Positions 1-39,767 of a stretch of 39,767 bases of DNA are shown here, in pieces. The notes beneath the pieces were generated by a model. The model worked only from the letters and a program-made list of their open reading frames with translations. It did no database searches and was not told where the DNA came from. The stretch's first letter is position 1. Each line of letters begins with the position of its first letter. Made by a program: the position numbers and the translations under genes. This DNA comes from Candidatus Omnitrophota bacterium (GTDB lineage Bacteria > Omnitrophota > Gorgyraeia > Zapsychrales > Zapsychraceae): contig JAGQKV010000011.1 in assembly GCA_020429915.1 (NCBI GenBank), positions 140,607 to 180,373 on the forward strand. The letters run 5' to 3'.

Positions 1-2858
1 GGGCGGTCTTCCTCCGGCACATCCAGGACCTCGAGGATCTGATCGAAGAGTTCCTGTCCGGGGATATCCTTGCCTTTTGAGAGATGGTTGATGTAACCGC
101 GGTTCCGCCCGAGTTCCTTGGAGAGTTGATTTTGGTTCAGGGTATTCTGCCGGCGGTCCCAGATAAAGTTCCAGGTCTCGGCCATATAAGGATTGACCAG
201 CACGGCTTTGTCGCTGGTGTCGAGGATCTTGGTGTCCCGTTGGGCCAGGTCGCCGATGGTGTCGACTCCGGCGATCGGTGCGTCCCGGAAAAGGACTGTG
301 GTGTCCGGCGCGACGGTGCGATCGCCCGTAAACTGCCCGGAGGCCGTATCGTATCCGGTCAGAAACCGGGCGGAGAGAATCATCAGATCCTGGCCTACAA
401 GCACCTCCTGCGTCTCCGGCAGACCGGTCCGGTTCAGATGGGTCATATTAGGCGGATCGACCATCACCCGCGTGAGCGCGCCTTCCTGATCATACATCAA
501 AATGTGACGGACAATACGGTCATTGATGGACGCGCGGCCGTCGACCTGTTCGACATCCGGAAAAAGGTTGAGGTGCGGTACCCGGTTACGCAGATCGAAC
601 GTCGCCCGCGTACTGTCCTCGGCGTCCGGCACAACTCCCACGGATATAAAACGGTCTTTGGCTTCCCGCAACAGTTCCCCGCGCGTTTGAATCAGGCGAC
701 GCCGCAGAGCGGCGCGGTCGCCCTGGTATTCCGGCACCTGGGCCTGGATCTCCTTGGCCACATCAAGGACCATCCGGGTCAGCACCGGCCCCCGCACCCG
801 GCGCGGCAGCGTCAAAGTAAAGTCCGTGCCGATCCCGACCTGACTCTCGACTTCGATCGTCCCGCCGTGCATCTCGACGATGAGTTTTGCCAGATTCAAT
901 CCGATACCGCGCGGGGTGTCCTCCGCGGCCTTGGTCGTAAAGCCGCGCTCAAATATGCGCGGCAGGACATCCGCGGCGATCCCGTTTCCGGTGTCGGAGA
1001 CATGGAACAACACGTTGCTCTTGTCCTGGGACAATTCCACCGTCACCGTAATTTCACCGCCGGCCTCGCGGGCGTTGTTGAAAAGAATGTAAAACACCTC
1101 GGCCATGCGCAGCCGGTCGATCTTGATGCCTCCGATGTTCGTCTCGCGCACCCGGACATCCACGGGGACATTGAAGGTGTTTTCGAATTCTTCGGCGTAG
1201 TCACGAACCTCTTTGGCAATGTCCACCGCCCGGAACTGCAGACGGCGATCAAATACCCTCTCCAGGAATTGGACGGTCTCATCGATCATCTTGAGCAGCA
1301 GCTGCACCGACCGTTCTTCTTCCTTCGCCGCCACTTCGGCGCGGACCAGTCCCAAATTCAAAGTCACGATCTGGCGGAAACGTTCGAACCGGTCGGCAAT
1401 CGGGGCATGAGCCCTGGCGAGGTCAACATCCTGGCCCAGCTGAAAAATCTGACGGAGATTCTCCGTGCGGAACGACTGTTGCAATTCCTCGAACGCGCGG
1501 GCCGAGTCTTCTTCCCGGAAACCGAAGGTCTGCACATACATCGTCAAAAGACTGGTGAGCGATCCGGTCAGCAGTGAGAATTGATTGATGAAGACCTTCT
1601 CCACCGCCTTCAGACGCTGGCCGCGTTCCATGCGCGCTTCATCGTCGTTGGCCAGCACAGCGGCGTCGGCGCCGCGGCGAATCTGCGCGTCGACCACGTC
1701 GAACTGGGTCGTCAATATCGCCATGTCTCCGGTCTGCCGGACCGCGGCCGGATTACGTACCACGGTGATCTGCGGCTTAATGTTCATACCGCCGGAGAAA
1801 TACTTGCGGGGGATCATCTCACCGAGGTCGGGATCGAATTCTTCTTTGACATAGTTGTAAACCCCGATCTGAAAAGCCTCTACATATTTCTCGTAAATCA
1901 GGTCCTTAGTTTGCTCATCCGGAATCTCGACACCGCCGACCTTGTTGCGGTCGGAATAAATTTGATTGAGGATGCTTCGGCGCATCCCCTCCTTGTACCA
2001 GGTGGCAAGCAGCAAGGAATGATAGATCTGCCGCAAACGCGCGAAGTGTTCTCCTTCATTGACCTCGCGCTCGATCTCGGGGATAAGAACTTCCCGGATG
2101 ATTTCATTGCTGATCGCTTGCCGATGATTGCGGTAAGCTTCGCCGATTCCGTTTCGCGCGAATTCCTCCTCCTGCAAGACATTGCTCTCCAGCGCCCGGT
2201 AATCCTCTTCCAGCATGACCTTCAAACGGCTTTCCGCCACAAAGGCGGAGCGTCCGTGCTCATGGATCACCGCGCTTGCCGGAACGATCCAGACCTTGTT
2301 GAAAGTAGAAACGGGGATATCGGTCGTACCGAAACGGGCCTGCGCCTTTTGGTGAACGCGCTTCCAGAACTCGGCACCGAGACGCTCCTCGGGGTACATC
2401 AATGAGGCGGTAAACTGTTTGAGCAGATAATCCTGGGCCAGCAAGTCACGTCCCATCTCGGTCCGGCCGAACTTCTCGGGAATGATACGGTCGGATTCAT
2501 AGGGAGACAAGTTGACCCATAAATCGTCATCGGGGACGGCCAGGGACGCAAGAAAATATTTGATCAGGCGCAGCGATTCTTCTTCGAATTCTTCCCCGCT
2601 TAGCGCGGAGTTCCCTTTATCGATGATGAAATCAAAATAAAACGGCTTGTCGGGATGGAGGGTAATGCCCATGATGACCGGGGGCACATATTCCCGGCTG
2701 GATTTGACAATAGTACCCGGACCGGGCATCGGCAGGGAACTGCCGCCGGCGGCAATCGCAGGGGGTGTCATCAGGGACAAGGCGAAGCACATAACCGTGC
2801 CCGCCACACAAAGCCGGTATCCCAGACCACGTCGAATTGTTGTCTGATGAGTATGCAC
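1..2858 (-). CDS. Giant histidine-kinase-type ATPase protein with C-terminal HTH (partial, runs off left edge)
   Basis: The reverse-strand frame is open from a GTG at 2858 to base 1 (952 codons visible), so the C-terminus is missing. An in-frame stop at 2882-2880 limits the start. The GTG gives an N-terminus with arginines, a hydrophobic stretch and PPAIAA near residue 37, which looks like a signal peptide; ATG 2790-2792 is an alternative. Residues about 135-400 contain blocks such as RDLLAQDYLLKQ, IPVSTFNKVWIVP and LKVMLEEDY, which I associate with a family common in Omnitrophota. Residues about 575-690 form a GHKL ATPase: N-box FYILFNNAREAG, G1 DTGNGI, F-box IFERGFTTK, G2 GIGLNLAK. I see no convincing phosphoacceptor H-box. 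Near residues 910-945 a Cro/C1-like helix-turn-helix is likely (QNQLSKELGRNRGYINHLSK). Function unknown; possibly an atypical sensor kinase. The gene is certain, the function is not. Confidence 0.85.
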   Translation of the reverse strand, partial: MHTHQTTIRRGLGYRLCVAGTVMCFALSLMTPPAIAAGGSSLPMPGPGTIVKSSREYVPPVIMGITLHPDKPFYFDFIIDKGNSALSGEEFEEESLRLIKYFLASLAVPDDDLWVNLSPYESDRIIPEKFGRTEMGRDLLAQDYLLKQFTASLMYPEERLGAEFWKRVHQKAQARFGTTDIPVSTFNKVWIVPASAVIHEHGRSAFVAESRLKVMLEEDYRALESNVLQEEEFARNGIGEAYRNHRQAISNEIIREVLIPEIEREVNEGEHFARLRQIYHSLLLATWYKEGMRRSILNQIYSDRNKVGGVEIPDEQTKDLIYEKYVEAFQIGVYNYVKEEFDPDLGEMIPRKYFSGGMNIKPQITVVRNPAAVRQTGDMAILTTQFDVVDAQIRRGADAAVLANDDEARMERGQRLKAVEKVFINQFSLLTGSLTSLLTMYVQTFGFREEDSARAFEELQQSFRTENLRQIFQLGQDVDLARAHAPIADRFERFRQIVTLNLGLVRAEVAAKEEERSVQLLLKMIDETVQFLERVFDRRLQFRAVDIAKEVRDYAEEFENTFNVPVDVRVRETNIGGIKIDRLRMAEVFYILFNNAREAGGEITVTVELSQDKSNVLFHVSDTGNGIAADVLPRIFERGFTTKAAEDTPRGIGLNLAKLIVEMHGGTIEVESQVGIGTDFTLTLPRRVRGPVLTRMVLDVAKEIQAQVPEYQGDRAALRRRLIQTRGELLREAKDRFISVGVVPDAEDSTRATFDLRNRVPHLNLFPDVEQVDGRASINDRIVRHILMYDQEGALTRVMVDPPNMTHLNRTGLPETQEVLVGQDLMILSARFLTGYDTASGQFTGDRTVAPDTTVLFRDAPIAGVDTIGDLAQRDTKILDTSDKAVLVNPYMAETWNFIWDRRQNTLNQNQLSKELGRNRGYINHLSKGKDIPGQELFDQILEVLDVPEEDR

Positions 2859-2911
2859 GCTTTTCCGATGTTTATGACGTTACGGCGGGGAACCAGATAG
2901 CCTTAGTATAC

Positions 2912-2928
2912 ATTATACTAGTATTATA
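2912..2928 (-). promoter_or_regulatory. Candidate -10 region(s) for the left-edge giant gene
   Basis: Two overlapping TATAAT matches on the minus strand (2912-2917 and 2923-2928) flank the 10-bp palindrome ATACTAGTAT (2915-2924), about 55-70 bases before the GTG start. Neither has a good -35 at 16-18 bp, so this is a weak promoter call in an AT-rich pocket. Confidence 0.3.
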
Positions 2929-3002
2929 CGCAATCTCCGGCACGCCTCGCTATAGCAGAAACATATACTGTTTATTAGGTAGGACTTACGATACTAGCCG
3001 GT

Positions 3003-3395
3003 TCAGCAAAAGTGATAACCTTCCATATACTTCTCTTCTTCGGGATACTTCGGCCGGTTACCGCTGGCCTTGTCTTTGCATCCCAGATCAAAGTACCACG
3101 CGATTTTCTCGCCGCCATCATAGCCTTCCTGATACTTACCGCTCACGAGGTACAACAACTCGTTCTTCACTTCCTCCGAGCCGTCTGCGTACCCTTGATC
3201 ATAAAGACCCTTCTGGTACATGGTGAGCAGAAAGATCACCAGCGCGATTGCCGCGATGACGCCGACACCGGCCCAAACGGTTCCGGTGGTCATTGAACGT
3301 TCATAGATGTCTTTGGTGAGATTGGCCTCGCAATGCGGGCAATAGGCCAGATCGTCCTGAGGCAGGGTGAGGTGGCAATTGGGGCAAATTTTCAT
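3003..3395 (-). CDS. Zinc-ribbon, single-pass membrane protein of unknown function
   Basis: A 130-residue protein. The N-terminus MKICPNCHLTLP followed by CPHC (CxxC twice, 14 residues apart) is a classic zinc ribbon. One transmembrane helix follows (VWAGVGVIAAIALVIFLL, about residues 41-58), then a hydrophilic tail with repeated glycine and tyrosine (GLYDQGYADG, GKYQEGYDGG). An upstream in-frame ATG at 3512 would add 39 low-quality residues. I prefer 3395 because TATAAT lies 6 nt before it and the ribbon begins immediately. The topology suggests a cytoplasmic ribbon with the tail outside. It is the last gene of the co-directional cluster but appears to have its own promoter. No specific function is recognised. 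Confidence 0.72.
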   Translation of the reverse strand: MKICPNCHLTLPQDDLAYCPHCEANLTKDIYERSMTTGTVWAGVGVIAAIALVIFLLTMYQKGLYDQGYADGSEEVKNELLYLVSGKYQEGYDGGEKIAWYFDLGCKDKASGNRPKYPEEEKYMEGYHFC

Positions 3396-3401
3396 ACACC
3401 G

Positions 3402-3407
3402 ATTATA
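3402..3407 (-). promoter_or_regulatory. -10 hexamer placed for a leaderless transcript
   Basis: TATAAT on the minus strand ends exactly 6 nt before the ATG of the zinc-ribbon gene. A start site 6-7 nt downstream of the -10 would fall on the A of the ATG. The -35 (CTGTCG at 17 bp) is poor. There is no Shine-Dalgarno sequence. Confidence 0.5.
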
Positions 3408-3531
3408 CCCCAAATTCCCGCCAACGACAGGCAAAAGATCCGAGGCTTGCGTTGATGTAAGGCACACAATTGTACTTATAGGATTCAGCGTATCCGTGCG
3501 AGCCTCTACCAATAAAATCTTGTGAGCCCGC

Positions 3532-4233
3532 TTAAAGCCCGGGGACCATGGGGACGAAGCGGACCGGGAACAGGGACTCGCTGACGACCCCTTGATCGGT
3601 CTTGGTAAGGACGATCAGCTGCTGGTAGCCTTCACCCACCGGCAGGACCATGCGGCCGCCGACTTTGAGTTGTTCCACCAGTCGCGGCGGGACCTCCGGC
3701 GGTGCGGCGGTCACGATGATCTTGTCGAATGGGGCGTGCTCCGGCCACCCGAGATAACCGTCGCCGCGCCGGACCGTGATGTTCGTGTATCCCTGCTTTT
3801 TGAGATGCGCACGCGCCTCGTCGGCCAGCGGCCCGACAATTTCAATCGTGTACACATGATCGACGATCTCGGCCAAGACGGCGGCCTGATAGCCGCTGCC
3901 CGTGCCGATCTCCAGCACCTTGTCGTTGTCTTTCGGTTCCAATACCTGGGTCATGACGGCCACGATGTACGGCTGCGAAATGGTCTGCCCGTGGCCGATG
4001 GGTAACGGACCGTCACTATAGGCGCGGTCGCGTACGGCCTTGGGAACGTACTCGTGCCGCCTGACCTTGCGCATCGCCGCCAACACGCGCGTATTTTCAA
4101 TGCCGCGCGGGATGAGCTGTTCGGCGATCATCCGGTCGTGGGCCTGCTCGAAATCGCCGGCCCTGGCGCAACCGAAGAATGGTATTCCCCACATAACCGT
4201 TAAAACCCTGCAGATTAAAAAAGACCGGGTCAT
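3532..4233 (-). CDS. pcm: Protein-L-isoaspartate O-methyltransferase, exported form
   Basis: A 233-residue PCMT family protein that would transfer methyl from S-adenosylmethionine to isoaspartyl residues of damaged proteins. Family signatures include MIAEQLIPRGI, VRRHEYVP, GHGQTISQPYIVAVM and the SAM-binding LEIGTGSGYQAAVLA, then VRRGDGYLGWPEHAPFDKIIVTAA and VGGRMVLPVG. The N-terminus MTRSFLICRVLTVMWGIPFFGC is hydrophobic and looks like a signal peptide, possibly a poor lipobox (FFGC), so the enzyme may act in the periplasm. The longer reading from 4497 is rejected because it overlaps the radical SAM gene. Start 4233 has GGTGGGG upstream. It lies 26 bases after the radical SAM gene and is probably co-transcribed. 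Confidence 0.9.
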   Translation of the reverse strand: MTRSFLICRVLTVMWGIPFFGCARAGDFEQAHDRMIAEQLIPRGIENTRVLAAMRKVRRHEYVPKAVRDRAYSDGPLPIGHGQTISQPYIVAVMTQVLEPKDNDKVLEIGTGSGYQAAVLAEIVDHVYTIEIVGPLADEARAHLKKQGYTNITVRRGDGYLGWPEHAPFDKIIVTAAPPEVPPRLVEQLKVGGRMVLPVGEGYQQLIVLTKTDQGVVSESLFPVRFVPMVPGL

Positions 4234-4259
4234 GACATCCCCACCGCCTGCAAAAAAGA

Positions 4260-5768
4260 TCAGGCCGGCTGCGCGACCGATTCGTGTTGATCGCGGCGGG
4301 CCGATTCCCGCTGCCGCAATTCCTGGAAGAAATTTTCCCGGCGAATACGGCGGCATCCGAAAATCCGCAGCATCAATCCGGCAGCGCGACGCGCCCATGT
4401 CCCCCGGTAAGGTTTCAGGACAAAAATGCGCCACATGCGCATCGGGTTCGTGTAGGTCAGCAGGTAGGTCATTTTCCGCGTAATATCCACCAGCCACGCG
4501 GGAACGGCACTCATCAGGGATACGTGATTGTGATAGGCCCCCAACACAAAATTCTGATTCCGGGCCCGGTCCAATTCTTTTTCACGTTCGAGATCCTGAT
4601 AAATTTCGGTCCCTTCAAAAGGCGTCACGCTGAACATCTCGCACACGGTTAAACGGGAGCTGATCATGAACCAGCACGTCCTGAGCATCTGACGGTAACG
4701 CTCACCGGGAAAACCGACCATGAAATAGCCCATGGTGAAGATGCCCAAGCGGTCCGCGATCGCGATGTTGCGCCGGATCACGTCCATTTTGTTGAACTTC
4801 TTGATCTGTTTCTGAATCGCCTTGTCCGGGCTCTCCACGGCCACAGCGAAATACCGGCAGCCCGAGGCGGCCATGAGTTCCAGCAATTCTTCGGTGAAGC
4901 GGTCGGTTCGCACGCCGTTGGGAAAATGATAGTTGATGTCCAGCTTCTTGGCGATGACCAGCTCGCAAAACCGTTTCACCCGGTCCCGGTCGAGGTTCCA
5001 GATGTCATCATAAAATTCGAAATCGCGAATCCCGTACTCCTTGATCAGATGTTCGATCACCTCCACCATCCGCTCGGCGCTCAGCGCCCGGAAGGTCTTG
5101 CCGAATATGTCGTGACAATACGTGCACCGGTAGGGACATGCTCGCGAACTGAACAGCGCCATATAGGGCCGCACCCCCATCGGCGCGGCCATGGACTGAT
5201 GTGTGCTGTAAAATTCGATATCGGCCAGATCGAAGGCGGGGAACGGCAGACTGTCGAGATCCATAATCGGCGCGCGCGCCGGTTCCAGTTTCACCGAGCC
5301 GTCCGGCAAACGGTGCGCGGTACCGCGAATTCCGGTCAAGGATTCACCGCGCACACAGCGCTGCAGGATCTCTGTAAACGTCAGTTCTCCCTCCCCGACG
5401 ACGACCAGGTCGATGGACGGAAGACTCGCGACACGTTCATAGGAGGCCGAAGCGTACGGCCCGCCGCACAGGACGACACAGCCGGGATTCCATTGCTTGA
5501 CCTTTTCCGCCGTGTATTCGATTCCCTCCCGGTCGACCGTCAACCCGCATAACCCGACCACGTCCGGATCCACCGCGCGAAAGACCTCTTCCAAACGTCT
5601 GAAGTTGCCGGGGACATTGAAATCCAGGAGCGTTATGTCGTCGAATCCCTGCTCGCGGACATAACCGGCCAGACTCATCAGCCCGACGGGATAACCGTAA
5701 ACGTAGTTAAACTGCTTGATCATGGTAGTGGAGGTGTTAATCAGCAGGATTTTGGGAGAGTGGTCCAT
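4260..5768 (-). CDS. B12-binding-like radical SAM protein (paralogue 2 of a tandem pair)
   Basis: A 502-residue protein. Residues 1-140 form a Rossmann-like B12-binding-type domain (YGYPVGLMSLAGYVREQG, CGGPYAS, VVVGEGE) without the DxHxxG cobalamin-ligand motif. The radical SAM core follows, with CPYRCTYC at residues 211-218 giving the three cysteines for the [4Fe-4S] cluster. Later blocks (ELLELMAASGCRYFAVAVES, MGYFMVGFPGE, VTPFEGTEIY) are typical of the core of COG1032 enzymes. Such enzymes carry out methylations and other radical modifications of lipids, cofactors or antibiotics; the substrate here is not predictable. A basic C-terminal tail may associate with membranes. It lies 8 bases after its paralogue, so the pair is one transcription unit. 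Confidence 0.9.
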   Translation of the reverse strand: MDHSPKILLINTSTTMIKQFNYVYGYPVGLMSLAGYVREQGFDDITLLDFNVPGNFRRLEEVFRAVDPDVVGLCGLTVDREGIEYTAEKVKQWNPGCVVLCGGPYASASYERVASLPSIDLVVVGEGELTFTEILQRCVRGESLTGIRGTAHRLPDGSVKLEPARAPIMDLDSLPFPAFDLADIEFYSTHQSMAAPMGVRPYMALFSSRACPYRCTYCHDIFGKTFRALSAERMVEVIEHLIKEYGIRDFEFYDDIWNLDRDRVKRFCELVIAKKLDINYHFPNGVRTDRFTEELLELMAASGCRYFAVAVESPDKAIQKQIKKFNKMDVIRRNIAIADRLGIFTMGYFMVGFPGERYRQMLRTCWFMISSRLTVCEMFSVTPFEGTEIYQDLEREKELDRARNQNFVLGAYHNHVSLMSAVPAWLVDITRKMTYLLTYTNPMRMWRIFVLKPYRGTWARRAAGLMLRIFGCRRIRRENFFQELRQRESARRDQHESVAQPA

Positions 5769-5776
5769 AGTGTTTA

Positions 5777-7303
5777 CTAAGGCGTGCCGACACGCACAAG
5801 GCTGGCGACCGGCCCGCCGCCGGTTTGCCTGCCGGACGCTTCCTCACGCACGCGGAGCTCCTCGAAGATATGCTCGCGGGGCATTTTCTTCATCCCGAGC
5901 ATCCGGAGAATCAGCTGATAGATCTTGCGGCGCAGGGATCCGGGGTACGGATACAAGCGGAACACCCTGTATATTCGGACGGGATTGGCGTATGTCAGGA
6001 TAAACGTTAGGCGCAATGTAATAAAAATCAACCATTTCGGAACGGCTGACATGTCGGAGACGCGGTTGTGGTAGGCCCCGGCATCAAATTTCTGCAGATT
6101 GTTTTTGTTGAGCTTGTCCGCTTTTTCAAGGTCGGCATAGAGCTCCGTCCCCTCGAACGGAGTCACGGCAAACAAATCGGCGATGTGCAACCGTGAGGAG
6201 ATGACAAACCAGCAGGTTTTCAACATCTGCGCATAGGTCTCGCCGGGAAAGCCGATCATAAAAAAGCCGTTGGTCATGATCCCCAGCCGGTCGGCCAGAT
6301 TGATCATGTCGCGGATCTTATCCAGTTTGTTAAATTTCTTGATCTGCTTCTGCATGGCCTTGTCGGCGCTCTCGACGGCGACACAAAAATATCGGCAGCC
6401 GGATTGTTTCATCAGCACCAGCAGTTCCTCGGTCAACCGGTCGGTGCGCAGACCGTTGGGAAAATGATAGGCGATATCGAGCCGCTTGGCGATAACCAGT
6501 TCGCAGAAACGCCGCACACGGTCGCGGTCGAGATTCCAGATATCGTCGTAAAATTCATAGTCACGGATGCCGTAGTGTTCGATAAGATGCTCAATGATTT
6601 CGACCATCCGCTCAGGGCTTTGGGCGCGGAAGGTCTTGCCGAAAATAGCATGACAGTAGGTACACTGATAGGGACAGGCGCGCGAGCTGAACAACGACAT
6701 GTACGGCCGAATTCCCACCGTCGCCATGGATAAATGCGTGCTGTAAAATTCGATATCCACCAGGTCAAAGGCCGGTAACGGGAGACTGTCGAGGTCCATG
6801 ATGGCTTCACGGGCCGGCTCCTGCCTCACACTCCCGTCAGCCGTGGTGTAGGCCGTTCCCTTGATGCCGATCAGTTCCCGGCCATCTAAATAGCGTTGCA
6901 GGATTTCGGTAAACGTCAGCTCCCCCTCACCGATCACGGCCAAATCGATAAACGGGTAGCCGGCGACCCGCTGGGGCGAAGCCGAGGCATACGGTCCGCC
7001 ACAAATCAGCAGGCAATCCGGCAACCACTGCTTGATCTTGCGGCCGGTATATTCGATGCACTCCTGATCCGTCGTCAGACCGCACATCCCGACAACAGCG
7101 GGCTGCTCGCGGCGGATGGTCTCCTCCAGGCCTTCAAATGCGCCCGGCACGTTAAAATCAAGAATCGTTACGGCGGCAAATCCCTGCGCGCGGATATAGC
7201 CCGCAATGGCCATCAGGCCGACCGGGTAACCGAAAACATGACTGTATTGTTTTATGGTGGTGACGGAGGTATTGATGAGAAGGATTTTGCGGTTTGGACG
7301 CAT
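5777..7303 (-). CDS. B12-binding-like radical SAM protein (paralogue 1 of a tandem pair)
   Basis: A 508-residue protein that is collinear and highly similar to its downstream neighbour along its whole length (ILLINTS, YGIRDxEFYDDIWNLDRDRV, QKQIKKFNK, CGGPYASAS), so the pair arose by tandem duplication. The cluster-binding motif is CPYQCTYC at residues 210-217. The N-terminal B12-type domain also lacks DxHxxG. The start is ATG 7303, with TATACT 6 nt upstream and no Shine-Dalgarno sequence, so translation is probably from a leaderless mRNA. The two divergent copies may act on successive positions of one substrate. No glycosyltransferase or scaffold gene next door reveals the product. Confidence 0.9.
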   Translation of the reverse strand: MRPNRKILLINTSVTTIKQYSHVFGYPVGLMAIAGYIRAQGFAAVTILDFNVPGAFEGLEETIRREQPAVVGMCGLTTDQECIEYTGRKIKQWLPDCLLICGGPYASASPQRVAGYPFIDLAVIGEGELTFTEILQRYLDGRELIGIKGTAYTTADGSVRQEPAREAIMDLDSLPLPAFDLVDIEFYSTHLSMATVGIRPYMSLFSSRACPYQCTYCHAIFGKTFRAQSPERMVEIIEHLIEHYGIRDYEFYDDIWNLDRDRVRRFCELVIAKRLDIAYHFPNGLRTDRLTEELLVLMKQSGCRYFCVAVESADKAMQKQIKKFNKLDKIRDMINLADRLGIMTNGFFMIGFPGETYAQMLKTCWFVISSRLHIADLFAVTPFEGTELYADLEKADKLNKNNLQKFDAGAYHNRVSDMSAVPKWLIFITLRLTFILTYANPVRIYRVFRLYPYPGSLRRKIYQLILRMLGMKKMPREHIFEELRVREEASGRQTGGGPVASLVRVGTP

Positions 7304-7309
7304 GAGTTA

Positions 7310-7338
7310 AGTATAACCCAGCCCTGCGGCCTTCTCAA
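7310..7338 (-). promoter_or_regulatory. Promoter of the radical SAM pair, leaderless geometry
   Basis: Minus-strand TTGAGA (7333-7338), 17-bp spacer, TATACT (7310-7315), then 6 nt to the ATG at 7303. This is a good sigma-70-type promoter whose start site should coincide with the start codon. It makes the radical SAM pair at least partly independent of the upstream genes. Confidence 0.65.
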
Positions 7339-7375
7339 GGACAAATTGGCGGTCGCGGGCGGGCCGCCCCCGTCG

Positions 7376-8344
7376 CTATCGTCCGGAAAACGTCTGGTTC
7401 TCGATGCGGTCCAGGATGAGCTGCGCGGAACCGAAAAACGGCGTGCGGATCACGGCTTTTAAGGGAATCCGCGCCCCGCCCGCATCGAAAAAACCGGTGG
7501 CCCGGCCTTTTTTGGCATCTTCGCCGTTGATGTAGGCATAAGGCTGGACCACCAGCGCCGGACGCTTGCCGTGGCCAGGCGTCTTGATGTCATCGATGTC
7601 TTCGATGAGGCAAATCAAATCATAGATTTTCTCGGAGGCGTACACCTGGAGGTCGAGCGTATCGCCGGGCTGCCAGCGCAGGGTCCGCGCGTAGTAGTTC
7701 GCGGTCACCGGATCATGGACCTGATCGGAAATGGGGATTTCCTTACGGGTCTTGTCCACATCGTTGTAGAAAAACGCGAGGCCCTTGTCATAGTCGAACT
7801 CCACAAAGGAATGCTTGCGGTACTTGCCCTCACTGCGGTATTCCTCACGGTACACTACCCGCTTGCGTTGTTCGTCCATGTAGGAAATAAAGATATCCTC
7901 GATGGGAAATACCTTCGAAAACGGATCGGTGGTCTTCCCCGTCGCCTTAAACACGATCACGGGTACGCCTTTATGATATTTGCGTTCGACCACCTCCGTG
8001 GTCAATTCCGCGACGGTCATCCCCAGATAACGGGCCTTGAAGTACAGTTTCTCGTTGCGGACCGGCGGCAGACGCGGCGGCTCCGCCGGAACCTCGACCG
8101 TGACAGGAACGGCGGCTACATCCGGCGCTTCCGCTGGTTGCTCGGCCTCCGGTTGCGGTTCCGGTAAGCTGAATACCTGCGGCGGCGCAGCGGCCGTTTC
8201 AGCCAGCACGTCCGGTTGCTTTTCGAGGAACTCCTCACGGATCACCTCGGCCTGACGGAGAATATCCTCACGCGACTTGGTCGCGGTACACGCCGACAGG
8301 ATGGTTACCAATAAAAACGCGGTAATCCAGGAATATTTTCTCAC
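7376..8344 (-). CDS. DUF3108 domain lipoprotein
   Basis: A 322-residue protein that begins with a lipoprotein signal (MRKYSWITAFLLVTILSAC, lipobox LSAC). A proline- and glutamate-rich linker follows (residues about 50-95). The C-terminal domain resembles DUF3108 (LYFKARYLGMTVAELTTEVVERK, PIEDIFISYMDEQRKRVVYREEYRSEG, DPVTANYYAR). DUF3108 proteins are periplasmic or outer-membrane-associated beta-rich proteins of unclear role. The start is a GTG at 8344 with no clear Shine-Dalgarno sequence, 24 bases after the thioredoxin-fold gene, so coupling or read-through is likely. No enzymatic motif is seen. Confidence 0.85.
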   Translation of the reverse strand: MRKYSWITAFLLVTILSACTATKSREDILRQAEVIREEFLEKQPDVLAETAAAPPQVFSLPEPQPEAEQPAEAPDVAAVPVTVEVPAEPPRLPPVRNEKLYFKARYLGMTVAELTTEVVERKYHKGVPVIVFKATGKTTDPFSKVFPIEDIFISYMDEQRKRVVYREEYRSEGKYRKHSFVEFDYDKGLAFFYNDVDKTRKEIPISDQVHDPVTANYYARTLRWQPGDTLDLQVYASEKIYDLICLIEDIDDIKTPGHGKRPALVVQPYAYINGEDAKKGRATGFFDAGGARIPLKAVIRTPFFGSAQLILDRIENQTFSGR

Positions 8345-8368
8345 AACGGTTATCTCGGATTGAAGTTA

Positions 8369-8983
8369 TTACCTAACCATTTGACCGACCATCGGCAGCA
8401 ACGTCCGGTAGAGATCGTCCCGGGGATAGTGCCCGGTGCTGTCCGACCGAACCCGGAAACTGCGGTCAACGAGCTGAAAGCCCGGAATAAGATTGAAGCT
8501 TGCCTGTGAGCGCATATCCCGCACCGGCACCAGCACGTATTCCTGCCGCGCCGTGCGCAAGTCAAAATGCCCGGCCCATTGGCGGGCGGCGGCGGGTCCG
8601 GGCGCCTTCAGCTGCATGTCGTAAAGCAGTATTTGGATAAATACAATCCGCGGATCATCCAACCGGAGTCCGCCGGTGTATTTCGGAAAATAAGACTCGA
8701 TCGACTGCAACCCGCGCTGAACGGGGTTCCCGTGGTATGCACCCCGGGCATGGGCACCCGAGAAGGCCTGGCAGGCCGGACAGTTCATACCGACAAACTC
8801 GACCAGCAGGACTTTGCCCTTGAAGCGCGAGAGTTTCATCCGGTTTCCGTCCTGATCAACGTAGGTCGCCTCATCCGGAAACAACTGTCCCTTCCGCGGC
8901 GGCCATCCGGCACAGGCCGGCCCCGCCAACGCCGACACCAAAGCCGCACCGAGCATTGCGCCCAGCCATCGGCGACGCCACAC
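8369..8983 (-). CDS. Exported thioredoxin-fold protein with CPAC motif
   Basis: A 204-residue protein. The chosen start is GTG 8983, which has AAGG 5 nt upstream and gives a tidy signal peptide (VWRRRWLGAMLGAALVSALA, then GPACA). A GTG at 8995 overlapping the previous stop (GTGA) is the alternative. After the signal, DQDGNRMKLSRFKGKVLLVEFVGMNCPACQ has the strand-CxxC-helix pattern of TlpA/DsbE-like thioredoxins, with CPAC as active site. The remainder is longer and more divergent than TlpA. The likely role is periplasmic disulfide or redox chemistry. It follows the zinc-ribbon gene by 8 bases in the sensor-kinase operon. Confidence 0.72.
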   Translation of the reverse strand: MWRRRWLGAMLGAALVSALAGPACAGWPPRKGQLFPDEATYVDQDGNRMKLSRFKGKVLLVEFVGMNCPACQAFSGAHARGAYHGNPVQRGLQSIESYFPKYTGGLRLDDPRIVFIQILLYDMQLKAPGPAAARQWAGHFDLRTARQEYVLVPVRDMRSQASFNLIPGFQLVDRSFRVRSDSTGHYPRDDLYRTLLPMVGQMVR

Positions 8984-8991
8984 GTCCCCCT

Positions 8992-9294
8992 TCACTGCAA
9001 GGCTGCTCCGCATTTCGAGCAAAATTTGGGATTGATATTCTTGCCCAGGTAACCGTCGCATTGCGGGCAACGCCAGTTTCGGAATGAAAGACCGAGGACC
9101 GCCAGCACCGCGACGAAAAATCCGATACCCAGCACCTGTTCCGGGATATCCGCGCTCAGCGCCGCCATCTGGTCTTCAAACGCGATAAAGCCGAGCATCA
9201 CCGCCACAAACGGCAACGAAATAAACATCTGCCGCGTCCGCCGCACCTTGAACTTTTGTTTGATCTCCTGTTTCTGTTCCTCGGTTAATTCCAT
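8992..9294 (-). CDS. Two-helix membrane protein with C-terminal zinc ribbon
   Basis: A 100-residue protein. It starts at ATG 9294 after AAGGGGGG; the longer reading to 9381 overlaps the upstream gene and lacks support. A charged N-terminus (MELTEEQKQEIKQKFKVRR) precedes two hydrophobic helices (FISLPFVAVMLGFIAF and VLGIGFFVAVLAVLGL). The C-terminus is a zinc ribbon (CPQCDGYLG, then CSKCGAAL). Family function unknown. It resembles the zinc-ribbon membrane protein at 3003-3395 in idea but not in order, since here the ribbon is C-terminal. Confidence 0.78.
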   Translation of the reverse strand: MELTEEQKQEIKQKFKVRRTRQMFISLPFVAVMLGFIAFEDQMAALSADIPEQVLGIGFFVAVLAVLGLSFRNWRCPQCDGYLGKNINPKFCSKCGAALQ

Positions 9295-9313
9295 ATCCCC
9301 CCCCTTCGTACAC

Positions 9314-9694
9314 TTATCTCCAAATTGCCCGGTCGAGCACAAAGGCCTCACGCAAGGCGGCACGCCTCGGAAGGCAGTCATCCGAATTCAAGGAAAAGGT
9401 CAACCGGTCTCCTTCACGGCGCGCGGCATAAACGCCGGGCGAGGCACAGTCGGTGGCCCCGGCAGGAAATTCATTACGGAGGATCACCCGGTCATCCCAA
9501 TACTCATAAATCCCGTTGATATCGGCGCGGCCGTCATTGTTCCAGTCCACCCGATACGAGTAGTCATCGGCAAATGTCAGCCGCAACGCGCCGCGCCGGT
9601 CGGCGTACTGCCAGGTGCCGGTCAGCCCGCCGGCTGCGCAAACCGCCGTCCGAGTGACAAGTATTATCAATAGAGCGGCCGCGAACGGTTTCAC
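9314..9694 (-). CDS. Small exported beta-rich protein
   Basis: A 126-residue protein with a signal peptide (MKPFAAALLIILVTRTAVCA). The mature part begins GGLTGTWQYADRRGALRLTFADDYSYRVDWNNDGRADINGIY, a pattern seen in lipocalin-like stress or copper-resistance proteins; the assignment is weak. DWNNDGRAD looks like a calcium-binding-type loop. Its ATG overlaps the response-regulator stop as ATGA, so it is translationally coupled to the two-component system and may be part of its signal circuit or output. Confidence 0.72.
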   Translation of the reverse strand: MKPFAAALLIILVTRTAVCAAGGLTGTWQYADRRGALRLTFADDYSYRVDWNNDGRADINGIYEYWDDRVILRNEFPAGATDCASPGVYAARREGDRLTFSLNSDDCLPRRAALREAFVLDRAIWR

Positions 9695-10386
9695 GACGGC
9701 TCCGCCGTAAAACGGTAACCGACCCGATGGACCGTCACGATGTAGCGCGGATTCTGAGGATCGTCTTCGATCTTGTGACGCAGCTTAGAGACGTGCTGAT
9801 CCAGCGTCCGCGTGGTCCCACCGTACTTTACGCCCCAAATCTTGTCAAGAATCCTGTAACGGTCCAAGGCCATCCCCTCATTGGCGCAAAAATATTGTAA
9901 TAGTTGAATCTCGCGCGGAGAAACATCAAACTGTTCCCCGGACTTAGTGCCCTGCAGAGTGTTGGGATTGATGCTCACGTCACCAAAAGACATGATCTCG
10001 GCGGACTGTTCGGTATTGTCCGCGGCACGGCGCAGGACCGCGCGGATGCGGGCCAACAACTCCTTAAGGCTGAACGGCTTTACAAGATAATCATCGGCCC
10101 CCATCTCGAGGCCCACCACCTTGTCGGTCTCTTCACCTTTGGCGGTCAACATGATGATCTTCAGGGAGTTGTCCCTTTTGCGGATTTCTTTGCACACGTC
10201 CCAGCCGCTGATGCCGGGCATCATGATGTCCAGGATCAGTAGATCCGGATGTTCCTCTTCATATAACTTCAGCGCCGACTCTCCGTCGGTGGCAGTCACC
10301 ACTTCAAAGCCCTCATGGGTGAGAAAGTCCGTGAGGCCGGTGAGAATGGCGACATTGTCCTCGGCAATCAGAATGGTCTTTTTCAT
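9691..10386 (-). CDS. OmpR/PhoB-family response regulator
   Basis: A 231-residue protein. The receiver domain (residues 1-120) has acidic pair E9/D10, phosphoacceptor D53 (LLILDIMMPG), T81 and K103 (YLVKPF). A linker leads to a winged-helix DNA-binding domain (residues about 130-230, VSPREIQLLQYFCANEG, RTLDQHVSKLRHKIEDD, VHRVGYRF). It is phosphorylated by the partner kinase, whose stop overlaps its start by ATGA, and then binds direct-repeat DNA. Four TGTnnnn half-sites with 10-11 bp period at 12310-12348 are a plausible target. The stimulus is not evident. Confidence 0.95.
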   Translation of the reverse strand: MKKTILIAEDNVAILTGLTDFLTHEGFEVVTATDGESALKLYEEEHPDLLILDIMMPGISGWDVCKEIRKRDNSLKIIMLTAKGEETDKVVGLEMGADDYLVKPFSLKELLARIRAVLRRAADNTEQSAEIMSFGDVSINPNTLQGTKSGEQFDVSPREIQLLQYFCANEGMALDRYRILDKIWGVKYGGTTRTLDQHVSKLRHKIEDDPQNPRYIVTVHRVGYRFTAEPS

Positions 10387-12041
10387 GCGGCCTCCTCATC
10401 AAGCGGCAGCTCAATCTCAAAGATCGAACCGTTGTCTTTTGCTTTATACACGATGCGTCCTTGATGGTCACGCATAATTTGCTGGGCGATGGTCAATCCC
10501 AGCCCGGTCCCCTGTGTGTTACTGGTCAGATGGTCATCGACCCGGTAATAGGGCTTGAAAATTTCCGCGGCATGCGCGTCGTCAATGCCGACCCCCATAT
10601 CCTCGACGGCCACCAAAGCCCGGCCGTTGCGTCGCCCCTCCCGGATGGTGAGGGCCTTTTCCTTGGCGGAATATTTTTCGGCATTGTCCAGCAGGTTGAA
10701 CAGGACCTGCTGAATAGCCTCCTTGTCGCACAAAACCGGCAGCAGCCCCTCGACCGGCTCATAGCGCACAACAAATCCCCTCTGTTCCAGCGACGTCCTC
10801 CGGTTTTGGACCAACTCCGCGACGAGCCGGCTGAGGTCTTCGGATTTCTTGTGATAGAGACGCGGCTGTTCGTGGGAACGGCTGAAATCAAGAATACGAT
10901 TAATCAATCGGCTGAGACGGTCGGTCTCCTCATGGATAATCTTCAGGTACTCGTAGCGTTTGCCCGGCGGAATGCTGTCATCCTGCAGCATCTCGATGAA
11001 CATTTTGATCGACGTCAATGGCGTGCGTAGTTCATGCGAAACATTGGCCGCGAAGGTGGCCTTTTGCTGGGCCGCCTTGATCTGCTCGCGCAAGGACTTA
11101 ATCACGATGTAACACCCTGTCAGAATGGTTGCCACCAAAATGGAAATCATCAGGAAGATGATAAAGGCCGATGACTCTGCCCGCTGCTTGAGGTACTGTG
11201 GGTCCGTCAAATAGGCGGCCACCTCCCAAAACGGCAGGATATCACTGATCTTGACCGTTAAGAACGGCGCGCTCCAGTCGACGGGGACCGGAGTTCTGAA
11301 TCCGTATGACGGCTTGCCCTTTTCATTCAAAATATTCAGAACACGCTGATTGGAATACAACCGCGGCAGGATCCGCAGCAACTCGGTCATCATGTGATCT
11401 TGATCGATCAGGCAGCCGGCAATGCGGTTGTCGGGCCATTTCGCCCAATAAATCAGATGAAGCGTGTTGTCGATCATCTGCGGGATGATCCCGCTGCGCC
11501 GGTCGCGAATGATATCGCTGAAAGTCAGGGCACGGCGTTTAACGGAACCGGCCTCCGAAACGCGCAGGTCGATGTTTCGCGGACGGGCCGCCGGGGCATC
11601 GTACGCGGCGAACTGATCGAACGACGGCGTGGATTGACGGTCTTTGAAAAAATCGAAGTGATTCTGAATAAAGGCCCACTGGGCAAAGGTCAATCCGTCA
11701 TTATAGTGGGGATAGAGAAAAAAACGCTCCGGGGAGAGTACGAACAGCGTTTCGATGTAGGGGGATTTGCCGGGGGCCCTGTTGACAAAATCATCGAGTT
11801 GGGCAGGAGGATTCAGGAAAATCGCATCCAGCTCGCGGTGAACGGTGTCCAACTGGCTGCGCATCAGCCGAGCGACGAGGTAGACCTCGATGTTCAGTGA
11901 TTCCTTCCAGCGGTAGGCCAGGACCGCCTCCTCCTGCTCCACCGTACGCACGGCAAAATAACCCAGCAGCAAAGACGGGATCATGATCCCCAGCACGAAG
12001 AAGATCCACAGCCGGGATGAGGGTTTGACGTTTTTAAACAC
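10383..12041 (-). CDS. Membrane sensor histidine kinase
   Basis: A 552-residue protein. TM1 is at residues 11-30 (LWIFFVLGIMIPSLLLGYFA), an extracytoplasmic sensor region spans about 31-290, and TM2 lies at about 292-314. The cytoplasmic part has the H-box FAANVSHELRTPLTS (phosphoacceptor H336), N-box FNLLDNAEKYS, G1 DMGVGI, F-box EIFKPYYR and G2 GTGLGLTIA. I see no clear HAMP domain between TM2 and the H-box. The start is GTG 12041 after a GGGGG run. It heads an operon with the response regulator and at least three small envelope genes, which suggests an envelope or redox signal. Confidence 0.95.
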   Translation of the reverse strand: MFKNVKPSSRLWIFFVLGIMIPSLLLGYFAVRTVEQEEAVLAYRWKESLNIEVYLVARLMRSQLDTVHRELDAIFLNPPAQLDDFVNRAPGKSPYIETLFVLSPERFFLYPHYNDGLTFAQWAFIQNHFDFFKDRQSTPSFDQFAAYDAPAARPRNIDLRVSEAGSVKRRALTFSDIIRDRRSGIIPQMIDNTLHLIYWAKWPDNRIAGCLIDQDHMMTELLRILPRLYSNQRVLNILNEKGKPSYGFRTPVPVDWSAPFLTVKISDILPFWEVAAYLTDPQYLKQRAESSAFIIFLMISILVATILTGCYIVIKSLREQIKAAQQKATFAANVSHELRTPLTSIKMFIEMLQDDSIPPGKRYEYLKIIHEETDRLSRLINRILDFSRSHEQPRLYHKKSEDLSRLVAELVQNRRTSLEQRGFVVRYEPVEGLLPVLCDKEAIQQVLFNLLDNAEKYSAKEKALTIREGRRNGRALVAVEDMGVGIDDAHAAEIFKPYYRVDDHLTSNTQGTGLGLTIAQQIMRDHQGRIVYKAKDNGSIFEIELPLDEEAA

Positions 12042-12081
12042 AGGGCCCCCGCAGAGTCACGTAACGATTTAAACCGGAAAC

Positions 12082-12110
12082 ATTATCACACACGCAAATG
12101 CCTTTTTCCA
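12082..12110 (-). promoter_or_regulatory. Extended -10 promoter of the sensor kinase operon
   Basis: Minus strand: TGGAAA (12105-12110), 17 bp, then TG-T-GATAAT (-10 at 12082-12087). The predicted start near 12075 leaves a leader of about 35 nt before GTG 12041. Confidence 0.5.
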
Positions 12111-12168
12111 GCGCGTTGGCTTGAGATTGTGATGACGGAAGAATGGCGGGATAACCGGGGTGGACAGC

Positions 12169-12216
12169 CGGGATGGGAATTGTCTGGGAAGATAGTTACC
12201 AGCAATTCCCACCCCG
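12169..12216. other. Long near-perfect hairpin between the kinase operon and the dockerin gene
   Basis: A 14-base arm CGGGATGGGAATTG (12169-12182) pairs with CAATTCCCACCCCG (12203-12216), with a nested CTGG/CCAG stem and an 11-nt loop. The single A/C mismatch of the plus strand becomes a G-U pair in minus-strand RNA, so a minus transcript folds perfectly. No T-tract follows on either side. The rest of the 334-base gap (12042-12375) holds the kinase promoter and a direct-repeat array, with no gene. Confidence 0.55.
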
Positions 12217-12309
12217 AAACTGGGTCTAATTTATATATGATCGGTTCGCTAGGAGGTTGCGATCCGTAACATCCGACGTTTACAGTATCGCACCCAATCC
12301 TATATAAGT

Positions 12310-12348
12310 TGTCACGGGGTTGTAAAAAGATGTAAAAAAGTTGTATCC
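12310..12348 (+). promoter_or_regulatory. PhoB/OmpR-type direct-repeat operator candidate
   Basis: Four half-sites on the plus strand start at 12310 (TGTCACG), 12321 (TGTAAAA), 12331 (TGTAAAA) and 12342 (TGTATCC), spaced 11, 10 and 11 bp, i.e. one helical turn. This is the layout bound by winged-helix regulators of the PhoB type. An OmpR/PhoB regulator is encoded about 2 kb away in the operon that starts at 12041. Confidence 0.5.
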
Positions 12349-12375
12349 ATTCATAAGGACAAGCTTTGCCTGATC

Positions 12376-13977
12376 TTACGGGGATTGGACCGGAAAGGCC
12401 GAAAGCAGCCCCACCGAGTACCGGGCGATCTGTGAGGCGTCGATGGCGGAAATGATCCCGTCTCCGTTGACGTCTCCCCGCACCACCGCGTCGGGGCTCA
12501 AGGGGAGCAGGAGCACGGCATACCGCGCCACTTGCGACGCGTCAACGGCGGAAATGATCCCGTCTCCGTTGACGTCCCCGTATTGAATCGATTGCCTCCC
12601 GGTCGCGACTGTGGGATCGAAGCCGGCCTTGGCAAAGGCAAACCAGGCGCACGCCAGGGCGGCTTCGGCATTGATAGTGGCAAAACCCGTACCGGTCAAA
12701 ACACTACCGGCCGGAGAGCCGTCCGGATATATCGCATAGGAAGCGATCAGTGAGTCAGAGTCATCCGGGGGGGCTGTAAATAGCGACTCCAGATTGGTAA
12801 TCAGAGTGGCATAGCGCTCTTGGTAGAAACCGGCCCGCGTCGTGTCACCAAACTCGGTGAACAATTCAACCGCCCTAAGGTAGGCCAGAGCCATTTGGGA
12901 TGACCACTCGATTGAACCGAAGGATTGGTTTTGCTGCCCCAGTGAAAAACGGAACAGCAACGGCCGGTTTTGCCCGTCAAAAAAGGCGTTACGCTGCTCA
13001 ATGGCATTAAACATATCGTCGACTTCCCGAGCGCGGTCGGCGTAGGTCGTCCCGAAAAAAGAATCTTCCAGCATCATACGCAAGGGCGCGAATGCGGTGA
13101 CATCCGTCGGAGAAGCGCCCGCTCCGACGGTGACCTTCCCCCACGTCGCCCCGTCGAAGATCGCTGCCTCGCAAAACAAATGCGCCGCAAAATCGTACAT
13201 AGTCTTCAACCAGGCCCTGATTCCCGCTGCCGCGTCCGCGTATGCCTGGACACCGGTGGCTCCGGACAGGGCCTCCAGCATGTACATCACGCGCATATTC
13301 TGCTCCGTCGACTTGAGATTCCAGAAGAATTCCGGCCCGGAGGGATGATACATGCCGACCGGACCAAACCGCACCCCGCCGTCACCATCCACCAATTTCA
13401 GTATAAAATTCCCGATCGTACCGGCAACCTCCAGATAATCCTGATCTCCGTAAATGGTGTGCGTATCCAAGGCATACATCGCCAGCGCAGCGCCAGCTCC
13501 GGTATCAACGACAAAATCCCAAGTTAAGAACCAGTCCGGAATATCGCGCCCCAGGATACGGATGATACGGAACGGTCCGTTCTTAATCGGGTTCATCATG
13601 TCATCCGTGTAATCCCCACTGGTGTTGTACAACGGATTGGTTCCGACATCCAACATATGATAATAGTGAACGTACCGGTCAATGACCGAGGTGTCATCGG
13701 CGCCCAGTCGCAGGTGGCCCAGAATGGACATGTCGTATCCAGCTGCACCGTATATGGCAATGCCTTCATTGGGCGTGGAGGGAGGCTCCAGACTGCGCTG
13801 ATAGCTGCGGGTCAGGCCCTCAAATTCGGTGGTGTCGTCGAGGGCACGGTCCAGGAAATATTTTACGTAGGGTTCGGCTGTGGCGGAGAGGACTTGGTGC
13901 GTAGGTTGTTGGGCGCCCGCCGCGGTTATCGCAAACAAAACCAGCAGGCCCGAAAGCAGAAGGACCCGGTTTCTCAT
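12376..13977 (-). CDS. Secreted alpha-helical-barrel-like protein with C-terminal type I dockerin
   Basis: A 533-residue protein. The signal peptide (MRNRVLLLSGLLVLFAITAAGAQ) is followed by about 430 residues rich in helices and aromatics (YHMLDVGTNPLYN, DWFLTWDFVVDTGAGAALAMYAL, FFWNLKSTEQNMR, SSQMALAYLRAVELF). This looks like an (alpha/alpha)-barrel glycoside hydrolase or lyase, but I cannot assign the family. Residues 466-530 are a dockerin: two GDVNGDGIISAxDASQxAR segments, each an F-hand calcium site. The segments are encoded by almost identical 39-bp direct repeats (12439-12477 and 12541-12579). Start after AGAGGAG. A dockerin normally binds a cohesin; none is in the window. Likely polysaccharide-related and exported. 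Confidence 0.87.
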   Translation of the reverse strand: MRNRVLLLSGLLVLFAITAAGAQQPTHQVLSATAEPYVKYFLDRALDDTTEFEGLTRSYQRSLEPPSTPNEGIAIYGAAGYDMSILGHLRLGADDTSVIDRYVHYYHMLDVGTNPLYNTSGDYTDDMMNPIKNGPFRIIRILGRDIPDWFLTWDFVVDTGAGAALAMYALDTHTIYGDQDYLEVAGTIGNFILKLVDGDGGVRFGPVGMYHPSGPEFFWNLKSTEQNMRVMYMLEALSGATGVQAYADAAAGIRAWLKTMYDFAAHLFCEAAIFDGATWGKVTVGAGASPTDVTAFAPLRMMLEDSFFGTTYADRAREVDDMFNAIEQRNAFFDGQNRPLLFRFSLGQQNQSFGSIEWSSQMALAYLRAVELFTEFGDTTRAGFYQERYATLITNLESLFTAPPDDSDSLIASYAIYPDGSPAGSVLTGTGFATINAEAALACAWFAFAKAGFDPTVATGRQSIQYGDVNGDGIISAVDASQVARYAVLLLPLSPDAVVRGDVNGDGIISAIDASQIARYSVGLLSAFPVQSP

Positions 13978-14098
13978 GAAAACTCCTCTGTTATGAATGG
14001 GTCAATCGGAGAACGGGTAACGGACTTACTATTGTATGGCCGTGATCTAAAACCAAAGATTTTCAGAATGGCTCGGGGAAATCCGCACCCTCTTTCGG

Positions 14099-14671
14099 CT
14101 ATCGCTCTTCAAAGTCCAGCGTGCGCAGGTAATTGATCACATGCCACAGATCTTCCGGACCCCATTCCTCCTGGTAGCCAAAGGCCGGCATGGGCCATCC
14201 GCCTTCCGTGATCTTCCACATCAACTCGCCGTCGGTCCGTTTCTGAGTCTGAGTGCTCCTTAGGTCGGTGATCGGCTGTCCGAAATCCGCGGCCGCGGGT
14301 CCGTCCCCGCCGCCCTTCATGCCGTGACACTGTGAACAGTGAATACGGTAAAACGCGCGCCCCTTGGACACGGACTCTTCGTCCGCCGGGAAGGGGTTGT
14401 CCTCCGCACGCACTTCAAACGGGGCCTCCCAGAGGACGCCCTGGGCGGCCTGCTTCTCGTCACCGATGACAAAGTCTTCACCGGTAACCGCGTCAATGCC
14501 TTCCCGGATACAACGGATCATGTGTCCGTGTTTGACGGAAATGCACTCCTTGATAAGCTGCCTGGTGAATTCGTGGTGCTCCTTGACCTCCGGCGGAGTC
14601 TCCTCCGCGCCCAACGGACGAAGTGCCGTGAGGGAAACCACGGCCAGTATAGTTAGGATTTTCTTCATCAT
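14099..14671 (-). CDS. Periplasmic monohaem cytochrome c
   Basis: A 190-residue protein. The start is ATG 14671 or the adjacent ATG 14668, after AGGAAAGGCAGGGGG; the longer reading to 14821 runs into the promoter region. The signal peptide MMKKILTILAVVSLTALRPLGA is followed by about 75 residues of unrecognised sequence with two cysteines. A class I cytochrome c domain follows, with haem motif CSQCH (C112, C115, H116) and probable axial methionine in GGWPMPAFG. C-terminal helix DLWHVINYLRTL is typical. It probably carries electrons in a respiratory chain; the partner is not in the window. Confidence 0.9.
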   Translation of the reverse strand: MMKKILTILAVVSLTALRPLGAEETPPEVKEHHEFTRQLIKECISVKHGHMIRCIREGIDAVTGEDFVIGDEKQAAQGVLWEAPFEVRAEDNPFPADEESVSKGRAFYRIHCSQCHGMKGGGDGPAAADFGQPITDLRSTQTQKRTDGELMWKITEGGWPMPAFGYQEEWGPEDLWHVINYLRTLDFEER

Positions 14672-14719
14672 CCCCCTGCCTTTCCTGACGGTCATCTCGT
14701 GAATGATCGATTCATTTTT

Positions 14720-14744
14720 ATTATAGCGCATTTCCCGCGGGAAA
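14720..14744 (-). promoter_or_regulatory. Cytochrome c promoter with a perfect 14-bp palindrome in the spacer
   Basis: Minus-strand TATAAT (14720-14725) lies 5 bp from TTTCCCGCGGGAAA (14731-14744), a perfect palindrome that covers the spacer and reaches the -35 region. There is no good -35 hexamer. A regulator bound to the palindrome would control this promoter; which one is unknown. Confidence 0.5.
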
Positions 14745-14775
14745 GGATTTTGTAAATATATCCCGGATGAATGTG

Positions 14776-14804
14776 TTGGTGCCACCAGACGAATGTAATA
14801 TAAT
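14776..14804 (+). promoter_or_regulatory. Promoter of the MFS gene, leaderless geometry
   Basis: TTGGTG (14776-14781), 17-bp spacer, TATAAT (14799-14804), then 6 nt to ATG 14811. No Shine-Dalgarno sequence is possible. It is divergent from the cytochrome c promoter, with about 30 bp between the two control regions. Confidence 0.7.
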
Positions 14805-14810
14805 GGCGGC

Positions 14811-16127
14811 ATGACCATCATTGATCATGAAAAAAATAAAGATCTGAAGACGTCCTATCAAGCCGCGCTGTTCCGCTGTCTGATGATCGGCTTCTGTCAG
14901 GACTATGTCACTCCGTTCTTGCTGCTTGCCGGCGGGACCGCCTTTCACGTGGGTCTGACCAGCAGTCTCAACAGCGTCACCGGCTCACTCTTCACGCTGC
15001 CCAGTGCCGATATCGCCCGCCGGGTCGGTTCCCGCAAACGGGTCGTCATCATCTTCAGCGTCCTGCAAAGCGCGGCCTTGGTCGCCCTGGCTATCTTGGC
15101 CCTCAACCGTCAAATGCAGCCGGTTCCGGTCATCGTGCTCGCCGTGTTCTCCGGAGCCTGCCAGGCCTTAACCCAGCCGTGCTGGTTCAGCCTGATTTCA
15201 AATCTGGTCGACGAAGACCGGCGCGGCGTTTATTTCGGCTGGCGGGCACGCAATATCGGGCTGCTCACCATCGGAGCCACCTTTACCGCCGGCTGCCTGC
15301 TGGGGTTCATCGAGAAATACGATGCGTACGCCGGTTTTATCATCCTGTTCGCACTGGCGGGCATCAGCCGGTTTATGTCGGCGGTGTTTGTCGGTCGCGT
15401 TAACGAACCCGCCATCGAATATTCAAAGCAGCATGATTTCAGCTTCTGGGCTTTCTTGACCAGCTTCCGGCGCAGCAATTTCGTGAGGTTTGTCTTTTTT
15501 ATGGCCGGTATGAACTTCTCGATCGGACTGGCTTCACCCTATTTCGCTGTCTTTATGTTGGAGAATTTGTCGTTCAACTACTACTATTACACCATCATCA
15601 ATATCATCGCGCCGATCGTGTTGTACCTGGTTATCCCCCGTTGGGGCCGGCATGCGGACCGGACGGGGAATCTCAAGGTCCTGAGTTTTATCGCCCCGCT
15701 GTTCGCCATTAATCCCATTCTATGGTCGATAAGTCAAAACTTCTTTGTCCTGTTGTTTGCCGAGATTATCTCGGGATTTTTGTGGGCCGGCTTTACCTTG
15801 GCCAGCTCGAATTTCATCTACGATGCGGTGACCCCGGAGAAACGGACACGCTGCATTGCCTATTGCGGGGTGGTGAACGCCGTGGCACTCGGACTGGGGA
15901 CGTTCCTCGGCGGAAAAATCCTGCCGCTCCTGCCGGAGGTCAACGGCCACCGCATGCTGTGCCTGTTCCTGATCTCGGCCGCCCTGAGGCTGATCTCCGG
16001 AGTGACGCTGCCGCGGATGGTCAACGAGGTCCGGCCCGTGGACAAGATCCGCAGCCACCAGCTGCTTTTCAGTATGATCGGCATCAAACCCATCGCGGGA
16101 ATAGAACGTAAGTCCATGCAAGTATGA
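14811..16127 (+). CDS. Major facilitator superfamily transporter
   Basis: A 438-residue, strongly hydrophobic protein with about 12 predicted membrane helices. The MFS loop between TM2 and TM3 is recognisable (LPSADIARRVGSRKRVVI, matching the DxxxRxGxRR/K type), as is a repeat of it in the second half (IPRWGRHADRTGNLKVL). It is a secondary transporter of unknown substrate; the divergent MFS-1-type sequence does not match sugar or drug subfamilies I can name. It is transcribed alone from a leaderless-type promoter and is divergent from cytochrome c. Confidence 0.88.
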   Translation: MTIIDHEKNKDLKTSYQAALFRCLMIGFCQDYVTPFLLLAGGTAFHVGLTSSLNSVTGSLFTLPSADIARRVGSRKRVVIIFSVLQSAALVALAILALNRQMQPVPVIVLAVFSGACQALTQPCWFSLISNLVDEDRRGVYFGWRARNIGLLTIGATFTAGCLLGFIEKYDAYAGFIILFALAGISRFMSAVFVGRVNEPAIEYSKQHDFSFWAFLTSFRRSNFVRFVFFMAGMNFSIGLASPYFAVFMLENLSFNYYYYTIINIIAPIVLYLVIPRWGRHADRTGNLKVLSFIAPLFAINPILWSISQNFFVLLFAEIISGFLWAGFTLASSNFIYDAVTPEKRTRCIAYCGVVNAVALGLGTFLGGKILPLLPEVNGHRMLCLFLISAALRLISGVTLPRMVNEVRPVDKIRSHQLLFSMIGIKPIAGIERKSMQV

Positions 16128-16204
16128 TGATTACGTTACTTCCACCAGCCCCGCCCCGAACCAAGAGATTACGGAAAAAATGTGTTAAATCGCCTTCCCT
16201 ATGG

Positions 16205-16396
16205 TATTATTGAAGCAGCAGGGCAAGGGTCCTCTCCGGGTCTTTTGACAAACCTCAACCGGGTCCCTTGCCCCAGGATTCGGCTTATGCGAACCTTTCA
16301 CATGATCCTGCCGATCCGGGACATGCTTCCCGATCGGTATCCCGCACTCCTCACATCGACGTGCTTACGACCCTCACCAACCGAGGCGGGCTTTTT
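16205..16396 (+). ncRNA. Structured leader or small RNA upstream of the GT39 gene
   Basis: A TG-G-TATTAT extended -10 (16205-16210) precedes a run of hairpins: GGGCAAGGG/CCCTTGCCC (16221-16273), AGGAT/ATCCT enclosing TTCG/CGAA (about 16275-16309) and CCGAT-CGGGA/TCCCG-ATCGG (16311-16337). A weak terminator-like stem CCCTC/GAGG(C)GGG with TTTTT (16371-16396) follows. This fits an attenuating 5' leader or a free-standing RNA; no known RNA class was recognised. The 346-base gap 16128-16473 has no convincing ORF (the frame 16182-16406 has no coding character or Shine-Dalgarno sequence). Confidence 0.4.
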
Positions 16397-16473
16397 CGCG
16401 CGCTAGCGCTATCGGCGGCCCACCGCCAAACGGGCGTCCGCAATACGACCCGTAGCCATGATCGGACATCGCC

Positions 16474-18396
16474 ATGAATGACAATCCAAAGATCCCCCAA
16501 ATCGCGCTCTACGCGGTCATCATCTTGCTGGCCGGATTCGCTCTGCGTTTCGTGACCATCACCGCGCCCTACACCAGCGATGAACGGCGAAACATCGTTG
16601 TCGCCACGGATCTCGGCTGGACCAATCTTGCCATGGAAGATCCTTACGTACGGCATCCGCTGCTGAACGTGTACCTCACACGGCTGGGCATGACGGTCTT
16701 CGACCAATCCAAGTTCGGCATCCGATTCATGCATCTGCTCTTCGGCACGCTGACCATGTTGCTGGTCTACTTGTTGATGCGGGATCTCGGCCGGCGCGAG
16801 AGCCTGCTGGCGCTCACCTTGCTGGCGCTCAGCCAGTATCACATTCATGTCTCGGTCAAGGCCGAGAACGCCAGCCTGCTGCTGTTTTTACTGACCCTCG
16901 CGATCTACCTCTTTCACAAGGCCGTTGTTCACGGACGGGAGCGCTACATTTACTGGGTCGGTCCGGTGATGGGGCTCGCTTTTCTTACCAAGGGTGTCGC
17001 GATCGTGATGGCGGCCGCGTTCTTTTTGTTTCTGCTCACCTCCAAAGCGTACCGGGGGTGGCTCAAGCGCCGTGAACTTTGGATCAGCGCGGGATTGTTC
17101 CTGTTAACGATCGTACCGTGGCTTATTTGGATCCTTCTGAACGGCAGCTCGCAATTGATCTTCAGCGGCGAGATGTACGCTCCCCACCGGTTCGTCCCGC
17201 GTCTGACGGCCCTTAACTTTTATCTGATCGAGGTCCTGTCATGGATTCGCGGATGGGATTACCGCTTGGTCATCAGCTGGGAACACGCGATTGTGGACGG
17301 TGTCACCGGGACGGTTATGCTGGGATCCGTGCTCGCCTCGGTATTTGTGGTCAAACACGAACTCAAACGCCTGCTGCTATGGGTCTTTGCGGTTTACGTG
17401 GGAGGTTTGAGCTTTTTCAGCAAGCCCGGCCTGCCATGGGGAGAATTTTGGTGGGCGGCGCCCAGCCTGATCCCGGCGGTCTGCCTGACCGCCGCAGTCG
17501 GCGCGCACTTCGCCAAGAAACATTGGGCCCCGCGGATTATTGTCTCGCTCTTTATCGGCTACGCGCTGATCAATGCCATCCGCTTTATCGGGACCGCGCA
17601 GGAAAACTTTGCCGAACCGCCGCACCGGCTGGCAACATTTGTCGACATTGATCCGGTCGTCGCCCGCATCCATCTGGACCACGGCCGCATGCAGGCGGCC
17701 CTCACGGAAATGGAATCGCTACGGCAACAAACTCCCAACAATGTGGATATCCTGAACTATTACGGACTGGTTTCGTGGCAGGCCGGCAAAAAGGAAAAGG
17801 CCGTGGAACTCTGGCTGCAGGCGGCATCCCTGGAGCCGGATTACCGTTCGCGGGACAATTTGCTGAACATGGATCGGCAAATGATCCTCGATCAATACGT
17901 GGCCCGGGCCGCACGCCATCCCGACGACGCGCGGACGCGATATCTGCTGGGAGCCCTTTACTATTATTACGGTGACGACAAACTCGCCGCCATGGACCTG
18001 ACCCGGTCGGTGGAGATCAACCCGCTCAATCACCGGGCGCAATATTTTCTCGGCCTGACCCATTTTCGCCAACAGAATTTCGGCGAGGCCATCAAGGCCT
18101 TTCAGGCCGTCCTCGACGGACATCCGCACCACTACGGCGCTTTGTACTATCTCGGCCGGATCTATCAGGAATTAGGCCAGGACGAACAGGCCATCGAACA
18201 CTTCAAGGCCGCCACGACCCTCAACCCCGATGACGCGCACTCCTACTTTGAACTCAGCCAGCTTTACCAGGGCAAACCGCAACTGGCCGGACCGATGGAT
18301 AAAAAAGCCCGCTCCATTTATCACCTCGACATCAAACACCGAGTCTACCCCTTCATATCCGGACGGTATCGCGCCCTCTTCAAACCCCAGCCATAA
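16474..18396 (+). CDS. GT39-family membrane glycosyltransferase with C-terminal TPR domain
   Basis: A 640-residue protein. Residues 1-400 are a GT-C type polytopic membrane enzyme (PMT/GT39/ArnT-like): the acidic pair in the first external loop (YTSDERRNI), HPLL, LSQYHIHVSVKAENA and GLAFLTKG are family hallmarks. Such enzymes transfer sugars from polyprenyl-phosphate donors to proteins or lipids on the outer face of the membrane. Residues about 400-620 hold tetratricopeptide repeats (MQAALTEMESLRQQTPNNVDILNYYGLVSWQAG and several more), which may bind the acceptor. TPR fusion to GT39 is common in environmental bacteria. No clear Shine-Dalgarno sequence precedes ATG 16474. Confidence 0.9.
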   Translation: MNDNPKIPQIALYAVIILLAGFALRFVTITAPYTSDERRNIVVATDLGWTNLAMEDPYVRHPLLNVYLTRLGMTVFDQSKFGIRFMHLLFGTLTMLLVYLLMRDLGRRESLLALTLLALSQYHIHVSVKAENASLLLFLLTLAIYLFHKAVVHGRERYIYWVGPVMGLAFLTKGVAIVMAAAFFLFLLTSKAYRGWLKRRELWISAGLFLLTIVPWLIWILLNGSSQLIFSGEMYAPHRFVPRLTALNFYLIEVLSWIRGWDYRLVISWEHAIVDGVTGTVMLGSVLASVFVVKHELKRLLLWVFAVYVGGLSFFSKPGLPWGEFWWAAPSLIPAVCLTAAVGAHFAKKHWAPRIIVSLFIGYALINAIRFIGTAQENFAEPPHRLATFVDIDPVVARIHLDHGRMQAALTEMESLRQQTPNNVDILNYYGLVSWQAGKKEKAVELWLQAASLEPDYRSRDNLLNMDRQMILDQYVARAARHPDDARTRYLLGALYYYYGDDKLAAMDLTRSVEINPLNHRAQYFLGLTHFRQQNFGEAIKAFQAVLDGHPHHYGALYYLGRIYQELGQDEQAIEHFKAATTLNPDDAHSYFELSQLYQGKPQLAGPMDKKARSIYHLDIKHRVYPFISGRYRALFKPQP

Positions 18397-18428
18397 GACC
18401 GTACAGAATTATCACAGACAGCCGGAAT

Positions 18429-18484
18429 TAAAAAACCGCACCCCCGGGTTTACCTAAACGGCGCCCCTCAGGGATGCGGTTTTT
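18429..18484. terminator. Bidirectional intrinsic terminator
   Basis: AAAAAACCGCACCCC pairs with GGGATGCGGTTTTT across a loop of about 25 nt, with A- and T-tracts on both sides. It sits between the convergent GT39 and hcp genes and can terminate both. Confidence 0.85.
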
Positions 18485-18500
18485 ATTGTCCGAAAGACTT

Positions 18501-20153
18501 CTAAACGGAGGCGCCCAGCACCTGCTGTAGGTCATCTTCCACCGTGCCGGTCGGCTGAATGTTGAACTGTTCCACCAGCACCTTCAACACATTTTCCGAC
18601 AAGAAAGCGGGCAGCGACGGTCCGAGCTTGATATTCTTGACGCCCAGATTCAGCAGCGTCAACAACACGGCCACCGCCTTTTGTTCGTACCATGATATAT
18701 TGAGCGTCAAGGGCAGATCATTAATACCGCATTCAAACGCCTCCGACAGGGCCTTGGCCACGACGATGGCGGAATAGGCATCGTTACACTGTCCGCAATC
18801 GAGCAGCTTGGGAAAACCGGCCACCGTGGGATAATCCAAACGGTTGATTCGATTCTTGCCGCAGGCCAAGGTCAGGATGAGGCAATCATCGGGAATGCTC
18901 TCGGCCATCTTGGTATAGTAGTTGCGACCCGGCCGCGCACCGTCGCAGCCGCCGATCAGGAAAAAGTGGCGAATTTGGCCGGCCTTCACCGCGGCCACAA
19001 TCTGTTCGGCGTGGCTGAGAATGGTATGATGACCGAACCCGATCGTAATTTCCTTTTCGATATTGTCCTCGCTGAAGCCTCCCAGCGACAGTGCCTTTTC
19101 GATGACCGGTGTAAAGTCCTTCGCTCCTTTTTCCCCCTCAGGAATATGCGCGATGTTCGGCCACCCCACGGCACCCGTGGTGAAGATCCGGTCCTGATAG
19201 GTCATGTCCGGCTCCTGAATGCAGTTGGTCGTCATCAGGATCGCCCCGGGCAAATCGACAAATTCCCGCTGCTGATTCTGCCAGGCCGTCCCGTAGTGTC
19301 CGGCGAGGTGTGTATATTTCTTCAATCCCGGATAGGCGTTACCCGGCAGCATTTCGCCGTGTGTAAAGATGTTGATCCCCTTGCCTTCAGTCTGAACCAA
19401 AAGCTGCTCCAAATCATGCAGATCATGTCCGGACACAACGATAGCCGGGCCCTTCAAATATCCCAGTTTGACCTGGGTCGGTTCGGGGTGACCGAAGCGG
19501 GCGGTGTGTCCGCGGTCGAGCATCTCCAGGCATACCAGGTTGGCTGCGCCGCACTCCATGACCAGTCCCAGCAGGGTCTCCATGTCCAAAGACAAGTCCG
19601 CAAGCGCAGCCATCCCCTTATAAAGAAAATCACTCACGGCCGGATCCTGTTCCCCCAGGCGATAGGCATGATGCGCGTAAGCTGCCATCCCCTTCAATCC
19701 GTATAACAACAACTCACGCAGGGACCTCCGGTCTTTATCCAAATCCCCGTCGCATAACAATCCCAGCGCCGCGCCCTGGTCCAGCAACCCCTGCCGGTCT
19801 TCTGCCGGAACCCATTGTGTGGCGGCGGGCATATCGCCCGACATCCGGTCCGCAGACACGGATTGCAGTTGACGGCGCTCGGCGACAACCTTGCGGATCA
19901 ACGCCTCCAGCGCGTCCGGATCGAAATTAACATTTGTCAGCGTGGCAAAAACTCCTTCCATTAATAGATAGTCGTTCTCCGGCATCGCTACACCGGCCTG
20001 ACGGACGGACTGCCCGCACGCGGCAAACCCCTTGCAGGCATGGATAAGTACATCCTGCAACGCGGCGACCTCCGGGTCCTTACCGCAGACGCCCATCGTC
20101 TCGCACCCTTTCCAGCGAAACGTTTGTTCACATTGACGACAAAACATCGACAT
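18501..20153 (-). CDS. hcp: Hybrid cluster protein (hydroxylamine reductase family)
   Basis: A 550-residue protein, the usual length. The N-terminal cysteine motif is C5-x2-C8-x8-C17-x5-C23 (FCRQCEQT, GCETMGVCGKDPEVAALQD), the spacing of class I proteins that bind a [4Fe-4S] cluster. Hybrid-cluster ligands are recognisable in ECGAANLVC, FTHGEMLP, DCGQCNDAYSAI and the GGCDG region. Hcp reduces nitric oxide to nitrous oxide, and hydroxylamine in vitro, in the cytoplasm; it protects against nitrosative stress. An excellent Shine-Dalgarno sequence (AAAGGAGG) precedes ATG 20153. It lies 27 bases downstream of an Rrf2 regulator, the same pairing as NsrR control of hcp in enterobacteria. Confidence 0.97.
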   Translation of the reverse strand: MSMFCRQCEQTFRWKGCETMGVCGKDPEVAALQDVLIHACKGFAACGQSVRQAGVAMPENDYLLMEGVFATLTNVNFDPDALEALIRKVVAERRQLQSVSADRMSGDMPAATQWVPAEDRQGLLDQGAALGLLCDGDLDKDRRSLRELLLYGLKGMAAYAHHAYRLGEQDPAVSDFLYKGMAALADLSLDMETLLGLVMECGAANLVCLEMLDRGHTARFGHPEPTQVKLGYLKGPAIVVSGHDLHDLEQLLVQTEGKGINIFTHGEMLPGNAYPGLKKYTHLAGHYGTAWQNQQREFVDLPGAILMTTNCIQEPDMTYQDRIFTTGAVGWPNIAHIPEGEKGAKDFTPVIEKALSLGGFSEDNIEKEITIGFGHHTILSHAEQIVAAVKAGQIRHFFLIGGCDGARPGRNYYTKMAESIPDDCLILTLACGKNRINRLDYPTVAGFPKLLDCGQCNDAYSAIVVAKALSEAFECGINDLPLTLNISWYEQKAVAVLLTLLNLGVKNIKLGPSLPAFLSENVLKVLVEQFNIQPTGTVEDDLQQVLGASV

Positions 20154-20180
20154 AACTTCCTCCTTTGTATCTCTGCGGTG

Positions 20181-20600
20181 TCAACCCAGCTGTTGCACCT
20201 TCATCAATTCATAAAGCGTTTTGCGTTCCAGCTTCTTCAAAAGCTGCCCCTTGACCCCTTTCCACGTCTCATGCACCGGGCAGGGTTTACGGTCATTGCA
20301 TTGAGCCAAACCCATCAGGCAACCATCGAAGGTGTCCTTGCCGTCCACAGCCAGAACAATCTCCAACAAAGTGATTTCTTTGGGATGACGGGTCAACCGG
20401 TATCCGCCTCCGGGACCGGGCACGGCCTTGAGAAATCCTGTTTGCGAAAGCACTTGCAATGCCTTGCGGGTAAACGGCTCCGGAATCCCGGCCGCGGCAC
20501 ACAGGTCAATGGCCGAAATTTTATCCTCCACACGATCCAACGGGATTCCCGTCAACGCGCGCAGGGCGTATTCACAACCTTTGGAATAGAGTCGAAACAT
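20181..20600 (-). CDS. Rrf2-family Fe-S regulator, probably NO/redox-responsive
   Basis: A 139-residue protein. The winged-helix N-terminus (FRLYSKGCEYALRALTGI, TRKALQVLSQTGFLKAVPGPGGGYRLTR) is typical of IscR/NsrR/RsrR. Three cysteines at CLMGLAQCNDRKPC (Cx6Cx5C) are in the position of the Fe-S cluster ligands. As the first gene of the operon with hcp, it most likely senses nitric oxide or redox state and represses itself and hcp. ATG 20600 is preferred over GTG 20606. A dyad over its promoter is the probable autoregulatory site. Confidence 0.92.
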   Translation of the reverse strand: MFRLYSKGCEYALRALTGIPLDRVEDKISAIDLCAAAGIPEPFTRKALQVLSQTGFLKAVPGPGGGYRLTRHPKEITLLEIVLAVDGKDTFDGCLMGLAQCNDRKPCPVHETWKGVKGQLLKKLERKTLYELMKVQQLG

Positions 20601-20619
20601 GATCACTTTCGGCAGGATC

Positions 20620-20662
20620 GATTAATTATGGACTATTTTATCCACTTTTAATCACATGTCAA
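20620..20662 (-). promoter_or_regulatory. Promoter and dyad operator of the Rrf2-hcp operon
   Basis: Minus-strand TTGACA (20657-20662), 16 bp, TAAAAT (20635-20640). Overlapping this is a 34-bp dyad (20620-20653) with symmetric blocks: GATTA, 4 bp, TGGA, 8 bp, TCCA, 4 bp, TAATC. The symmetry is exact in spacing. It covers the -10, as expected for repression by an Rrf2-family dimer. Confidence 0.65.
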
Positions 20663-20745
20663 GGGTGTTTTAAAAGATGCCCGGCACAGCGGAATGGCTC
20701 AAGGACCGGAAGGCTTCATATGAAGGCGCACTGCTACCTGAACTG

Positions 20746-21708
20746 TTATTCGGGAAGACTCTCCATAAAGGAGATGATTTGTTGCGCAATATCCACCGGA
20801 CACTCTTCAACTGCGAAGTGGCCTGCGTCCAATAAATGGACCGTGGCATGGGGCAGATCATTGAGATACGCGATCGCGCCGGGCGTACGAAAAACCGGGT
20901 CATTCTTCCCCCATACAACCAGTGCGGGCGGCTGCCGTTCGCGCAGAAACGTCTGCCAATCGGGATAGGCGAGCAGATTGGTGTAGTAGTCTTGAAAGAG
21001 TTGGACCTGAATCGCCCGGTCTTCTTCCCCTTCCAAGAAATGGTTGTCATGCGTCCAGCTGTCCGGACTCATAATTTCCGGCCGCCCCTTCACATCGCGC
21101 AGATATTGATTATTCTTCACGGCTCGGGCACCGACAAATTCAAACAGTTTGGCCACGTTTTCCTCGGAACGGTCCTGTCGGGCACTGCGAAAGAAGGCCT
21201 GTTTGTCTTCGGTCATTCCCTCCAGGTAGGCATTGGCATTTTGGGCGATGATACCTCGCACCCGCGCCGGATCGCTCATCATGACCCGATAACCCACCGG
21301 AGCGCCGAAGTCCTGCATGTACAAAACATAATCTTCTATTTCCAGCTGCTTAATCAGGGCCAGCACGTATTCCGCCAATAAATCAAAGGTGTAGGCGGTC
21401 GTTGCGGGATCCGCATGCGTACTGTAACCGGAACCGAGGTGGTCCGGGGCGATCACATGAAAACGCCCAGACAAAAGCGGAATTAGTTCACGGTACGTAT
21501 GGGAAGATGACGGAAAACCGTGCAGCAAGATAATCGTGGGCCGGGCCGGATCCCCGGCCTCACGGTAGAAAATGTTCTGTCCCTTAATCTTCGCATAGTG
21601 GTAGTGCGTCTTGGCAGGCCACACCGCATCGGCGGCGGCCACGGGTCGGGCGGCGGAAAGGACCCCCACCCCAAAGATACACATGGCAAAAAATTTCTCA
21701 AGTTTCAT
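20746..21708 (-). CDS. Exported alpha/beta hydrolase, haloalkane-dehalogenase-like
   Basis: A 320-residue protein with a signal peptide (MKLEKFFAMCIFGVGVLSAARPVAAA). Alpha/beta-hydrolase motifs: oxyanion HGFPSSSHTYR, DHLGSGYS, nucleophile elbow YMQDFGAPVG with aspartate D133 as nucleophile, acid in VVWGKNDPVF, histidine in DAGHFAVEE. An aspartate nucleophile followed by FG/WG is the haloalkane dehalogenase/epoxide hydrolase pattern rather than esterase (serine). Whether it acts on halides or epoxides cannot be told. It follows the MarR gene by 13 bases. ATG 21708 is chosen over ATG 21717 because of signal-peptide shape and the AAGGG spacing. Confidence 0.85.
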   Translation of the reverse strand: MKLEKFFAMCIFGVGVLSAARPVAAADAVWPAKTHYHYAKIKGQNIFYREAGDPARPTIILLHGFPSSSHTYRELIPLLSGRFHVIAPDHLGSGYSTHADPATTAYTFDLLAEYVLALIKQLEIEDYVLYMQDFGAPVGYRVMMSDPARVRGIIAQNANAYLEGMTEDKQAFFRSARQDRSEENVAKLFEFVGARAVKNNQYLRDVKGRPEIMSPDSWTHDNHFLEGEEDRAIQVQLFQDYYTNLLAYPDWQTFLRERQPPALVVWGKNDPVFRTPGAIAYLNDLPHATVHLLDAGHFAVEECPVDIAQQIISFMESLPE

Positions 21709-21721
21709 CTCCGGCATCCCT

Positions 21722-22135
21722 TCACCATGACTCGAGCGAATCCTTGGCCGCACTCAGCCGGCGAACAAATCCCCGAAACTCCCGTTTGCCGAAATGCGTC
21801 TGCATGCGCCCGTACAAATCGTCCATAGCTCGGTTCACTTGCTTGTAGACCGTGCGCCCGCGTGGAGTTACCGACAGTTCTCCCCCCTTGCCCACACTGG
21901 ATTTTTCCACCAAATTCATCGAAATAAGTTTGTCGACGAAGCGGGTAACCGTCGAAGCGTCCAGTTCAAGGATTTCGCTCAATTGTTTTTGGGAAACCGG
22001 GGATTCTTCGGCAACGGCAAACAACAGATAACCGTGCGACGGCGACAGGCCGAGTTTCTGAAACTCTTCCTGCCAAATCCGGGTGATCCGGCGGGTCAAG
22101 GTGACAAGATTGAAATATATGCATCGGTCGAACAT
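21722..22135 (-). CDS. MarR-family transcriptional regulator
   Basis: A 137-residue protein. The MarR fold is recognisable: dimer helices at both ends, helix-turn-helix VSQKQLSEILELDASTVTRFVDKLISMNLVEK, and a wing (SSVGKGGELSVTPRGRTVYKQV). ATG 22135 has AGAGG 6 nt upstream; longer frames extend into the promoter. It precedes an exported hydrolase in one unit and probably represses it until a small organic ligand binds. A near-palindromic site lies directly in front of it. Confidence 0.92.
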   Translation of the reverse strand: MFDRCIYFNLVTLTRRITRIWQEEFQKLGLSPSHGYLLFAVAEESPVSQKQLSEILELDASTVTRFVDKLISMNLVEKSSVGKGGELSVTPRGRTVYKQVNRAMDDLYGRMQTHFGKREFRGFVRRLSAAKDSLESW

Positions 22136-22146
22136 GCTCGCCTCTT

Positions 22147-22194
22147 TGTCTGTATGTACAAACATAATGTAAGGCATGCCGCCCGATTTGTCAA
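22147..22194 (-). promoter_or_regulatory. Promoter and near-palindromic operator of the MarR-hydrolase unit
   Basis: Minus-strand TTGACA (22189-22194), 17 bp, TACATT (22166-22171). Immediately downstream, at 22147-22164, an 18-bp imperfect palindrome TGTTTGTACATACAGACA (half-sites TGTnTGTA / TACAnACA) spans the start site, the usual place for MarR autorepression. Confidence 0.6.
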
Positions 22195-22227
22195 GTATCG
22201 GCAAACGCGCGCTCGCTACCGCTTCAA

Positions 22228-22779
22228 CTATAGATCCCGATCGAGAATGTGGGTGGGCTTGCCGTCAAGGCTGGTTTGATTATTGTCTTCCCAGTACCGG
22301 TGGATCCCATCTTCGCCTTTGGTGTGGGCCCACTTGATGAGTTGGTCGCGGTCGCCGTTGTAATCATATAGCGGGACGGCAAAGCCGCAGGAGGTCTGGA
22401 CGAGGTCCACGGTGAGATCAAATATTTGGCGGGCGCCGGGCAGGGGATTCAGATGTTCAATCAGACCGTTCCATTCGTTGTCACGCGTATGGACCACGCG
22501 CGCCGCGCCGTATACGCGCAGGATCATCGGCGGGCCGTCGAAGGCGCACCACATCAGGGTCATGCGGCCGTTCTCCTGAATATGTGCGGCGGTCTCATTG
22601 CCACTACCGGTCAGGTTCAACCACAGGATCCGGTTGGCATCGAGGACCCGCAGAGAATCCATCCCCTTGGGCGACACATTGACGCGTCCGGCGGGCCCGG
22701 CCGTCCCGACGAAGAATAATTTCTGCCGGGATATAAAGCCCTTCAGATCATCCGGAATCGACGCGTACCTTTTGCCCAT
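22228..22779 (-). CDS. Pyridoxamine 5'-phosphate oxidase-like flavoprotein
   Basis: A 183-residue protein of the split-barrel FMN-binding fold (PNPOx-like). Typical blocks: DLKGFISRQKLFFVGTAGPAG, VNVSPKGMDSLRVLD, ILWLNLTGSGNETAAHI, GRMTLMWCAFDGPPMILRVYG. Proteins of this type bind FMN, F420 or haem; this one resembles general-stress/PNPOx relatives rather than true PdxH. The C-terminus lacks the PdxH-specific domain. It lies 20 bases after the Anbu gene with GGGGGGAG before its ATG, so it may belong to that operon. Confidence 0.87.
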   Translation of the reverse strand: MGKRYASIPDDLKGFISRQKLFFVGTAGPAGRVNVSPKGMDSLRVLDANRILWLNLTGSGNETAAHIQENGRMTLMWCAFDGPPMILRVYGAARVVHTRDNEWNGLIEHLNPLPGARQIFDLTVDLVQTSCGFAVPLYDYNGDRDQLIKWAHTKGEDGIHRYWEDNNQTSLDGKPTHILDRDL

Positions 22780-22799
22780 ATTCTCCCCCCGCCCGTCGT

Positions 22800-23540
22800 T
22801 TACTCGGGTTGATTAAACTTCTCAAATACGTTGTCGACCCAGTCCTCCGGCAATTCGTTCAGCCCGGTACAGATCTTTTCCTGCCACCACTTGGAATACT
22901 TGCTCAGATCATCGTGTTCGAACCGATGCTCAATGATCCGGTACTCGTCCCGCTTTTGAATCACCACGTCCAGCGGATAGCCGACATCGGTGGCGCTGAT
23001 CCGCGTCGCTTCAAACGACAAAAACCCAGCCTTCAGCGCGAAGCGCAGCGATACGTCGCAATTCATGACGCGTTCGAGGATCGGTTTGCCGTAGCCGCTG
23101 TTGCCGATAATAAAAAACGGACTCGAATCGCTCATCTCCACCCAGTTTCCCGGAGGGTAAATCATATAAACTTTGGGTTCCTTGTCCATCTCGAGCTGGC
23201 CGGAGACCAGCGAATACAGGTCAAAAATCAAACCGCTGTTGTTCAGGGAGACGCTGTCCTCGGCGGCCACACGGCGAATCTGCTCGGCAAAGGCGTTGAC
23301 CGCCTGATAAAGCTTGGTAAACTTAATGTCCTGCGCTTCAATCACCTCATCAAAATAGGTGATCGCCTTGTCCCGCACCGAACGCAGTCCCGACGTCATA
23401 ATAAAAAAGGCGTGCTTCTTACCGGGTTTTTGCTGAACTTCGATCTTTTTGGCGGTGATACGCTCCGTCCCGCTGGTGATACGGGTGTCGGCGATTCCGA
23501 TGATCCCTTCCTTGACCTTCAAAGCGGCACAAAATGTCAT
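22800..23540 (-). CDS. Anbu-type proteasome-related NTN hydrolase
   Basis: A 246-residue protein. MTFCAALKVKEGIIGIADTRITSG is the N-terminus expected of Anbu (COG3484, HslV/proteasome beta relative): removal of Met exposes Thr2 as nucleophile, followed by the conserved DTR and a lysine (ITAKKIEV). Further matches are SDSSPFFIIGNSGYGKPILERV and SLRFALKAGFLSFEATRIS. The longer frame to 23687 is rejected because it would bury the catalytic threonine. Anbu forms ring or helical assemblies. The gene starts 2 bases after the zinc-peptidase gene and follows a transglutaminase-DUF2126 gene, the known company of Anbu, but the ATP-grasp and alpha-E partners are absent here. Confidence 0.92.
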   Translation of the reverse strand: MTFCAALKVKEGIIGIADTRITSGTERITAKKIEVQQKPGKKHAFFIMTSGLRSVRDKAITYFDEVIEAQDIKFTKLYQAVNAFAEQIRRVAAEDSVSLNNSGLIFDLYSLVSGQLEMDKEPKVYMIYPPGNWVEMSDSSPFFIIGNSGYGKPILERVMNCDVSLRFALKAGFLSFEATRISATDVGYPLDVVIQKRDEYRIIEHRFEHDDLSKYSKWWQEKICTGLNELPEDWVDNVFEKFNQPE

Positions 23541-23542
23541 TG

Positions 23543-24622
23543 CTACACTTCTCCTGCTGATTGAATAATGACTTGTTGAATGAATCTTAGCTTTTCGATG
23601 ATGGTTTCGGTCCACACAAAGGGATAGACGTCGGTCATACCCATGCTGCGGTTCAGACTGTTGAGGGCGCAACTCAGATACACCCACTGATTGCGCATCT
23701 CTTCAAAGGTCTGCAACCGGTGCTCAAGATGAATCGACTGGCGTTGTTTGCCCTTGATAAATTTGACGATCATTCCCCACGCGCCGGCCGTCTCAAGCGT
23801 ATCGAACATGTGCAGATAGTGCGCCCAACTCTCCGCCCAGTCCTCCCACGGATGAGCGCTGGCATAGGCGCTTACGTACCGGTTTTGCCAATCTATCGGC
23901 GCACCGCCCGCGTAATATTTCTGGAGGGCCTCTTCATAAGCCACCCGCTCATCCCCAAACAGATTCCGAAAGCGTTCGAGGAGATCCGCGTTGCGATGGA
24001 CCAGCAGCCACCAGTAGTAATGACCGATTTCATGCCGAAAGTGCCCGAGCAAAGTTCGGTAGCGCTCATTCATGTCGAGGCGCATCTTTTCCCGGACCGC
24101 GTCGTTGGCCTCGGCGATGTTGATCGTGATGGTTCCATGCTCATAGCCGGTCAGCACCTCTTCGGTTTCCTCGATCTGCGGATTCTTTTTCGAAGCGAGA
24201 AAACAAAACTCCAGGCCGTTCTCCGGATCGTCGGCTTTATTGTGCAGCGGAAGATCCAGCTGAAGCAGGCTGTAAACCAAACGCCGCTTGGCGATCTCGA
24301 GGCGATGCCAATAATGTTTATTTTGGGGATTACTCGGATCGGGAATGAATTTGTTGAGGCGGCACGACAGGCAGAACGTGTTGGGATCGGTTATCGGGAC
24401 CATCCAGTTGCAGATCCCCTGCTGCCAGTAGTTCTGGCACTTCTTAAAGTTGGTCTCATGGGCCGACGGCGCCAGGGCCTTCCAGACGAACCCGTCGGAG
24501 GACTCCATGGAACTCATGTTGTCCAGCAGCGGAAGATATCCCAGCGGGGACCCGCAACTCACGCAATGGTCATTTTCAAAATAGACCATCTCCCCGCAAA
24601 TATCACAGTTATAGATCTTCAT
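23543..24622 (-). CDS. Zinc-ribbon putative zinc metallopeptidase (COG4307-like)
   Basis: A 359-residue protein. The N-terminal zinc ribbon uses C6/C9 and C20/C23. A second cysteine set (C62, C71, C84, C87) follows. The catalytic core has FRHEIGHYYWW (HExxH at 197-201) and a downstream acidic/histidine block HPWEDWAESWAHYLHM that probably supplies the third zinc ligand. These features match a family commonly encoded with transglutaminase-DUF2126 and Anbu. It sits 8 bases after the former and 2 before the latter, so the three are one operon. The substrate is unknown; it may cleave cross-linked or tagged proteins. Confidence 0.9.
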   Translation of the reverse strand: MKIYNCDICGEMVYFENDHCVSCGSPLGYLPLLDNMSSMESSDGFVWKALAPSAHETNFKKCQNYWQQGICNWMVPITDPNTFCLSCRLNKFIPDPSNPQNKHYWHRLEIAKRRLVYSLLQLDLPLHNKADDPENGLEFCFLASKKNPQIEETEEVLTGYEHGTITINIAEANDAVREKMRLDMNERYRTLLGHFRHEIGHYYWWLLVHRNADLLERFRNLFGDERVAYEEALQKYYAGGAPIDWQNRYVSAYASAHPWEDWAESWAHYLHMFDTLETAGAWGMIVKFIKGKQRQSIHLEHRLQTFEEMRNQWVYLSCALNSLNRSMGMTDVYPFVWTETIIEKLRFIQQVIIQSAGEV

Positions 24623-24630
24623 GCTTCTGG

Positions 24631-27600
24631 TTATACCCTTCTCAAATCAAGGGTGAGCGGATAGTCCGGATTGGCTGTGGCCACCGGACTGGCCTGCAAT
24701 TTCCCGGGCGTATGCCCCACTTTAAAGAATCTGGCGGTCCGCCGCGCCTCGGCCTCGTAGGCGTTGACCGGAAACGTGTCGTAATTACGTCCGCCCGGAT
24801 GCGCCACATGGTAAACACATCCTCCGACCGAACGGTTGGACCATTGGTCTACTATATCAAAAGTCAGCGGAGTGTGCACGGGAATGGTCGGATGCAGACA
24901 CGATGGCGGCTGCCATGCGCGGTAGCGCACACCGGCTATAAACTCTCCTTCCGTTCCGGTCGGAAACAAGGGAACTATGTATCCATTACAGCAGATATTG
25001 TAGCGTTTGTCCGCAACTCCTTTCACTTTCACCTGCAACCGTTCCACCGAGGAATCGACATACCGGGCCGTGCTTCCGCCGGCCGGCTCTTCGCCGAGCA
25101 CGTACCAGGGTTCGATGGCCGAACGCAGCTCCAGTTCGATCCCGCGATAGTTAACGGTGCCGATGACCGGAAAGCGAAATTCGAAATGCGGCTCAAAGAA
25201 TTCCATCTTCAGACCGATGCCGCGGTCGTTCAGGTCGGCGAGGACATCGAGAAAGTCCTCCCGGACGAAATGCGGCAACAGGAACTTGTCATGCAGCATC
25301 GTATCCCAGCGGACCAGCTCGGCCCGGTACGGCTCACGCCAGACCTTGAGAATCAACGCGCGGATCAGCAACTGCTGGACCAGACTCATGCGCGCATGCG
25401 GCGGCATTTCAAAACTACGAAATTCCACCAAGCCCAACCGGCCGGTGGCCGTGTCCGGTGAGTACAACTTATCGATACAAAACTCGGACCGGTGCGTGTT
25501 ACCGGTCCCGTCGACCAGGATGTGCCGGAAGAGCCGGTCGACGAGCCACGGCGGACATTGTCCAGATTTTTGCGTCTCCTTCTCCACCTGCTGCACGGCG
25601 ATCTCCAGTTCATAAAGGCTGTCCCGCCGCCCTTCATCGACTCGCGGGGCCTGACTGGTCGGACCGATAAACTGTCCCGTAAACAGATACGACAGGGCCG
25701 GATGATTATGCCAATAGGAAACAAGACTCGCCAGCAAATCGGGCCGCCGCAGAAAAGGGCTTTCCGCCGGGGTCCGTCCGCCGAGCACCACATGATTCCC
25801 GCCGCCGGTGCCGGAGTGTTTGCCGTCGAGCATGAACTTCTCCGTCCCCAACCGCGACAGGCGGGCTTCCTCATATAGTTCCGTGGTCTGGCTGACCAAA
25901 GACGGCCAGTTGTCAACCGGAGCGACGTTCACTTCGATAACACCCGGGTCGGGCGTAATCTTAAAGGATTCAATCCGCGTATCAAACGGCGGCGTATAAC
26001 CTTCGATGACCACCGGGATCTGCAGATCGGCCGCGGTCAACTCAATCTGCCGCAGCAAGACGAGATACTCCGCGGCGTCCGTGGCCGGCGGCATAAAGAT
26101 ATGCAGCTGTCCGTCGCGGACCTGCACGCATAACGCGGTGCGGACCACGCCCCGGGCCGAAGCGCCCTTGCGCAGGACCTTTTGCGGTTTGGCTGCGGCC
26201 GCCGGCTTGACCTTGCCTTTTGCCTTGACGATATCGGCGGGAAAAGGATCCTGTTGCAGGAGCGGATCACGGTCAAAGACCTGATGGCGGTCCTCCTGAA
26301 TCGACCACGGCAAAGAATCCAGCGGCAGACGCAGCCCCATCGGAGAATCGCCCGGGACCAGGTACATATTACGTTCCCGGAATTTCCACGGGCGGCTGTA
26401 CCATTCCACCAGACCGTCGCCCTGCCGGGCGGCCAGCGGCAACGCGTAACCGATCACCTCGCCGAGATCCTTGGCGAACACCCGGCTCAGCCGCCGGCGT
26501 TCGGCCGCGTCTTTCAGCTTGGCGCGGATCGGATCGATATTGACCGGCAGCCGCTGCTCCTTCCACAAGTAGTGCCACGGGTCCTCGTAGCCTTTAACCA
26601 CATTCTTCGGATCGACCCCCAAACGCTCGGTCAGGCGGCGGACAAAACGCTGGGCGTCCTTGCCGGTGCGCCCCTGGTCTCCCGAGATGGTGGCCAACAA
26701 GCGCTCATCCTCCCAAACCGGTACCCCGTCCTTGCGCCAATAGCAGCCCATGACCCAGCGCGGCAACTGCTCGCCGGGATACCATTTGCCTAGTCCGTCA
26801 AAAATCAGCGCCCCGGCGGTCCAGCGGTCCTTGAGCCGCTTCAGCAGATGCGCGGACAAGCGGTACTTGTCGTGGCCCAGCGCGGCTGTCGTCCATTGCG
26901 CGCCTTCCATATCATCGATCGAGACAAACGTAGGCTCCCCGCCCATAGTCAGTTGGACCTGCTCGCGAAGCATCTCTTCGTCCACCTGCTCACCGGTCCG
27001 GTGGATGGCCTCCCACTGCTCGTCGGAGTACGGCTTGGTGACACGCGGGTCTTCGTGGATGCGGGTAATCGTCATCTCATGGCCGAAGTCGACATCACAG
27101 TCCTCCACACTGCCGGAGATCGGCGCGGCGGATGACGGTGCCGGTGTGGCCACCAGCGGAATATGACCTTCACCGGTCAACAGGCCCGACGTCGGATCCA
27201 GTCCGACCCAACCCGCGCCGGGCAGATAAACTTCGGCCCAGGCGTGCAAATCGGTAAAGTCTCTGTCGGTCCCGGAGGGGCCGTCCAGGGACTTTACGTC
27301 CGCCGTCAGCTGGATGAGATATCCCGAGACGAAACGCGCGGCGAGCCCCTTGTGGCGCAGCAGGTTCACCAATAACCACGCCGAATCCCGGCACGATCCG
27401 GACTGCTTGGTCAAGGTCTCATCGGGCGTCTGCACCCCGGGTTCAAGGCGGATAACGTAATTGATCAGATGATGCAACCGTTGATTGACCTCGACCAGGA
27501 AATCGATGGTCGGCCGTTTGTTCTTACGGATACTGCGCGCCAATTCCATGAAGATTTCCGGTTCCTTTTTCTTCTCGAGAAACGGCTTAAGTTCCTTTTT

Positions 27601-27930
27601 CAGCCACGGTTCGTAGCGGAAAGGATATTTTTCGGCGGACTCTTCGAGGAAAAAATCAAACGGATTGATGACCGTCATATCGGCGGTCAGGTCGACCTGC
27701 ACCTGAAAGACATCGGTCTTGTCCGGAAAGACCAGCCGTGCCAGATAGTTTCCCTGCGGGTCCTGCTGCCAATTGATGAAATGGTCCTGAGGATTGATTT
27801 TCAAGGCGTAGCTCAAGATCGGCGTGCGCGAGTGCGGCGCGGGCCGCAGGCGTACGATCTGCGGGCCGAGTTCGATCGGCTTACTGTAGCGGTACGTGGT
27901 GGTATGGTTCAAAGCAACATGAATAGCCAT
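24631..27930 (-). CDS. Transglutaminase-like protease / DUF2126 fusion protein
   Basis: A 1099-residue protein. The N-terminal bacterial transglutaminase-associated domain (HVALNHTTTYRYSKPIELGPQIVRLRP) leads to a transglutaminase core with the triad C180 (GSCRDSAWLLVNLLR), H229 (DLHAWAEVYLPG) and D245 (GLDPTSG). The large C-terminal DUF2126 starts near residue 330 (LTMGGEPTFVSIDD, ALIFDGLGKWYPGEQLPRW) and continues through GTGGGNHVVLGG and HPTIPVHTPLTFDI. The length is normal for the fusion. The likely role is making or breaking amide bonds in a peptide-tagging system that ends in Anbu. GATAAT lies 9 nt before ATG 27930, implying a very short leader. Confidence 0.95.
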   Translation of the reverse strand: MAIHVALNHTTTYRYSKPIELGPQIVRLRPAPHSRTPILSYALKINPQDHFINWQQDPQGNYLARLVFPDKTDVFQVQVDLTADMTVINPFDFFLEESAEKYPFRYEPWLKKELKPFLEKKKEPEIFMELARSIRKNKRPTIDFLVEVNQRLHHLINYVIRLEPGVQTPDETLTKQSGSCRDSAWLLVNLLRHKGLAARFVSGYLIQLTADVKSLDGPSGTDRDFTDLHAWAEVYLPGAGWVGLDPTSGLLTGEGHIPLVATPAPSSAAPISGSVEDCDVDFGHEMTITRIHEDPRVTKPYSDEQWEAIHRTGEQVDEEMLREQVQLTMGGEPTFVSIDDMEGAQWTTAALGHDKYRLSAHLLKRLKDRWTAGALIFDGLGKWYPGEQLPRWVMGCYWRKDGVPVWEDERLLATISGDQGRTGKDAQRFVRRLTERLGVDPKNVVKGYEDPWHYLWKEQRLPVNIDPIRAKLKDAAERRRLSRVFAKDLGEVIGYALPLAARQGDGLVEWYSRPWKFRERNMYLVPGDSPMGLRLPLDSLPWSIQEDRHQVFDRDPLLQQDPFPADIVKAKGKVKPAAAAKPQKVLRKGASARGVVRTALCVQVRDGQLHIFMPPATDAAEYLVLLRQIELTAADLQIPVVIEGYTPPFDTRIESFKITPDPGVIEVNVAPVDNWPSLVSQTTELYEEARLSRLGTEKFMLDGKHSGTGGGNHVVLGGRTPAESPFLRRPDLLASLVSYWHNHPALSYLFTGQFIGPTSQAPRVDEGRRDSLYELEIAVQQVEKETQKSGQCPPWLVDRLFRHILVDGTGNTHRSEFCIDKLYSPDTATGRLGLVEFRSFEMPPHARMSLVQQLLIRALILKVWREPYRAELVRWDTMLHDKFLLPHFVREDFLDVLADLNDRGIGLKMEFFEPHFEFRFPVIGTVNYRGIELELRSAIEPWYVLGEEPAGGSTARYVDSSVERLQVKVKGVADKRYNICCNGYIVPLFPTGTEGEFIAGVRYRAWQPPSCLHPTIPVHTPLTFDIVDQWSNRSVGGCVYHVAHPGGRNYDTFPVNAYEAEARRTARFFKVGHTPGKLQASPVATANPDYPLTLDLRRV

Positions 27931-28137
27931 AAGACAGAGATTATCCTTTCACTGGATGTCCGTTACCTTAGTTGTGGGGTGCGAGAACGCGGGCGAAAGA
28001 AAACCCTTGTGATGACGGCCGGTGTCCGGGACACAAACCGGGCAGCCGGATGATAGAATTGATGCGGAACGACCCTTCAATTATAGTCAAAAAGACAGGA
28101 ATTGGGAAACTAAAATTCCGCCTGGCCTCCCCCTATG

Positions 28138-28572
28138 CTACCGGGCTTTTTTCCATAGAAAATAGTCCATATCATCGGTGGCGCTGGATCCCATATGCAT
28201 GCCGCCGCCCGGCCGAAGGGTAAAGGTGAGGATTACCTGGCGGCCGCGCGCGTTAGCTGTCAACAAGACGGTATTCTTATTGATCTCCTCAACCTGATAG
28301 GCCACGGACTCCTTCCGGTCTCCCCGGAAGGTGACCACCTGCCTATCGGTTATCTGCAACTTCAGCAGTCCGCGCAGCAACTTGAGTTGCCCGGGCAACG
28401 TGGCGGCCTCCTTAACCGAAATTGTGGAACTGCTCTGAACATTCTCCAGCGTACGGTCATAGTCGATTACCCACGTGCCCTTGAGCCAACCGGGGACGGC
28501 GGTCTGGGTGTGACCGTGCGTGGCGACAGTGCATGCCGCCAGGCACAGGGTGAGGCAGAGCAATTGGCGCAT
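28138..28572 (-). CDS. Small lipocalin-like exported lipoprotein
   Basis: A 144-residue protein. MRQLLCLTLCLAAC gives a lipobox (LAAC) or ordinary signal peptide. The mature part (PGWLKGTWVIDYDRTLENVQ, LLKLQITDRQVVTFRGDRKESVAYQVEEINKN, RQVILTFTLRPGGGMHMG) is beta-rich and resembles lipocalin-like periplasmic proteins; the family is not certain. AAGGAG lies 9 nt before ATG 28572. The 207-base gap to the transglutaminase gene (27931-28137) contains no gene that I can support. Confidence 0.75.
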   Translation of the reverse strand: MRQLLCLTLCLAACTVATHGHTQTAVPGWLKGTWVIDYDRTLENVQSSSTISVKEAATLPGQLKLLRGLLKLQITDRQVVTFRGDRKESVAYQVEEINKNTVLLTANARGRQVILTFTLRPGGGMHMGSSATDDMDYFLWKKAR

Positions 28573-28591
28573 AAGATAAACTCCTTGTATA

Positions 28592-28748
28592 CAGCGGACA
28601 GCGGTGAGCGTTTAGCGGCGAGTTTCAAGACGCGCCATTTGAGGTTAGACACCTGTCCCTAGCGACTCACTCCGCACTACACCCTGATCCCACTGATCTC
28701 TAGTCGCTACTCCCTGTCTTTTCACTATCCGCTATCCGCTAAACGCTG
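28592..28748. repeat. Dispersed palindromic repeat, TTAGCGG arm type, copy A1
   Basis: About 157 bp. The left end contains AGCGTTTAGCGG and the right end CCGCTAAACGCT, i.e. complementary arms made of TTAGCGG-like units. The core GTTTCAAGACGCGCCATTT follows the left arm. It fills the gap between the lipoprotein gene and the PEBP gene. Homologous copies lie at 29384-29536, 33220-33384 and 39481-39643. Confidence 0.75.
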
Positions 28749-28758
28749 GAAACAAGCA

Positions 28759-29277
28759 CTATTTCTTCGTATACATTCCCATCAACTGCGCCTTGGCGAT
28801 CGTGTAACCGGCCATGGCTTCCTCCAGCTCACGTTTGCTGGCGCCCGGGTGAAGCTCGAGCTCGCGATCCAGCGCGTACAATTTAAAATAGTACCGGTGC
28901 GTTCCGGTCGGCGGACACGGGCCGCCGTAATTGGTCCGGCCCCAGCTGTTGGTGCCGAAGACACCGGGGTAATCATCTTCCTCAATGACGTCGGTGGGTT
29001 TGATATTCCATACGATCCAGTGGTCCCAGGTGCCGTTAGGCGCGTCGGGATCGTCCATAATCAGGGCCAACGTCTTGGTTTCCTCGGGGATACCGGTAAT
29101 TTTGAGAGGCGGATTGATATCCTCTCCCTGACAGGTATATTTCCAGGGAATCTGTTCCTTGTCGGCAAACATAGGGCTGGTCAGTTTCATGATTACCTCC
29201 TTCGAATGGCCAGTAAGAGGAATAACGGCGAACGCAGCGAGAACGCCAACCGTCAAACTCCATCGCATAACGTTCAT
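28759..29277 (-). CDS. YbhB/YbcL (PEBP) family protein
   Basis: A 172-residue protein of the phosphatidylethanolamine-binding family: LALIMDDPDAPNGTWDHWIVWNI, NSWGRTNYGGPCPPTGTHRYYFKLYALD are diagnostic. From ATG 29277 it carries a clear signal peptide (MNVMRWSLTVGVLAAFAVIPLTG) but a poor ribosome-binding site. ATG 29190 has a strong AAGGAGG 8 nt upstream and would give a 143-residue cytosolic form starting MKLTSPMF. Both forms may be made. Bacterial members bind small ligands; the role is poorly defined. It lies 24 bases downstream of tRNA-Gly on the same strand. Confidence 0.9.
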   Translation of the reverse strand: MNVMRWSLTVGVLAAFAVIPLTGHSKEVIMKLTSPMFADKEQIPWKYTCQGEDINPPLKITGIPEETKTLALIMDDPDAPNGTWDHWIVWNIKPTDVIEEDDYPGVFGTNSWGRTNYGGPCPPTGTHRYYFKLYALDRELELHPGASKRELEEAMAGYTIAKAQLMGMYTKK

Positions 29278-29301
29278 AGGCTGTTCCAACATCGTCTTGC
29301 A

Positions 29302-29372
29302 AGCGGGAGAACGGAATCGAACCGTCGTTAGTAGCTTGGGAAGCTACCGTTCTGCCACTGAACTACTCCCGC
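29302..29372 (-). tRNA. tRNA-Gly(CCC)
   Basis: The cloverleaf is complete: acceptor GCGGGAG/CTCCCGC, D-stem GTTC/GAAC, anticodon stem GTAGC/GCTAC with loop TTCCCAA (anticodon CCC), T-arm GACGG-TTCGATT-CCGTT, discriminator T. No encoded CCA. Repeat copy A2 lies directly upstream, so its promoter is probably inside or beyond that repeat. Confidence 0.95.
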
Positions 29373-29383
29373 AAAAAGCAGTG

Positions 29384-29536
29384 GTAAGCGTTTAGCGGAT
29401 AGAGAAAAGTAAGGGATTAGTCTATAGGTGTTGGTGGGATCAGGGAATAGGTGGCGTGCGAACTTTTCCCCGCCGTGACTTAATCCTTTACTGCTATTCA
29501 CTTTCTGTTCTCTGTCCGCTGAACGCTGTCCGCTGT
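29384..29536. repeat. Dispersed palindromic repeat, TTAGCGG arm type, copy A2
   Basis: About 153 bp between tRNA-Gly and the tRNA-Leu promoter. The left end is AAGCGTTTAGCGGATAG; the right end is GTCCGCTGAACGCTGTCCGCTG. The interior is more diverged than in A1, A3 and A4, and its core seems to lie in the opposite orientation (GGCGTGCGAAC on the plus strand). Confidence 0.65.
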
Positions 29537-29556
29537 AATAACAATGTGTCAAATTA

Positions 29557-29586
29557 TTGACAAATCACAGGCACTGTGTGTATACT
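29557..29586 (+). promoter_or_regulatory. tRNA-Leu promoter
   Basis: TTGACA (29557-29562), 18-bp spacer, TATACT (29581-29586). The predicted start, near 29593, is a few bases before the tRNA at 29598. Confidence 0.75.
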
Positions 29587-29597
29587 ACTGCACTCAT

Positions 29598-29681
29598 GCC
29601 GAAGTGGCGAAATTGGTAGACGCGCACGTTTCAGGGGCGTGTGGGAGCAATCCCATGTGGGTTCGACCCCCACCTTCGGCA
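29598..29681 (+). tRNA. tRNA-Leu(CAG)
   Basis: A class II tRNA: acceptor GCCGAAG/CTTCGGC, D-arm with AATTGGTAGA loop, anticodon stem CACGT/GCGTG (one G-T) with loop TTCAGGG (anticodon CAG), a long variable arm (TGGGAGCAATCCCA), T-arm GTGGG-TTCGACC-CCCAC and discriminator A. CCA is not encoded. Confidence 0.96.
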
Positions 29682-29796
29682 TTTTCATTCCTGCGAAGCT
29701 CTGAACCATCCTCACATCTTGAAAAAAAACAAAGAGCGAAGCAGAATCCAATCCCTCCAAAGAACTTCCCTAATTCTAAATAAACATTCCCGAATG

Positions 29797-30654
29797 TCAA
29801 GCTGCCGCCAACCGGCCGTCCGCTTCCCTAAGGAACAACTTATCCTCAGGAATAAACAGGATATAGAAAATCATCAGCTGCAGGCTGAAATAAATCAACT
29901 GATGCATGGTGACGGCGATCAGCACATGAAAGAGAATCCCCCACACGATCACCAGCGGACGTGTCCGGCGGAAAAAGAATAAAAAAGGTCCGACCGTTTC
30001 AAACGCCAGCGCGGCCAGCATCTGAACCGTCCACGCCCACTTGGGCAGCACGCGCAGCATCCAGGCGGCGATGTCCGTCCGGTAAACGCCCTGCACGTGC
30101 GTCCACAGGACGTCCGAATGGACAAGCCAGTCACCGTAGGCGACCTTGCAAATCCCCGCCCCGAAATAGGATATGATCAGCGTGGCCTGCAGCGTACGCA
30201 ACGCCCAGCCGGATTGCCGCAGCACCCGGCGGCCGTCCGGGGCCTCGTATTCATCGGCCGGCGGCTGGGCCGCGAGTACGGCAAACACCAGGATATAAAA
30301 CTTGTTTAACGTAAAGGCGGACACCAGGTCGACATTCTGTGCATACACCGCACAGATCAGCAGGACCGTGGTGCACAAACGCCGCTGCCAGCCGAAGATG
30401 ACCGACAGGCCGCAGCCGAAGAGGATCCCGCCGAAGACCGGGACCATCCAGTCGGCGAGCAACGGAAACGGCGTGACGTGATACCAGCTCTTGGTCGCGG
30501 CCGTCAGGTGAAACCCTTCCGCGGTCAGCCATTCACCGGCATAACGGAAACGTTCGGCCATATAATACAAAAAGCTGATGACAAAGGCCTGTTCAAAACG
30601 CCGCAGCCGTCCGGGGTGGACAGGCCGATACCACATGTCCATAAAGGCTTCCAT
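29797..30654 (-). CDS. HTTM-domain membrane protein
   Basis: A 285-residue polytopic membrane protein. The N-terminal RFEQAFVISFLYYMAERF, ICAVYAQNVDLVSAFTLNKFYILVFAVLA, GAGICKVAYGDWLVHSD and ETVGPFLFFFRRTRPLVIVWGILFHVLIA match the HTTM domain of the vitamin-K-dependent gamma-carboxylase superfamily. The soluble carboxylase part is absent, so activity is uncertain. Its ATG is one base after the stop of the gene before it, so the two are translationally coupled and probably form a complex. Confidence 0.85.
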   Translation of the reverse strand: MEAFMDMWYRPVHPGRLRRFEQAFVISFLYYMAERFRYAGEWLTAEGFHLTAATKSWYHVTPFPLLADWMVPVFGGILFGCGLSVIFGWQRRLCTTVLLICAVYAQNVDLVSAFTLNKFYILVFAVLAAQPPADEYEAPDGRRVLRQSGWALRTLQATLIISYFGAGICKVAYGDWLVHSDVLWTHVQGVYRTDIAAWMLRVLPKWAWTVQMLAALAFETVGPFLFFFRRTRPLVIVWGILFHVLIAVTMHQLIYFSLQLMIFYILFIPEDKLFLREADGRLAAA

Positions 30655-30655
30655 G

Positions 30656-31285
30656 TCAGCCGCCTCCCCCCGTAAAGGAATGTGTCGAAATCAGTTCCAG
30701 CCGGTCTTTCTCGACGTCCGCGAACGGTGGACGCTGCCAGCGGCCCTCCGGTTTGGCGATCTCTTCGCTGCCGGTAAGATAGACCGCTCGTACCAGGCGC
30801 ACCGCGGTCACCCCGGGTTCTCCCGGATGCAATGACTCGTACCGGCGTTTAATGAATTCGGCCATGGCCTGGCGCCGCGCCTGGGCGGCCTCGTCATTGC
30901 CGATGCCGTCGAGCATCCGCTTCAGGCGGCTGCGGTAACCGAACGGCTTGAGCCGCGCCAGGTCTTCTTCCGGGACGCTGATCCAGTTCCGCTCTCCATC
31001 ACGGCGCACGAGGTAGTAGTAATTCCCCCAGCGGCTGATACGGTCCGGAAACAGACAGGAGATACGGTACATGTTGTTAGCAAAATTGAGGACCTCGCGA
31101 GAGACCGAATACGGCACACCGATGCCGGTGAGTATCTTGTAGGGAAAGCCCTTGTTGGTCACCGCCACGATCGTGATCGGAGCCAACCACAGAACCATGA
31201 ACAGATAGGCGAGCCAGCCGTCCCGTCCGCTGCAGATGCGTTTGGGCAACTGGGAAATTCCGGTATTGCGTTGATCATCGGTCAT
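30656..31285 (-). CDS. Membrane-anchored partner of the HTTM protein
   Basis: A 209-residue protein of unknown family. One transmembrane helix lies near residues 24-43 (GWLAYLFMVLWLAPITIVAV), followed by a soluble domain with NNMYRISCLFPDRISRWGNYYYLVRRDG and a basic region. Proteins of this shape are often seen beside HTTM genes; the one-base gap supports a functional pair. No enzymatic motif is recognised. GC content and codon use look like the neighbours. Confidence 0.78.
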   Translation of the reverse strand: MTDDQRNTGISQLPKRICSGRDGWLAYLFMVLWLAPITIVAVTNKGFPYKILTGIGVPYSVSREVLNFANNMYRISCLFPDRISRWGNYYYLVRRDGERNWISVPEEDLARLKPFGYRSRLKRMLDGIGNDEAAQARRQAMAEFIKRRYESLHPGEPGVTAVRLVRAVYLTGSEEIAKPEGRWQRPPFADVEKDRLELISTHSFTGGGG

Positions 31286-31305
31286 ACGTGTAAAACTCTC
31301 AGCCG

Positions 31306-31815
31306 TTACTTCGGCGTTGGGATCAACGGATCGCCTTCCAGCACGATGTCATCCACCCACACCGTTCCTTTACCGTTGATAATGATATTGAGCATGACCT
31401 GGTCCGCGACCTGGCCCGGCTGCAGGATAAACGGGGTGACGATGGTCTGCCACTTTTTGTTGGTCCCCTCGATAAACGAGGTCGTGCCGCGCGAGAAGTA
31501 TGCCTGTCCCTTCACCCGCACCCACATCTCAAGATAGGCCTTGCCGACCAAGTCCTTGCTGCGGACTTGGGCCTTGTAGACGAGTTTGACGTTGTCCAGG
31601 TTCAGTCCGGAGGCATCGTGCAGCGGGACGGTCACCGGCCAGGCCGCAGTGATGCGTACCGAGCCGTCGCCTTCGGTCTTGACCTTGGTATCCGTCTCGA
31701 TCAGGGTCGCCAGTGTCCCGGCATCGTCCAGATTAACCGCGACGATCTGCTCGGCGGCCGCCGGCGCGGCCGTCAACATTAACGCCGGCAAGATGCCCAG
31801 TATAAATTTTCGCAT
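31306..31815 (-). CDS. Exported carbohydrate-binding-module-like protein
   Basis: A 169-residue protein with signal peptide MRKFILGILPALMLTAAPAAAE. The rest has a jelly-roll flavour: DGSVRITAAWPVTVPLHDASGLNLDNVKLVYKAQVRSKDLVGKAYLEMWV, then TSFIEGTNKKWQTIVTPFIL and GKGTVWVDDIVLEGDPL, the WVDDI(V/R)L ending typical of CBM/galactose-binding-like domains. The ligand is unknown. AAGGAG precedes ATG 31815. It may share a transcript with the HTTM pair (20-base gap). Confidence 0.8.
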   Translation of the reverse strand: MRKFILGILPALMLTAAPAAAEQIVAVNLDDAGTLATLIETDTKVKTEGDGSVRITAAWPVTVPLHDASGLNLDNVKLVYKAQVRSKDLVGKAYLEMWVRVKGQAYFSRGTTSFIEGTNKKWQTIVTPFILQPGQVADQVMLNIIINGKGTVWVDDIVLEGDPLIPTPK

Positions 31816-31843
31816 GGTATTCTCCTTTATGTTCGGTGTCGCG

Positions 31844-32530
31844 TTACCAATACAGCAAGACCAGAAAAAACTTCAGCGCCGGCCAGTAAATCACGTCGAT
31901 GGCCTGCCACGCCAGATAGATCCCCAGGAACATGAACATCGGATTGCTGATAAACGCCATGTAATTGCGCGCGTGATCTTCGTTCATGATCAACGGCAAA
32001 ACCCCGCTGCCGTCGAGAGGCGGCATCGGGATCATATTGAAGACAAACAACAGAATATTCAGCGCGAACATCAGGCTCAGGAAGACCGCCACTCCGTTGA
32101 GCAGGCCCGGCGTCGCCGGCAGAACCACCTGGTGGAATTCCAGCGAATACGGATAAACAAAGAGCCCCAGCCACAAGCCGATCTTCATGATCACCCCGGC
32201 AATGACCGCCAAGCACAAATTGGAAACGGGTCCGGCCAAGGCCATCAGCGCGGCGCGTTTGGGATACTGCATCGCCCAGGTCGGATCGTAGGGCGCGCTC
32301 GCCCAACCCATCATCCAGCCGCCGATGAAATACGTGAGCAGCGGGATCACGACCATACCGACCGGCTCGCGCCGAATGTGCGGCTCCGGATTGAGGCTGA
32401 CCTGCCCGCCCTCATAGGCGGTCTCGTCACCCAGCTTCAACGCCGCCCAGGCGTGCGCCGCCTCGTGGATGACCGTGGATAAAATGAAGGCCGCGTACCA
32501 CCACGCGCCGATCAGGATAAAATTACTCAT
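31844..32530 (-). CDS. Site-2 protease family (peptidase M50) membrane metalloprotease
   Basis: A 228-residue polytopic membrane protein. Zinc-binding HEAAH (H22, E23, H26) lies in the first helix and the NMIPMPPLDGSGVLPL motif with the third ligand aspartate lies near residue 175. AALMALAGPVSNLCLAVIAG is also family-typical. This is the compact M50 type without PDZ or CBS domains. Such enzymes cleave transmembrane substrates to release signals; the target is unknown. It is 12 bases after the glycosylase gene without a clear Shine-Dalgarno sequence. Confidence 0.9.
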   Translation of the reverse strand: MSNFILIGAWWYAAFILSTVIHEAAHAWAALKLGDETAYEGGQVSLNPEPHIRREPVGMVVIPLLTYFIGGWMMGWASAPYDPTWAMQYPKRAALMALAGPVSNLCLAVIAGVIMKIGLWLGLFVYPYSLEFHQVVLPATPGLLNGVAVFLSLMFALNILLFVFNMIPMPPLDGSGVLPLIMNEDHARNYMAFISNPMFMFLGIYLAWQAIDVIYWPALKFFLVLLYW

Positions 32531-32542
32531 GGATTGTCCGAT

Positions 32543-33019
32543 TCAATACCGGAGCAAACGCCGCCAGGCCGCGATCTTGGTTTGTAACGGGACCGCATGC
32601 GCCGGACTGGACGACGGCAGTTTCACCACCGGGACATCGGTGACAACGTGCCGTGTGAACAGCCGGTACGCCAGGCCCCCGTTGCAGCCGATGACATTTA
32701 AATGCCTGTATTGTAGCAGAAATTTGCCGAAATCGTTGATCCGTGCGTCTTTAATCGCGGAGTCGAGTGAGGAACCGTTCCTGTGGCAGGACGCGATCAC
32801 GTCCCACAGGCCGACGCGCAACCCCCGCAGTCTTTGCAGACGCCGGGCATAGTCTTCCGGAAAATCCTCCTCAAAGACGCCGCCCACGATTTTCCAGAAG
32901 TGATTCTGACTGTTACCGTAGTACTGTTGCTTTTGCAGCGACTGCTGCGAGGGCATGGAGCCGAGGATGAGGATACGCGTCGAACGGGTGACCACGGGGA
33001 CCAGATTTGACCGCTTCAT
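32543..33019 (-). CDS. DNA-deoxyinosine/uracil glycosylase (UDG superfamily)
   Basis: A 158-residue protein. ILILGSMPSQQSLQKQQYYGNSQNHFWKIVG and LWDVIASCHRNGSSLDSAI are the signature of the small hypoxanthine/deoxyinosine glycosylase group of the uracil-DNA glycosylase superfamily, and KLPSSSPAHA is the C-terminal motif. It removes deaminated bases from DNA to start base-excision repair. AGAGG lies 9 nt before ATG 33019 and a good promoter is present. No repair partner is adjacent; the B-family polymerase operon lies about 2 kb away. Confidence 0.92.
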   Translation of the reverse strand: MKRSNLVPVVTRSTRILILGSMPSQQSLQKQQYYGNSQNHFWKIVGGVFEEDFPEDYARRLQRLRGLRVGLWDVIASCHRNGSSLDSAIKDARINDFGKFLLQYRHLNVIGCNGGLAYRLFTRHVVTDVPVVKLPSSSPAHAVPLQTKIAAWRRLLRY

Positions 33020-33043
33020 TCAAAGGCCTCTTTCATTGGCCTT

Positions 33044-33072
33044 ATCTTATTGGTTTGTGTGTGTTTTGGCAA
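33044..33072 (-). promoter_or_regulatory. Promoter of the DNA glycosylase gene
   Basis: Minus-strand TTGCCA (33067-33072), 17 bp, TAAGAT (33044-33049). The leader of about 17-20 nt carries the AGAGG site. Confidence 0.55.
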
Positions 33073-33137
33073 GAGCGTGGAGGATGCGGGGAAGAATGGG
33101 CGGCGGGCGGCCGCGAAGCTGCCGATCTTGCGCAGAT

Positions 33138-33208
33138 AAAAATAGGGACAGACTCCAATTTTCACCGGAAATACATTTGGCAGGAAATTGGAGTCTGTCC
33201 CTATTTTT
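33138..33208. repeat. Perfect 24-bp inverted repeat, REP-like (GGGACAGACTCC type)
   Basis: Left arm 33138-33161 (AAAAATAGGGACAGACTCC then AATTT) and right arm 33185-33208 are perfectly complementary, with a 23-nt loop. Sequences with the GGGACAGACTCC arm recur in many environmental genomes, and I associate them with RAYT/REP-type elements. With the T-run after the right arm it could also terminate transcription. The gap 33020-33546 otherwise contains a promoter, repeat A3, tRNA-Thr and a short hairpin. Confidence 0.8.
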
Positions 33209-33219
33209 TTGCTGATCTC

Positions 33220-33384
33220 TAGCGGTTAGCCCTGAGCGGCTAGCGGCGAGTGTTCAGGACACGCCTTTCGGGAAAAGGGGTTAGCGTTCAGCGACTGCCG
33301 AGGCTCTATCCCCTGGTCGCCAATCCCACTACCCCCTAACCGCTAATCCCTTACTAGTCTCTAGACGCTATTCGCTAACCGCTG
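33220..33384. repeat. Dispersed palindromic repeat, TTAGCGG arm type, copy A3
   Basis: About 165 bp. The left end is TAGCGGTTAGCCCTGAGCGG; the right end is CGCTATTCGCTAACCGCTG. Core: GTGTTCAGGACACGCCTTT. It ends 7 bases from the 3' end of tRNA-Thr. Confidence 0.75.
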
Positions 33385-33391
33385 AATTTCA

Positions 33392-33464
33392 AGCTGGCGG
33401 GCGGAATCGAACCGCCGACCCCTTCATTACGAGTGAAGTGCTCTACCAACTGAGCTACGCCAGC
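33392..33464 (-). tRNA. tRNA-Thr(CGT)
   Basis: Acceptor GCTGGCG/CGCCAGC, D-stem GCTC/GAGC, anticodon stem CTTCA/TGAAG with loop CTCGTAA (anticodon CGT), T-arm GGCGG-TTCGATT-CCGCC and discriminator T. CCA is not encoded. Confidence 0.96.
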
Positions 33465-33498
33465 GAATTACCATAATTTCATTCAGAAAAATTCGCCA

Positions 33499-33539
33499 GT
33501 CCCGACCGACAACAAATCTATCCCGGACAGCGTCGGGAC
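33499..33539. other. Short inverted repeat downstream of the 33547-33975 gene
   Basis: GTCCCGAC (33499-33506) and GTCGGGAC (33532-33539) are exact complements with a 25-nt loop, followed on the minus strand by an AATTTTT run after about 6 nt. It may be a weak terminator for the minus-strand genes to its right. Confidence 0.4.
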
Positions 33540-33546
33540 GCCAGAT

Positions 33547-33975
33547 TTATCGATTAATTAAGATCTGTGTTGTTTTCCTGCCAAAATTTAATCCCCAGGT
33601 CCCCCAGCTTCCGATCGTCAACCATCGCTCCCTTTCGGGACGTTGCAATTCAGCCTTTACCGCTTTTGTTCCGCGATAGTGTTCCAGAACCCGGAACTCG
33701 CCAGAGAGCAGTCCCATCACTGCTTCCGTATATTTTTCAACTATATCGCCATCTGTACAAGGAAACCATTCCAACCAAAAGTGCCCCGCGCATAAATGCA
33801 GTTCATCACCTTGCAAGTTTAGGTTAACTTCAAAATTCATTCCCTTCTGTTTATGAATGTCCAATCCGAGATCAACTTCGGGATGATCCGTATAGAAATC
33901 CATCTGCAAATTGGGGAACGCGTCTCGGATCCGAGTATAGACGCGCTTAAACGCTTCTTTTTCAATCTCAGCCAT
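33547..33975 (-). CDS. Hypothetical protein, 142 aa
   Basis: A soluble acidic/basic mixed protein without signal peptide or membrane helix. Visible blocks: FKRVYTRIRDAFPNLQMDFYTDHPEVDLGLDIHKQKG, LHLCAGHFWLEWFPC and RVLEHYRGTKAVKAELQ. I do not recognise the family. Codon use and position 24 bases after the 34000 gene make it a real, probably co-transcribed gene. There is no clear Shine-Dalgarno sequence. Confidence 0.62.
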   Translation of the reverse strand: MAEIEKEAFKRVYTRIRDAFPNLQMDFYTDHPEVDLGLDIHKQKGMNFEVNLNLQGDELHLCAGHFWLEWFPCTDGDIVEKYTEAVMGLLSGEFRVLEHYRGTKAVKAELQRPERERWLTIGSWGTWGLNFGRKTTQILINR

Positions 33976-33999
33976 TATCCAGTCATTTGATGGCCCCTG

Positions 34000-34332
34000 T
34001 TAAAGTCTGTTCCGCGCCATCACCCCAAACCAATCAAAATACGCACGCAAATTCTTCTCTGTCGAACCGTACCCATTCTCCCCGTAAAAATAATCCGCGA
34101 CCACCTCACGCGCGCGGGACAGTTCTTTTAACCGGGGGTACGGCAGCCCCGCCGCCAGGCTCAAATCCAGCAATCCCAGTGCCCGGTCAACGGCCCGCAG
34201 GCTCATCTCCGCCCTGCCTTTATTTTTCCAGTTGAACGCCCGGCTGATCTCACTGCCGATATTGCCCAGCTGTTCGGCCAATGTCATTTCTTTCCATCGG
34301 CCTTCTGACAGGGATTGGAGTTGGTCGGTCAT
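34000..34332 (-). CDS. Small helical protein paired with DUF5674
   Basis: A 110-residue protein. The pattern LAEQLGNIGSEISRAFNWKNKGRAEMSLRAVDRALGLLDLSL, then RLKELSRAREVVADYFYG, is a family I know as a partner of DUF5674 in diverse bacteria; function unknown. Its ATG (34332) overlaps the DUF5674 stop as ATGA. Such compact pairs often work as toxin-antitoxin or adaptor modules, but nothing here proves that. Confidence 0.78.
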   Translation of the reverse strand: MTDQLQSLSEGRWKEMTLAEQLGNIGSEISRAFNWKNKGRAEMSLRAVDRALGLLDLSLAAGLPYPRLKELSRAREVVADYFYGENGYGSTEKNLRAYFDWFGVMARNRL

Positions 34333-34670
34333 CGCGTCACCCACTTTTCAACTATTGCGCTAATCCTCTTTTGCAGTCCCGCATCATCCACGCCGCGGCT
34401 TCGGTTGCCCTGGGACGGGCGGATGTTGATCATCGAATCGAATTCCAGAAATTCGTCGTCCGGCATGTCCGGATAGAGATTAATCCCCCACAAGTCGGTC
34501 TGTGCTGATCCTTGATCCAGCAACAGCGCCTCCAGGTCGGCGTGCAGTTCGGCATCCACGGCCAATAGGTCACGGTCCACGTCCACCACGGCCTTTATCA
34601 GATCGCCGTAGCGTTCGGCCGCCAGGCTCTTTAATTCGTCAATGGCTATCGGTTTATCCAGTATTTTCAT
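34329..34670 (-). CDS. DUF5674 family protein
   Basis: A 113-residue protein: LAAERYGDLIKAVVDVDRDLLAVDAELHADLEALLLDQGS, LWGINLYPD and FDSMINIRPSQGNRSRGVDD are the DUF5674 signature. The start is ATG 34670 (MKILDKP). The in-frame ATG at 34682 lies upstream of the predicted transcription start, so it is not used. Function unknown. It is coupled to the following small gene by ATGA. Confidence 0.85.
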   Translation of the reverse strand: MKILDKPIAIDELKSLAAERYGDLIKAVVDVDRDLLAVDAELHADLEALLLDQGSAQTDLWGINLYPDMPDDEFLEFDSMINIRPSQGNRSRGVDDAGLQKRISAIVEKWVTR

Positions 34671-34684
34671 GAGATATGACATGT

Positions 34685-34712
34685 ATTATATCCCCCCTCT
34701 TGGATAATTCAA
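34685..34712 (-). promoter_or_regulatory. Promoter of the DUF5674 pair, near-leaderless
   Basis: Minus-strand TTGAAT (34707-34712), 16 bp, TATAAT (34685-34690). The predicted start near 34678 leaves about 8 nt before ATG 34670. Confidence 0.6.
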
Positions 34713-34734
34713 TATCTTTGCCTTATCACCGGGA

Positions 34735-35250
34735 TCAATCCGAATGAAACCCGATCGACCCCTTTTTGTGCGTCTCATCCGGAGATTCGAGGAGTTTTCT
34801 GATGGCCTCGAAAACGAGTTGAAACTTCTGGTCGTGGGCTTGGAATTTTCTTTCGATCGCTTCTATTTTCCGTTTCAAATCTGCATGGCTCACCATAATT
34901 TCCCGTAATCTTGTAAAAATACGCATAATTTGAATGTTGACCTGAATGGCACGATCGCTGTTCAACACGCTGGAAAGCATTGCTACTCCTTGTTCCGTAA
35001 AGACATAGGGAAAATGACCGCCAAAGTACTTTTTCGATGGTATCGCATTTTGCGATACCATGAGATCTACTTCCTTGGCCGTGAGTTGAAACATGAAATC
35101 CGCCGGAAACCTCTTTTTGTTGCGCTTGACCTGTTCCCGGAGCCGAATCGGTTTAACTCCATACAACTCAGCTAAATCCTTATCCAGCATAACTTTCTTA
35201 CCTCGCATTAAATATATACCTCTGACGATTTTCCCTTCTGCGACAAGCAT
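34735..35250 (-). CDS. ORF6N-domain protein
   Basis: A 171-residue protein. The ORF6N (KilA-N-related) DNA-binding domain is clear: IYLMRGKKVMLDKDLAELYGVKPIRLREQVKRN, RFPADFMFQLT, FPYVFTEQGVAMLSSVLNSDRAIQVNIQIMR. A helical tail, probably coiled coil, follows (LKRKIEAIERKFQAHDQKFQLVFEAIRKLL). GGAGG lies 5 nt before ATG 35250. The gene starts inside the polymerase gene, overlapping it by 43 bases. The domain is typical of phage and mobile-element proteins, often anti-repressor-like, but also common in free genomes. Confidence 0.9.
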   Translation of the reverse strand: MLVAEGKIVRGIYLMRGKKVMLDKDLAELYGVKPIRLREQVKRNKKRFPADFMFQLTAKEVDLMVSQNAIPSKKYFGGHFPYVFTEQGVAMLSSVLNSDRAIQVNIQIMRIFTRLREIMVSHADLKRKIEAIERKFQAHDQKFQLVFEAIRKLLESPDETHKKGSIGFHSD

Positions 35251-37442
35251 TCTTCCTCCTTTCTCTCCCACAAGTTTAATTCCTGAGCTTTCAATCTGTC
35301 GACATAAACCCTCAGCTCCTCCAACTCCATCTGCCTCTCCTTCTTGACCTCGCGCTCGATTCGCGCCTTGGTGTACCCGAACGGCTGCAGCAGGACGAAC
35401 AAGGCGCGGACCAGGAGTTTTTGGTAACGCGGCTTGTCGGGACGGCCGTTGTATTCGTCGGCCGGGACCGCGCCGCCGTCCTGGTGGACCAGTTCGATGA
35501 ACTGACCCGGCACCACGCGCACACCCTTCTCTTTCAGCCGCTCGACCACGCGCTTCTGCGGGAGGTTGGCTTTGTACTCGGTCTTGGTCACACGCAGCAG
35601 GACGATCAGCAGCGACGGCTTCATATTGGGCAGCTCTTCGACCACCAGCCGCAGGTACTGAAACAGCACCGGGATCTTGTCCAGGATCTCTTCTTTGGTG
35701 TCGCACGCCTTCATCTGCTCCAGCACATTCTGCTGAAAGGCCTTCACCAGGGCCGGCGAACCGCGCCGGCGGACCTCGATGCCACGCGCCTTGATCTCGC
35801 CGTTGCGGAAGACCCCGTAATACGTGCTGGGCAGCGCCCGGTGCGGGTCGACGACACTCGGCAGAAACACCACCCACTTGAAGATCCCCTCGAAACTGAG
35901 CGGAATGCCGGTGGTGATCTCCAGGTCCAGGCAGAACGACCTGACCTCCTCTTCGCCGATACCGTCCTGCTGCAGGTACAAACTGTCGACGATCGCGTGG
36001 ACCACCTGGTAACCTGCGTCTTCGGCGAGATGAATGCTTCTCAGGAGCGTCTCGCGCGCGTAGGCGCAGATGGCCATGTGCGAGGTCGGAATCCCGAGCT
36101 TGAATTCGCGAAAGCGCAGATAACCGTAGCAGCTGACCAGCACCCACTTCAATCCTTTCGCGCGCTGTTTGTTATCAGGCGTCGGGTGGGCCTTATAGTA
36201 CATGCGCCGGTCGATGAAGGGTTTAAGCGCGGTGGGGATCAGCCCCGGACGTTTGCGTGACGCGCGCACCGGGATGTCGGGGACCTCCTCAAACGGACCT
36301 TCGTCGGTGAGCAGGCATTCGGCGGAAATGTTGTGGTTGTAGATCAGCCACGGGAACATGCTGGTGAAATCGATCTCGGCCACGTCGCGGTGAAAGCCGA
36401 TCTTGGGATCGATGGTCAACCCCGCGCGGTCGGACTTGAGCATCTCCAGCATGCTCAGCGGTGGCTCCAGCGGCTTCTCTTTATAGGCGACGAGCATCCC
36501 GTTGCGGACCAGCAAACGGATCAGCGCTGTTTGGAAGACCGCGCCGAAACTGCGCGCCGCCGCCGTCTGCAACAAAGTCCCGGAGAGCCGGACCAGTTCC
36601 ATCACCCCTTCGACGTCACACTCGGTGCCGACAAAGCTGTTGCGATCGACCAGAAAGCGGCCGCGCAGCTTGACCGCGTAATCCTGATAACGCACCTGGC
36701 CGTAACTCCAGTACGACCGTCCGCCGCGGTAACGCAGCGCCCGCGGATGCCAGCGGTGAAACGCGGCGTACATGTGATGCGCGCGCAGCCGCCCGTCCAG
36801 GTACGGCAGCCGCGCGTAGGCATAGTCCATCTCGATGACATCCGGATCACGGCGGTGAAAGATCCGCACCAGCGCGCGCAGCACCTGCTCTTCACTCCCG
36901 CGCAGCTCCTCCCCGTCGACGAGGGCCATGCGCAGTGGAACATCCGGCGAAGCCTCTTTGCCCAATCCCTTGGCAGGCGAAGACGGACGGATTTCACCAG
37001 AGGGGATCACATGAAGTTGCAGCCTGGTCAGCTGCGGGAAGGAATCGTCCTTCAAAGGAAAGATCTCGGAGCCCCGCACCTCCACCCGTCCGCAGGGTGT
37101 GAGGTCCCGCTGATAGAGGAACATCTGTTCAGGCGGGATATCGGCATTGTAGAAGGTGATGCGGTGTCTGGTGGCACGCTCCAGTTCACGGACGAAGCGT
37201 TCGAAGAGGTCGAGCCGCGGGACCGGGACTGCGAGAACTTCCTTGAAGGTATAGAAATACGTCTTTCTTTTGACCGTGTGAAAGGTGATGCGCCTGCGGC
37301 GCAAAAAAGGCGCCGCCTCCGGATCGGTATAGATGAGCGCGTCGAAGTCAAACTCGCGGTAAAAGTCTTCACCGCCGGAGGTTTTCATCCATAACACGAT
37401 CCGGTTGTCGCGGCGATAGGCATCCATCAGCCAGGCCTGCAT
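35208..37442 (-). CDS. Divergent B-family DNA polymerase, exonuclease-degenerate
   Basis: A 744-residue protein. Polymerase motif A: EIDFTSMFPWLIYNHNIS with catalytic D358. Motif B: KGLKWVLVSCYGYLRF. Motif C: VHAIVDSLYL, where canonical YGDTDS is changed; the second Asp (D486), the direct metal ligand in studied enzymes, is kept while the first is Ile. The exonuclease region (about 135-280) is present but ExoI DxE and ExoII NxxxFD are not visible (LQLHVIPSGE and MDYAYARLPYL at those places); the ExoIII aspartate seems kept (GRFLVDRNSF). Proofreading is therefore unlikely. GAGGGGAG precedes ATG 37442. Last of a RecA-like / small protein / PolB operon, overlapping its neighbour by 16 bases. Most like archaeal-type PolB2 enzymes found in some bacteria; a lesion-tolerance role is inferred. 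Confidence 0.9.
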   Translation of the reverse strand: MQAWLMDAYRRDNRIVLWMKTSGGEDFYREFDFDALIYTDPEAAPFLRRRRITFHTVKRKTYFYTFKEVLAVPVPRLDLFERFVRELERATRHRITFYNADIPPEQMFLYQRDLTPCGRVEVRGSEIFPLKDDSFPQLTRLQLHVIPSGEIRPSSPAKGLGKEASPDVPLRMALVDGEELRGSEEQVLRALVRIFHRRDPDVIEMDYAYARLPYLDGRLRAHHMYAAFHRWHPRALRYRGGRSYWSYGQVRYQDYAVKLRGRFLVDRNSFVGTECDVEGVMELVRLSGTLLQTAAARSFGAVFQTALIRLLVRNGMLVAYKEKPLEPPLSMLEMLKSDRAGLTIDPKIGFHRDVAEIDFTSMFPWLIYNHNISAECLLTDEGPFEEVPDIPVRASRKRPGLIPTALKPFIDRRMYYKAHPTPDNKQRAKGLKWVLVSCYGYLRFREFKLGIPTSHMAICAYARETLLRSIHLAEDAGYQVVHAIVDSLYLQQDGIGEEEVRSFCLDLEITTGIPLSFEGIFKWVVFLPSVVDPHRALPSTYYGVFRNGEIKARGIEVRRRGSPALVKAFQQNVLEQMKACDTKEEILDKIPVLFQYLRLVVEELPNMKPSLLIVLLRVTKTEYKANLPQKRVVERLKEKGVRVVPGQFIELVHQDGGAVPADEYNGRPDKPRYQKLLVRALFVLLQPFGYTKARIEREVKKERQMELEELRVYVDRLKAQELNLWERKEEECLSQKGKSSEVYI

Positions 37443-37744
37443 GGACGGCTCCCCTCGACTGCGCTCGGGACGGTTCCACTAGACTTTTCGGGACGGTGAG
37501 CGAAGTCGAACCGCTCCTCCAGTTTTCTGATCCGTTTCTCCTGTTCGAGCAGAATCGATAACAGGACAAACGCCCACACATCCAGGCTCGAGGCATACGA
37601 CACCGCCCCCACGTGCTTGAGCGGTTCCTTGAGCATCCGTTCGTAGACGCACCGGTCCTCCCTGCACATGGCCTGGCCGAAAGACTTCAGTTCATTTAAG
37701 ACATAATCAACGCGCATGCGTTGGGAAGAAACCGTGTGACCCAC
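37427..37744 (-). CDS. Small helical protein of the PolB operon
   Basis: A 105-residue protein. The start is GTG 37744 with GGAGGTGA 5 nt upstream; the longer frame to 38011 merely reads through a repeat. Residues 1-75 are helical (YVLNELKSFGQAMCREDRCVYERMLKEPL, AFVLLSILLEQEKRIRKLEER) with no family I recognise; two cysteines (MCREDRC) could bind metal or bond. The last 27 or so residues (FDFAHRPEKSSGTVPSAVEG, then SRPC) are encoded by a REP-like palindrome (37455-37510), so they are probably not ancestral. It overlaps the polymerase start by 16 bases. Confidence 0.78.
   Translation of the reverse strand: MGHTVSSQRMRVDYVLNELKSFGQAMCREDRCVYERMLKEPLKHVGAVSYASSLDVWAFVLLSILLEQEKRIRKLEERFDFAHRPEKSSGTVPSAVEGSRPCRPG
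37455..37510. repeat. REP-like palindrome forming the end of the small PolB-operon protein
   Basis: Arms TCGACTGCGCTC and GAGCGAAGTCGA (one mismatch) flank two GGGACGG motifs. Its translated product FDFAHRPEKSSGTVPSAVEG is a peptide I recall from many unrelated metagenome proteins, which supports a dispersed element. Confidence 0.7.
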
Positions 37745-37761
37745 CTTGCTCACCTCCGGTG

Positions 37762-37937
37762 AGAATTTCGAATATCGAATCTTCGAAATCCGAAGGAATA
37801 TCGAAATTCGAATCTTCGAATGTTTAAAACGTGCGTTTTTAAATTCGAATTTCCGGCCGGTCAAAACGCGGTTTCGAATTTCGGTTATTCGGTGATTCGA
37901 TATTCTTTCGATATTCGATATTCGATATTCGAAATTG
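37762..37937. repeat. Palindromic repeat, TTCGAATA arm type (copy C)
   Basis: A 176-bp AT-rich block with arrays of TTCGAAT, TATCGAA and ATATTCG on both sides of the core GTTTAAAACGTGCGTTTTT and GGCCGG. It lies exactly between the RecA-like gene and the small gene, and codes for repetitive peptides (FRISNIEYR, FKHSKIRIS) in both overlapping frames. It is unlike its GC-rich neighbourhood. Confidence 0.8.
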
Positions 37938-38363
37938 GCTTTCAACCCTATCACAATACCTCTGCGCGAAAGCCAGGTGTTCGGAGTGTGCCAGCACCCC
38001 CACGCGTACATCGTACGTCTGACCCAACCCGCGCATCAGCTCCCAGCAGTGATGATGGATGTCGCGGTTTTCCTCCGGGTCCTGATAATGAAAAAGGTAG
38101 TCGCAGGTGGTCACGATCACTGTCCGCGCGCGGACCCGGGCCGCGTAACGCGGGGCGTTTTTGAGGATATCGCGGAACTTGTAGAGTAATTCCAGCTCGA
38201 TCACGTAGATCTGACCGAGCGTCTCGTGCGGGAATTCCGGGTACAACCGGTGCGGGTCGGCGGCATTGGCGCAGTCGACCACGAGCGCCGGCGCGCTCCG
38301 GGCCGCGTAACGCAAGAGTTCATAATTGATTGTTCGGGTAGGACTTACAAGACCGATCAGCAT
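37839..38363 (-). CDS. RecA/ImuA-like protein without Walker A; C-terminus altered by a repeat
   Basis: A 174-residue protein. LIGLVSPTRTINYELLRYAARSAPALVVDCANAADPHRLYP and TVIVTTCDYLFHYQDPEENRDIHHHCWELMRGLGQTYDVRVGVLAHS look like the central strands of a RecA/RadA-type core, with VDCANxxDPxRL and a Walker B-like IVTTCD. There is no P-loop (no GxxxxGK[ST]), so ATP binding is doubtful. Residues from about 142 (SQFRISNIEYR onward) are encoded by repeat copy C and are probably foreign. ATG 38363 is chosen after AAAGG; the longer frame to 38453 crosses the promoter. It heads the polymerase operon; a recruiting role like ImuA is inferred. The fold call is moderate. Confidence 0.75.
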   Translation of the reverse strand: MLIGLVSPTRTINYELLRYAARSAPALVVDCANAADPHRLYPEFPHETLGQIYVIELELLYKFRDILKNAPRYAARVRARTVIVTTCDYLFHYQDPEENRDIHHHCWELMRGLGQTYDVRVGVLAHSEHLAFAQRYCDRVESQFRISNIEYRKNIESPNNRNSKPRFDRPEIRI

Positions 38364-38390
38364 GGGAACCAACCTTTGTTGCGGGGTGTA

Positions 38391-38447
38391 CCGGCGTGAC
38401 TTCTCCGGCGTGATAGAAACTATACCATACAGATGTGTGGGTGTAAA
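38391..38447 (-). promoter_or_regulatory. PolB operon promoter with tandem operator candidate
   Basis: Minus-strand TTTACA (38442-38447), 17 bp, TGG-TATAGT (-10 at 38419-38424). Directly downstream is a 9-bp direct repeat TCACGCCGG, 5 bp, TCACGCCGG (38391-38413), 14-bp period, placed over the start site. A repressor-type site is likely. Confidence 0.6.
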
Positions 38448-38482
38448 GCGCAAAATTGCAAGGGCGCTAATTTGAGTGGTTA

Positions 38483-38986
38483 TTGGTGATAAGTGATATA
38501 GCTGGGGAGTGCGTTGTGGTGATATAGCCAGGAAGCGCGTTGTGGTGATACGGGATACGTAGGTTGGCCCGATGCTTTATTACGCCGGGGAGACCGGCCC
38601 GTTGACTCAGCGCAACAGGCGGCAGACTGTTCGTATCCCTTATCCCGTATCACGTATCCCGACTCGCACAGAAGCGCCTTTTGGTGATACGTGATATTGC
38701 CAGGGCGCGCGTTGTGGTGATACGGGATACGTGGGTTGGCCCGATGCTTTATTACGCCGGGGAGACTGGCCCGTTACTTAATCCAATAGGCAGCAAACTG
38801 TTCGTATCCCTTATCCCGTATCCCGACTCGCACAGAAGCGCCTTTTGGTGATACGTGATATTGCTGTGGTGTGCTTTGTGGGGATATAGCCAGAGAGCGC
38901 GTTGCGGTGATACGTGGCTGGCCCGTTGACTTAATACACCAGACGGCAGACTGTTCGTATCACGTATCCCTTATCCCGACTCGCTA
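38483..38986. repeat. Three tandem palindromic repeat units, GGGATACGTGATACG arm type (B1-B3)
   Basis: Units begin at 38483 (198 bp), 38681 (164 bp) and 38845 (142 bp). Each starts TTGGTGATA and ends TCCCGACTCGC plus, in two units, ACAGAAGCGCC. Inside are GGGATACG/CGTATCCC arms and a shared middle (TTGGCCCGATGCTTTATTACG and GACTGTTCGTATC). TATCACGTATC/GATACGTGATA flanks the joint between units. The array ends where the next gene's stop codon begins, and no gene lies within 38454-38986. Confidence 0.85.
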
Positions 38987-39436
38987 CTAAGCACCACTCT
39001 GGCGCAACATTTCCAAGAAGCGCTCCGGCTCCTGCACGCTGAGCAGCAGCGAGTAGCCGTCTGTCGTCGGGATATAGACCACATTGTCGCGGCGGGTCAC
39101 GTAGAGCAGGGCTTTTTCTTTGTTGGCCAGACGGAACCAGCCCGAGGCATAACCGGGCAGGCCGGTGCCGCAGGTGCGCACGCGGGGACGGTACTCGGAA
39201 CCCTTGCCCAGATCGGTGATCCTGGCCTTGGCCAGTTCGAGTTTATGGAACGGGATACTGCGCCCCCACAGGTCGCCGACCAGTCTGATCCGATCGCCCT
39301 CGACGATGACCTTGGAATTCTGAAAGGAATATCCCACGTACAGCATCAAGACAAAGACGGCCGCGAGGATCACGCAGATAATGGCAATAAACCACCAGGC
39401 CTTGGTGCTGGCGGGAATAATCGGAAACACGTTCAT
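38987..39436 (-). CDS. Membrane-anchored PH-like domain protein
   Basis: A 149-residue protein. N-terminal transmembrane helix (AWWFIAIICVILAAVFVLMLYVGY), then a small beta-rich domain: VIVEGDRIRLVGDLWGRSIPFHKLELAKARITDL, LLYVTRRDNVVYIPTTDGYSLLLSVQEPERFLEMLRQ, with the VxxxxYTxxGxxxxLSxxxPxxFLxxL pattern of bacterial PH domains. Role unknown. AAGGAG precedes ATG 39436. The TAG stop lies at the very edge of the tandem repeat array. Confidence 0.82.
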   Translation of the reverse strand: MNVFPIIPASTKAWWFIAIICVILAAVFVLMLYVGYSFQNSKVIVEGDRIRLVGDLWGRSIPFHKLELAKARITDLGKGSEYRPRVRTCGTGLPGYASGWFRLANKEKALLYVTRRDNVVYIPTTDGYSLLLSVQEPERFLEMLRQSGA

Positions 39437-39480
39437 GATAAGCTCCTTGGTGTGGGTATCGGTATCAGGGCACTATTTTC

Positions 39481-39643
39481 AGCGGTTAGCGTTTAGCGGC
39501 TAGCGGTTAGTTTCAGGATGCGTCATTTCGGGATTAGGGATGAGTGGTTAGTACTGACGAGGCTGGAATGTTTATTCCCCAATTTCACTGTTCCCTAATC
39601 GCTACTCCCTTACTAAACCCTAACCGCTAAACGCTAACCGCTA
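39481..39643. repeat. Dispersed palindromic repeat, TTAGCGG arm type, copy A4
   Basis: The best preserved copy. The ends are a 23-bp terminal inverted repeat with one mismatch (left AGCGGTTAGCGTTTAGCGG, right CCGCTAAACGCTAACCGCT). Core: GTTTCAGGATGCGTCATTT. It fills most of 39437-39767. Confidence 0.85.
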
Positions 39644-39674
39644 TTGCTTCAAGTATACCCGCACACCAGCCGCC

Positions 39675-39716
39675 TTGTATTTACAATATTCATACAATCT
39701 TTGTAATGCCTTGTAA
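39675..39716. promoter_or_regulatory. TTGTA-rich possible operator at the right edge
   Basis: TTGTATTTACAA (39675-39686) is nearly palindromic, and TTGTAA recurs at 39701 and 39711 with a 10-bp period, as for OmpR-type sites. No gene is visible to its right within the window. Confidence 0.3.
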
Positions 39717-39767
39717 GCAAGGGTGGTGAGTGATGATCGTATCACGCGCAGGCCTTGGCCCGTGCCG

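Follow-up and report, generated by a model that had tools for sequence, protein, structure and literature searches.

A probable LexA-controlled PolB2 mutasome operon of archaeal origin in a Candidatus Omnitrophota bacterium

The 39,767-nucleotide window analysed here, part of a contig in a 3.3-Mb Candidatus Omnitrophota genome, very probably holds a bacterial PolB2 mutasome operon, iRadA-PPB2-PolB2, that is of archaeal origin and under the SOS repressor LexA. The gene set and order, folds, motifs, promoter layout and conserved palindrome are direct observations of this analysis, and they make the window a further instance of a published system, not a new one. The PolB2 mutasome has so far been known mainly from archaeal genetics and models; the candidate operator would bring its bacterial version into the SOS response, through a promoter that is directly testable. 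The features are as follows.

37839..38363, minus strand: iRadA, ATG start at 38363 placed by alignment with relatives; 174 aa; Rad51/RadA fold without a P-loop
37427..37744, minus strand: PPB2 (arCOG07300-like), GTG start at 37744; 105 aa; N-terminus MGHTVSSQR
35208..37442, minus strand: PolB2, ATG start at 37442; 744 aa; motif C HAIVDS; D338-R339 motif
38419..38447, minus strand: promoter, -35 TTTACA, 17-bp spacer, -10 TATAGT, from the sequence and a comparison of 14 promoters
38425..38440, minus strand: LexA-type palindrome CCACACATCTGTATGG (CCAYAC-N4-GTRTGG) occupying the promoter spacer; putative LexA-binding site
37763..37936, no strand assigned: TTCGAATATCGAA-type repeat array spanning the iRadA/PPB2 junction

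The three same-strand open reading frames described by the sequence-only reading are present, and the promoter it placed at 38419-38447 is borne out by TTTACA and TATAGT hexamers 17 bp apart. The tight packing it described holds for PPB2 and PolB2, which overlap by 16 nt, and fails for iRadA and PPB2, which lie 94 nt apart at the repeat array; in all four other bacterial loci the latter two genes overlap by at least 1 nt, with no gap. PolB2 in turn shares 43 nt at its 3' end with an ORF6N-domain gene on the minus strand (34735-35250); a different ORF follows PolB2 in the relative G121.

iRadA contains no GxxxxGK[ST] by motif scan, yet its predicted structure has a Rad51/RadA fold: the 50 top-ranked VIA rows all belong to Rad51, RadA, Dmc1 or Rad51 paralogues, and RecA is also among the plain Foldseek matches. 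These rows do not bear out the earlier label of ImuA, although absence from the VIA list does not amount to exclusion of ImuA. The conserved core comprises about the first 144 aa; the remainder is read from the repeat array, and this extra tail is of low confidence in the predicted model. Neither iRadA nor PPB2 has a significant Pfam match, and PPB2 has none at E up to 1. PPB2 is, as proposed, a 105-residue small helical protein, starting at GTG 37744 and modelled as three helices with low confidence (pLDDT 68.8). G2 H3 T4 V5 and S7 Q8 R9 are invariant in nine of nine aligned rows, the L008 row having been trimmed so that it begins with Ile, although no start codon lies there; the third residue is His in place of the Arg of the expected MGRT-like arm.

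The assignment of 35208-37442 to a B-family polymerase also stands, with matches to Pfam DNA_pol_B (E 6e-10) and, as best NCBIfam model, NF004416 (type B polymerase; E 1e-94, 318 bits against a curated cut-off of 516). The first Asp of the DxD motif is replaced, giving IVD in the window and I or V at that position in 9/9 rows, whereas D338 and R339 of the D(K/R) motif are invariant in the same number of rows. No DxE lies opposite the FDIET of Deep Vent in the exonuclease region, where the alignment is weak (24 bits). Close to the C-terminus of PolB2 stands AQELNLWE, which by eye has some likeness to a beta-clamp motif.

Makarova et al. (2014, PMC4104785) describe a three-gene operon of a dead RadA, arCOG07300 and PolB2, found also in several bacteria, some with lexA. 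Timinskas et al. (2025, PMC11791011) give the names PPB2 and iRadA, predict a heteropentamer PolB2-iRadA-PPB2(3), find just one arrangement of the three genes among bacteria, with lexA enriched in the neighbourhoods of bacterial polB2, and propose one archaea-to-bacteria transfer; DPANN, Woesearchaeota and Omnitrophota do not occur in its main text. The mutasome proposal recurs in a 2026 survey (PMC12926913). The operon reading was thus right in outline and not new. The window shares with the published mutasome its gene set, order, dead RadA-family subunit, PolB2 DxD substitution and small helical PPB2 with a conserved N-terminal arm, and one relative has lexA adjoining. It differs in the arm (MGHT here, MGRT as published), in the LexA-type operator located here and in the repeat array that parts iRadA from PPB2.

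The Sulfolobus Dpo2 (PolB2) operon consists of the identical three families and is damage-inducible according to PMC11791011; translesion activity of Sulfolobus PolB2 has been published. Its control is archaeal: a hexanucleotide A(N)TTTC is given in PMC5817253 for UV-inducible promoters, in contrast to the palindrome here. Another RecA-partnered complex, as treated in PMC11791011, likewise joins a polymerase, a small-subunit arm near the active site and a RecA-family partner docked via a filament-like motif. It differs in polymerase family and small-subunit fold, and iRadA is a dedicated partner without a P-loop.

DNA damage would cause LexA to leave the spacer palindrome, and all three genes would then be expressed jointly. 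In the predicted complex, a trimer of PPB2 places one of its N-terminal arms (MGHT...R9) between PolB2 and iRadA, and iRadA may dock on PolB2 as one Rad51 subunit does on the next. The complex would then extend primers beyond lesions without proofreading and so give rise to mutations. LexA binding, induction and the activity of this PolB2 are inferred.

Control by damage or a repressor, which the sequence-only reading had drawn from direct repeats over the start site, is supported by the LexA-type palindrome and not by the repeats: the TCACGCCGG pair is missing from the relatives' promoter stretches that were examined, and the conserved promoter element is the palindrome inside the spacer. A common palindrome followed by GGTAT occurs at the host's own lexA and at the operons of the window, G121 and G196, the four promoters from which the operator pattern was derived. 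In 13 genome entries, two pairs of which are the same genome, the pattern gave 39 matches, places away from these promoters included, against 15 when read backwards, and it matched at the operons of G287 and Brocadia, whose promoters had played no part in its derivation. CCAYAC-N4-GTRTGG is perfect at the window, G287 and Brocadia operons, with one mismatch at G121 and two at G196; the chance of a perfect match per 250-bp stretch is ∼6e-5, assuming uniform bases. In four operon promoters from DPANN genomes the best fit still leaves 4 to 5 mismatches, and in G288, also a DPANN genome, a perfect match lies at a place other than the operon.

The box lies in a spacer of 17-18 bp between -35-like and -10-like hexamers in 14/14 promoters, which were picked for holding the box with spacers of 16-19 tried; each hexamer matches at 4 to 6 of its 6 bases. 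At the host's own lexA promoter the box takes the same spacer position with one mismatch. Among the lexA promoters of relatives it has one mismatch in G121, two in G287 and four in G196, and is absent in Brocadia. Genes behind the box include lexA (LexA and S24 domains), a C5 methyltransferase and a radical-SAM protein that we take to be SplB-like. A similar palindrome also stands in the promoters of two umuD-like genes in G287 (L110, L112), each with a umuC-like ORF behind it; the S24 domain identifies one umuD, and the other labels are by eye. KilA-N/BRO-like genes, assigned by eye, carry the box at L106 and L111. A scan allowing one mismatch was swamped by chance matches and discarded, since in 7 of 10 genomes the 16-mer did not occur more often than its reversed form (8 against 12 in the host's own). 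None of the papers listed in a literature search concerned a LexA box of Omnitrophota.

Several of these data bear on whether a repressor other than LexA binds the spacer palindrome, with the operon answering another signal. The box-less Brocadia lexA promoter, the poor lexA box of G196 and the occurrence of the box before KilA-N/BRO-like and methyltransferase genes would fit such a repressor. We nevertheless consider this unlikely, given the box at the host's own lexA, at the lexA genes of G121 and G287 (two mismatches in the latter) and at two umuD-like promoters, together with the published lexA enrichment near bacterial polB2 (PMC11791011). Less probable still is an exchange of DnaE2 for a PolB within an ImuA-ImuB-DnaE2-type module, a reading we regard as barely credible. 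The likeness, a dead RecA-family subunit beside an error-prone polymerase, is one of composition in outline only: there is no ImuB or Y-family homologue, the polymerase is B-family and not C-family, the middle protein, for which Pfam gives nothing at E up to 1, has a three-helix model and is not ImuB-like, and the best VIA matches of iRadA are Rad51/RadA. The earlier proposal, a mutasome built on a PolB with an inactive RecA-family partner and a small helical protein as the bridge, agrees with the published reading, which the window fits; the parallel drawn with ImuA-ImuB-DnaE2 finds no support beyond that outline.

Decay of the operon in this genome is improbable as well. The TTCGAATATCGAA-type array, 174 nt long and with 61 matches in the host genome (∼26 places when merged by eye), lengthens iRadA by ∼30 codons and leaves PPB2 94 nt off where four other bacterial loci overlap. 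Such an insertion might lower PPB2 and PolB2 expression, and by uncoupling both from iRadA it could make the amounts in the complex wrong; the low-confidence extra tail of iRadA points the same way. Against decay, the three frames are open and retain their key motifs, PPB2 is preceded by its own ribosome-binding-like GGAGGTGA, the promoter palindrome is perfect to consensus, and wide iRadA-PPB2 gaps are also seen in the DPANN loci L015 and L118. A mutasome operon probably under LexA is the reading we retain. Further repeats, rich in GTGATACGGGATA, occupy 38483-38900 upstream of the promoter (10 matches in the genome, own place counted in); with partial copies elsewhere in the genome, these larger repeats were rejected as an operator.

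The operon is rare within the phylum: a scan of 286 genomes with an E limit of 0.001 gave six PolB2 matches, and the strong ones are confined to the host, G121 and G196. G121, which carries locus L012, is a Candidatus Omnitrophota MAG of the same order as the host. Scanning genome contigs gave 10 loci (three in Omnitrophota, one in Brocadia, one in another bacterium and five in DPANN archaea), two of the bacterial ones being those of G121 and G196; eight are complete, L011 and L016 running off the contig end. The order iRadA-PPB2-PolB2 on one strand is common to the window, 4/4 other complete bacterial loci and 4/4 complete DPANN loci. Within Brocadia's phylum, Brocadia itself is the single positive among 392 genomes.

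Across 371 DPANN genomes there were 23 PolB2 matches at E up to 1e-40, several weaker ones being confined to the query's second half and possibly representing other PolBs. The 15 best DPANN loci (L115-L129, with L115 and L116 duplicating L008 and L010) keep the order in 11 cases. The other four depart from it: PolB2 comes first in L126 and L129, L128 has PPB2 and PolB2 only, and L127 has PolB2 alone.

All 58 IMG/VR loci are weak matches, at 22-31% identity over parts of the query except for a 37-residue piece at 49%. All 108 plasmid records fall below 60% identity, the best 20 of the 108 being haloarchaeal. Among phages only four records match PolB2, all from Leptospira phages at 27-28% identity; in one of these (KF114879.1, L139), two hypothetical genes lie just upstream of a B-family polymerase 27% identical to PolB2.

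In a tree of 23 PolB2-like rows, the five bacterial rows form one clade (99/96), the woesearchaeotal L008 is its sister (set of six, 100/99), and this clade is nested in a set of 12 DPANN and five bacterial rows (100/100). The tree contains neither PolB3 nor other bacterial PolB2s, such as that of Leptospirillum; nine rows deviate in amino-acid make-up, and long branches of phage and haloarchaeal rows meet. We do not read L008 as bacterial contamination because its contig carries archaeal-type genes by eye, e.g. a Kae1-like protein. The topology points to a DPANN-like donor of the bacterial PolB2 copies in the tree.

The DPANN loci have a candidate control element of their own. ACTGGACA is found in 12 of the 15 best loci, on the strand of the operon genes: eight times before iRadA of a full set, twice before an iRadA-PPB2 pair lying behind PolB2 (L126, L129), once before PPB2-PolB2 (L128) and once before PolB2 alone (L127). 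It is absent from L122 and L123, and L119 offers only 33 nt of upstream sequence. We lean towards the view that the same mutasome operon stands on both sides of the archaea-bacteria transfer, rewired to each side's damage switch: the LexA palindrome in the promoter spacer of Omnitrophota and Brocadia, and CACTGGACA just upstream of the TATA box in woesearchaeal DPANN, where it may mark an undescribed SOS-like regulon (uvrA, radA, hef, an lhr-like helicase, mcm, cas4-like nucleases, radC and the polB2 operon). A shallow literature search for a damage motif of DPANN or woesearchaea, or for the CACTGGACA letters, found no prior description among the papers listed; if real, the element would mean that DPANN archaea possess a damage regulon.

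CACTGGACA-N12-26-TTTAA occurs in 114 of 194 DPANN genomes, with 417 matches, in which overlapping tandem CACTGGACA copies count more than once, against 13 reversed (by eye). A first set of 25 genomes, mostly chosen for having PolB2, gave 88 merged sites (loci L141-L230). An ORF of at least 60 aa starts 25-160 nt downstream at 68 of these sites and is lacking at the other 20, the commonest distance being 50-56 nt (34/68). Among the 25 of 58 Pfam families listed for the 68 downstream proteins are LAGLIDADG_3 (13), PDDEXK_1 (4), Cas4 (3), MCM (2), UvrA (2), Rad51 (1) and RadC (1). Three of the 68 match a Hef model, helicase models overlapping one another; one helicase is Lhr-like by eye, three proteins are iRadA itself, and many of the remainder have no clear match. 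In these G286-centred DPANN genomes the CACTGGACA element stands before a TATA-like stretch.
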